Assembly (NCBI RefSeq): GCF_032714615.1
Contig: NZ_JAWDKA010000011.1
Location: 1-43,152, forward strand
DNA: 43,152 nt
DNA from: Methanorbis furvi
GTDB taxonomy: Archaea > Halobacteriota > Methanomicrobia > Methanomicrobiales > Methanocorpusculaceae
Direction: 5' to 3'
In this document: in pieces, positions 1 through 43,152 of the stretch
Layout: each line of letters begins with the position of its first letter
How positions within the stretch are numbered: position 1 is the stretch's first letter
The notes under the pieces: model-generated
Databases searched by the model: none
Told to the model about the DNA's origin: nothing
Seen by the model: the letters and a program-made list of their open reading frames with translations, nothing else
Program-made: the position numbers and the translations under genes

Positions 1-35
1 GTGATGGGGATTATGGAACTTGAAATATATTTAAA

Positions 36-326
36 TTAAATTTCCCTTCCGCAATCACTACATTTGAACTTTGAAACTTCGTAGTTGCCACCGCAAAATG
101 GACATACAGCTTCAGGATTCTTCGAAGCATTATTACGTTTTGACACCGCAAACAAAGCACTACTAAAAAATATATATAATAAACAATACGGAGTCATATT
201 GAGTGGAAGTAAATGTACAAACTCAGCGGTGATAATCCCGGATCCAACACAAATACCGCTCGCGTTCCATTTTTGCATTTTACTAGAGTGATTTTGAAAA
301 AAACTCACAAATTGTATAAAATCCAC
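36..326 (-). CDS. Small membrane protein with C-terminal zinc ribbon
   Basis: A 96-residue protein starting at GTG. The preceding gene stops 4 bases upstream, and a GGTGAT ribosome-binding sequence overlapping that stop supports this start. Two hydrophobic stretches (about residues 22-40 and 43-60) suggest one or two membrane segments. The C-terminal 25 residues hold two CxxC pairs (CPFC and CSDC) of a treble-clef or zinc-ribbon type, so the ribbon probably faces the cytoplasm. It forms a two-gene unit with the 58-residue gene at 331-507, which has the same membrane-plus-ribbon design in reverse size proportion. No enzymatic function can be assigned; a membrane-bound adaptor or assembly factor is possible. 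Base composition is more AT-rich than in the neighbouring uvrC. Confidence 0.65.
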   Translation of the reverse strand: MDFIQFVSFFQNHSSKMQKWNASGICVGSGIITAEFVHLLPLNMTPYCLLYIFFSSALFAVSKRNNASKNPEAVCPFCGGNYEVSKFKCSDCGREI

Positions 327-330
327 AATA

Positions 331-507
331 TCACCACTTTAATTGAACACCGCAATGCGGACACGTCGGCGTTCCAGAATTAATTGTTTGTTTGCACACT
401 GGACAAAGGGCTGTTTTTGATGACAAAAGGGCAGCAACTAAAAAACCAACGAATATTCCAGCTACAGCAACTAAAATTCCTTCTGCAATATCGTCAGATT
501 CAGACAT
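331..507 (-). CDS. 58-residue membrane zinc-ribbon protein
   Basis: A short gene starting at ATG 507 and stopping with TGA at 331. The protein has an acidic N-terminus (MSESDD), one strong transmembrane helix (about residues 10-29) and a C-terminal zinc ribbon with CPVC and CPHC pairs near residues 35-38 and 49-52. An AT-rich TATA-like element (TTTAAATAATAT) lies about 20-25 bases upstream of the start, which would fit a leaderless or nearly leaderless transcript. The stop is followed after 4 bases by the GTG of the next zinc-ribbon gene, so the two are probably translated from one message. The short ribbon resembles those of many archaeal membrane adaptors; no specific function is recognised. 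Confidence 0.6.
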   Translation of the reverse strand: MSESDDIAEGILVAVAGIFVGFLVAALLSSKTALCPVCKQTINSGTPTCPHCGVQLKW

Positions 508-693
508 AATATAGTAATATTATTTAAATCTAGAAATAGATTCCCAATAAATCTAATTGAACTATCTCAACGCATCACATGATACCAACAAAATATCATT
601 GATTAATTTTCAAAAAAAGAGAGAAAAAGGCATCATAACAATTATCTGACAGAAAATAAGACGTAATATATTTAATTCACACTACTTTACCCC

Positions 694-2283
694 TTACCCA
701 CACACCCGCTTTTTCCTCAACAACCGATTATACGTCACCGCAAACCGATGCGCCTCATCACGGATCTCCTGCAGATACATATTCGCCCGTGTCTTTTTTC
801 CAAAGGGCAGCGGGAAAGGAACACCTGACACAAACACCTCCTCCTCACTCTTCGCCAGAGAAATTACCGGCACATCAACCTCCAGCTCATCTAAGACCCG
901 CTTCGCAGACGACAACTGCCCCTTCCCTCCGTCGATTAAAATCAGATCAGGCAGCTCCTTCTCCTCTGAAACCAGCCGCGAGTACCGCCTTCGCACAACC
1001 TCAGCCATCGACGAAAAATCATCGATCCCGTCAACCGTCTTAATCCGAAACCTCCGGTAGTTCTTCTTATCAGGCCGACCGTTTCGAAACTGCACCATCG
1101 ACGCAACCGTATCAGTCCCTGACAGATGCGAAATATCAAAACACTCAATCACCCGCGGAGCATCCGCAAGATGCAGAGCCTTTCGCAGCTCCTCCACCCG
1201 AATCTCATCACCGAAATGCACCGTCTCGATATTTTTCTTCGCAAGCTCCAGCAGCTTCGCCTTCTCCCCAATCTTTGGCACCGTCACAACCACCTTTCTT
1301 TTTGCAACCGATCCAAGATACAAAGCAAGCCCCTCATCCACAGCTTCTGGCACAATCACCTCCCTTGGAGCAGGATGGTCCGAGTAAAACTGTACCAGAA
1401 ACTCCTCGAAAAATCCATCCGACTCCTCGAAAATAAACTCCTCGCGCCCCCCGAGCGTCCCCTTATACACATGGAACACCATCAGAAACACCGCCCCCTC
1501 AGAAACAATAAAGTGAATCACATCCTCATCATAATCCTTCTGCCTTGATACATACTGCCGGGACGCAAGATGCGTCACCGCAGTAATCACATCCCGGCAC
1601 CGCATAGCAGCCTCAAACTCCATCGACTCGGCATACCGGTTCATTTCCGCAGTCAGCGAGCTGACCAGCTCCGCAGTCTTTCCCTTCAGCACCGCCTCGG
1701 CCTGTGAACACTGGAGAGCGTAGCCCTCGGCAGTCACATGTCCGGCGCAGGGGCCGGTACAGTTTCCGATATGAAACCGCAGACACGCACGATGATTCCT
1801 CGGCATACTCTTGCATGACCTGAGACGAAACGTCTTTTTGACCACGGTCAGCACATAATCCCGTTCCTTTCCCGAAACAAACGGTCCGAAAAACTGCCCC
1901 GCACCCTTCGCCTTTCTGGCAATCGTAATCCGCGGAAACGCCTCCTTCGTCAGCTCAATGTACGCGTAGCTCTTCGCATCCCGCAGATCGATATTGTACT
2001 TCGGATGATGGCGCTTGATCAGACTGTCCTCCAGAAGGTACGCCTCCTCATCAGTGCCGGTAACAATATACTCCATATCCGCAATCGTTTGTACCAGCTT
2101 CTGCGTCTTTGGATCATGATCCCGCTTCTGGAAGTATGACGATACCCGTTTTCGCAGATCCTTCGCCTTGCCCACGTAAATGATTCTCCCCGTACTGTCC
2201 TTGTAAAGATAACAGCCAGGGCTGTGCGGGACATCAGCAAGAGAGAACGGCGGAGGTACCAGAGTCATTCGCTGAATAATCAT
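694..2283 (-). CDS. uvrC: UvrABC excinuclease subunit C (UvrC), lacking the C-terminal HhH domain
   Basis: The nuclease subunit of nucleotide excision repair, which cuts DNA on both sides of a UvrB-marked lesion. The GIY-YIG domain is at about residues 18-97 (GCYLY, YVGKA, catalytic Glu near 85). Four cysteines at 157, 167, 175 and 179 match the cluster-binding cysteines reported for UvrC. A UVR (UvrB-binding) helix pair lies near 205-240. The RNase H-like domain (about 365-510) carries FDISH, LIDGGKGQ and DEAHRFA, so the 5'-side catalytic residues are kept. The protein ends about 15 residues after DEAHRFA, where bacterial UvrC continues with a tandem helix-hairpin-helix domain; no HhH coding follows the stop. 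At 529 residues it is about 80 shorter than E. coli UvrC. No uvrA or uvrB is in the window. A bacterial origin is likely. Confidence 0.95.
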   Translation of the reverse strand: MIIQRMTLVPPPFSLADVPHSPGCYLYKDSTGRIIYVGKAKDLRKRVSSYFQKRDHDPKTQKLVQTIADMEYIVTGTDEEAYLLEDSLIKRHHPKYNIDLRDAKSYAYIELTKEAFPRITIARKAKGAGQFFGPFVSGKERDYVLTVVKKTFRLRSCKSMPRNHRACLRFHIGNCTGPCAGHVTAEGYALQCSQAEAVLKGKTAELVSSLTAEMNRYAESMEFEAAMRCRDVITAVTHLASRQYVSRQKDYDEDVIHFIVSEGAVFLMVFHVYKGTLGGREEFIFEESDGFFEEFLVQFYSDHPAPREVIVPEAVDEGLALYLGSVAKRKVVVTVPKIGEKAKLLELAKKNIETVHFGDEIRVEELRKALHLADAPRVIECFDISHLSGTDTVASMVQFRNGRPDKKNYRRFRIKTVDGIDDFSSMAEVVRRRYSRLVSEEKELPDLILIDGGKGQLSSAKRVLDELEVDVPVISLAKSEEEVFVSGVPFPLPFGKKTRANMYLQEIRDEAHRFAVTYNRLLRKKRVCG

Positions 2284-2649
2284 TCGGTTGATGAAATTAA
2301 ATAGTAACTCCTTTCTGCATACAGGGGTGGCAATGCATCAAAGACCCTCGCAGACGAAAACCATTTTTCCTGCAAAAAAATCCTGAATCTGCGCGGAGGA
2401 GAATATCATCTCATAAAAAAACGAACTCCTCCATTCCCAAAAAAAATAATCCGCACAAACACCACTGACCCCTATATATGTCAATGCATCATGACAAAAA
2501 ATAAAACACGAAAAACAAAATTTTCATATAAATATATCGAATGTAACAAAAAAATCATCATAATTTGTCACGATTGATATTGTTTTATTAACTCAAAGAG
2601 AATAGTTCAGCATACAACCAGAAACGTTGTAAAATCACAGGTGAAAACT
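2284..2649. other. AT-rich divergent intergenic region between uvrC and the decarboxylase gene
   Basis: No gene is visible in these 366 bases. It holds the promoters of two divergent units. For uvrC a TATA-like CTATTTAATTT lies just upstream of the start. For the decarboxylase the best TATA candidate is TCATATAAATATAT at about 2523-2536, which would give a leader of roughly 90-100 bases. That is long for this genome and could hold regulation. No convincing palindromic operator was found. Confidence 0.4.
2523..2536 (+). promoter_or_regulatory. Candidate TATA box of the decarboxylase-antiporter operon
   Basis: The sequence TCATATAAATATAT is the best archaeal TATA-type match in front of the decarboxylase gene. 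Transcription would start near 2560, leaving a leader of about 90 bases. This is assigned by sequence alone. Confidence 0.35.
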
Positions 2650-4917
2650 ATGGAACCAACAGATACTCTGTCTGTCCTGATAATCGGGGCAGACACCAAA
2701 TCCGGCAGTGCCTTCGCACGTAACATGCAGGCGCTCATTGATCATCTGAAAAATGATGAAATGAACGTGATCTGTGTCGAAACCTTTGAAGGACTCAAAG
2801 ACGGATTTATTGCAAATGGTGCAATGGCTGACTGCGTCATGATCGACTGGCAGGCACAGAATGCCAAAGACCTCATCAAAATCATTCGGGAACACAATAA
2901 ATACGTCAGCATATTCCTGCTCACCGAACCCGGCGACCTCGCCTCGCTCCCGCTTGACGTCTTCTCCACCATCGACGAGTACGCATGGATTCTCGGAGAC
3001 ACTCCCGAGTTCATCGCAGGAAGAGTCAAATCCGCATCCCGCAAATACCGCAAAGCAATTCTTCCCCCGATGTTTGGCGCACTCATAGACTTCTCCGAAG
3101 ACTACGAGTACTCCTGGCACACTCCGGGCCACACCGCAGGAACGGCGTTTCTCAAATCCCCGATCGGCAAACTTTTCTACGAATTCTACGGAGAACAGAC
3201 CTTCCGTTCTGACCTCTCAATCTCGGTCGGGGAACTCGGCAGTCTGCTTGACCACTCAGGCCCGATCGGCGAAGCTGAACAGTACGCCGCAAAAGTATTT
3301 GGTTCCGACATGACCTTCTTTGTCACCAACGGTACCTCAACCTCAAACCGTGTCGTACAGGGAGCACTCGTAGCGCCAAAAGAAGTCGTGTTCGTCGACA
3401 GAAACTGTCACAAATCCCTCGAACAGGCATTTACCCTCGACCACGGCATTCCGGTCTACATGATTCCAACAAGAAACCGGTATGGAATCTTAGGTCCCAT
3501 TCCACAACATGAAATGGAACCGGAAAATCTTGCAAAGAAACTCTCCGGCCACCCGCTCGGATCCAAAGCAGAAAACAAAACTCCGGTCGTCGCAGTTGTC
3601 ACCAACTCCACCTATGACGGTGTCTGTTACGATGCAGTACATGCCGAAGAGCTGCTTGGCAAAACGGTCAACACCATCCACTTCGATGAAGCATGGTACG
3701 GCTACGCAAAGTTCAACAAAATGTACGCCGGAAGATTCGGCATGCATGACGACAGCCGTCCGGCAGCAGAACGCCCGACCGTCATCACCACGCAGTCCAC
3801 CCACAAACTGCTTGCCGCACTCTCGCAGGCATCGATGATCCATATCAAAAACGGAAAACAGCCGCTCGAACACGCACTCTTCAACGAGTCGTTCATGATG
3901 CATGCATCCACCTCTCCGCAGTACAGCATCATCGCATCCCTTGACGTCTCCTCCAAGATGATGGACATGGGCGGCGACGCACTCATGCAGGAAGCAATCG
4001 ACGAGGCAGTCAGGTTCCGCCAGATGATGGCACGTGCCTGCGGCGAACTCGATGTCAGCAAACCAGACAACTGGTGGTTCAAAGCATGGCAGCCTGACAC
4101 GGTCACCATGCCGGACGGCAAGAAAGTCCCGTTCGAGTCGGCAGACCCGAAAGTTCTCGCCCGAACTCCGAGCTGCTGGACCCTCTCACCCGGAGATGTC
4201 TGGCACGGTTTCCCGGACATGTCCGAGAACTGGGCAATGCTTGACCCGATCAAGGTCACCATCCTGACACCGGGAATGAACGATGACGGAACCCATGCAG
4301 AGTTTGGTATTCCGGCAGCAGTTGTACTTGCCTACCTTGACACAAGGGGAATCATCAACGAAAAGTCCGGAGACTACAACATTCTGTTCCTGTTTTCGAT
4401 GGGAGTCACCAAAGGAAAGTGGGGAACCCTTATGTCGGCACTGTTCGACTTCAAGCGCCTGTTCGACGCGGACACGCCGCTTGATGTTGTCCTGCCGGAC
4501 CTGGTCAAATCCCATCCGGAACGCTACGGCGGTATGACGCTGAAGAGTCTGGCAAAAGAGATGCACGAACAGATCAAGTCCACCCGCCAGACCCAGCTTG
4601 CCAACGAAGCATGTGCGGTTATGCCGACTCCGGTCATGACGCCGGCAGATGCCCACCGCTACATTGTGAAGGGACAGGTCGAACAGCTGCCTGTCGATAA
4701 AATGGCAAACCGTGTTGTTGCAACCGGAGTTGTTCCGTACCCGCCGGGAATTCCCATGCTGATGCCCGGAGAAAATGCAGGAAAAGCTGACGGTCCGATT
4801 CTGATGTACCTGAAGACCCTGCAGGACTTCGATCGTAAGTTCCCCGGATTTGCCCATGACACTCATGGAGTAGAGGCAATTGATGGAACGTATTACATCT
4901 ACTGTTTAAAGGAGTAA
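2650..4917 (+). CDS. adiA: Inducible-type arginine decarboxylase (AdiA-like), PLP-dependent
   Basis: A 755-residue fold-type I Orn/Lys/Arg decarboxylase, expected to convert arginine to agmatine and CO2 while consuming a proton. ATG 2650 is preferred to the GTG three codons earlier because GGTGA sits at proper spacing before it. This start gives the length I recall for E. coli AdiA and places the PLP lysine of STHK at residue 386, the E. coli position. Other marks are the N-terminal response-regulator-like wing domain (about 1-135), HTPGH near 157-161, HFDEAW (PLP-ring Asp at about 346) and YPPGIPMLMPGE near the C-terminus. The match to AdiA runs over the whole length (RNRYGI, NCHKS, TYDGVCY, DEAWYGYA) and is closer than to CadA or SpeF. 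The antiporter gene follows 7 bases later. Archaea normally make agmatine with the unrelated pyruvoyl-type PdaD, so transfer from bacteria is likely. Substrate is inferred. Confidence 0.88.
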   Translation: MEPTDTLSVLIIGADTKSGSAFARNMQALIDHLKNDEMNVICVETFEGLKDGFIANGAMADCVMIDWQAQNAKDLIKIIREHNKYVSIFLLTEPGDLASLPLDVFSTIDEYAWILGDTPEFIAGRVKSASRKYRKAILPPMFGALIDFSEDYEYSWHTPGHTAGTAFLKSPIGKLFYEFYGEQTFRSDLSISVGELGSLLDHSGPIGEAEQYAAKVFGSDMTFFVTNGTSTSNRVVQGALVAPKEVVFVDRNCHKSLEQAFTLDHGIPVYMIPTRNRYGILGPIPQHEMEPENLAKKLSGHPLGSKAENKTPVVAVVTNSTYDGVCYDAVHAEELLGKTVNTIHFDEAWYGYAKFNKMYAGRFGMHDDSRPAAERPTVITTQSTHKLLAALSQASMIHIKNGKQPLEHALFNESFMMHASTSPQYSIIASLDVSSKMMDMGGDALMQEAIDEAVRFRQMMARACGELDVSKPDNWWFKAWQPDTVTMPDGKKVPFESADPKVLARTPSCWTLSPGDVWHGFPDMSENWAMLDPIKVTILTPGMNDDGTHAEFGIPAAVVLAYLDTRGIINEKSGDYNILFLFSMGVTKGKWGTLMSALFDFKRLFDADTPLDVVLPDLVKSHPERYGGMTLKSLAKEMHEQIKSTRQTQLANEACAVMPTPVMTPADAHRYIVKGQVEQLPVDKMANRVVATGVVPYPPGIPMLMPGENAGKADGPILMYLKTLQDFDRKFPGFAHDTHGVEAIDGTYYIYCLKE

Positions 4918-4924
4918 ATGAATT

Positions 4925-6427
4925 ATGGCTGATTCACCTTCCGCCGCAGGCACCCAATCCGGTGCCCCGGCGAAAAAAATAAGCACCAACAAGAAGCTTG
5001 GCGTCATCTCCCTTGCAATGATCAACGTCGCGGCAGTTCTGAGTCTGAGGAACTTCCCGACCATGGCAATGGAAGGATGGAGCATGATCTTCTGGTATGT
5101 GTTGTTTACCGTATGTTTCCTGATTCCAACAGCTCTCGTTGCTGCTGAACTTGCCTCTACCTGGCCGAAAGCCGGTGGTATTTACGCCTGGGTAAAGGAG
5201 GCATACCCGGGAGATGGTAGTTTTATTACTATCTGGTGTTCCTGGGTGAACAATCTGGTATGGTTCCCAACGGTCGTGTCCTTCTTTGCGGCGACACTCG
5301 CGTACGCAATTCTCGCACCTTACCTTGGCGACAACCATCTCTACATGGCAATTGTGATGCTCGCCTGTTTCTGGGGAGTTACTCTGTTTAACTTCGTCAG
5401 CACAGCGAGAAGCTCAACCACGCTTTCAACGGTTGGTACCTTCTTTGGTTCGCTGATTCCTATCGGCATCATTGTGGTGCTGATGATCGTCTGGCTTGCA
5501 CTCGGCAATCCAAACGCTCTTGGTATGCCGACGGTAGAGAATATGCTGCCGTCGATGAATATGAGTACGGTGACCTTTGCGGCAAGTCTTGTTCTGATGT
5601 TTGCCGGTATGGAAATGGCCGGATATCATGCACGCGAAACTGAGAATCCGAAGCGTGATTATCCGATTGCAATGTTTATTGCAGCGGCAATCATCTGTAT
5701 CATGTCGATTCTTGGTACACTCGCTGTCGGTGTTGTTATTCCGATGACCGATGTGAGCCTGAATGCAGGTATTGTACAGACATTCCTCGCGATGTTCACT
5801 GCCTTCAATATTGAGTGGCTGATTGTCCCTGTCTCGATTATGATTGCGGTTGGTGTTATCGCTCAGCTGTCTACCTGGGTTGTCGGTCCTGCAAAAGGTC
5901 TTCAACCAGCGGCAATGACGGGTGACCTTCCGCCAATTTTCCGCAAGGTGAACAAGCATGGTATGCCAACCGGTGTACTGGTTGTCCAGGCAATTATTTC
6001 CTCAATCTTTGCGATCGCAATGATTGCAATCCCGTCCATTAATCAGGGATACTGGGTCTTAACTGCTATGACTTCACTGATTAACGGAGTGATGTACATG
6101 TTCCTGTTCGCAGCGTTCATTAAGCTGCGGAGGACAAAGCCTGATGTTGAGCGTCCGTACAAACTGCCGGGAGGAAAGTTCGGTATGTGGCTTGTTGGCG
6201 GTGTTGCTCTTGTGACACTGGTCTTTGCCTTCGTGGTCGGACTTCTGCCGGAGACAAACGGTGCGGCATTCGGTCTGAGTGATACGATCATGTATGTGGT
6301 CGGTATGCTGGTTGCGGTGCTGGCAATTATTCTTCTGCCGCCAATGATTCTGCGGAAGCTGAAAAAGCCTTCGTGGAAGCCGAGCGACGAGGAGTACAAG
6401 GCCTGGCTCGCAGAAGATGGGGAGTGA
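4925..6427 (+). CDS. APC-family amino acid antiporter, GadC-like
   Basis: A 500-residue membrane protein with about 12 hydrophobic helices of the amino acid-polyamine-organocation superfamily. It resembles the glutamate:GABA antiporter GadC more than the arginine:agmatine antiporter AdiC. GadC-like stretches include the ETENPKRDYPIA region near 237-248, INLSAG-type SLNAGIVQTF, STWVVGPAKG and the PGGKFG motif after helix 10. The start ATG follows AAGGAG at the end of the decarboxylase gene, so the pair is almost certainly co-transcribed and coupled. The likely job is exchange of external substrate amino acid for the internal decarboxylation product, probably arginine for agmatine given the partner. 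The C-terminal tail after the last helix is only about 25 residues, shorter than the plug that closes GadC at neutral pH. Exchange substrates are inferred from context. Confidence 0.85.
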   Translation: MADSPSAAGTQSGAPAKKISTNKKLGVISLAMINVAAVLSLRNFPTMAMEGWSMIFWYVLFTVCFLIPTALVAAELASTWPKAGGIYAWVKEAYPGDGSFITIWCSWVNNLVWFPTVVSFFAATLAYAILAPYLGDNHLYMAIVMLACFWGVTLFNFVSTARSSTTLSTVGTFFGSLIPIGIIVVLMIVWLALGNPNALGMPTVENMLPSMNMSTVTFAASLVLMFAGMEMAGYHARETENPKRDYPIAMFIAAAIICIMSILGTLAVGVVIPMTDVSLNAGIVQTFLAMFTAFNIEWLIVPVSIMIAVGVIAQLSTWVVGPAKGLQPAAMTGDLPPIFRKVNKHGMPTGVLVVQAIISSIFAIAMIAIPSINQGYWVLTAMTSLINGVMYMFLFAAFIKLRRTKPDVERPYKLPGGKFGMWLVGGVALVTLVFAFVVGLLPETNGAAFGLSDTIMYVVGMLVAVLAIILLPPMILRKLKKPSWKPSDEEYKAWLAEDGE

Positions 6428-6454
6428 TTGACTCCTCTTCCACCTCTTTTTTTT
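6421..6454 (+). terminator. Hairpin plus T-run after the antiporter gene
   Basis: GGAGT-GATTG-ACTCC forms a 5-bp stem with 5-base loop overlapping the stop codon, followed about 11 bases later by eight consecutive T at 6447-6454. In archaea the T-run alone can terminate. The position at the end of the two-gene operon supports the call. Confidence 0.5.
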
Positions 6455-6661
6455 CGTTTAGATCTGTTTGGAGTAATTTTTTCAATTGAATACGGTTTTG
6501 AGATTTTTTGAAACACGAAAATCACGAAATAGAAATTTAATTCGGATGTCTTTTAGAAGAGTAGTAATTATCGCCAACGGTGATGATCTTTTTTGCGATT
6601 CGGTAATTTTTTTCATACCTGAGTTCGGCTCTTGAAAAAAATTTTCCATCCCTCTCATTCT

Positions 6662-7369
6662 CTAAATCGAAGAGTCTTCCAAAGAAGGCAGATGCCTTGG
6701 AAAATCGGCTACAAATAGCGGATTATAAACCAGATACGGACGGACATCCCAGGGAATTGCCCGGCTGACGGGAGTCAGGGGAATGGGTTCTGCGACTGAT
6801 GCTCCGGATACTTCTGTCTGGCATTGAGTGATATAGGTCATACCATAGGGAATCAGGAGATGGGCGGTGGTCTTTTTCACACTGGCAATGAGGAGAAGGT
6901 TGAGTGAAGCATTCTGATTCTCAGGGGTTATGGTAACTCCGGTAATCGTTACCGACTCAGGCGGCATTGAGAGCGGAGGAGTATAACCACGCAGATCAGG
7001 CAGGGACTCTGAAATGAGATATGATTGTCTGAACGTTGCATCAAGATTTTTCACCGGCAGTGATGTTGATCGGAATGCCAACACAGTACCATTCTCGGTA
7101 GTCCTGACTTCAGATATCCAGCCGTCAAACTGCTGAGAGTATATGCTGGCCGGAAACATTGACTCGTTGCACATCTGCGGAAGCGGGACAATAATTTCTA
7201 CCGGTTCAGTGATATTGGCATCTTCAAGTCCGGTGATTGAAACCGTGTAGAGCTTTTCTCCATTGAAGTAACTGAGGACGGCATATGAACCAAAATACAT
7301 CCATGCCGGAGCGGTGAGGATGAGAATCACGATAAAAATAATGAGAAGGAGTCGTTTGGGATTCTTCAT
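6662..7369 (-). CDS. Membrane-anchored extracytoplasmic protein, paralogue of the 12395-13216 product
   Basis: A 235-residue protein with a positively charged N-terminus and one transmembrane helix or uncleaved signal (about residues 7-30); the rest should lie outside the membrane. It has several N-x-S/T sites and no recognisable enzymatic motif. It is a clear paralogue of the 273-residue protein at 12395-13216: both have a GLxxxxI segment, then a VPLPxM/LPLPLM motif, an S-x-YxxxxDGW segment and a K-N-(L/I)-x-A stretch in the same order. AGGAAG stands ahead of the ATG, as in the paralogue, but the TTGGCCA promoter element shared by the island at 11.8-16.2 kb is missing here. It ends close to the antiporter terminator and converges with that operon. 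Function unknown. Confidence 0.75.
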   Translation of the reverse strand: MKNPKRLLLIIFIVILILTAPAWMYFGSYAVLSYFNGEKLYTVSITGLEDANITEPVEIIVPLPQMCNESMFPASIYSQQFDGWISEVRTTENGTVLAFRSTSLPVKNLDATFRQSYLISESLPDLRGYTPPLSMPPESVTITGVTITPENQNASLNLLLIASVKKTTAHLLIPYGMTYITQCQTEVSGASVAEPIPLTPVSRAIPWDVRPYLVYNPLFVADFPRHLPSLEDSSI

Positions 7370-7567
7370 TCATACTTCCTCTTGCATCGGAAACAGATTT
7401 TATTTGTCAGACCGATTTTTCGTACTGCTACTTATGCACGGTAACGAAGATAAATGTATTGAGCATGGAATCATAATGCGAGAGAAAAACGAAACATCAT
7501 GCAAAGCAAAATACAAAAAATATTTTTCACATGATATTTTTCTACGGAAAAATATTTACAAAAAAAG

Positions 7568-8272
7568 TTAGAGCGGGAAGGTGACAACTTTGTCGCCGAC
7601 GACTGTCCCGGAAAAACATCCGTCAAGCAGCGCCTGACAGATGAGTGACGGGTCGCGGCCGTCGATGACGACGAGCGGGATGCCGGAGCGTTCGGTTATT
7701 TTTGCGGCAACCAGATCGATCACCATATTGCTGCCGGCACAAAGTTTCTCCTTCATGATCAGATCGATCAGTCCCTGCGGGCTGAGCGTATCGTACTTGG
7801 CGGCGCACGGATCCTTCTTCGGGTCGGCAGAGTAGATGCCGTCAATGGCGGTCATATTGATCATCATCGACGATCCGGTTTCCTCCGCAAGACATGCGGC
7901 GACCGCGTCAGTAGTCTGGCCCGGTGTAACGCCGCCCATGACAACAATCTTGCCGGTCAGGGCAAACTCCTTTGCTTCCATATACGACTCAGCAACTCTC
8001 GGATATGCGTACTCGCCGAGAGCCGAGATGAGAAGCCTTGCATTAATGCGGGTGATTAAAATGCCGAACTCGTCAGCAGATGCCTCGTCAAGTCCGATGT
8101 CACGACACACGCTGATATATCTGCGGGCTTCCCCTCCCCCGCCCACAACAGCAAATACCTGATGACCGGCTATTACAAGTTTTTTGAGTGCGTCTGCCCA
8201 CTCCATCAGCCGATGGGTGTCAAGTGTCGGTACCAGGACCGATCCTCCAACTGAGATTACAACCCGCGTCAT
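7568..8272 (-). CDS. pyrH: UMP kinase (uridylate kinase), archaeal type
   Basis: Phosphorylates UMP to UDP in pyrimidine nucleotide synthesis; cytoplasmic. The 234-residue amino acid kinase fold begins with VISVGGSVL, followed by the glycine-rich VVGGGGEARRY, the PGQTTDAVAA segment and the INMTAIDGIYSADPKK motif with the nucleotide-binding aspartates. The length fits the archaeal PyrH group. A TATA-like AAATATATAAGG lies within 25 bases of the ATG, so the leader is very short. It is a single gene, not linked to pyrG at 27-28.7 kb. Confidence 0.93.
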   Translation of the reverse strand: MTRVVISVGGSVLVPTLDTHRLMEWADALKKLVIAGHQVFAVVGGGGEARRYISVCRDIGLDEASADEFGILITRINARLLISALGEYAYPRVAESYMEAKEFALTGKIVVMGGVTPGQTTDAVAACLAEETGSSMMINMTAIDGIYSADPKKDPCAAKYDTLSPQGLIDLIMKEKLCAGSNMVIDLVAAKITERSGIPLVVIDGRDPSLICQALLDGCFSGTVVGDKVVTFPL

Positions 8273-8361
8273 GAAAATTCCTTATATATTTGTTCAGTCC
8301 TTGCATATATGTTCTATTGGAATGATGCCCGCCGGACAGGCGATGCCTATTAACTTTCGTT

Positions 8362-8410
8362 GCTCCGCCCACGACTCGCATGCCTTTGGCCTGCGAGTCG
8401 TGGGCGGAGC
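8362..8410. repeat. Perfect 19-bp stem hairpin, REP-like
   Basis: GCTCCGCCCACGACTCGCA (8362-8380) and its exact reverse complement (8392-8410) flank an 11-base loop containing GCCTTTGGC, which can pair further. The arms share the TCCGCCCAC core with the dispersed repeats at 10.2, 10.6, 32.4 and 37.3-37.6 kb, and the loop matches the CATGCC...GGCCTG block found in several of them. A partial third copy of the arm follows (GGGCGGAGC near 8422). It lies downstream of the symporter gene and upstream of the pyrH promoter. Confidence 0.85.
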
Positions 8411-8470
8411 GGCAAAGCGATGGGCGGAGCCGCGAAAACACCCAAAACAAAAAAAAGAAAATATTGAAAA

Positions 8471-10012
8471 TTATTTATTCAGTTTTCTCGGATGCAGGAA
8501 CGGGCCGGTATAGGTATCGTTGAGAGCCGCATCCGAATTTTTCTTGGTCATAAGACTCACAACAACCATGGTAATAATCGAGAGCGCCAGTGCATAAATT
8601 GAGAAGTGCATCGGCAGCTTCTCGACAAACTGGTAGTAGTAGCCAAGACCGATTGCAGAGATAAGACCAACAGCCATACTCGCGATCGCTCCGGCAGCGG
8701 TTGCACGTCTCCAGTAAAGTCCTGCAAGGAGCGGAACTGCAAACGAGCAGAGCATCAGACCAATTCCAACCCAGATAAGGAAGGCAAGCATCTCCGGAGG
8801 ATTGATTGCAAGAATAAGAGAGACAACTGCTGCGATCAGCACACATATCTGGCTGACGAGAACAACCTGCTTTTCACTTGCCTTTGGTTTGAGCATGGTC
8901 TTGAAGATGTTCCAGGAGAACTCAGTTCCAACCGTGAGCATCAGCCGGTCGGTTGTTGACATGACTGCGGAAAGAACGATGACCGCAAACAGTCCGGTGA
9001 TGAAGATGCTCGGGGCTGCTGCCTGAATGCCGTACATGAGGGCGAAGTCCTGGGCATTGGATGATGTGATCATGTCAAGTTTTCCGTCCTCTGCCATGAC
9101 ACGAACGCCCATGCCGGAGAGTTTGACCAGGAACATGATGACAAGATAGATGCCGAACGCAACGAGCGGCGACCACTTGAAGTAGGAGATCTTTTTCGCG
9201 GCAAAGACGTTGGACATGATGTGGGGAGCACAGGCAAGTCCGACTATCAATAAAATTCCAAACGAGAACAAGAACTCAGGCGTGCAGTAGGCGTACGAGG
9301 CGTAAGCGCTCGGGAATGCGGGCATGACAAGGTTCGGGTCGATTGATGCGAGCACAGTATTAATGTGTTCGAGACCGCCTGCGTAGCTGAGGATGAACGG
9401 GGAGACGAGCAGAACGCCGAAGATGAGGATGAGTCCCTGCACGAGTCCGGTCCATGATACTGCGTAAAGTCCGCCGATCACGGTGTAGACGGTGATGATT
9501 ATTCCTGAGATGAGGAGTGCCTGCCAGTGTTCGATGCCGAACACCCAGATAAGTACGATGCTGATTGCGGTGTACTGGCCAACGAGGTAGACGAGACTGA
9601 CGGCGATGCTTGCAAGCGCAGAGAGTGCGCGAAGTTCTCGGTTGTTTTCATACCTGACGGCGAAGTAGTCTTCGAGGGTCATGCACCCTTTTTCTCTGCC
9701 GATTTTATTGAGTTTGGATCCAAAGAAGATGATACAGAAGACTGCTGCGAGGGGAACGAAGATCTGTTCCCAGATGCCGGGCCAGCCTGAGGTGTAGCCA
9801 AATCCGCTGCTGCCGACGAGTGTCATTCCGCTGCATATGGAGCAGACGATTAAGAGGGTGAAGAGCCAGAAGCCGAGGCTTCGTCCGGCAAGCATGTAGT
9901 CTTCAGAGTTTTTGATCTTTTTGGAGGCCCAGATGCCGATACCAAGCAGTACGACAAAGTAGACGACGATTAAGGCGAGGGTGATGAATGTGCTTTCCTG
10001 AGCAAGGGCCAT
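8471..10012 (-). CDS. Sodium:solute symporter family (SSS) transporter
   Basis: A 513-residue polytopic protein with about 13 hydrophobic helices. SSS-family hallmarks are visible: YMLAGRSLGFW in the first loop, SSGFGYTSGWPG, the GGLYAVSWTGLVQG segment (LeuT-fold Na+-site region) and a conserved STTDRLML segment. Substrate cannot be told; the family includes pantothenate, proline, acetate and other solute carriers. The start ATG follows the stop of the 37-residue membrane peptide gene by 3 bases, with GGAGAGGAGG in the end of that gene as ribosome-binding site. This arrangement suggests a two-component carrier with a small accessory subunit. Confidence 0.88.
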   Translation of the reverse strand: MALAQESTFITLALIVVYFVVLLGIGIWASKKIKNSEDYMLAGRSLGFWLFTLLIVCSICSGMTLVGSSGFGYTSGWPGIWEQIFVPLAAVFCIIFFGSKLNKIGREKGCMTLEDYFAVRYENNRELRALSALASIAVSLVYLVGQYTAISIVLIWVFGIEHWQALLISGIIITVYTVIGGLYAVSWTGLVQGLILIFGVLLVSPFILSYAGGLEHINTVLASIDPNLVMPAFPSAYASYAYCTPEFLFSFGILLIVGLACAPHIMSNVFAAKKISYFKWSPLVAFGIYLVIMFLVKLSGMGVRVMAEDGKLDMITSSNAQDFALMYGIQAAAPSIFITGLFAVIVLSAVMSTTDRLMLTVGTEFSWNIFKTMLKPKASEKQVVLVSQICVLIAAVVSLILAINPPEMLAFLIWVGIGLMLCSFAVPLLAGLYWRRATAAGAIASMAVGLISAIGLGYYYQFVEKLPMHFSIYALALSIITMVVVSLMTKKNSDAALNDTYTGPFLHPRKLNK

Positions 10013-10015
10013 GGG

Positions 10016-10129
10016 TTATTCCTCCTCTCCTTTGGGGAAGGTGAGGCCCCAGATGATGAGGAGGATGAAGACGACAACTATTGTACCGCCAACGGCGATG
10101 ACGGTGATGTCAGGTAATCCAAGAATCAT
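10016..10129 (-). CDS. Small membrane accessory peptide of the SSS symporter
   Basis: A 37-residue peptide starting at ATG 10129. It consists almost entirely of one transmembrane helix (about residues 8-29) followed by the charged tail PKGEEE. The same frame is open further upstream, but that extension is polar, includes the repeat-derived start of the intergenic region and lacks a ribosome-binding site. A TATA-like TTATATGA lies about 25-30 bases ahead of the ATG used here. Short one-helix proteins directly upstream of SSS symporters are known from archaea and bacteria as presumed symporter accessory proteins. The 3-base gap to the symporter and the shared ribosome-binding purine run support translational coupling. 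Confidence 0.75.
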   Translation of the reverse strand: MILGLPDITVIAVGGTIVVVFILLIIWGLTFPKGEEE

Positions 10130-10200
10130 ACTATAAGAGTGACACGTGTTGTCATATAACATATTCGGTTTGTGGTGAGGTGGGACGTATGGGGTGCACG

Positions 10201-10316
10201 CAGCTCCGCCCACGATTCGCATGCCTTTGGCCTGCTCACTGCTTCGCAGGAAAACACAGAAAACACGGAGCTTTCACGGAAAAAATCACGGAGCAGACGT
10301 GAACAACACGGAAGTG
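10201..10316 (+). repeat. Dispersed repeat family A, copy 1
   Basis: Contains the family core CACGGAGCAGACGTGAAC followed by A/C-CACGGAA. Its left half carries CTCCGCCCACG and an embedded CATGCC...GCTTCGCAGGA block (10220-10251), also found in copy 4. Other copies are at 10586-10661, 32417-32494, 37325-37430 and 37510-37614. Confidence 0.8.
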
Positions 10317-10438
10317 AATTATTTTAGGATGTTTGTGATGTTTTGTGTTTGAAAATATTCACCAACGAAATAATTTTGTGAAAGTGTTGTTTGTGATGAG
10401 GTGAAGTTTTTTTAGTTTTTTTCTTACTACTACTACTA

Positions 10439-10464
10439 TGTACTGTACTTCAAAGTACAGTACA
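10439..10464. promoter_or_regulatory. Perfect 12-bp palindrome, operator-like
   Basis: TGTACTGTACTT, a 2-base spacer CA, then AAGTACAGTACA; the arms are exact complements. It follows a run of CTA/ACT triplets and is followed by AGTGTACTG, a partial third half-site. It could be a dimer-binding operator or a strong hairpin. No gene starts close by on the plus strand, and the surface-protein gene at 10704-11819 ends 240 bases away, so its target is unclear. Confidence 0.4.
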
Positions 10465-10585
10465 GTGTACTGAAAAGAGGAGTTTATTTTTTTAGAGGAG
10501 GGGGTGCCTATTAATTCTTGCCTCCTACGGAAATAAAAACATCACTGAGAGGCGTGAACAACACAGAACCCGAAAACAATTCATT

Positions 10586-10661
10586 TCCGTGCTGTTCACG
10601 TCTGCTCCGTGATGTTTTTCTGTGATATTTCCGTGTGTTCCGCTTTTCCGTGGGCGGAGCT
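10586..10661 (-). repeat. Dispersed repeat family A, copy 2 (inverted)
   Basis: Reverse-complement copy of the family A core (GTTCACGTCTGCTCCGTG read on the plus strand), ending in CCGTGGGCGGAGC. It lacks the CATGCC...GCTTCGC insert of copies 1 and 4. It forms a large inverted pair with copy 1. Confidence 0.8.
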
Positions 10662-10703
10662 ACGAAAACGAATTTATGGGCAAAGCCATGAGGAGAGGAA
10701 AAC

Positions 10704-11819
10704 TCAACGATGTTTTCTGCCTGCCAGCACTGCGACGACCCCAAGCCCTCCGAGGATTCCAAGAATCGGGACAGAGGATTTGGTCGGGATTGGAGTCGGG
10801 TCCTGCATGCTGCTGGTAAACTGTATGACGACGAATCTGAAGGGAATGGTTTTTTCAAATCCGTTTTGTTTTGCGGTCTGCTGAATGAAGTTCCAGAGAT
10901 TTATCAGATCTGATCTCTGTGCCGGATCTTCGATGGCGATTTCGATGTACTCGTGCGTGTCAACGCTGGTGAGCCAGCCGTATACACTGAAGGTGGTGTT
11001 CATGCTGCCGAAGAGTTCGGCGGCGGTGATGTCACGGACGATGACGCTGCCGTCTGGCGTGGTGTAAGGGAAGTCTTTGAGGGTGAGGGGAGTCTGGTTT
11101 TTCCGATGGGAGATTGCGTCGAACACGATGTCTGCGGCAGGTGATCCAAAGAAGGCTTCGGCGGTTTTTCTGTCAGGAGATACGGAGTCGATTTCGTCGC
11201 TCACGGAGATGACGCCCGACGCGGGAAGGGTGAGGGTCGCATTCGGGATATCAGAATATTTTTCTTCAGGCACGTAGGGATTGGCGATGAACTGAGTGTT
11301 GGCAAATATGGCGGGAATGGTTTTGGTAAATCCGTTCAGTTTTGCGGTCTCCTGAATGAAGTTCCAGGCGTTTTTCAGATCTGCTCGTGATGCAGGATCA
11401 CCGACTGAGATTTCGATGTACTCATGGGTCTCATAGGATCCACCCCAGCCATATCCGGTAAACGTGGTGTTCATTCTGCTGAACAGATCAGATACCGTAA
11501 TGTCTCGGACGATAACTCTGTCGTCCGCGGTATGATAGGAGAAATTTTTCAGAGTGAGGGAGAGGATTTCGTTTGGTACTGCCTCAGGAGTGTTTTTCTG
11601 AATCAGGGCGTTGAGGATGGCAGTGCCTTCTTCAGAACTCATGAAAGCCTCAGCAGTTTTTTTGTCAGGTGTGGTTGCGTCGATTTCGTCGCTTGCGAAG
11701 ATGAAGCCATATGCCGGAGGAGTGAACTGATCATTTTCTGCGGCAGAGTCGCTGAGGGCTGTGCAGGGTGAGATGAGAAGAAGGAGGATGAGAGGCAGGA
11801 GAAGATATTTTGTTATCAT
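10704..11819 (-). CDS. Surface-anchored protein with two tandem repeats of about 145 residues
   Basis: A 371-residue exported protein: signal peptide (about residues 1-22), two homologous domains (about 33-180 and 195-340), then a Thr/Pro linker and a C-terminal hydrophobic helix ending in RKHR, like an archaeosortase or membrane-anchor tail. Each domain holds SDEID, a DxKTAEAF segment, a VIVRDIT motif, (S/R)MNTTF, a THEYIEI motif, a W-N-F-I-Q helix and KTIP in the same order, which proves internal duplication. No known fold is recognised. The gene has its own promoter with the shared TTGGCCA element at 11903-11909 and a leader with a small hairpin before AAGGAAG. It is the last gene of the secreted-protein set of this island. 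Function unknown. Confidence 0.8.
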   Translation of the reverse strand: MITKYLLLPLILLLLISPCTALSDSAAENDQFTPPAYGFIFASDEIDATTPDKKTAEAFMSSEEGTAILNALIQKNTPEAVPNEILSLTLKNFSYHTADDRVIVRDITVSDLFSRMNTTFTGYGWGGSYETHEYIEISVGDPASRADLKNAWNFIQETAKLNGFTKTIPAIFANTQFIANPYVPEEKYSDIPNATLTLPASGVISVSDEIDSVSPDRKTAEAFFGSPAADIVFDAISHRKNQTPLTLKDFPYTTPDGSVIVRDITAAELFGSMNTTFSVYGWLTSVDTHEYIEIAIEDPAQRSDLINLWNFIQQTAKQNGFEKTIPFRFVVIQFTSSMQDPTPIPTKSSVPILGILGGLGVVAVLAGRKHR

Positions 11820-11834
11820 GATACTTCCTTAACC

Positions 11835-11858
11835 GAAGTGTTCGTGAGAGAACATTTC
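11835..11858 (-). promoter_or_regulatory. Leader hairpin ahead of the surface-protein gene
   Basis: GAAGTGTTC-GTGAGA-GAACATTTC can pair with one mismatch in the presumed 5' leader, just upstream of the AAGGAAG ribosome-binding site. A hairpin at the equivalent position (ATGTTT-GA-AAACAT, 13234-13247) precedes the paralogous unit at 12395-13216. Conservation of position, but not of sequence, suggests a structured leader. Confidence 0.4.
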
Positions 11859-11886
11859 GTTTGATGGCATGATAGTTTCACGTGAG

Positions 11887-11910
11887 CCATATATAATAAG
11901 TGTGGCCAAA
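11887..11910 (-). promoter_or_regulatory. Regulon promoter site 1: TTGGCCA element plus TATA box
   Basis: On the minus strand GAGAGTTTGGCCACAC is followed by TTATTATATATGG, with the TATA box about 13 bases after TTGGCCA. It lies 70-90 bases upstream of the surface-protein start at 11819. Sites 2 to 6 have the same layout. Confidence 0.7.
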
Positions 11911-11939
11911 CTCTCTTCTTGAAAAAATGATGAGTGAAT

Positions 11940-12323
11940 TTACGTTATCCAGCCGGTGTATGCATAGATGGTGCCGTTCAACTCCAGATATTTTCCTGAG
12001 TATGCGGCATGAATCCGGGATGCTTCAGGCTCGGGAACAAACGGTTGCGGATTTCGGAAGTCATTTTTGTTTTCGACCATGTATGCGGCAAGGGCCGGGT
12101 TTTCTCCGCGAAGCAGCATGTCAAGTGACGGATATGCGACGAAATCATCTTCAGTGAGATGGATTATTCTTGAATCGTTCGCAGGAATACTGTCTATTTT
12201 GGCGAACCGGATGTATCCGAATGTATCCGCAGGGGTCGTGCAGTAGACTGCAATAACTGCGGCTGCGAGAATTACCACTACGATGAGGGCCGCGATGAGA
12301 TGCTTTTTTTCTAATTTTTTCAT
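11940..12323 (-). CDS. Small membrane-anchored exported protein
   Basis: A 127-residue protein: lysine-rich start, transmembrane helix at about residues 8-28, then an extracytoplasmic part of about 100 residues. The C-terminal YLELNGTIYAYTG segment resembles the end of the lipoprotein encoded at 13329-13964 (YVSWNGTLYRVD), so the two may share a small C-terminal domain. ATG 12323 is preceded by GTGAT. The gene starts 71 bases after the end of the 273-residue protein gene and no TTGGCCA element lies between them, so it is probably transcribed from the promoter at 13282-13301. Function unknown. Confidence 0.7.
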   Translation of the reverse strand: MKKLEKKHLIAALIVVVILAAAVIAVYCTTPADTFGYIRFAKIDSIPANDSRIIHLTEDDFVAYPSLDMLLRGENPALAAYMVENKNDFRNPQPFVPEPEASRIHAAYSGKYLELNGTIYAYTGWIT

Positions 12324-12394
12324 AGTATATCACGTGTCGAATTTTTTTGGAGGTCTCTTGAATTTTCAGGGAGGAGAAAACATCGAAGATTTTT

Positions 12395-13216
12395 TCATGA
12401 TGCAGAGAAAGTATCCAGTCGGATAATAGACGGCAATGACTGCGGCAGCACAGGAATCCAGCCGGAAACATTTCCGGGAATCTGTTCGATGATTTCTGTG
12501 GAATAATGTCCAATCATATTGTTTGGCTGAGTGAAGAGATATCCGTATTTTGAACTGGTCTGATATTCTATCAGGATACTTATGTTCGCAGTCTCATCAG
12601 AGAGGGCTTCTGGAATATAAACAAGAGTCGGGCCGATATCTTCCCTGCCAACGTATGTTGGCCTACTGTCATAAGCAGGCAATGATGGATCCAGGGTGGC
12701 CACGACTACGCCGGGAGGAAATTTTTCGACCTTGGTATCAGATGGCGATGGGGTGGCGGGACTTTTCATATGCAGGGAGTACGGAGTTGCTGTATCATTC
12801 GTCTCCGGAGAAAATTTTAGTCCGGAGAGTCTGGTAACTGGGACTTCACCAACAAACATGCCGGATCTGCCATAGCTTGCATGGATATTTTTGAGCTGGG
12901 AGGTTGTTGCGGTGAGAGAAAGCAGAGGACCATACTCGGTACTGACGACGGAACTGTTCCAGCCGTCAAGTTCACGAGTATAGAACGAGTCCGGGAGTGC
13001 GGACTGATTATTCATCAACGGTAACGGCAGGAGAATTGTTACGGGAAGACTGCCGGTGCTGATGTTGGCCAGACCGTCCACGTTGATGTGATAGATAATG
13101 CTGGCGCTGTTGAGATTAAAGCAGAAACTAAACAGTGTCGGAAGTAAAAAGATGAGCAGGATAATCCCGCACAGCACGCAACAGAAGAGAATTTGTTTTT
13201 TGGTGAATTTTATCAT
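12395..13216 (-). CDS. Membrane-anchored extracytoplasmic protein, paralogue of the 6662-7369 product
   Basis: A 273-residue protein with a hydrophobic N-terminal helix (about residues 8-33) and an extracytoplasmic remainder rich in N-x-S/T. It shares the order GLxNI, ILLPLPLM, S-x-YTRELDGW and LKNIHA with the protein at 6662-7369. It has about 40 extra residues, including a Pro/Ser-rich stretch near 145-160. AAAGGAAAT precedes the ATG. Its promoter carries the TTGGCCA element (13295-13301) and its leader aligns with that of the surface-protein gene at 10704-11819, which shows that the whole promoter-leader unit was duplicated. No enzymatic motif is seen. Confidence 0.78.
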   Translation of the reverse strand: MIKFTKKQILFCCVLCGIILLIFLLPTLFSFCFNLNSASIIYHINVDGLANISTGSLPVTILLPLPLMNNQSALPDSFYTRELDGWNSSVVSTEYGPLLSLTATTSQLKNIHASYGRSGMFVGEVPVTRLSGLKFSPETNDTATPYSLHMKSPATPSPSDTKVEKFPPGVVVATLDPSLPAYDSRPTYVGREDIGPTLVYIPEALSDETANISILIEYQTSSKYGYLFTQPNNMIGHYSTEIIEQIPGNVSGWIPVLPQSLPSIIRLDTFSAS

Positions 13217-13233
13217 GATATTTCCTTTGCCAG

Positions 13234-13247
13234 AATGTTTGAAAACA
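13234..13247 (-). promoter_or_regulatory. Leader hairpin ahead of the 273-residue protein gene
   Basis: ATGTTT-GA-AAACAT is a perfect 6-bp stem in the presumed leader, directly upstream of the ribosome-binding site. It occupies the same position as the hairpin at 11835-11858. Confidence 0.35.
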
Positions 13248-13281
13248 TCAGGTTTGATGATCTGATAATTTTCTGTGAGGG

Positions 13282-13301
13282 ATTATAATAAATGTGGCCA
13301 A
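13282..13301 (-). promoter_or_regulatory. Regulon promoter site 2: TTGGCCA element plus TATA box
   Basis: On the minus strand GAGTGTTTGGCCACAT is followed by TTATTATAAT at the same spacing as in site 1. It precedes the start at 13216 by about 66 bases. Confidence 0.7.
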
Positions 13302-13328
13302 ACACTCGTTTTGAAAAATAAATTCTGG

Positions 13329-13964
13329 TTAAATTACAGATCTGTCAACACGGTAGAGTGTACCGTTCCAGGAGACATAGGCTTTGCGGGAGTTGCCGGC
13401 ATACCAGTAGGGGTCAAGCTGCCACTCTTCGGACGGGAGGACTTTGACGCTGTAGCCGGGAGTGTCGAGGAGGTATGCCCGAAGCACTGTGGATTTTTCC
13501 GCGTCTTCACGGGTAATGTTGATTACAGGCAAATTTGGGTCAGGATCAGACACCTGATCAAGGCTGAAGGAGATGTACTGATAATCATGGTTTAATGAAT
13601 GCTGGTATCCGGCAATGTCATAACGTTCCAGAAATTCAATGAAGCTCATGTTGAGAGTGAGGTTGCGGTATTTGCTGTATCCGTAAGGATAGGCATAGAC
13701 GAGATAGTCAAAGTAGGTGACGTTGTCTGTTTGGTTCATGAATTGTTTATAATCCATGTATTCTGGATCCTGTATTATTTCCAGAATTTCGATCTCAGTG
13801 AAATGGGCTGCCTGTGCCCCAGCTTCACGAACGGGATCGCGTTCAACTGCGGAGAGGTTGAATGCAGTTTCGTTTTCGGTGATGGTTTCGGCAGGCGGCA
13901 GGATGCAGCCGGCGGTGAACGCGGCGAGGACTGCGAGGAGGAGAAGCGGGAGCAGGAATTTCAT
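13329..13964 (-). CDS. Lipoprotein of unknown function
   Basis: A 211-residue lipoprotein starting at ATG 13964. The frame is open further upstream, but this ATG gives a perfect lipoprotein signal: MKF, a leucine-rich core and the lipobox L-x-A-G-C with Cys 20. The upstream extension crosses the TATA box of promoter site 3 and is therefore not coding. The mature part is acidic and tyrosine-rich (a YFDYLVYAYPYGYSKY stretch near 100-115) and ends in YVSWNGTLYRVD, resembling the end of the 127-residue protein at 11940-12323. Two promoter sites (3 and 4) stand in tandem upstream. It is the first gene of the leftward set and is divergent from the regulator genes. Confidence 0.8.
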   Translation of the reverse strand: MKFLLPLLLLAVLAAFTAGCILPPAETITENETAFNLSAVERDPVREAGAQAAHFTEIEILEIIQDPEYMDYKQFMNQTDNVTYFDYLVYAYPYGYSKYRNLTLNMSFIEFLERYDIAGYQHSLNHDYQYISFSLDQVSDPDPNLPVINITREDAEKSTVLRAYLLDTPGYSVKVLPSEEWQLDPYWYAGNSRKAYVSWNGTLYRVDRSVI

Positions 13965-14004
13965 TTGTGTATACCCTATGATTGGTTGAAAATTTGTTGC
14001 GGGA

Positions 14005-14025
14005 ATATATAATGAGTGTGGCCAA
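14005..14025 (-). promoter_or_regulatory. Regulon promoter site 3: TTGGCCA element plus TATA box
   Basis: On the minus strand GAGTGTTTGGCCACAC is followed by TCATTATATATTC. It is the proximal promoter of the lipoprotein gene at 13964, with a predicted leader of only about 15 bases. Confidence 0.7.
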
Positions 14026-14087
14026 ACACTCACTACACAATATTTTTGAAGAGTGGTAGATTCACAGGCGAACATATTCTCAGTGCT

Positions 14088-14115
14088 CCTATAAGAAAAG
14101 ATTGGCCAAGAACTC
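14088..14115 (-). promoter_or_regulatory. Regulon promoter site 4: TTGGCCAA element plus TATA box
   Basis: On the minus strand GAGTTCTTGGCCAATC is followed by TTTTCTTATAGG. From TTGGCCAA through the TATA box it is nearly identical to sites 5 and 6, but it points leftward as a distal promoter of the lipoprotein gene. Sites 4 and 5 are back to back, about 80 bases apart. Confidence 0.6.
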
Positions 14116-14173
14116 TCTTTTTGAATTTTTATGATCAGTGTAATTATTCATGAGTCACGATAAGATTGAAGAA

Positions 14174-14222
14174 TAGAGGTCTTGGCCAATCTTTTCATAT
14201 ACTATCATGAAAAAATATAGCC
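14174..14222 (+). promoter_or_regulatory. Regulon promoter site 5, 49-bp unit repeated at 15261-15309
   Basis: CTTGGCCAATCTTTTCATAT contains the 8-bp palindrome TTGGCCAA and a TATA box. The 49-bp unit recurs at 15261-15309 with one mismatch, each time upstream of a regulator gene. The ATGAAAAAATATAGCC within the unit lies closer to the TATA box than a normal start site, so it is probably promoter-proximal DNA and not a start codon. Confidence 0.7.
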
Positions 14223-14378
14223 TATTAGGTCTTGTATTGTTCCTGCATCAGCCCACACTGCCGCAGAACTAAACATGAACATTGAGGTGTTCGGACAAAA
14301 AGGATCATCGATGGCCAAAACATTTTCGATTGGATGGATAAAAACACAGCATGAAACCCGTATAATGAATGATTACGC

Positions 14379-15263
14379 ATGACAAAACAAGAGAGATACA
14401 CAGACATTGGCATCATCGTAATCTTACTCTTGATAGTTTTCGTTCCAACCACCATCCTCTTTTTTGCAGATGGTGGACAGATTCGTGGATTCAATGAAGA
14501 TCAAAATAATCCGGGAAATCCACTGAATACAGATATTGGAGGATATATTTTTGTACCAGTTGAAGAGGATATTGTCCCGATATATGACGATCATGAGATA
14601 GTTCAAATTGAACTCTGGCAGATGCCAGTTCGTGACGCACTCCTGATGATAGTCGTTTCTTCGTTCGCCTATATCCCTCCCTCTGTATCAAAAATCATCT
14701 CCTTCATCTATCTCACATCCGGCCTCGCCTTCATCATTCTTTACTACAAAATCTCCGGAAAAAAACGCAGCCCCGACTCACGCCGCGAAAAGATCTATCA
14801 GTACATCTGTGAGAATCCAGGCAAATCACAACAGCAGATTGCTGACGCAATGCAGATTTCACGCGGCAGTCTCAAATATCATCTCAACAGACTTCAGGAC
14901 AGTGACGAGATTCATCAAAAAATACATGGCGAGTATCCACGATACTTTCCAAGCCACAAAGGAATCTCTGACAAGGAAAAAGTTCTCCTCTCTCTCATAT
15001 CCGAAGAAAAAGATCATCTGTTCTATCAGACACTTCTCAATCATCCAGGCATCACCAGAAAAGAACTCGCAACAACTCTCGAAATCTCCGAGGCAACGGT
15101 GTCATGGCACCTGAGCAGACTTGATAATTACGAACTTTTCACCACAGAAAAATCCGGCAGAGAGCTGCATTACACGCTCACGCCGGAAACAGTTGCAGCA
15201 TATCACAAGATTGTGTTAGAGAAACTGCCGGATCAGGACGCAACGCAAAAAAATAAAGAGTAG
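14379..15263 (+). CDS. Membrane-tethered transcription regulator with two winged-helix domains
   Basis: A 294-residue one-component regulator. The N-terminal helix (about 9-29) is followed by an acidic extracytoplasmic segment (about 30-83) and a hydrophobic hairpin or helix pair (about 86-124). A basic KISGKKRSP junction then leads into two tandem cytoplasmic winged-helix domains (about 135-192 with SRGSLKYHLNRL, and 197-275 with ISEATVSWHLSRL). Both resemble ArsR/MarR-like archaeal HTH domains. A TGA three codons upstream fixes the start region; no strong ribosome-binding site is visible. Its own promoter carries the TTGGCCA element, which suggests autoregulation and control of the divergent exported-protein genes. 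The C-terminal half is about 90% identical to the next gene's product. The sensed signal is unknown. Confidence 0.82.
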   Translation: MTKQERYTDIGIIVILLLIVFVPTTILFFADGGQIRGFNEDQNNPGNPLNTDIGGYIFVPVEEDIVPIYDDHEIVQIELWQMPVRDALLMIVVSSFAYIPPSVSKIISFIYLTSGLAFIILYYKISGKKRSPDSRREKIYQYICENPGKSQQQIADAMQISRGSLKYHLNRLQDSDEIHQKIHGEYPRYFPSHKGISDKEKVLLSLISEEKDHLFYQTLLNHPGITRKELATTLEISEATVSWHLSRLDNYELFTTEKSGRELHYTLTPETVAAYHKIVLEKLPDQDATQKNKE

Positions 15264-15309
15264 AGATCTTGGCCAATCTTTTCATATACTATCATGAAAA
15301 AATATAGCC
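15261..15309 (+). promoter_or_regulatory. Regulon promoter site 6, second copy of the 49-bp promoter unit
   Basis: It begins at the stop codon of the first regulator gene and matches 14174-14222 at 48 of 49 positions, including TTGGCCAA and the TATA box. The second regulator therefore has its own promoter and does not depend on read-through. Confidence 0.7.
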
Positions 15310-15364
15310 GTGAGGCTTTGCAGGCAGTTTTGTTTTTTTGACATTCAGCCGGTATTCAGTAACG

Positions 15365-16246
15365 ATGAAAATGGATGAACGGGCATTAGATGCGGTCATA
15401 GTGATAATCCTCATTCTGGCTCTTTTCATTCCGGCAACAACACTTTTTTTCTTGGATGGAGGTGAGATAAAGGGATTTGAAACACCCAATAAATCATCAG
15501 AACTCAAGCTAAATCAACCGGTTACGATCGACGGACTGACAATAGAAATTATTTCAGAGAAAATAGAATCGATCGATGACGGAACAGAAATAATCCAGAT
15601 TGAATTCTGGCAATTGACGCCGCGTCAAATGATAATTCAGATAATCACATATCCAATGGCCTATATTCCGTTGTCGACAGGGAAACTATTATCTTACATT
15701 TATCTCGTGTCCGGCCTCGCCTTCGTCATTCTTTACTACAAAATCTCCGGGAAAAAACGCAGCCCTGACTCACGCCGCGAACAAATTTATCAGTATATTT
15801 GTAAAAATCCCGGCAAATCACTACAACAGATTGCTGACGCAATGCAGCTTTCACGCAGCAGTCTCAAATATCATCTGAACAGACTTCAGGACAGTGACGA
15901 GATTCACCAGAAAATGCATGGCGAGTATCCGCGTTACTTCCCAAGCCACAAAGGAATCTCTGACAAAGAAAAAGTTCTCCTCTCTCTCATATCCGAAGAA
16001 AAAGATCATCTGTTCTTTCAGGCACTCCTCAACAATTCCGGCATCACCAGAAAAAAACTTGCAGCAACTCTCGAAATTTCTGAAGCAACGGTGTCATGGC
16101 ACCTGAGCAGACTTGAAAATTACGAACTTTTCACCACAGAAAAAATCGGCAGAGAGTTGCATTACACGCTCACGCCGGAAACTGTTGCGGCATATCAAAA
16201 AATTATGTCGGAGGAGCTGACGGAACAGGATGCGGCGCAAACATGA
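15365..16246 (+). CDS. Membrane-tethered transcription regulator, twin of 14379-15263
   Basis: A 293-residue protein starting at ATG 15365; a TTG nine codons earlier is less likely. The design is the same as in the preceding gene: helix at about 9-29, extracytoplasmic segment, second hydrophobic region, then two winged-helix domains. From the last membrane helix onward the two proteins differ at only about 17 of 165 positions, and the DNA is similarly close. The extracytoplasmic segments share only DGGxIxGF and EIxQIExWQ at their edges and differ in between. The pattern fits duplication with a conserved DNA-binding half and a changing sensor, so both should bind the same operator. It is followed by a gene-free, repeat-rich kilobase. 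Confidence 0.82.
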   Translation: MKMDERALDAVIVIILILALFIPATTLFFLDGGEIKGFETPNKSSELKLNQPVTIDGLTIEIISEKIESIDDGTEIIQIEFWQLTPRQMIIQIITYPMAYIPLSTGKLLSYIYLVSGLAFVILYYKISGKKRSPDSRREQIYQYICKNPGKSLQQIADAMQLSRSSLKYHLNRLQDSDEIHQKMHGEYPRYFPSHKGISDKEKVLLSLISEEKDHLFFQALLNNSGITRKKLAATLEISEATVSWHLSRLENYELFTTEKIGRELHYTLTPETVAAYQKIMSEELTEQDAAQT

Positions 16247-16334
16247 GGGAGGGGCGGATGAAAAAAAATTCTGAAAAAAATTCTGATAGGATTTATGCGA
16301 TGCGGTGTCAAAAAAATTTAGTCTGTTTTTTTTC

Positions 16335-16864
16335 TGAAAAATGTTGATCGGATTAGTGGTGAGTGGGTTTTACTTGAAAAAATCAACCACAGATTCACAC
16401 AGATTCCAAATTTGCCAATCGCTGTTATCTTGCGTTCGGCCGGGACTCCGGCTAATCGCCTGCGTCCTTTTCGACCTCACTGGATAACAGCTGGCAAATT
16501 TTTTTCGGTTTTTTGTTGGAGTGGTGAGTGTAACTTTATCTCACCCAAGCTCTCACATTTTTTCCGAAAATGCAATCTGTGCGAATTTGTAATTGACTTT
16601 TCTCCAAACAAAGCCACATGTATCACTCAACAAAAAACCGAAAAAATTTGCCAGTCATTATCCAGTGAGGTCGAAAAGGACGCAGGCGATTGTCCACGTG
16701 CTACGCACGTGAGACGTCTCACGAGGTCATAGACCTCGTGGACATTAGCCGGAGTCCCGACCGAACGCAAGATAATGACGATTGGCAAATTTAGAATCTG
16801 TGTGAATCCGTGGCGGTTTTTTTCACGAGGCCACACTCACCACTTACCCGATCAACATTTTTCA
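16335..16864. repeat. Long imperfect inverted repeat, arms about 185 and 237 bp
   Basis: The left arm (16335-16518) and the reverse complement of the right arm (16628-16864) align along their length. Shared stretches include AATGTTGATCGG, GATTCACACAGATTC, AAATTTGCCAATCG, GGGACTCCGGCTAAT, GACCTCACTGGATAA and CGGTTTTTTGTTG. The centre of about 110 bases is unique. The right arm is longer because of a 52-bp insert at 16692-16743. The size and lack of coding suggest a non-autonomous mobile element or a pair of inserted copies in opposite orientation. Confidence 0.8.
16692..16743. mobile_element. 52-bp palindromic insert flanked by ATT direct repeats
   Basis: The left arm of the surrounding inverted repeat is uninterrupted at this site; the right arm carries 52 extra bases. 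The insert begins GTCCACG and ends CGTGGAC and contains three palindromes: CACGTGC-TAC-GCACGTG, GAGACGTCTC and CACGAGGTC-ATA-GACCTCGTG. ATT occurs on both sides (16689-16691 and 16744-16746) but once at the empty site. This fits insertion with a 3-bp duplication; slipped deletion from the left arm is the alternative. Confidence 0.6.
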
Positions 16865-16907
16865 TAATACAAAATATTCGTCGCCGCGTAACTCCTATCT
16901 AAAAATA

Positions 16908-17142
16908 TTTTCCTGAGAATTATTTTTCCTGAGAATTATTTTTCCTGAGAATTATTTTCCTGAGAATTATTTTTCCTGAGAATTATTTTTCCTGAGAATT
17001 ATTTTTTCTGAGAATTATTTTTCTGAGAATTATTTTTCTGAGAATTATTTTTCTGAGAATTATTTTTCTGAGAATTATTTTTCTGAGAATTATTTTTCTG
17101 AGAATTATTTTTCTGAGAATTATTTTTCTGAGAATTATTTTT
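16908..17142. repeat. Tandem array, 15 copies of a 15/16-bp unit
   Basis: CTGAGAATTA occurs 15 times in succession with T-rich linkers. The first half uses a 16-bp unit TTTTTCCTGAGAATTA with slight length changes; the second half is a strict 15-bp unit TTCTGAGAATTATTT. The two halves indicate two rounds of expansion. There are no spacers, so it is not CRISPR. It ends about 60 bases before the gene at 17204. Confidence 0.9.
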
Positions 17143-17203
17143 CACTCAGACCACCTGCCCGGCAAAAAAACCATCACCCATCCAGACCAACAGTATCTAC
17201 ATA

Positions 17204-17611
17204 ATGCCACTCTCCACACAAACCAAAGATCAGATCATCTCCCTCCTCGAAAATTATCAGACCGCCTACAACCACCACGACCCAAAAGCCCTCGCAGAAA
17301 CCCTCGCACAGGACATCATCATGTACGGCTGCCGGACTGAAGAGATAGTCGCAGGCAAAAACGCATTTCTTGCAATGATGGAGAAAAACTTCGCCAGATA
17401 CAAAACCGGCGGCATCCGTTTTGAAAATCCCGAAGTCAAAGGCGAAGGCGTCATCGCCTGGGTCTCTGCTGGCTGCATCCTTCAGAGCATCACCGGCAGC
17501 GGGGCAGTCCACGAAACACCCTCGCGGTTCACCGCAGTACTTCGGGGAACCGGCCATGCATGGGAGATCGTGCAGATTCACATGTCGATAGGATTCCCTT
17601 ACTGGGAATAA
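17204..17611 (+). CDS. SnoaL-like / NTF2-fold protein
   Basis: A 135-residue protein of the nuclear transport factor 2-like superfamily (SnoaL/DUF4440 type), a cone-shaped fold used for small-molecule binding or isomerase-type reactions. The N-terminal helix with YQTAYNHHDPKALAETLA, the following DIIMYG strand, the G-K-x-A-F helix and the closing RGTGHAWEIVQIHMS strand are typical. No cofactor motif or conserved catalytic pair can be identified with certainty. The start lacks a clear ribosome-binding site and may be leaderless. Its promoter region abuts the tandem array. The gene stands 76 bases before the MNT nucleotidyltransferase gene. Confidence 0.75.
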   Translation: MPLSTQTKDQIISLLENYQTAYNHHDPKALAETLAQDIIMYGCRTEEIVAGKNAFLAMMEKNFARYKTGGIRFENPEVKGEGVIAWVSAGCILQSITGSGAVHETPSRFTAVLRGTGHAWEIVQIHMSIGFPYWE

Positions 17612-17687
17612 CCATCCATTTTTAGAACCAAAACCAGCACCGCCAAAACACTCATTACCCACTCACACTAATTATAGCATAGAAGCA

Positions 17688-18017
17688 ATGCCGGACTATG
17701 CAAGCATCAAAGAGAGCGTCCTCAAAAAACTGGAGGAACATCTGCCACAGCTTCGCGAACGTTTCGGCATTGAAACAATCGGAGTCTTCGGCTCGGTAGC
17801 ACGGGGAGAAGACACGCCTGAGTCTGATATCGATATTCTCTACAAATTCTCCACCCAGACAGTACGCCTCGGGCAGCTCATGGGATTAAAAGACTACCTC
17901 GAAGAACTTCTTGGACGAAACGTCGACCTCATCGGCATCAACTGGATAGAACCAACCATCCGTCAAGGTATCGAAAACGAGATGATCCTCTATCAGGCAG
18001 AATCAACCGTGGTATGA
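17688..18017 (+). CDS. MNT-type minimal nucleotidyltransferase, no HEPN partner
   Basis: A 109-residue nucleotidyltransferase of the MntA/DNA polymerase beta superfamily. The motif GSVARG at 35-40 and S-D-I-D-I at 46-50 supply the helical-turn glycine-serine and the two metal-binding aspartates. In the usual HEPN-MNT toxin-antitoxin pair this protein AMPylates and silences an adjacent HEPN RNase. Here no HEPN gene is adjacent: upstream is the SnoaL-like gene and downstream the repeat block at 18073-18197 and a converging ATPase gene. It may be an orphan antitoxin, act with a distant HEPN protein, or have another target. A TATA-like AATTATAG lies just upstream. Confidence 0.88.
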   Translation: MPDYASIKESVLKKLEEHLPQLRERFGIETIGVFGSVARGEDTPESDIDILYKFSTQTVRLGQLMGLKDYLEELLGRNVDLIGINWIEPTIRQGIENEMILYQAESTVV

Positions 18018-18072
18018 AATACAAATACCTCTGAGAAATTTTATCTAAAAATACGTAACTTAGTAAATTCTT

Positions 18073-18197
18073 AAAAATCGCCATTGGCGATTTTTTATTC
18101 GCGCTATTCCGAGAAGCTGCGAAGCAGTGAGCACGACGGAACGGCGTGCGAAGCGGTGAGCAGGCCGCAGGCATGGGATTCGCGCTATTCGCGTTTC
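18073..18197 (+). repeat. Dispersed repeat family B, copy 1, interrupted
   Basis: Begins with the palindrome AAAAATCGCCATTGGCGATTTTT, then ATTCGCGCTATT and, after an interruption of 69 bases, ATTCGCGCTATT again and CGCGTTTC. Uninterrupted copies lie at 42811-42858 and 42927-42970, and a diverged one at 35245-35383. Confidence 0.8.
18109..18177 (-). mobile_element. 69-bp REP-like insert flanked by a 12-bp direct repeat
   Basis: The insert interrupts the family B repeat. ATTCGCGCTATT is present on both sides (18097-18108 and 18178-18189) but once in uninterrupted copies, as in a target-site duplication. It contains two related GCGAAGCRGTGAGCA segments and, on the minus strand, the CATGCC...GGCCTG...GCTTCGC block that also interrupts family A copies at 10220 and 37346. 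Confidence 0.55.
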
Positions 18198-18217
18198 GAA
18201 ACGTACCGAAGATCAGC

Positions 18218-19522
18218 CTACCAGCTGACCTCCATCACCGCTTTTTCCTCCTCCTTCAACGAAGTATCATTCTCCTTTGCCGCAAACGCATACTTCTCCA
18301 TAGGATTATACGAATCATACAAAGCGCACTTATCCAGCACATCCACAAACTCCCGCAGATACAAACGCGGCACCACATCAACCCGTCCGCCGAACCGTCC
18401 CGTCACCCGTTCGATCATCGCACGAATAAACCTGATCGAAACACGGCTCTTATCAACCTCAGAGTACGCCTCGGAATAGATCTCAATAACCCGCGTCGAA
18501 ACCTCCTCAAGCTTCTTCACATCAAACTTCGGCAGAACAATCTGCGTCTGCATCGGATTTGAGTACCCGTCATCTGCAATCATACCGATACGATCATACA
18601 ACGGCGGAAGAGATCTGATCCCTTTCGCACTATCAAACAAAGCCGGAGTTCCCGCAAACAGGAAAAAACAGTTCGGCAGCTCATTCCGGTCGATCATATC
18701 AACAATCTGCCGGAGATTAATGTAGCCCTTCTCCCGCTGCGGACGGGCAAACGCCTGAGCAGTCTCCACCTCATCAAACGTCACGAGGAGCCCGGAGTAT
18801 CCTGCCTGCACAATAACATGCACCAGCCCATTCAGAAACGCCAGAGCATCACCCTCCGTAACCGTTCCCTTCAGACCAGCCTGCGACTTAAACGTGCGGC
18901 CAACAGTCTGCTCTCCCGCAATCCAGCCGACCGCAGACTGAGCCGTTGCAAAATCTCCCGTATTGTTCGCCTGATAATACGTCCGAAGAGCAGCCGCAAG
19001 ACCGGAATTAATTCCGCTCACCCGCAGAAGCACCGACTCAATCTCTTTTGCCGTCTGAGCCGCAAGAGCAGGATCATCCTCGCGAATGCCCGTGCTAATA
19101 AGCCGGTCCTCGATTCCGTAAATCCAGGTATCGATGATACTCTTCAGCGCATGATCCTCGGTCTGCGTTGTGAGACCTGAACAGATCTTCGCATACACTG
19201 CCTGCAGTTTGTGAAGAGGCGTGTCAGGAGAAATCACCACATGACTCGTCACAAACTTTGACGCAAGACCAATCTCCTGCGCCCGCGAGATCAAAAATGT
19301 CTTGCCTGACCCGTACTCGCCGCGGACAAACTTACAGTCAGCATGACCCGTCCCGACAAACGCCAGCTGCGAAGAGATAACCTTCTCCTCGGTCGAAAGC
19401 CCGACCGCGAGCCTGCCAAGACCAGACTCAGGCACTGTTCCGCGACGGAGAGCATTAATAATTCCAACACTTTCGAGCCTGTGTTCATCACGCCCGAACC
19501 CGTTACTCTCCGGTATAGCCAT
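18218..19522 (-). CDS. BrxD-like P-loop ATPase (DUF2791 family)
   Basis: A 434-residue ATPase starting at ATG 19522, chosen because GGGGAG stands 6 bases ahead; the start lies inside the end of the TPR gene (20-base overlap), so translation is coupled. Walker A is GEYGSGKT at 68-75 and Walker B LLVTFDE at 245-251; a sensor-like strand FFLFAGTPALF follows at 286-296. The segment DTPLHKLQAVY after the second strand is typical of DUF2791, the family that includes BrxD of BREX phage-defence systems. No other BREX gene (pglZ, brxC, methylase, helicase) is near, so this is not a BREX locus. Its constant partner here is the TPR-winged-helix protein. Role unknown: defence, stress response or regulation. 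Confidence 0.75.
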   Translation of the reverse strand: MAIPESNGFGRDEHRLESVGIINALRRGTVPESGLGRLAVGLSTEEKVISSQLAFVGTGHADCKFVRGEYGSGKTFLISRAQEIGLASKFVTSHVVISPDTPLHKLQAVYAKICSGLTTQTEDHALKSIIDTWIYGIEDRLISTGIREDDPALAAQTAKEIESVLLRVSGINSGLAAALRTYYQANNTGDFATAQSAVGWIAGEQTVGRTFKSQAGLKGTVTEGDALAFLNGLVHVIVQAGYSGLLVTFDEVETAQAFARPQREKGYINLRQIVDMIDRNELPNCFFLFAGTPALFDSAKGIRSLPPLYDRIGMIADDGYSNPMQTQIVLPKFDVKKLEEVSTRVIEIYSEAYSEVDKSRVSIRFIRAMIERVTGRFGGRVDVVPRLYLREFVDVLDKCALYDSYNPMEKYAFAAKENDTSLKEEEKAVMEVSW

Positions 19523-21347
19523 AAATCTCCCCGCGGTCACCGACGCCGCGTTTCTCAAGAATCTTCACACCCTTCTCTGACGCCTTCGTCAAAATTCCGT
19601 TCACAATACCGGTAACCCGTCGCGTCCCAAGCACTGAGCGGAGGTCCATCTCGGTCGCCTCGCGGTGCTCACGCAGGAATGCAATCACCTGTTGTTCACG
19701 CTCGTCAAGATCCAGAAGATTTGCCGCAGGTTCAGGTTCGGAAACATCAGCCGCATCAACAAGCCAGGAGTTCTTCTCCAAAAGAGCAGGCCGCTCGGCA
19801 AGCGCCCGGCCTTTCGCCTGAGAGAGCAGCTGCATAAAATCCTCGACCTTAATCACCGCAGGATAACAGGGCATCACATCAAGACCCAGGAGGCAGTGCC
19901 ACTTGCACTCCTCGTAGTCCTGCCGCTCAAGAGCGTCGCCTGCTGCATAAAGAAGACCGACCGCCAGCATCTCGCGACCGTTCGAGGAAAGTTTCTCCAG
20001 AACCGAAGTCAGGCGGGTAAGTACCTGCTCCATGACTTTGGGGATCCGGTACATCGCCTCTTTGCCGTTCAGAACTTCACCTGCGACCAGTTCCACATCA
20101 GACGCACGGGTAACGTTCGTCAGAATGTAACGGATGACCGTCTCGCACTCGCGGTCCTCACCGAGACGTTTGAGAAAACCTGCGTAGGAAATACCGCCGT
20201 GAATATAATCCGCACGATACGCCCGGTAGTACCAGTCGCGGGCCTGCGTGCAGGCACGGGCATCCTCATACGCTGCGCCAATCTGCGTCAAGCAGACGGC
20301 GGTCGGGTATGAGGAGAGAAGCACGCTGATAATTCCTGCGACCTCTTCTTTGGTCCGCACCGCATCAAGGAACACCTTGAACCGGTTGATGACCAGCTCC
20401 TGCATCGCAGGATCCGCAACCTCGGAATCTTTTCCGCACTGTTCTGCAATCAGCTGCCGGTAAATCGTGTTCGCTTCATCAGCGTGATTGGTTCGTGCGG
20501 CAAGTTCTGCTTCAAGCAGCCGGTAGACAGGATCTGATCTGCTCTTGACCAGAATGCCCAGTTCATAGCGTGCTGCATCATAATGCCCGAGCAGTTTTTC
20601 AAGCAGCACAAATGAGAATCGAATCTGGGCAACGTCGTCGTCCTCCAGTTGTTCCTCTTCAAAGCTGTCAAGAGCAGACCGATAGGCACTCTCCGCAGCT
20701 TCGGGGTCAAGGGCCGACAATGCTTCAAGATCAAGACGGAGGTAGACGACTTCACGCACGGTGTTCCAGCCGCGAAGGGCAACACTCATCGCTTTCTGAT
20801 ACTCTTTTGCGGCAAGCAGCGCCTCGACATACTCAGGCGAAAACTCGTCTTCGCCAAAGTTCTGCACATGAAGGGCCGCCGCTTCTTCAGGCTCGCCGAC
20901 TTCGGTGAGGGTTTTCATCAGCAGTCTGATGTCGGCAGGATCAGAGCCGAACCGGACCAGAGAGCGGAGCGACGGAATGGCACCGCGAAGATCGTTTCTT
21001 GCAAGAAGCAGGCGGGCATAGCTTCGGAGAGCCGGACGATTCTCAGGGTCAAGGATCAGTGCGGTCGCATACTCGGAGACCGCATGTTCATCACCGGTTT
21101 TTTCCATGACGTCAGCGAGATAGCTGTGCAGGTAGGAGGAGGCCGGCATTCCCTGTATGAGGTCGCGGAGCAGATACCCTGCGGTGTCGTACTGGCCGGT
21201 TTCCGTGTAACTGCGTGCGGCAAGAAGCAGAAGAGCGGGGTCGCTCGTGCCGGAGACCAGGGTGATGACGTCGGCAAATTTTCCGGCGTTGAAGAGTTTC
21301 ATCGCATCGTCGAGTGCGGGTGTCGGGCTGGAGGGGTCAGGGGTCAT
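19503..21347 (-). CDS. TPR protein with C-terminal winged-helix-like domain
   Basis: A 614-residue soluble protein. Residues about 10-520 are helical repeats of tetratricopeptide type (for example AxxxRSYTETGQYDTAGYLL, an ILDPENRPAL boundary and further YxxALxxP-like units). The last 70 residues (about 545-614) look like a winged helix: LDEREQQVIAFLREH, then a helix pair with GTRRVTGIVNGIL and a wing ending in YGYTGE. It starts 6 bases after the DJ-1/PfpI gene stop and overlaps the ATPase gene by 20 bases. The TPR part probably binds a partner, most simply the ATPase encoded next, and the winged helix may bind nucleic acid. No ribosome-binding site is evident before the ATG, which fits reinitiation from the upstream gene. 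Confidence 0.72.
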   Translation of the reverse strand: MTPDPSSPTPALDDAMKLFNAGKFADVITLVSGTSDPALLLLAARSYTETGQYDTAGYLLRDLIQGMPASSYLHSYLADVMEKTGDEHAVSEYATALILDPENRPALRSYARLLLARNDLRGAIPSLRSLVRFGSDPADIRLLMKTLTEVGEPEEAAALHVQNFGEDEFSPEYVEALLAAKEYQKAMSVALRGWNTVREVVYLRLDLEALSALDPEAAESAYRSALDSFEEEQLEDDDVAQIRFSFVLLEKLLGHYDAARYELGILVKSRSDPVYRLLEAELAARTNHADEANTIYRQLIAEQCGKDSEVADPAMQELVINRFKVFLDAVRTKEEVAGIISVLLSSYPTAVCLTQIGAAYEDARACTQARDWYYRAYRADYIHGGISYAGFLKRLGEDRECETVIRYILTNVTRASDVELVAGEVLNGKEAMYRIPKVMEQVLTRLTSVLEKLSSNGREMLAVGLLYAAGDALERQDYEECKWHCLLGLDVMPCYPAVIKVEDFMQLLSQAKGRALAERPALLEKNSWLVDAADVSEPEPAANLLDLDEREQQVIAFLREHREATEMDLRSVLGTRRVTGIVNGILTKASEKGVKILEKRGVGDRGEIYGYTGE

Positions 21348-21353
21348 GAGGGG

Positions 21354-21863
21354 TTATAGATTTGCAACTACTGCTTCTGCAAATGCTTTGGAGTCCTGCG
21401 GCATTCGTGCAGTGATTACTTTGCCGGAGATGACAACTGGTTCGTTGACGATGACTGCTTTGTCAAGTTCCATTACGCGGCGGGATGCAGGCGTGTCAAG
21501 GATGGTTGCGTTCTTTCCGGCAAGAAGTCCGGCTTCGGCGATGATGGCGGGTGCAAGGCAGATTCCTGCGGTGACTTTTCCGGCATTGCCGAGTTTATTG
21601 ACGATATCGATCAGCTTTTCGCATCTCCAGAGATAGTCCTGACACCCGATGCCGCCGACGATGACGATTCCATCATAGTCAGCGATATTTACGTCGTCAA
21701 AGGACAGGTCGGTCTCGACGATTTCGCCGTGCATGCCGTAACAGGTTCCTTTTATGGTTGATGCGGTAACGCAGGCAATTCCTTTCTCCTCGAAGAGGGA
21801 TTTCGGAACGGTGTATTCCTGATCCAGAAACCGGTCCGGAGCTATTGCGAAAAGAATTTTCAT
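21354..21863 (-). CDS. DJ-1/PfpI family protein
   Basis: A 169-residue class I glutamine amidotransferase-like protein. The nucleophile elbow AGICLAP places the reactive Cys at 102. A conserved acidic residue (E16, in the DQEYTVP segment) is in the place of the DJ-1 Glu 18 that lowers the Cys pKa. The GGIGCQDYLWR segment replaces the usual GGxGPDxLR. Family members act as chaperone-like glyoxalases, proteases or stress proteins; this one cannot be placed more precisely. It is the first gene of the three-gene unit with the TPR protein and the BrxD-like ATPase, which may point to a stress-related role for the unit. Confidence 0.85.
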   Translation of the reverse strand: MKILFAIAPDRFLDQEYTVPKSLFEEKGIACVTASTIKGTCYGMHGEIVETDLSFDDVNIADYDGIVIVGGIGCQDYLWRCEKLIDIVNKLGNAGKVTAGICLAPAIIAEAGLLAGKNATILDTPASRRVMELDKAVIVNEPVVISGKVITARMPQDSKAFAEAVVANL

Positions 21864-22252
21864 GTGTATTTAATATGGTTTTCCCGAGAGATTAAGGGTT
21901 TGGTACTTGCTCAGTTCAGAAACAAAATTCAGTCAGTAATCTGATAGAACGGGATGGTTTTCATCACCAGAATATGGCACTATGATTTTTTGAAACACGA
22001 ACCACACGAAAAAAACGCGAAAAATTTAACTCACCAAATAGTACGAAAAACACGAAATACAAATTACAACACGGAAGTTACTGCTGATATGAAAACACTC
22101 GGGCACTCATTTTTCACAATGCATCCATAGATTTCGTGTTTTTCGTACTATTTGGTGAGTTAAATTTTTCGCGTTTTTTCGTGTGGTTCGTGTTCCAAAA
22201 TACTCGCGTCGCGTAACTCCACTCTAAAAAATTCTCAATATTCAAAAAAAAA
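21864..22252. other. Gene-free region dominated by a near-perfect inverted repeat
   Basis: These 389 bases hold the short promoter region of the DJ-1 unit (TATA-like TTTAATATGG read on the plus strand near 21870), the 201-bp inverted repeat at 21994-22194 and a CGCGTAACTCC motif near 22209 that recurs at 16.9 and 35.2 kb. No gene is seen. Confidence 0.6.
21994..22194. repeat. Inverted repeat with 64/65-bp arms, family C
   Basis: The left arm (21994-22058) and the reverse complement of the right arm (22131-22194) are identical except for one base in an A-run. The arms consist of CACGAA-type words (AACACGAACCACACGAAA and TACGAAAAACACGAAA). The 72-base loop is unique. A shorter relative with CACGAAAATCACGAAAT lies near 6511-6528. 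Confidence 0.85.
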
Positions 22253-22891
22253 TTATTCTTTACGGGCCGGAGCGTTCAGCTCCTTCCAGCCGGTTGCAAA
22301 CCGCTGAATTGCCGTGATGTGGCCAAGCACACCAAAGATCAGCAGCAGCCAGCCGAGCGCCGGAAGCCCGAAGAGCAGCGGGGCAGGATACAAAACCTCA
22401 ACCACGCCAAACACCAAGATCAGCACCAGCCGGTCAGCCCGTCCGAGAATGCCGCCGTAGTTACGTTTGAGGCCGACAGCCTGCGCCTGAGTTCCAAGAT
22501 ACGAAGACATCAGAACGCCGGTAAGCGCAAAGACTCCGATCGCCCAGGCGGGTACCGGGCTCGTCCAGGTAACCGTCCCCCAGGCAAAAATTCCGGTAAT
22601 GATGAAAATATCTGCATACCGGTCGAACACATGATCCAGATAATCGCCCGCGGGACTCGCAATGCCGGTAAGCCGTGCAACAGCCCCGTCAATTGCGTCA
22701 AAGAACGCACTCACAAACACGAGAACTACGCCAAGAAGGGTCTCACCGATACCAAACGCAATGCCTGCGGCAGCTGCTGCGATAAGAGCAAGCACAGTAC
22801 AGGCGTTTGGCGTCAGATGCAGAAACACCATTGCTTTTGCAAACGGCGTAATAATAAATGCAACCTTGGGGCGGAATGAATCAAGTGTCAT
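22253..22891 (-). CDS. CDP-alcohol phosphatidyltransferase (archaetidylinositol phosphate synthase-like)
   Basis: A 212-residue membrane enzyme with about six helices. The CDP-alcohol phosphotransferase signature DAIDGAVAR...G...DYLDHVFDR carries the metal-binding aspartates (about residues 65-95). Enzymes of this family join CDP-archaeol or CDP-diacylglycerol to an alcohol. The compact length and P-loop-neighbour context resemble the archaeal archaetidylinositol phosphate synthase group, but glycerol phosphate or serine as acceptor cannot be excluded. The start overlaps the AK6-like gene stop by 4 bases (ATGA), making it the last gene of the pyrG-guaA-argD-hisC-AK6 run. Confidence 0.82.
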   Translation of the reverse strand: MTLDSFRPKVAFIITPFAKAMVFLHLTPNACTVLALIAAAAAGIAFGIGETLLGVVLVFVSAFFDAIDGAVARLTGIASPAGDYLDHVFDRYADIFIITGIFAWGTVTWTSPVPAWAIGVFALTGVLMSSYLGTQAQAVGLKRNYGGILGRADRLVLILVFGVVEVLYPAPLLFGLPALGWLLLIFGVLGHITAIQRFATGWKELNAPARKE

Positions 22892-23391
22892 GGCGTCAGA
22901 TACTCCGACCAGTCGATCGTTCCAAATGATGACGGGATTTTCCCGTCCGCAAACGAAACAATCAGATCAGTCACGGACTTTACCTCTTTATATGTTGTAT
23001 CTATCTCATAAACTTGTTCTGATGCAAACATATCCACAGTCTCTGAGAGGATAACATCAAGTGCCTCTGCCTCGCAGTTTTCGGCAATTTTTTCGGCGGT
23101 GTAACCGCGGGGAACAAGGCGGTCACGCAGCAGATCAGGCCTGCACCGCAGAACAATAATTTTGTCGCAGGAGAGAAAATGAGCAAGAGATCCTTCCAGA
23201 TACCCTTCATGATAGGGAAACTCATCCGCCCATGCCTCAACATCCACCTCGTCCGCATCGCGGGAGGCGTCGCGCCCGACAACGTAAGGAGCGACGGTCG
23301 TCTTCAGATCCAGAACCGCGATGCCGCGGGACCGGAGTTCATCAGCAACCGCTGACTTTCCGGTGCCCGGCGTTCCGGTAATGCCAATCAT
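22888..23391 (-). CDS. AK6/Fap7-type adenylate kinase
   Basis: A 167-residue P-loop NTPase starting at ATG 23391, which shares one base with the hisC stop (TGATG). The Walker A GTPGTGKS is at residues 6-13; a DLKTTVAPYV segment and a lid with R-x-x-L-x-x-R-x-Y (LLRDRLVPRGY) follow. The length and features match the archaeal adenylate kinase/Fap7 family, which has adenylate kinase activity and, in archaea and eukaryotes, a role in 18S/16S rRNA end maturation with Rps14/uS11. The open frame runs further upstream inside hisC, but that part is antisense-like and is excluded. Four-base overlap with the lipid gene shows tight coupling. Confidence 0.85.
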   Translation of the reverse strand: MIGITGTPGTGKSAVADELRSRGIAVLDLKTTVAPYVVGRDASRDADEVDVEAWADEFPYHEGYLEGSLAHFLSCDKIIVLRCRPDLLRDRLVPRGYTAEKIAENCEAEALDVILSETVDMFASEQVYEIDTTYKEVKSVTDLIVSFADGKIPSSFGTIDWSEYLTP

Positions 23392-24470
23392 CACAGCTGC
23401 TTCACCGCCGCAAGGAACCGCTCGTTCTCCCAGACGTCCCCGACACTCACGCGGACAAACGTATCCCCAAGACCCGGGAAGCTGGCACAGGACCTGACCA
23501 GAACGCCCTGTTTTGCGAACAATTCCATCGCATCGTTGCTGAGAAGAGGTGCAGTGTCGAAGAGAACAAAGTTTGCGCCGCTCGGAATAACAGGATACGG
23601 AATTTCTTTGACAAAGACCGACCGCCATTTCCTTACATGGGCAATGAAGTTGTCGCGGTAGGACTCGTCCGCAAGCGCTGCAACAGCCGCGGCTTCTGAG
23701 ACACGGTTCAGTGTGAAAGGAGTTGCCGCAGCATGATACGGGCCTTCAAGCCACTGCGGAACAAATCCGTAGCCGACACGGAGACCCGCAAGCCCGTATA
23801 CTTTGGACAGCGTTCTGCCGATGATCAGATTATCGTACTTCTTCAGCAGAGACAGATAATCTGCATCGCAGAACTCAACATAGGCATTGTCAAGGAACAG
23901 AACGCCTGTGATGCTGTCAAGAATTTTTTCAATATCACAAACCGGCGTGACCGTTCCGGTCGGATTATTTGGAGTGCAGAGAAACGACAGCTTCGCATCC
24001 TTTGCTTCACGAATGAACGCATCAACATCCACCGAAAAATCAGGCAGACGGGAAACGTTCACCACAACTGCAGACGCTGCCGCTGCTGCGATTCCGTACA
24101 TCGAAAACGTCGGTGTTGAGACAACGACTTTGTCATTTGGTGCAATGAGTGCACGAATAACCGTCTCAATCACGCCGTCCATCCCAAGACCTGACGTCAC
24201 CACAGGGCTGTCATAGATGTGGCGGCGGATGGCCCCCGTAAACGACTCGGCTTTTGGGTCCGGGTAGCGGTTTGCCGAAGCAAGTGCATCAGCTGCCGCT
24301 TTCAGTACCGCAGGTGACGGCGGGTAAGGATTTTCATTGCTGCCGAGCCGTGCAATTTCCGTGAAACCTGACATCTTTGCAATCTCATCAGGAGATTTTG
24401 CAAACACGTAGCCGGTCTTGGTGTACAGATCGCGGCAGAGGCTGGTTTCACACTGAGTCTGCTGCTTCAT
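23391..24470 (-). CDS. hisC: Histidinol-phosphate aminotransferase
   Basis: A 359-residue fold-type I aminotransferase that converts imidazole-acetol phosphate and glutamate to histidinol phosphate and 2-oxoglutarate. HisC features are RLGSNENPYPPSP (41-53), CTPNNPTGT (165-173), DNAYVEF (194-200) and the PLP lysine K223 in RTLSKVYGLAGLRVGYG. ATG 24470 is chosen; it overlaps the end of argD by 23 bases. An upstream extension within argD is possible but not supported by family length. No other his genes are present, so histidine genes are dispersed in this genome. Confidence 0.92.
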   Translation of the reverse strand: MKQQTQCETSLCRDLYTKTGYVFAKSPDEIAKMSGFTEIARLGSNENPYPPSPAVLKAAADALASANRYPDPKAESFTGAIRRHIYDSPVVTSGLGMDGVIETVIRALIAPNDKVVVSTPTFSMYGIAAAAASAVVVNVSRLPDFSVDVDAFIREAKDAKLSFLCTPNNPTGTVTPVCDIEKILDSITGVLFLDNAYVEFCDADYLSLLKKYDNLIIGRTLSKVYGLAGLRVGYGFVPQWLEGPYHAAATPFTLNRVSEAAAVAALADESYRDNFIAHVRKWRSVFVKEIPYPVIPSGANFVLFDTAPLLSNDAMELFAKQGVLVRSCASFPGLGDTFVRVSVGDVWENERFLAAVKQL

Positions 24471-25575
24471 TGATGATTCCAACAGCCTGATCGATCTCGC
24501 GATTCTCAATGATGAGCGGAGGGACAAGCCTCACGTTGACGCCGCCGGCAACATTGATCAAAAGACCATGTTCGCGACAGTAGTCGGCAATCGCCGGAGC
24601 TTTTTCGCCTGCGGTAAACCCGACCATTAATCCTCGAGCTCGCGGATTCAGACCGGCAAGACCTTCTCTGAACCGCTCGCCTTTTGCTGCAACGCGGGGA
24701 AGGGCTGACTTGATCACATCAAACGTGGCAAGACCTGCTGCGCAGGCGATAGGACCTCCCGCAAAGGTGCTGCCGTGTTCGCCTGCCGTGAACTCAAGGC
24801 CGTCTCTTGCGATGATACCACCCATCGGAATACCGGACGCAACACCTTTTGCAAAGCTGATGATATCAGGTTTTACCGAAGAGTGCTGGAACGCGAACCA
24901 TTTTCCGGTTCTGCCCATACCGGTCTGCACCTCATCGCAGACCATCAGAGCGCCGGCATCATCGCAGATGTCACGGATGCCGGGGATGAAATCCTCGGGC
25001 GGAATGATGACGCCGGTCTCTCCCTGAATCGGTTCAAAGATGACCGCAGCGGTTTTCTTGGTGACGACACTCTTCAGTGCTTCAAGGTCGCCGTACGGAC
25101 TGAACTTACAGGGGACACCGAGAGGCTCGAACGGTTCACGGATTGCCGGCTTGTGCGTGCAGGCGAGTGAGCCGACCGTTCGCCCGTGGAAGTCGTGCTC
25201 AAAGGAGACGAACTCATGGCGGCCGGTGTGGCGGATTGCGAGTTTGATTGCTGCATCGTTTGCCTCAGCTCCGGAGTTGGAGAAGAAAACTTTGCCAAGT
25301 TCAGATACCTTGGAAAGTTTTGCGGCAAGCTCGGCCTGACCCGGGACATAGTACAGGTTTGAGCAGTGGATGAGCATCTGCGCCTGTTTGCAGATGGCAG
25401 CAGTCACTGCCGGATGGCAGTGGCCGGTACTGCATACCGCAATACCTGCGACGAGATCGAGATATTTGTTTCCGGTGCTGTCCCAGACATGACTGCCTTT
25501 GCCCCGGACGATTTCCATGTTCCGGCCGAATGCAGGCATGTAGTATTTTTGATCGAGATCTTTGGTTGATGGCAT
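24448..25575 (-). CDS. argD: Acetylornithine aminotransferase
   Basis: A 375-residue class III aminotransferase of arginine synthesis. It interconverts N-acetylglutamate semialdehyde and N-acetylornithine with glutamate. SGAEANDAAIK (101-111), EPIQGETGV (181-189), CDEVQTGMGRTG (213-224) and the PLP lysine K243 in SFAKGVASGIPMGG identify it, and STFAGGP closes the phosphate site. GAGGTAA stands ahead of the ATG, 12 bases after guaA. It might also act on succinyl-diaminopimelate in lysine synthesis, as in some archaea and bacteria. Its product line feeds the arginine used by the decarboxylase at 2650-4917, though the two loci are 20 kb apart. Confidence 0.93.
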   Translation of the reverse strand: MPSTKDLDQKYYMPAFGRNMEIVRGKGSHVWDSTGNKYLDLVAGIAVCSTGHCHPAVTAAICKQAQMLIHCSNLYYVPGQAELAAKLSKVSELGKVFFSNSGAEANDAAIKLAIRHTGRHEFVSFEHDFHGRTVGSLACTHKPAIREPFEPLGVPCKFSPYGDLEALKSVVTKKTAAVIFEPIQGETGVIIPPEDFIPGIRDICDDAGALMVCDEVQTGMGRTGKWFAFQHSSVKPDIISFAKGVASGIPMGGIIARDGLEFTAGEHGSTFAGGPIACAAGLATFDVIKSALPRVAAKGERFREGLAGLNPRARGLMVGFTAGEKAPAIADYCREHGLLINVAGGVNVRLVPPLIIENREIDQAVGIINEAADSV

Positions 25576-25587
25576 AATTTACCTCAT

Positions 25588-27123
25588 TTATTCATATTCG
25601 ATAGTTGCTGGAGGTTTGCTGGTGATATCATAGAGGACGCGGTTCACATGCCGGACCTCGTTGATGATGCGGCTGGAAATTTTTTCCAGAACAGGATACG
25701 GGATCTGTGCCCAGTCAGCTGTCATGAAGTCGGTGGTGGTGACCGCACGAAGGGCAATGGCGTAATCATACGTACGCTCGTCTCCCATAACGCCGACACT
25801 TCGCATGTTCGTGAGTGCGGCAAAGTACTGGTTGATCGATCTGCCAAGGCCTGCTGCTGCCACTTCCTCGCGGAAGATTGCATCAGCATCCCGAAGCAGG
25901 TCGAGCTTTTCCTTGGTGATCTCACCGATCACACGAATCGCGAGTCCCGGACCCGGGAACGGCTGACGCCACACAAGATTTTCCGGGATGCCGAGTTCGG
26001 TTCCTGCCGCACGAACCTCGTCCTTGAAGAGGATACGAAGCGGCTCGACAATCTGTTTGAAGTCCACGTTGTCAGGCAGACCGCCGACATTGTGATGACT
26101 TTTGATCACCGCAGCGTTCCCGGGCCCGGACTCGATCACGTCAGGGTAAATGGTGCCCTGCACAAGATAATCGACCGAACCGATCTTTTTTGCCTCTTCT
26201 TCAAAGACGCGGATGAACTCTTCGCCGATGATCTTTCGTTTCTGCTCAGGATCAGACACGCCGGCAAGTTTTGTGAGGAACCGTTCCTCTGCGTTCACAC
26301 GGATGAGGTTGATGTCGAACTGTTTTTTGAAGATTGCTTCAACCTCATCGCCTTCGTTTTTGCGCAGAAGTCCGTGGTCAACAAAGATACAGGTCAGCTG
26401 TTTGCCGACCGCCTTGTGGACAAGAACTGCGGCAACCGATGAATCAACGCCGCCGGAAAGTGCGCAGAGAACACGTTTGTCACCGATGTTATCCCGCAGA
26501 TGGGCAACCATGTTGTCAACGAACGATGACATTTTCCATGTTCCGCTGCAGTCGCAGACGCGGTAGAGGAAATTTCTGATCATGTCCATGCCCTGCGGCG
26601 TGTGAAGAACTTCGGGATGGAACTGGACCGCATAGATCTTTTTCCTGCTGTTTTCCATCGCAGCAAACGGACAGCCGTTCGTTGTTGCGGTCGCAACAAA
26701 TCCTTTCGGCAGTTCGCTGATGTAGTCGCCGTGACTCATCCAGCAGGAGGTCTCGTTGATCATGCCGTCAAAGAGCACACTGTCGTGCAGCTTTAACGGA
26801 GTTTTTCCGTACTCGCGGGTAAGAGCGGTTGCGCCCGGAGAGACTTTGCCGCCGAGGGTGAAGGCGATGATCTGTGCTCCGTAGCAGATGCCAAGAATTG
26901 GAATACCGAGAGAAAAGATCTCAGGATCCACGCGGGGAGCGTTCTCTGCATACACACTTGCAGGCCCTCCGGTGAAGATGATTCCTTTGTAGCCGCCTGC
27001 TTTTATCTCGTCAAGAGAAACAGTACAGGGCTTTACTTCGCAGTAGACGTTTGCTTCACGGACGCGGCGGGCGATCAGCTGGTTGTACTGGCCGCCAAAG
27101 TCGAGAACGAGGATGGATTCCAT
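25588..27123 (-). CDS. guaA: GMP synthase (glutamine-hydrolysing), single chain
   Basis: A 511-residue enzyme that aminates XMP to GMP. The amidotransferase domain has Cys 80 in GICYGAQ and His 169/Glu 171 in QFHPEV. The ATP pyrophosphatase domain has the PP-loop LSGGVDSS at 222-229. The C-terminal dimerisation domain carries a [12 protein letters not shown] motif and ends in KPPATIEYE. Many archaea use separate subunits for the two activities, so this fused form is of the bacterial/eukaryotic kind. It begins 3 bases after the pyrG stop, and AGGAAAG in the end of pyrG is the likely ribosome-binding site. Confidence 0.96.
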
Positions 27124-27126
27124 GGA

Positions 27127-28713
27127 TTATACTTTCCTGTTATGGTTGTCAAGGCAGCCCTGCACGAATCCGACAAACGGAGCTGACGGGCGGGTGGGGC
27201 GTGATCGAAATTCTGGATGGAACTGGGTTGCAACAAAGTACGGGTGGTCGGAAAGTTCGAGTGCTTCCATTCTGCGGCCGTTTCTTCCACAGAATCTGAG
27301 ACCTTTGGACTCGATCTCATCGATGTACTCAGGGTTGACTTCGTATCTGTGGCGGTGACGCTCCACGATCTCGGTCGCACCGTAGAGTTCGGCAAGTTTT
27401 GAGTCTGCGGCAAGGTTAACCGGGTAGTCGCCGAGACGCATGGTTCCGCCAAGGTCGTCGACTCCTTCCTGTTCGGGAAGGATGGTGATGACCGGGGTTC
27501 CGTCTCCCATTTCAGAGCTTGTTGCGTCTTTGTAGCCGACGACGTTTCTTGCGAACTCGATGGTGCAGAGCTGGAAGCCGAGGCAGAGACCGAGAAGCGG
27601 CTTGCCGGTCTGGCGGGCATAGGTGATTGCGTTGATCATTCCTTCGATTCCGCGGTTGCCGAAGCCGCCCGGGATGAGGATGCCGTCAAGGTCAGCGAGG
27701 TCCTGCGTGGTGTACTGTTCTGCGTCAAGCCACTGGATGACGACCTCGGTCGAGAGTTTGCGGCCTGCGTGTTTGAGTGCTTCCTTGATGGAGATGTAAA
27801 CATCCTCCACGCCGTATTTGGTGAGGATGCCGACGGTGATCCGGTTGGTGTACTCGCGGGAGACGAGGGAGTACCAGCTGTTGTCGGGTTTTCCGGGCGA
27901 AAGTTTGAGAAGCGGCAGAAGGACGTCTGCCATTCCTTCCTTCTCAAGCTCCATGGGAACGAGGTAAGTGTCAGGAGCAGTTGTTGCGCTGATGACTGCT
28001 GACACATCGACGTCACAGAAGGAGGAGATCTTTCTTTTGGTTGCAAGAGAGACAGGCAGTGTGCTTCTTCCGACGATGAGGTCTGCTTCAAGACCGAGTT
28101 CACGAAGGGCTTTGACCGAGTGCTGGGTTGGTTTGGTTTTGAGGTCGCCCATGGTGTCTGCCGGAAGGAGGGTGACGTGGACCAAGACGAAGTCGCCGTT
28201 ACCGTACTCCCAGTGCATCTGGCGGACGGCTTCAAGGAAAGGCATGCTTTCGATGTCGCCGACGGTTCCTCCAACCTCGACGATACAGATCTCTGCATGG
28301 TTGCCGTCCTTGTCGATCCAGCTTTCTGCGGCAGTTTTGATTCTGTCTTTGATTTCGTCGGTGATGTGCGGAATAATCTGGACGGTTGCCCCGAGGTAGT
28401 CGCCGTGACGCTCTTTCTGAATGACGGAGGAGTAGATCTTTCCGGTGGTCAGGTTGTGGTCTTTGGTGAGTTCGATGTCAAGGAAGCGTTCATAGTTTCC
28501 AAGGTCCAGGTCAGCTTCGCCGCCGTCCTTTAAGACGAAGACCTCGCCGTGCTGGGCAGGGTTCATGAGTCCTGCGTCGATGTTGAGGTATGGGTCAATT
28601 TTTACGGAGGTTACATGGTAGCCTCTGTTGATGAGTATTCGTCCGATAGACGCGGCAGTGATGCCTTTTCCAAGGCCGCTCATAACACCGCCAGTTACAA
28701 CTACATATTTCAC
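27127..28713 (-). CDS. pyrG: CTP synthase
   Basis: A 528-residue enzyme making CTP from UTP, glutamine and ATP. The start is GTG 28713 ([17 protein letters not shown]), preceded by GGGGA; the frame is open upstream but that part is not related to the family. The synthetase domain covers about 1-265 (P-loop-like [20 protein letters not shown]). The glutaminase domain has Cys 377 in LGLCLGFQ and His 499/Glu 501 in FHPEF. A TATA-like CAATATAAGAAG at about 28747-28758 on the minus strand gives a leader of 10-15 bases. It is the first gene of a six-gene run ending with the CDP-alcohol phosphatidyltransferase, and it groups two CTP/GMP-producing enzymes with CDP-lipid use. Confidence 0.97.
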
Positions 28714-28746
28714 TCTTGAGTCCCCGCTTTTTGAAGTTGAATAATG

Positions 28747-28758
28747 CTTCTTATATTG
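28747..28758 (-). promoter_or_regulatory. Candidate TATA box of the pyrG operon
   Basis: CAATATAAGAAG on the minus strand lies about 35-45 bases upstream of the GTG of pyrG, at the spacing expected for a short leader. Confidence 0.45.
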
Positions 28759-28843
28759 GCGGGCTGAGGTATTGAAAGTGAGGGGTTCTGCAGTTTTGTA
28801 TTTTGAAGAGATGGGCGCCGAAAAAAGACATGAGTGAAAAATG

Positions 28844-29554
28844 TCAGAGCACGCGCCGCACGTACTCGGCAATTTTTTTCTGCAGAAGTTCATCGCCAGA
28901 GCCAAGCTCAAGAAGCGCGGTGCGCATCTCTTTTTTCATGAGAGAGAGATCAGTTCCCGCAACCGACAAAGAGACCGCATTGCCCTCACCAAGATCAATC
29001 GAACAGGTGAGGGTCAGAGATGATCCCGCAGCCGCTGAAGCGGCTGCGCCTGCAACCTCACCGATCAAGGAAAGAAAAGGTCGCGGGTCAGAAAAAATTC
29101 CTGAATCAAAGATATGATCTCCGGCAAAAATTTTGAGAGCAGAGACATCAGCCTCAGGCATCAGCGCAGCAGCAGCACGAATGATCTTTTCAGAAAATCT
29201 TTTGGAAAGTACGGTCTGCACAATCTCTTCAGGGTCGGACAGCGTCCCCTTTGAAACAAGAAGTGCGACCTCGCGGTTCTGCGATGCAGACAGTGTCGGG
29301 CCTGCAAGGTTTACCGCATGGGCAAGCGAGGAGAGATACCCGCCTGACGGCAGATCAATCCACTCAACCTCGCCTACAGGAACAGGTTCAGGCCCAAGAT
29401 GCCACATCGCCGAGTCAGAGTAGCGGATAATCCGGACACGGAGATCCTTTGGAAGATTTGCGATGAACTTTTTTACTGACGAGTTCGCTGAAGCGACTCG
29501 GCCTCCCTCAAACGTGCCGGCGCAGTCAACAAGAAGCGTCAGAACAGTGCTCAT
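28844..29554 (-). CDS. vWA-like protein with degenerate metal site
   Basis: A 236-residue protein starting at ATG 29554, which overlaps the stop of the 924-residue fusion gene by 4 bases (ATGA). The first 115 residues look like a von Willebrand factor A domain: strand LTLLVDCAG, a helix [14 protein letters not shown], strand VRIIRYSD and the later [14 protein letters not shown] segment in the place of the GGT loop. The metal-ion site DxSxS is replaced by DCAGT, so metal-dependent ligand binding is doubtful. The second half is rich in alanine and charged residues without a known domain. The tight coupling suggests that it works with the sulfur-transfer fusion protein. The vWA assignment is moderate. 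Confidence 0.65.
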
Positions 29555-32325
29555 CCCGCAATCTCCTGAATCGTTGCCGCAAGCGTGTCTATCTCGCTCT
29601 CGGTGTTGTAGAACGCAATGCTCGCACGAATGGTTCCTTCCGGGCACTCCAGATACCGCATCAGAGGTTCGGCGCAGTGCATGCCGGACCGCACCATGAT
29701 GCCCGCCTCATCATCCAGATATGCCGCAGCTTCGTGCGGCGAGATGCCGGGAATCGTAAACGATACAACACCGATCCGCTGTTTGGGGTCGGCTGGAACG
29801 TAGAGTTTTACCCCGGGCACTGCCGAAAGTTTTTCGATCAGACGATTCGTAAGTTCCCGCTCGCGGGCTTCGATGTTCTGCATGCCGATATCTTTCAAAA
29901 ACACTGCGGCAGCTCCAAGACCAATGCCTCCCGCGATGTTCGGCGTTCCTGCTTCATAGCGGTGGAAGCCTTCGGTGAGGGTAAATGAGTCCTCGCCTAC
30001 CTGCTCCACCATGCCGCCGCCGACGAACAACGGTTCAAGAATCGGATTTTTCATCCAGAGAACGCCGGTTCCCGTAGGCCCGCACATCTTGTGGCCTGAG
30101 AAGGAGACAAAGTCTGCACCGAGCGCAACCACATCGACTGGCATATGCGGAACTGACTGGGCTGCATCGACCGCGAGAAGTGACCCGTGTTTTTTGCAGA
30201 GCTTTGCAATCTCTGCGACCGGAACAACTGTGCCGGTCACATTCGAAGCCTGCGTAACCGCAACAAGCCGGACCGAGTCATCCATCGCGTCCCTGAGAGC
30301 GTCCATGTCAAGCGTCAGATCAGGTTTGAGTCCGACGACGCGAACGGTGACCCCGTACTTCTCCAGAGCACGCCAGGGCAGAAGGTTTGAGTGGTGCTCG
30401 AGAATGGTTGTGACCACGCAGTCGCCTGTCTTCCAGTCAAGACCGCGGGCGATCGTTGTCACTGCTTCGGTGGTGTTCTTCACAAACACGGTCGTTCCTG
30501 CGGTTCCGTTGATGAAGTCAGCAACAATCTCATGCGCATGCCAGTACTTCTGGCTCGCAATTCTCGTCAGCCGATGGACGCCGCGGCCCACATTCGCCCG
30601 ATAAGTTCTCTCGAACTGATCCATTGCCGCAAGAACCGGCTCCGGAGCAAACGAGGTGGCCGCGTTGTCAAGATACATCAGATCCCCGAGGATGGGGAAC
30701 TGTGACCGGACTGCTTCCCAGTTTGTCAGAGGCAGCAAAGCCTCTGCCGGAGACTCTGCCGGCTCAACATCCACCACATCGACTGCCTTTCCTTCAGGCA
30801 TCAGATGGGCAACCGATGACGGTGTGCTTCGCTTCACCGGTTTTTCCGAGAGATCAAGGTTCGCCTCGCGGACAAGCTCCTTCATCTTCGGCGGAAGATC
30901 CTTCCATCTCCACAGACCCCAGCTGACAAACTCGGGCGGAAGGCCGCGGTCCGCAGCCCAGCGGTTCAGGAACTCATCCCACCGTCCGGCCATTGCCGGA
31001 TGCGTCTCGTGCATGGTGGCAAGCTCTGACTCAAGCATTGCGGGGCAGAGATAACAGCCGATGCGTTCGTATCCCCGTTCGTACAGAGAGTTGTAGGGAA
31101 CCTCGCGAAGCCACAGGTACAAAAACACATCCAGCGCACGCCATGATCTGATCGGCGAGAGGTTGATCTGCATGGGATTGTTCGGATTCTGCGAGACCGC
31201 ATCAAGCGAAGCCCGGCTCCATGACTCATACCAGCGGTTGCCCTGGACCGTGACGCAGGGACCGGTCTCGGCAAGATGCACCTTGAGGGGATTAAGCTTC
31301 AGGAGCTTGCAGCACCAGCGGTGATCCTTGCCCGGCGGTCCGGCTTTTTCAACTGCCTGCCAGAAGTCGCCGGCTTTTTGGATCATGCGCACGTTCTGAC
31401 TTTTCACAAACTCGACGGTTTCCGGGAACTCAAGGCCGGTGTCGATGAAGAACGCGTCGGTTACTCCTGCTTTCTGCGCAATCTGCCAGACTGCTGTGCT
31501 GTCCTTGCCGCCGGAGAAGGAACAGTTTGCAACCGGTGCAAGCCCGAGGTTCTGTTTGATCTCGCGAACCGCGGTGCGTTCCATATTTTTCAGATGGAAT
31601 GCATTGCGCTCCACAACCTCATCCCATGACGGGTTGGGCATGCCGGACTTTTGCTCAACCTGCACCAGCTCTTTGATGCGGACAAATCCGTCCTTCAAAA
31701 TTCCGGTACCGTACTTTGATTTGTACTTCAGGATGACAACGCCGTCGGTTGCATCAGCGACTGCGGCAACTTTCTTGCCGCCAAGTCTTCCGGTTGGAAG
31801 ATTTTCCGCTGCGGTCTCAAGGTTGATGATATTTTTCTCTGCTTTGCCGATGAGATAAGGCAGTGCCTCAGCTTCAATATCCAGACGGAAACTGCGGGAT
31901 ACGGGATCAAACCACAGCCATGCAAACCGCACGCCGTTTGCGATCACCAGCTCGTTTCGGTCAAGACCGCCTGCCTTGTTGAACACCATCACTTTGGGCA
32001 GCGTCACGCGGGGACCAAATCTGTCGGTGATGAGTTTTTGGAGCAGATCATAATCTGCCTTCAGCACCGGACGGATGTCGTACGGTTGCTGGAGAGGAAT
32101 CTTAATTGTCTCGGCATCGCACGAGCAGGTTTTTGCAACAAGAGGGACGTTGCATCTTGGACACCAGTAGAGATGTTTGGTCAGGTAATCGTCGCTGTCC
32201 GCGGCGACGTAATAACCCGGCTTAACCTCCTTTCGCTGGGGTTTTTCCTTTGGCTGGCGCTGATGCTGCTTTTTTGCAGACTGATTTTTTCTCTGGTGCG
32301 GATATTTTTTGTATTCGTGCGGCAC
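29551..32325 (-). CDS. Fusion of zinc ribbon, PUA-like, PAPS-reductase-like PP-loop and cysteine desulfurase domains
   Basis: A 924-residue protein starting at GTG 32325. A basic tail (1-35) leads to a zinc ribbon with C55, C58, C67 and C69, then a PUA-like region (about 140-225). The PAPS-reductase-type adenylate-binding domain (about 245-480) has the PP-loop SGGKDS at 271-276, C338-C339 and C424/C427, a likely iron-sulfur set. The C-terminal part (about 540-924) is a SufS-type cysteine desulfurase with HH 644-645, PLP lysine K746 in SGHKMCGPTG and catalytic Cys 884 in RSGMHCAEP. The desulfurase would yield a persulfide and the PP-loop domain could activate a substrate, so tRNA or other thiolation is more likely than sulfate reduction. 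Substrate is inferred. The vWA-like gene overlaps its end. Confidence 0.85.
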   Translation of the reverse strand: MPHEYKKYPHQRKNQSAKKQHQRQPKEKPQRKEVKPGYYVAADSDDYLTKHLYWCPRCNVPLVAKTCSCDAETIKIPLQQPYDIRPVLKADYDLLQKLITDRFGPRVTLPKVMVFNKAGGLDRNELVIANGVRFAWLWFDPVSRSFRLDIEAEALPYLIGKAEKNIINLETAAENLPTGRLGGKKVAAVADATDGVVILKYKSKYGTGILKDGFVRIKELVQVEQKSGMPNPSWDEVVERNAFHLKNMERTAVREIKQNLGLAPVANCSFSGGKDSTAVWQIAQKAGVTDAFFIDTGLEFPETVEFVKSQNVRMIQKAGDFWQAVEKAGPPGKDHRWCCKLLKLNPLKVHLAETGPCVTVQGNRWYESWSRASLDAVSQNPNNPMQINLSPIRSWRALDVFLYLWLREVPYNSLYERGYERIGCYLCPAMLESELATMHETHPAMAGRWDEFLNRWAADRGLPPEFVSWGLWRWKDLPPKMKELVREANLDLSEKPVKRSTPSSVAHLMPEGKAVDVVDVEPAESPAEALLPLTNWEAVRSQFPILGDLMYLDNAATSFAPEPVLAAMDQFERTYRANVGRGVHRLTRIASQKYWHAHEIVADFINGTAGTTVFVKNTTEAVTTIARGLDWKTGDCVVTTILEHHSNLLPWRALEKYGVTVRVVGLKPDLTLDMDALRDAMDDSVRLVAVTQASNVTGTVVPVAEIAKLCKKHGSLLAVDAAQSVPHMPVDVVALGADFVSFSGHKMCGPTGTGVLWMKNPILEPLFVGGGMVEQVGEDSFTLTEGFHRYEAGTPNIAGGIGLGAAAVFLKDIGMQNIEARERELTNRLIEKLSAVPGVKLYVPADPKQRIGVVSFTIPGISPHEAAAYLDDEAGIMVRSGMHCAEPLMRYLECPEGTIRASIAFYNTESEIDTLAATIQEIAG

Positions 32326-32669
32326 AGTGAAGATATATTTGTGCTGAAAAGGGATGAGGTTTGTTGCGTGGGTGTTTTCGCATTATTATTTCTGAGGAGA
32401 CCATGAAAATCCATGAGCCGCCCACGGAAAAACGGAACACACGGAAATTTCACAGAAAAAAAAACATCACGGAGCAGACGTGAACAGCACGGAACCAGAA
32501 AATAATTAATATTAGTGATGTTTTTCGCATCTACTAAATTTTTCAAAAAAATCCAATCAACCGCCTCCACGCATGCCGCAGGCATGCGTGTGATGCCGAG
32601 CCGGTTTGATTCTGTGGGGGTTCGCCGCCTGCGGCGGCAAATCCCCACATTAGAATCAAAGCGGGGCGG
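32326..32669. other. Repeat-rich intergenic region
   Basis: Contains the promoter of the fusion gene (TATA-like AAATATATC close to the GTG), family A copy 3 (32417-32494) and the nested palindromes at 32559-32671. No gene is seen. Confidence 0.55.
32417..32494 (+). repeat. Dispersed repeat family A, copy 3
   Basis: Begins GCCGCCCACGGAAAAACGG and ends in the core CACGGAGCAGACGTGAACAG-CACGGAA. It lacks the CATGCC...GCTTCGC insert, and so shows the empty site of copy 4 (GGAACACACGG). Confidence 0.8.
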
Positions 32670-32671
32670 TT
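32559..32671. repeat. Cloverleaf-like nested palindromes
   Basis: An outer stem AACCGCC (32559-32565) / GGCGGTT (32665-32671) encloses two hairpins: CACGCATGCC-GCA-GGCATGCGTG (32568-32590) and a long imperfect one (32605-32660) with arms TTTGATTCT...GTGGGG...GCCGCC and complements. The right side overlaps the stop codon of the DUF4013 gene, so it may also end that transcript. Confidence 0.7.
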
Positions 32672-33575
32672 AGAAGAAATCAAACTCCTCAGTATCGGCT
32701 TCCTCAGGCTGGAACGCCGTATCATAAACAATGGACAGATACTTGATAAAGAACACCGTAATCGGCACTAAGACAAAGATGTAGAGAACCGCCAGCACCC
32801 CGATAATGAAAACATTGTTCAAAAACAACTGTCCGAGCGACATCGTAACAAACGTAATCATCAGATACAGAATGCTCATGATCACAAGCGAAAGAATGTA
32901 ATCATACCAGCCAATCTTGCCGATAATATCTGCAACCTTTCTCAGATTCACCGCCTCGCGAATCGAACCGGTTCTGCACAGATGCGTGATACCCACACAG
33001 GCAAACAGAATAATGATTAACGTTGTCACAAACTGAACTGCCGCATACGAGAACACTGTTCCCACATACATCATCCCCTCCAGCTCCAGAACATCAGCCG
33101 CAGAGTAGAGACCGGTATCAGGGAAAAGATACATGAAGACAAGCATGTAGATAAGCGAAATAACAAACAGCGGAATCGCATAGATGAAGAGCGTAATATT
33201 GATTCTCCATCCATTGAAGAACAGACCCCAGAGGTTGCCGGTGTCAGGCATCGTATCGCCCGTGCGGAACAAGCGGTAACAGTAGCCCTGCATCAGCGGA
33301 ACAAAAAACACGCAGGCAAGACCGATCAGAACCGCAAAATATCCCAACAGGCCTGAGAGGACTTCAGGAGTAAAACCAAAATCCGGACCGACAAGAAGGC
33401 TCACCAGAATTGGCAGCACAATCAGCTGTAAAACGATCGTGGCCGCAATAAATCCGACAATGATAGGACCCACGATATAGAAGAACAGCACAATCCACCG
33501 TGGAAGATGGTTGATACTGAAGAACGCATTTTTCGTAAAGGTATAAGCGCTGGCGATGATCTCTGCGTGTTCCAT
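32670..33575 (-). CDS. DUF4013 family membrane protein
   Basis: A 301-residue integral membrane protein with about six helices. The opening segment with a conserved WIVLFFYIVGPI-like first helix, the PLMQGYCYRLFR stretch before a short P-D-W-like loop (MPDTGNLWGLFFNGWRINI) and the later REAVNLRKV helix are typical of DUF4013 proteins, common in methanogens and haloarchaea and of unknown function. The tail is acidic (EEADTEEFDFF). Its stop codon lies in the nested palindrome block. It is divergent from the gene at 33679. Confidence 0.8.
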   Translation of the reverse strand: MEHAEIIASAYTFTKNAFFSINHLPRWIVLFFYIVGPIIVGFIAATIVLQLIVLPILVSLLVGPDFGFTPEVLSGLLGYFAVLIGLACVFFVPLMQGYCYRLFRTGDTMPDTGNLWGLFFNGWRINITLFIYAIPLFVISLIYMLVFMYLFPDTGLYSAADVLELEGMMYVGTVFSYAAVQFVTTLIIILFACVGITHLCRTGSIREAVNLRKVADIIGKIGWYDYILSLVIMSILYLMITFVTMSLGQLFLNNVFIIGVLAVLYIFVLVPITVFFIKYLSIVYDTAFQPEEADTEEFDFF

Positions 33576-33678
33576 TGTAGCCTGTCTCTCTTAGAATACT
33601 ATTATGCCGTATTCTTATAAGATAATTGGCACGCTGACCACCCATTTTTTTATGAGGATGAAGGTTCAAGTGATAAGC

Positions 33679-34158
33679 ATGGGCATTCTTGGCCAGCTTG
33701 AACGGGCACTCGGCGTCTGGTATCCTGACCCGGATGCAGACCCGGACGACACAAATCCAGTGGTAACCGTAGCGTTCCGGGAGTATGTCATGAGCAGGCT
33801 CGGGGATGCATACTCTGTTGCCGACCGCGAGGAGAGAAAACCTGGCGAACCTGATCTGGTCGCGGTCAGAAACAGTGATGAGAAACGCTTCGATCTGATC
33901 ACCTGCTATCGAAGCAGAATGTTTGCAAACGAGGACGGGGACGCATACCTGCCGTGGACAACTCCGGAAACCTACGCAGCCTACTGCGAATACGCAGAGC
34001 AGGAGGAAAATCCCTGTTATGTCATCTTCGGGCTGCACGGATTTGCCGACGAGCCGAAGTTTGTGTTTTGTGTACCGCTCGCTGAAGCAGTTTTTGATCT
34101 GCCGAGATCAGTTCTGAAAAAGTACGAAGTCGCTGCAACAAAAGATCTTCTGCCATAG
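33679..34158 (+). CDS. PD-(D/E)XK nuclease-like protein, probably inactive
   Basis: A 159-residue protein starting at ATG 33679 (GTGAT 4 bases ahead); ATG 33658 would add 7 residues. The pattern FREYVMSRL, then GEPDLVAVRN, RFDLITCYRSRMF, then a YAAYCEYAEQEENPCYVIFGL helix-strand and a FCVPLAEA strand, agrees with a family of restriction-endonuclease-fold proteins in which the third strand reads ECKYRS. Here ITCYRS replaces ECKYRS, so the catalytic Glu and Lys are missing. The PD aspartate is kept. The assignment is from memory of the pattern and needs a profile search. The MFS gene starts directly after its stop, so the two are coupled. Confidence 0.5.
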   Translation: MGILGQLERALGVWYPDPDADPDDTNPVVTVAFREYVMSRLGDAYSVADREERKPGEPDLVAVRNSDEKRFDLITCYRSRMFANEDGDAYLPWTTPETYAAYCEYAEQEENPCYVIFGLHGFADEPKFVFCVPLAEAVFDLPRSVLKKYEVAATKDLLP

Positions 34159-35244
34159 ATGAACTTCAGCAGTCTGTTTCGCTTATCACTTTTTTTAGGA
34201 GTGTTTGCAGCAATGGCTCTGTCAAATGCAGTCGTTCCAGTCCTCACCGATATCACAGAGGACCCTGCACTCCAGGGCGCAGTCTACTCAGCCTACTTCT
34301 TCGGAGCATTTCTTATGGTGTTTCCCGCAGGATGGATGTCTGACAGATTCGGCAGAACACCATTAGTGCGGGCAGGACTTTTCGGAACATTTGCCGCAGC
34401 AGTACTGCTCTGGCTCTCGTACCCGGATCCGACAGCAGCAGTTCTGCTGAGATTTCTGGAAGGATTGTTTACCGGCATGTTCGTCTCCGCAGCCATGGCG
34501 TTTGTGAACTCAGGAAAGGATCACAAGCGGCTTGCCGGCGGTTTTGTTGCGCTGATGAATCTTGGAATGGTGGCAGGTCTTGTGGTGAGCGGCGGCATTG
34601 CATCGGTTCAGATATATGCAGGAGTTCTGCTCTTCGGAATTCTTACGGGAGAAGCAGGACTCCTCAGCCTCGGCCTCAAAGACGATGCAACATTTTCTCC
34701 TGCGGTATCATCTGCCGCAAAGATATGGAACATTGCCGTCTACCACAAATGGCTCTGGTTTGCGATGATGATCTTCTGCGGAACAACCGGTGTGGTAATC
34801 TCGATGTATCCTGAGCTATCAGGATTTACTGCTGAGATGAACGGCATCATAACAGCACTGATGAGTGTGGCAACAGCGATTTGTGTCTACACAGCGTCAA
34901 GAATGCGGTTTTCAGACTCGCTCTCGATCATACGAACTGCAGGCATTCTGCTTGCACTCTCAGTTCCTGTTGTGCTGCTGCACCCGGTCGGCATGATCCT
35001 TGTCGGTGCGGTGTTTGGCGTGATTACAGTTGCAGTGCTGAATTATATTGCAGAGACCAAGCAGCCGCAGGGAGTGATGAACGGGCTTTTCAATATGACC
35101 CAGTATGCAGGGATGGCGGCGCTGCCATTCGCGGCAGGCATACTGGTCCTTCCGATCGGATACTTGGGTGTGTTTGCGGCAACCGCCGTGCTGAACGTGC
35201 TTGCGGGTCTTCTGGTGGTCAAGTGTCCGTGTTACGTTAGGTAG
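34159..35244 (+). CDS. MFS transporter
   Basis: A 361-residue major facilitator superfamily protein with about 11-12 helices. The signature GWMSDRFGRTPLVRAG in the loop between helices 2 and 3 identifies the superfamily; the equivalent loop in the second half is not conserved. The substrate cannot be told; drug or small-metabolite export is possible. ATG 34159 follows the stop of the PD-(D/E)XK-like gene without a gap. Downstream is a CGCGTAACTCC-type motif and the diverged family B repeat. Confidence 0.85.
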   Translation: MNFSSLFRLSLFLGVFAAMALSNAVVPVLTDITEDPALQGAVYSAYFFGAFLMVFPAGWMSDRFGRTPLVRAGLFGTFAAAVLLWLSYPDPTAAVLLRFLEGLFTGMFVSAAMAFVNSGKDHKRLAGGFVALMNLGMVAGLVVSGGIASVQIYAGVLLFGILTGEAGLLSLGLKDDATFSPAVSSAAKIWNIAVYHKWLWFAMMIFCGTTGVVISMYPELSGFTAEMNGIITALMSVATAICVYTASRMRFSDSLSIIRTAGILLALSVPVVLLHPVGMILVGAVFGVITVAVLNYIAETKQPQGVMNGLFNMTQYAGMAALPFAAGILVLPIGYLGVFAATAVLNVLAGLLVVKCPCYVR

Positions 35245-35383
35245 GGAGTTACGCGGGGGCGAGGAGTTTCAAAACACAAATCACATGCCTGCGGCCTGTT
35301 CACCGCTTCGCGGAATACCACGAATAAAAAAAATCACCAATGGCAATTTTATTTATTCGCGCTATTCGCGCCATTCGCGTTTC
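35245..35383 (-). repeat. Diverged family B repeat with CATGCC...GCTTCGC block
   Basis: Contains GTTACGCGGGGGCGAGGAG (like the CGCGTAACTCC motifs at 16.9 and 22.2 kb), the block CATGCCTGCGGCCTG...CGCTTCGCGG (35284-35313), AATCACCAATGGCAATTTT (a decayed form of the family B palindrome) and ATTCGCGCTATTCGCG. It separates the MFS gene from the surface-protein gene. Confidence 0.7.
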
Positions 35384-35420
35384 CTTTTCTCATCATGCCC
35401 CTAAAAAAAAATAAAAAAAA

Positions 35421-36413
35421 TTAGGATCTTCTCAGAATCAGAAGAGCCGCACCAAACATTCCTACAACCGCGAGAATCCCAAAGCCCGGAGTCTGGGTTG
35501 GAACCGGAGCCGCAGTGCTCGGAGTCAAGGTCGGGAGTGCTGTTGGAGCTGCAGTTGGAACAACCGGAGACTGGTCGGAGACGACGAACTCCTGCGTTGC
35601 CGAAGCTCCTGTCTTGATGCCGGTAACACTGACCTCATAATCCGAAGGATGCAGAGGAACAACACTGTAGCTCCAGACATTCTGGCCTGAAGTGGGTCCT
35701 GCAAGAACAATAGTCTGGCCTGACGTTCCCTGAGACCATGAAGAGGAGTCAACAGCATTCTGTACCTCCTTATCTGACGGCCAGAAGTTAAAGATGGTCA
35801 CCTCAACCGAAAGCACATCACCGACAGCAAGGTTCGTCGTTCCGGAAATAATGAAAGGAGTTCCCATGTACTGGGTTCCAACCGGATTAATGGTGATCAG
35901 CGGATACGCTATCTGGAACGTAAACGTCTGGCAGAGATCAGGAATGTTCGGACTATTGATCATATTCACCAGAGCATATGCAGCCTGGGAACTCTGCAGA
36001 GCATTTGGTCCCACCACAACAAAACTGCTGCCGTCAGCAGGAACACCACTTCCCGGATTAACGGTAATGTAGGTGGTATCGCCCTCAGTTACCGGTCCGA
36101 CACTGAACGTGCTGCCGGTTCCGGGGCTCTGCACAACACAGTAGTACTCGGAAGGCGACATATCGGCTGTGGTCTGAAGCTCATAACTGTAGAGACCGCC
36201 GTTCACCTGAACCTTGGTGTATTTGAAGTAATTTGGACCAAAGAAGTAGAGTGCAACCTGCTGGGCACCGGGAGCCTGACCGCTGACATAGAAAGGATCT
36301 CCCTGCGCAACAACAGTATCAGCTGATGCCGGGGCCGCGAGGGCGGCAAAAATCAGCAGAACGCATGCGCAAAAAACCATGCGTCTGGTAAATGATGAGC
36401 GTTTTTTTATCAT
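35421..36413 (-). CDS. Surface protein with PGF-CTERM anchor
   Basis: A 330-residue exported protein, start ATG 36413 (a TTG two codons upstream is possible). The signal peptide covers about residues 1-32 (RRMVF, hydrophobic core, APASA). The mature part has beta-rich segments starting VAQGDPFYVSGQAPGAQQV. A Pro/Thr-rich linker is followed by TPGFGILAVVGMFGAALLIL and a basic end, a classic PGF-CTERM signal processed by archaeosortase and attached to lipid. The N-terminal pattern recalls the DUF3821-type surface proteins of Methanomicrobiales. Function unknown, likely an envelope or S-layer-associated protein. Confidence 0.82.
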   Translation of the reverse strand: MIKKRSSFTRRMVFCACVLLIFAALAAPASADTVVAQGDPFYVSGQAPGAQQVALYFFGPNYFKYTKVQVNGGLYSYELQTTADMSPSEYYCVVQSPGTGSTFSVGPVTEGDTTYITVNPGSGVPADGSSFVVVGPNALQSSQAAYALVNMINSPNIPDLCQTFTFQIAYPLITINPVGTQYMGTPFIISGTTNLAVGDVLSVEVTIFNFWPSDKEVQNAVDSSSWSQGTSGQTIVLAGPTSGQNVWSYSVVPLHPSDYEVSVTGIKTGASATQEFVVSDQSPVVPTAAPTALPTLTPSTAAPVPTQTPGFGILAVVGMFGAALLILRRS

Positions 36414-36452
36414 AGACAAGATATATGTCCTTTTGCCTTCCCATTAATTATA

Positions 36453-37307
36453 ATGGTTGTGACAAAATCCTCTCTTCCAAGGCCAGTGGTGAAGTGGGCA
36501 GGAGGAAAGAAGCAGTTGATTGGTGAACTTGCCAAGCGCTGCCCGCAGGATTTTGCCAGTTATCTTGAGCCGTTTTTCGGCGGGGGAATTCTGTATCTAT
36601 CTCTCTGGAGTCTGGGAAGGATTCAAGGCAAAGCTGTGCTGAATGATGCAAATCCTGAACTGATAAACCTGTATAGGATGATCAGAGACAGGCCGGAAGA
36701 GCTTGTGAATGAAGCGGGTGGTCCGAAATTTGTGAACACAAAAGAGGCGTACCTTTCCTGCCGCGAACGGTTCAATGAGATTCGGGGAACAGATGCCTGT
36801 CTTGAGCGGGCGGTTCTGTTTTTGTATCTGAATCATCACGGCTACAACGGACTGTGGCGGGTGAACAGTAAAGGAGAGTATAATATTCCGTTTGGAAAAT
36901 ATGTGCGCTCCCCGCGGTTCTGTAATGCTGAAATGATTTTTTCGATGTCTGAAGCTCTCGCATCAGCTGTTCTGATGGATGAGGACTTCGAGCAGGTAAT
37001 GCCAAAAATTCAGAAAGGAGACTTTGTGTATCTTGACCCTCCCTATCATCCGCTTTCAAGCACGGCGTACTTCACCTCGTACACGACAGGCCCGTTTGGT
37101 CTTGAAGAGCAGGAGCGGTTGTTCAAAATGTTTCGCGAGGCCGATCGGAAGGAGGCGTTTGTGATGCTTTCAAACTCGGTTGCTCCTGAGATTCTTGAGA
37201 TGTATGAGGAGTTTTTTGTCGAGCGGGTGCCGGTTCTCAGGCTGATTAATGTTAATGGAGCAAGAAGAGCCGGGGGCGAGGAAATTATTGTAAGAAATTA
37301 CGAGTAG
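36453..37307 (+). CDS. dam: Dam-type DNA adenine methyltransferase, solitary
   Basis: A 284-residue N6-adenine methyltransferase of the D12/Dam class. Motif X/I segments are VKWAGGKKQL (13-22) and YLEPFFGGG (37-45); the catalytic DPPY is at 195-198; HHGYNGLWR and GEYNIPFGKY lie between them as in GATC methylases. The likely target is GATC, by family analogy. No restriction endonuclease is adjacent; the flanking genes are a surface protein and the fhs gene across repeats, so it seems to be an orphan methylase. It could serve strand marking, regulation or protection. The start is not supported by a clear ribosome-binding site; an AT-rich element lies just upstream. Confidence 0.9.
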   Translation: MVVTKSSLPRPVVKWAGGKKQLIGELAKRCPQDFASYLEPFFGGGILYLSLWSLGRIQGKAVLNDANPELINLYRMIRDRPEELVNEAGGPKFVNTKEAYLSCRERFNEIRGTDACLERAVLFLYLNHHGYNGLWRVNSKGEYNIPFGKYVRSPRFCNAEMIFSMSEALASAVLMDEDFEQVMPKIQKGDFVYLDPPYHPLSSTAYFTSYTTGPFGLEEQERLFKMFREADRKEAFVMLSNSVAPEILEMYEEFFVERVPVLRLINVNGARRAGGEEIIVRNYE

Positions 37308-37324
37308 CTCTGATTACAAAGAGT

Positions 37325-37430
37325 TGCCCACGGAAAAACGGAACACATGCCTATGGCCTGTTTACTGCTTCGCAGGATCACACGGAATTTCACAGAAAAA
37401 CATCACGGAGCAGACGTGAACAGCACGGAA
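37325..37430 (+). repeat. Dispersed repeat family A, copy 4, interrupted
   Basis: Same core as copy 3, but GGAACACACGG is interrupted after GGAACA by the block CATGCCTATGGCCTG...GCTTCGCAGGA (37346-37377). Comparison with copy 3 shows this block to be a separate insertion. Confidence 0.8.
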
Positions 37431-37509
37431 ATATATTCAGGATGAATTATGGTAAACGTCTCGTGTTTCAAAATGTTCACCACCGTGCAATTCCTAAATT
37501 ATTTAAAAA

Positions 37510-37614
37510 TTCCGTGATGTTCACGTCTGCTCTGTGATATTTTTCCGTGAAGCTCCGTGTGATCCGTTTTTCCGTGGGCGGAGCTATGAGGCGGTAAACA
37601 GACCGCAGGCAACT
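37510..37614 (-). repeat. Dispersed repeat family A, copy 5 (inverted)
   Basis: Reverse-complement copy with GTTCACGTCTGCTCTGTG and CCGTGGGCGGAGC on the plus strand. A degenerate CATGCC-type block (GCGGTAAACAGACCGCAGGC) follows at its end. Confidence 0.75.
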
Positions 37615-37637
37615 CAAAAATAAAAATGTAACTCCGG

Positions 37638-39305
37638 TCAGAAGAGACCGGAGATGTTGCCGTTTGCATCGATGTCGATCATGCATGCAGAGGGTTTTGC
37701 CGGAAGGCCGGGCATGGTCATGATCTCGCCTGTCTCAACAACAATAAATCCTGCGCCGTTTAAGAGCCTGACATTTGCAGCATTCACCGTGAAACCGGTC
37801 GGGCGGCCGAGTTTGTTCGGATCATCCGAAAGTGAGTACTGGGTTTTTGCGATGCAGATGGGAAGTTTGCCGGAACCCATTGCTTCGATCTCTTTGATGG
37901 TGGTGTCTGCTGATGCTGAGTAAGCAACTTTGGCAGCACCGTAGATACCGGTAGCAACTGCTTCGATTTTTTCTTTGACCGGCTTGTCAAGATCATAGAA
38001 GAACCGGAAGCTGTTGGGTTTCTCACAGGCCGCAACAACTTTGGCAGCAAGATCAACTCCGCCAGCTCCGCCGAGGGCGAAGACTTCTGAGAGGGCGAAG
38101 TCAACGCCTTTTTTGGTGCAGAACTCATTGAGGGCGGCAATCTCCTCATCGCTGTCAGCGGCAAAACGGTTGATCGCAACAACAACAGGAACGCCGAACT
38201 TTTTGAGGTTATCCACATGGGCTTCGAGGTTGACCATTCCTGCCTTCATGGCAGCAACGTTTGGCTCGCCACATTTTTCCTTCGGGATTCCGCCATTGTA
38301 TTTGAGGGCACGAATCGTTGCCACGAGAACGATGGCATTTGGAGTGAGGCCGGCGTACCGGCATTTGATGTCCATGAACTTTTCTGCGCCAAGGTCAGAG
38401 CCGAAGCCTGCTTCCGTGATGACGTAGTCAGCCATCTTGAGGGCAAGGCGTGTGGCACGGACCGAGTTGCAGCCGTGAGCAATGTTTGCGAACGGTCCGC
38501 CGTGGATGAAACAGGGGGTGTTTTCCAGTGTCTGAACAAGGTTTGGTTTGAGCGCGTCTTTGAGGAGGGCGGCCATTGCTCCCTGGGCTTCGAGGTCGCT
38601 TGCGTAGAGAATTTTTCCGCTGCGGCTGTAACCGATGATGATTCTGCCGAGCCGTGTCTTGAGGTCGATGATATCAGTTGCAAGGCAGAGAATTGCCATG
38701 ACCTCGGACGCGACGGTTATCATGAAGTGATCTTCTCTTGGGACGCCGTTGGTCGGCCCGCCCATGCCGACGACGAGGTTGCGAAGCGCTCTGTCGTTCA
38801 TGTCAAGGCAGCGTTTGAAGATGATTTTGCGAGTGTCGATGTCGAGAACGTTTCCCTGCTGGATGTGGTTGTCGATCATTGCGCAGAGCAGATTGTTTGC
38901 GGCGGTGATTGCATGAATGTCGCCGGTGAAGTGGAGGTTGATATCCTCCATGGGGATTACCTGCGAGTAGCCTCCGCCCGCAGCGCCGCCTTTGACGCCG
39001 AAGACCGGTCCGAGAGAGGGTTCACGAAGGGCGATGGCTGCATTTTTGCCGATCTTTGCCATGGCCTGGCCGAGGCCGACAGTTGTGGTGGTTTTTCCTT
39101 CGCCTGCCGGGGTCGGGTTGATGGCGGTTACGAGAATGAGTTTGCCGTTTGGTTTGCCGGCAAGGCGTTTTTCAACGGTGTCGGAGATTTTGGCTTTGTA
39201 CTGGCCGTAGGGTTCCAGTTCGTCGGGCTGGATGCCAAGTTTTGCGGCAATTTCCGTAATTTTGTGCATGTCGGCTTTTTGTGCAATTTCGATGTCAGAC
39301 AGCAT
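37638..39305 (-). CDS. fhs: Formate-tetrahydrofolate ligase
   Basis: A 555-residue enzyme (10-formyl-THF synthetase) that joins formate to tetrahydrofolate with ATP. ATG 39305 is preferred because AGGGTG is well placed before it; a GTG four codons earlier is possible. The P-loop-like [12 protein letters not shown] is near residues 64-75, followed by [20 protein letters not shown] and the [19 protein letters not shown] motif. The length is that of bacterial Fhs. Hydrogenotrophic methanogens use methanopterin for C1 transfer, so this gene probably came from bacteria and serves formate-dependent purine or thymidylate synthesis. No folD or other folate gene is adjacent. Confidence 0.96.
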
Positions 39306-39434
39306 GAGTGGTTTCACCCTTTCAAGGTATGATGACGGTGATGCGGGAGGACCGTCGTTATAGTATAGATGGTTGGAAGGTGTGATAAATACATGGGGAA
39401 TGGAGTGAGGCGGGGAAAAAAAGGTTAGGGAGTA

Positions 39435-40649
39435 TTAGAGGAACTTGCTGACCGGTTCGGAGGCGACCTTGTACCAGACCTGGGTAACGTCAATTTTAAC
39501 AAGGACAAAGACATCAAGATTTTCTCCGTTATGGGATGCCAAGTCATTTGGCAGAGAGAACGTAGCCGACGATGGATAATTAGAAATCTGATTCTTGTAT
39601 ACCGGCGCCGTAGTGTTACCACTATAGAACACAATGAAGTTAGGATTTTCATCTTTCAGAGTAGTAGTTGGCTTAAACGTAACCGTGATCTGGTTACCAT
39701 TTTTATTGAGTGTTCCGGCAACTTTGCTTTTGTTTTCAAAGATATTTTTTCGAGGAGGAATGGTAATCGGCCCTACGGTAACTTTTTCACTCGTAGTATC
39801 GAATATAACATTTACAGTTACGTTTCCGGTAAGTTCGCCCAATACCCATGAGTCAGGATAGGGGGTTTTCGTCCAATTAGAAACCTTAGTTGGTGAAAGA
39901 TCGTAGGTATAGTAGTTCTTATCCTCCACCATCTTCACCTCCGTAACCTCGACTTCTTGATTTTTGTTCTCACCCTCAGTAACTTTGAAGCTTGGATGAC
40001 CCAGACCCTTTACGGAATCATTCAGAATGATTATCATAAATCCATGTGCAGGATAGACATCACTGATGTAATAGGGGACAACCGATATCCACCCATTTGG
40101 ATCCGACATGCCCCCGTCAGCTCCAGGGATGACCGGAATTATCACCTTCTGCATCAGCAGCACCTGCTCGGATCCGTCGCGGAATTTTCCGGTGACAGTT
40201 GCGTAACACTCCATTTCTACTACAGAATCCTTTCCGGTCGTGATAAGAGTTACAAGGTCCGTATAGTTCCCTCTTTGAACCTGTTCCAGAATTTTCGGAT
40301 CAACGTATGCCGCCATACGGTACTCCTGCCCGACCTGCGGACCTTCGACAGAGTTGTTTTGCGTTTTCGCATAGATCAGTTTCGGTCCAGTAATAACGGC
40401 GGAGAGCGAGACAAGATCAGCCGCATCTGCTCCTCCGTGAACAATGATGCCAATACCATGTTCGGGATTGTTCCCACCAACCGCATAGGGTTTGAGCGTC
40501 AGGCCTACCTGCTTCATGTCAAACATTCCGTCGGCGAGTCCCATCGCTATCACTGTCACGATGACGACGAAAACAACTGTAAATGCGACGAGAAGAATCG
40601 TTCCGATGGCAGGAGAGACGGCTGCATCCTGAGATGGTGAAGACCCCAT
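39435..40649 (-). CDS. Large type IV pilin-like protein
   Basis: A 404-residue protein with an archaeal pilin N-terminus: a short polar leader (MGSSPSQDA), the AVSPAIGTILLVAFT motif and a single hydrophobic helix (about 11-37). Such proteins are cut by the class III signal peptidase before assembly. The rest is extracellular and beta-rich, with many N-x-S/T sites. It is much longer than a usual pilin (100-170 residues), so it may be a minor pilin, adhesin tip or surface-exposed single-copy protein. No pilus ATPase is near. The upstream region is AT-rich. Confidence 0.8.
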   Translation of the reverse strand: MGSSPSQDAAVSPAIGTILLVAFTVVFVVIVTVIAMGLADGMFDMKQVGLTLKPYAVGGNNPEHGIGIIVHGGADAADLVSLSAVITGPKLIYAKTQNNSVEGPQVGQEYRMAAYVDPKILEQVQRGNYTDLVTLITTGKDSVVEMECYATVTGKFRDGSEQVLLMQKVIIPVIPGADGGMSDPNGWISVVPYYISDVYPAHGFMIIILNDSVKGLGHPSFKVTEGENKNQEVEVTEVKMVEDKNYYTYDLSPTKVSNWTKTPYPDSWVLGELTGNVTVNVIFDTTSEKVTVGPITIPPRKNIFENKSKVAGTLNKNGNQITVTFKPTTTLKDENPNFIVFYSGNTTAPVYKNQISNYPSSATFSLPNDLASHNGENLDVFVLVKIDVTQVWYKVASEPVSKFL

Positions 40650-41015
40650 GGTATTTCCAATGTAATATTACCTCTCAACCTACAATAAGTTAGTTGTTGA
40701 CTGGATATGTGAATTGAAAAAAAAATATCTGAAAACGATACGGACAGGAAATGAATACGATATTTGAGAGAGGGGATGGGTTACAGGAAAAATTTTGCTT
40801 GAAAAGATTCTTTCGCTTTGGTTTTTCTTGGAGTAACCACGGAAATATAGTTGCTCTATACGAGACCAAAACGCAAGCATACTGAAAAGAAAAATCATTT
40901 TTTTCACGCGAAAAAATTCTTGCCCACAAATCCGGGACCTTCCAAATTTTTGGAGCAATCCCGGGTAAAACGTAAACTATTATTAGAGAGAGGGAGAACT
41001 ATTATAGTCACTCTT
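40650..41015. other. AT-rich intergenic region with a nested palindrome
   Basis: No credible gene is seen in these 366 bases. It holds the pilin promoter, the nested palindrome at 40931-40965 and, near 40976-40988, an AT-rich AACTATTATTAG that could be the box A of the tRNA promoter. Confidence 0.5.
40931..40965. promoter_or_regulatory. Nested palindrome upstream of tRNA-Thr
   Basis: TCCGGGA and TCCCGGG-type arms (40931-40937, 40959-40965) enclose the perfect palindrome TCCAAA-TT-TTTGGA (40941-40954). It lies 50 bases upstream of the tRNA and could be an operator, a hairpin at the end of a transcript or the remains of a repeat. Confidence 0.35.
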
Positions 41016-41088
41016 GCTTCAGTGGCCTAGCCCGGCATAGCGGCTGATTTGTAATCAGCAGGTCGGGGGTTCAAATCCCCCCTGAAGC
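41016..41088 (+). tRNA. tRNA-Thr (UGU)
   Basis: A complete 73-base cloverleaf: acceptor GCTTCAG/CTGAAGC, D arm with GCCTAGCCCGGCATAGC, anticodon stem GCTGA/TCAGC with loop TTTGTAA (anticodon TGT), and T arm GGGGG-TTCAAAT-CCCCC. CCA is not encoded. It is followed by an 11-base stretch of T with one G that would serve as terminator. Confidence 0.95.
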
Positions 41089-41099
41089 TTTTTGTTTTT
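41089..41099 (+). terminator. T-rich terminator of tRNA-Thr
   Basis: TTTTTTGTTTTT-type sequence directly after the tRNA 3' end, as usual for archaeal tRNA genes. Confidence 0.5.
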
Positions 41100-41101
41100 G
41101 T

Positions 41102-41647
41102 TCAGATCCGTACCTCTTCTGCATCGAATTCCGGCATGGTGAGGGTTGCGTTTCCTTTGGGGACATTGGTGTAGAGTACCCAGCCGGTGACGGATTCTCC
41201 TTCTTTGAGAATGATGTCATCATAGAGCATTTTTTTATGATATTTTTCCGGTACCGGCAGGAGGTGGGTTGCGGGGTGGGTAGTTTTGCTTGTGCCGTTT
41301 TCAACGGAGAGTAAAAGATCATGATCGGAGATGGTGACGGATCCTATGTAGCCTTCCCGGCGGGAGTTTTTGCCGAGTGTTTCGCAGGTGACGGTCACTT
41401 CGATGAGGTAGGCGGTGCTGCCATCTTTGAGCTGGATGGTGGGGAGTTCCCGCATGACGTCTGCGCCGCGGTAGATGGTGAGGACGTCAAGCCCGATAAT
41501 ATCGTTGTCGGGGATGATCGCTGCTGTAGGTATGGTTCCTGTTGCGGAGAGGGTCGGTGTTTTGTCTGCCGGGGATTCGGATGCGATGCAGCCGGCAGTC
41601 AGAAGTACGGCGGTAATGAGGAGAAAGAGGAGAAGGAGGTGTTTCAT
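41102..41647 (-). CDS. Lipoprotein of unknown function
   Basis: A 181-residue lipoprotein starting at ATG 41647, which gives a signal with a leucine-rich core and lipobox L-T-A-G-C (Cys 20). The frame is open for another 72 codons upstream, but that part is polar and implausible before a signal peptide. A Thr/Ser/Pro linker follows the cysteine. The mature domain looks beta-rich (YLIEVTVTCETLGKN, then EGESVTGWVLY and VPKGNATLTM), similar to the Ig-like DUF4352-type domains of lipoproteins, but this is not certain. It converges with the tRNA gene. Its promoter lacks the TTGGCCA element of the central island. Confidence 0.75.
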   Translation of the reverse strand: MKHLLLLFLLITAVLLTAGCIASESPADKTPTLSATGTIPTAAIIPDNDIIGLDVLTIYRGADVMRELPTIQLKDGSTAYLIEVTVTCETLGKNSRREGYIGSVTISDHDLLLSVENGTSKTTHPATHLLPVPEKYHKKMLYDDIILKEGESVTGWVLYTNVPKGNATLTMPEFDAEEVRI

Positions 41648-41873
41648 GATGGATGATTGAATGTTTGTGGTATTTATGATGTTCTGTGGTGGGCGGTTTC
41701 GGCTTTTTAGAATATTTTTATGAGAGTTACGTGGCGTCTTCGATGCAGTGAAAATATTTTGTGCCGTACTCTCTGAAAAATTTCTTCTATGGCTTCTGAT
41801 GTGCTGAGTTTCACCCACCAGAAGTACTCGAACACCGAATTTATCCCGACAACCGGCAAACAATCCTTAGACA

Positions 41874-42107
41874 ATGATTGACTTTGCCAACCTCACTCCC
41901 AAACAAAAACACTTCTATGATACCACACGGAAGGTTGTGACCGGCTGCAAATTTTTCAAAAAAGACTCAACACTTCCGGATGCAGAGTTTTTTGCAAAGA
42001 GAGGGTTTGTCTGCACCATGACGTCTGATATCTGCGCCTACTACACTGATTCAACCCTTGGGTATGACACCGGAACCCTGTGCGGCAAATACCGGAAAAA
42101 AGAGTGA
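41874..42107 (+). CDS. Small four-cysteine protein
   Basis: A 77-residue protein starting at ATG 41874. Four cysteines (25, 47, 54 and 70) are spaced as if to bind a metal or iron-sulfur cluster, or to form disulfides, but match no motif I know. It has a lysine-rich N-terminal helix (TPKQKHFYDTTRK) and tyrosine-rich C-terminal half. No signal peptide. Its end is 7 bases from the end of the converging ferritin-like gene. Unknown function; the redox context of the neighbour is suggestive only. Confidence 0.65.
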   Translation: MIDFANLTPKQKHFYDTTRKVVTGCKFFKKDSTLPDAEFFAKRGFVCTMTSDICAYYTDSTLGYDTGTLCGKYRKKE

Positions 42108-42114
42108 AAAAGTA

Positions 42115-42426
42115 TTATTTGCGCTTCTTCATTTTTCCAATCTCTTCTTCGACCTCGTCAGCTCCTTCTTTGTAGAACTTTGCCTCATCAGGGGCAAGTT
42201 CGTGAAGGAGGCGGAGGAACTCGCCTGCATGTACGCGTTCCTCGTCGGCGATGTCTTCGAGAACTTCGATTGCGAGTTTGTTATCGGTTGATTCGGCAAG
42301 CTGCTGATACAGCTGGATTGCTTCGTATTCTGCTGCGACCATGAAGCGGATGGCGCGGACAAGTTCTGCATCAGTGAGTTTGCGATCAAATTTCTGGCCT
42401 GCGAATGGATTTCCAAATTCTGGCAT
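42115..42426 (-). CDS. Rubrerythrin/ferritin-like di-iron protein
   Basis: A 103-residue four-helix-type protein of the ferritin-like superfamily. Helix 1 carries AAEYEAIQLYQQLA and helix 2 DIADEERVHAGEFLRLL, giving the E...ExxH pattern for iron binding in a dimer of two-helix halves. It resembles the encapsulated-ferritin and small rubrerythrin-like proteins of archaea (RAIRFMVAAEYEAI, a tail with EGADEVEEEIGK). No encapsulin shell gene is in view. Likely role: iron storage or peroxide defence in an anaerobe. The N-terminal FGNPFAGQKFDRKLT is conserved-looking and may be a targeting or dimer segment. Confidence 0.82.
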   Translation of the reverse strand: MPEFGNPFAGQKFDRKLTDAELVRAIRFMVAAEYEAIQLYQQLAESTDNKLAIEVLEDIADEERVHAGEFLRLLHELAPDEAKFYKEGADEVEEEIGKMKKRK

Positions 42427-42566
42427 AGATAGTATGTTTGTTTGCGCTGTGATAAAAGTAGGGATTGGGGATAATTCAGAACAGCTTCATTTCGGAAAAA
42501 AAGCGATACATGGAGACAGAAACTGATAAAACAGTCATTTCAATATGAATGACTGCTGGATAACTT

Positions 42567-42781
42567 TTGTCCTTTGTCCTTTGTCCCCCACAAAAAAATG
42601 AGATGAGCCGCAGGCATCATCGGTGATCACAGATGATTCAACTGCTCCCGCTGTCATGTTGTTTATGTATGTAACTTATCAGATAAATACTACTCAAAGC
42701 GGGCGAAAAACGACAGAAGAAGATCTGAATTTTTTGGGGTACTCCTCTTTCGGATACAGGGGGACAAGGGACAAAGGACAA
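42567..42781. repeat. 23-bp inverted repeat pair around a 169-base centre
   Basis: TTGTCCTTTGTCCTTTGTCC plus CCC (42567-42589) is matched by its reverse complement at 42759-42781 with one mismatch. The left arm is itself a triplicated TTTGTCC. The centre includes GAGCCGCAGGCATCATC, a fragment of the REP-like block. Confidence 0.75.
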
Positions 42782-42810
42782 TAAATTCGATAGGTGGTTT
42801 TGCTTGGAAT

Positions 42811-42858
42811 GAAACGCGAATAGCGCGAATAAAAAATCGCCAATGGCGATTTTTCAAA
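42811..42858 (-). repeat. Family B repeat, uninterrupted copy
   Basis: On the minus strand it contains AAAAATCGCCATTGGCGATT-TTTTATTCGCGCTATT-CGCGTTTC, which shows the empty site of the insertion in copy 1 at 18109-18177. Confidence 0.85.
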
Positions 42859-42926
42859 GGATAAAGAAATACCCAGTACTTCTCTGAACGAATATATGTC
42901 CAAAAAAATAACATAACCAAATCCCT

Positions 42927-42970
42927 GAAAATCGCCATTGGCGATTTTTTATTAGCGTTATTCGCGTTTT
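42927..42970 (+). repeat. Family B repeat, uninterrupted copy, opposite orientation
   Basis: GAAAATCGCCATTGGCGATT followed by TTTTATTAGCGTTATTCGCG. It pairs with the copy at 42811-42858 to form a large inverted repeat. Confidence 0.8.
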
Positions 42971-43042
42971 ACTCAAAGACAGAAAAAGCTCTCCGCTCTT
43001 CACAAAAAAACATTACAAAACAATCTCAATCAAAAGGAAGGG

Positions 43043-43152
43043 GGTGCAGCGTTGAATAGTTCCCGAGAACTCGCGTATCTCAGTACAGTATCCGACGTAA
43101 GAGAGCTTAACTGCCGGGTTCGGAATGGGTCCGGGTGGAACCTCTCTGCTAT
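43043..43152 (-). rRNA. rrf: 5S ribosomal RNA, 5' end outside the window
   Basis: Read on the minus strand the sequence contains GGTTCCACCCGGACCCATTC, CCGAACCCGGCAGTTAAGCT and TACTGTACTGAGATACGCGA, the conserved loop B/C and helix IV-V parts of archaeal 5S rRNA. It ends near AACGCTGC. About 10 bases of the 5' end are missing. The 3' end is estimated. It probably closes an rRNA operon that lies to the right. Confidence 0.88.

Follow-up and report, generated by a model that had tools for sequence, protein, structure and literature searches.

Two tandem membrane-bound regulators of Methanorbis furvi as probable mosaics of distinct old sensors and a common DNA-binding half

The window, by which we mean the whole analysed stretch of 43,152 nucleotides, is contig C11 of the 1.85-Mb genome of Methanorbis furvi (G000), whose relatives bear the name Methanocorpusculum (among them M. 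petauri and Ca. M. faecipullorum). Two regulator genes, A and B, follow each other in it on the same strand:

14379-15263, forward strand: regulator A, an open reading frame with the Pfam families HTH_24 and HTH_HVO_0163_N above the cut-off and an AlphaFold2 model
15365-16246, forward strand: regulator B, with the architecture of A and its start at ATG 15365, fixed by the orthologue L032:6945-7826

The start of B was moved from TTG 15338 to ATG 15365 because its orthologue in the sister species (G008) starts at the matching ATG, with MKMDERALDAV as its first residues, immediately behind the stop codon of the gene before it. In the AlphaFold2 model of A (mean pLDDT 70.8) a first membrane helix, TM1 (aa 3-30), is followed by an extracytoplasmic sensor (about 31-83, pLDDT under 50), a short helix (84-97), a second membrane helix, TM2 (101-126), and two winged helices (135-191 and 198-282, pLDDT about 82-93). 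Pfam recognizes only helix-turn-helix families in A and B, among them the HVO_0163 N-terminal HTH (PF24266), which with 52.0 bits for A and 48.9 bits for B against a gathering cut-off of 31 is a match at the domain level only. A fold search against the PDB returned mainly winged helices of the ArsR/SmtB type and no match for the sensor of A and B. With a predicted membrane helix and a DNA-binding domain in one chain, both proteins belong to the architectural class of transmembrane transcription regulators (TTRs), which are reported to be enriched in Methanomicrobia (PMC10269533); this survey counts architecture only, and we are aware of no operator, mosaic structure or partner that it describes for the present group. 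No relatives outside the genus were found at E 1e-35 in 207 genomes of the order, and a phage origin was rejected, as phage records gave no match.

The original prediction had counted about 17 differences in 165 positions between the last membrane helix and the C-terminus of the two proteins. The near-identity is confirmed with a slightly higher count, as we find 22 differences in 168-171 aligned residues and, counted from A residue 110, 24 in 182. The extracytoplasmic segments are diverged as had been claimed, and computing the synonymous divergence along both genes revealed a step that excludes uniform divergence: up to A residue 109 the proteins are 40% identical with a dS of 2.57, which is near saturation, whereas from the middle of the last membrane helix onwards they are 87% identical with a dS of 0.32. 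A max-chi2 scan located the break at A codon 113 when all nucleotides were used (156) and at A codon 110 with synonymous codons (33), and in both cases none of 2000 permutations gave a value as large. Two control pairs of orthologues, G022/G007 and C4_78/G008_C3a, showed no synonymous break in the same scan. The resulting segments are:

14706-14717, forward strand: recombination breakpoint in A (codons 110-113, inside TM2) from the max-chi2 scan, with its equivalent in B at about 15698
14702-15249, forward strand: homogenised DNA-binding half of A, 89% identical to B 15693-16241 (BLAST)
15693-16241, forward strand: homogenised DNA-binding half of B, 89% identical to A 14702-15249 (BLAST)

One could assume that purifying selection alone has kept the DNA-binding halves of two old paralogues alike, and with a dN/dS of about 0.2 between A and B the shared half is indeed constrained. 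Selection on the protein does not, however, hold synonymous sites at the low divergence seen here, and the DNA-binding halves of the true sensor orthologues of A are just 51% identical to that of A. We regard this explanation as extremely improbable and in fact ruled out, since only one of the two halves has low synonymous divergence.

The two halves also have different histories. In the N-half tree A groups with single regulators from three other genomes of the Methanocorpusculum group (G022, G007 and G024a; support 99/97), far from B, and a single clade of A, B and the G008 protein is rejected (p-AU 0.00026). In contrast, the C-half tree unites A, B and G008 (92/99; with the long branch G012 removed, 95/98), and joining A with its sensor kin is rejected here (p-AU 0.02). 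As the trees of the halves conflict, one of A and B has to be a chimera, and together with the synonymous sites this supports recombination, one of the two causes suggested earlier, and not selection on the protein alone, as what made the halves alike. The sister position of B and G008 in the C-half tree (97/91) dates the event to before G000 and G008 separated, and A has since been lost from G008 or was never kept there. Conversion from A to B and from B to A would both be possible, and the moved part would be the DNA-binding half or, equivalently, sensor cassettes would have been swapped onto one DNA-binding half. We also considered whether the DNA-binding half of G008 is itself a mosaic of A and B but make no such claim, as simple divergence along the tree (A,(B,G008)) would likewise give its 20 A-like and 37 B-like sites.

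A scenario in which one gene was recently duplicated in tandem and one of the sensors then diverged rapidly under adaptation would agree with the tandem order and with the duplicated promoter described below. It does not agree with sensor-half synonymous sites near saturation next to a half with so much lower dS, nor with a sensor half of A that groups with regulators of other genomes and one of B that is 98% identical to that of the sister species; the synonymous step and the N-half tree thus rule it out, and we give it hardly any probability. The sensors are conserved and not fast evolving, because B and its G008 counterpart are 98% identical here and the sensors of G022 and G007 differ by a dN of 0.03 against a dS of 0.24. 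The idea that the sensors diversified after a duplication therefore had to be abandoned: the sensor halves are old types under purifying selection.

A block of 54 bp containing the promoter is duplicated with 96% identity in front of A and B, and similar candidate operators lie upstream of neighbouring genes on the other strand:

14169-14222, forward strand: promoter/operator repeat before A, 96% identical to 15256-15309
15256-15309, forward strand: promoter/operator repeat before B, overlapping the last codons of A
14176-14201, forward strand: R-type operator candidate for A, GAGGTCTTGGCCAATCTTTTCATATA
15263-15288, forward strand: R-type operator candidate for B, GAGATCTTGGCCAATCTTTTCATATA
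14090-14115, reverse strand: R-type operator candidate, in relatives before a gene for a large exported protein that is absent from the window
14008-14031, reverse strand: T-type operator candidate GAGTGTTTGGCCACACTCATTATA before the lipoprotein gene 13329-13964
13284-13307, reverse strand: T-type operator candidate before gene 12395-13216
11892-11915, reverse strand: T-type operator candidate before gene 10704-11819

The core TTGGCCAA occurs five times in 1.85 Mb, three of them at 14102-15276, and TTGGCCA is found at 76 places in the genome with about 8 of them between 11.9 and 15.3 kb, where 0.14 are expected. Alignment of 25 sites from five genomes on this core separated a T type, AAAACGAGTGTTTGGCCACACTTATTATATA, present before genes for exported proteins, from an R type, GAATTCTTGGCCAATCTTTTCTTATA, present before the regulator and its divergent neighbour. 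In all 25 sites the element stands directly before the TATA box at constant spacing. Allowing up to 3 mismatches in a search of 25 genomes from the genus, we found the T and R patterns only in the 5 genomes that have this type of regulator and in none of the other 20, and reversed-pattern controls gave zero; the chance of such a 5/5 and 0/20 distribution is 1 in 53,130, and all matches with 0-2 mismatches are at the regulator locus. In G007, where the DNA-binding half of the A-type regulator is 51% identical to that of A, the T-type sites are mostly TTTGTCCA and not TTTGGCCA.

The TTGGCCA element is likely the operator of A and B. Their recognition helices are nearly identical, with one difference at the starting residue of the first (Gly in A, Ser in B). 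A common operator specificity is predicted from the shared element and the recognition helices, and because of both a shared regulon is likely. As the element is tied to the locus and not to each protein, another factor could bind TTGGCCA, or it could be a lineage-specific promoter signal while A and B control something else. Binding of A and B to the element is a prediction, and the position of the element against the TATA box in all sites would suit such an alternative. On the other hand, the element is confined to genomes with this regulator type and essentially to the regulator locus instead of occurring in promoters in general, and a paralogous array on contig C4 has a different element, TATCACACTTTGGTCAGAC, in the same position, so that we consider a different role of TTGGCCA unlikely. 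In this C4 triplet (L037, G000:C4, about 5480-7780) TATCACACTTTGGTCAGAC or a close variant precedes the TATA box upstream of all three regulators, and before the first regulator it also occurs in inverted orientation. At G000:C4:75249-75272, close to the single-copy paralogue C4:78619, lies a T-like site, GAGAGTTTGTCCATATTTATTATA, which suggests a related but shifted operator for this paralogue.

The predicted targets in the window, most of them without a Pfam family, are:

13329-13964, reverse strand: predicted target, exported lipoprotein (lipobox TAGC) with L032 orthologues that have the same operator
12395-13216, reverse strand: predicted target with a T-type site upstream; exported or anchored in the membrane, matches no Pfam family
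10704-11819, reverse strand: predicted target with a T-type site upstream; exported, has a signal peptide, matches no Pfam family

The reading frame 11940-12323 may be on the transcript of 12395-13216. In G024 (L035, G024:C4) eight T-type operators are found within 5.5 kb (10122-15608) before near-identical repeated lipoprotein-like genes, by which the predicted regulon would be amplified in tandem. At L032 4898-6262 and L034 6341-7672 divergently oriented genes encode large exported proteins with weak matches to Reprolysin-type (M12) metallopeptidases; they share the R-type operator, and the window has kept the operator at 14090-14115 while the gene is missing.

Eight single-copy relatives carry an intact open reading frame of 149-158 aa between operator and regulator, overlapping or abutting the regulator start. 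We call its exported product, a putative partner of the regulator, PPC-like because it resembles a distant copy with a sub-threshold match to PF04151; for two of the partners no Pfam family was found. In the window only remnants are present:

14208-14378, forward strand: decayed PPC-like partner gene within the A leader; the intact reading frame of the relatives ends at the regulator start
15295-15364, forward strand: PPC-like relic in the B leader, more decayed and recognised solely from its position and first codons

The partner is absent or a relic in 9/9 tandem copies including A and B and broken in 2/10 others, and although the copies are not independent this is suggestive of an association between partner loss and tandem copies. 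In G024 a C-terminal fragment is left. The G008 partner before the B orthologue (L032, C9, about 6467-6943) is open except for one in-frame TAG, which is CAG in the relatives, and is likely a pseudogene.

Looking for further paralogues as had been proposed, we obtained 13 matches to A in the genome (A included), some of them in other tandem arrays. With A/B, C4 t2/t3 and the neighbours G003a/b of Ca. M. faecipullorum (G003), three arrays show the sensor-sparing pattern. Between C4 t2 and t3 37% of the bases differ in codons 35-102 and 7% elsewhere, and between G003a and G003b 43% differ in codons 50-99 and 6% elsewhere. In both pairs the sensor is a diverged island: the promoter and first helix before it and the DNA-binding half behind it are homogenised. 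For G003 the C-half pair has a support of 100/100, the N-half pair is rejected (p=0.017) and the sensor of G003b groups with G024c (99/95); the N-half conflict is weaker for C4 t2/t3 (p=0.076), for which a recent duplication with a sensor swap would fit equally well. The tandem pairs G024a/b and C4 t1/t2 do not have homogenised DNA-binding halves, thus tandem order alone does not yield the pattern.

The islands bear on a sub-case of the mosaic reading, in which the whole gene was duplicated and a foreign sensor recombined into one copy while the DNA-binding half was not converted; this would alter the history and not the shared regulon. Besides the islands of C4 t2/t3 and G003a/b, flanked on both sides by homogenised DNA, the sensors of C4 t1 and t2 speak for it, which have a 96% identical stretch in common while the remainder is diverged. 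Against it, the divergence of A and B extends to the start codon and the leader, with the promoter and the DNA-binding half alone matching, and the leader of A holds its own relic of the partner gene. We therefore regard such a cassette swap as a possible, though the less probable, course of events at A/B.

We observed mosaic structure and tree conflict at A and B, recurrence in two other arrays and a conserved element with a matching phyletic distribution. With good confidence we propose that A and B are mosaics which have their own ancient sensors, received the same winged-helix half and promoter element by recombination and feed two sensors into one regulon. Recombination between A and B would have been gene conversion or a mirror-image sensor swap. 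Both proteins, located in the membrane, would then bind the TTGGCCA element via their shared winged helices, perhaps also as mixed A/B dimers, using R-type sites in their own promoters and T-type sites in front of at least three genes for exported proteins whose transcription leads away from the regulators. Each sensor would alter binding on its own outside cue, and since element and DNA-binding half are shared both signals, presumably distinct, would converge on the same genes and on the regulators' own promoters, so that two signals probably act on one small set of exported proteins, located at the surface or secreted. The site just upstream of TATA/BRE would fit activation through recruitment of basal factors, and repression might also be possible. 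More generally, the regulators of the genus might be interchangeable parts, with recombination matching operator and DNA-binding half and mixing old sensors, and with partner loss accompanying the arrays; we rate this at slightly below even chances. If true, one regulon gains several input channels without rewiring of promoters.

Parts of this picture are known already from near-identical HTH paralogues (ArnR/ArnR1) and domain-limited conversion (mtrA-1/mtrA-2). In Methanomicrobiales and Methanococcales gene conversion acts on a single domain of mtrA-1 and mtrA-2 and leaves their membrane domains different (PMC4632066). A and B, tandem paralogues from the same order of methanogens, likewise combine low synonymous divergence in one domain with conflicting domain trees; mtrA, however, is an enzyme subunit and its distinct part came from fusion with mtrF/G, whereas A and B are regulators and theirs derives from old sensor alleles. 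ArnR and ArnR1 of Sulfolobus acidocaldarius are membrane-bound one-component paralogues with an almost identical HTH domain, which both act on the flaB promoter via inverted-repeat boxes and target surface structures (PMC6396743). The HTH of ArnR is N-terminal, its two membrane helices are C-terminal, and it has a putative HAMP region (PMC6396743). Like A and B they are paired archaeal membrane-bound regulators with nearly the same DNA-binding domain, but in A and B the membrane part comes first and the two winged helices are C-terminal, which places them outside the ArnR/ArnR1 family. We know of no report of gene conversion between ArnR and ArnR1. The relatives with a PPC-like gene resemble the co-component systems ToxR/ToxS and VtrA/VtrC, in which a membrane regulator and an exported partner are encoded alongside each other (PMC9214523). 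In contrast to these systems, A and B are adjoined by relics only and not by an intact partner gene. To our knowledge the PPC-like partner is unrelated to ToxS and VtrC. In a limited search of open papers we met with no description of one-component regulators in which recombination repeatedly spared the sensor.

A and B would illustrate a route by which an existing regulon gains an extra signal without new operators, the DNA-binding half being kept by recombination while the sensor is changed. For a little-known class of archaeal membrane regulators the analysis supplies a predicted operator together with a predicted regulon, made up of exported proteins, and a partner gene that has been lost, and shared binding and signal integration by A and B become testable.

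Two other features of the window lie downstream of B. A tandem array of TTTTTCTGAGAATTAT-like units (about 16904-17145) is located directly upstream of a SnoaL-like gene (17204-17611), and at 18218-21347 a gene for a BrxC/BrxD-type ATPase (PF10923, E 8e-125) overlaps the gene for a repeat-like protein of 614 aa, a gene pair that is conserved in G008.
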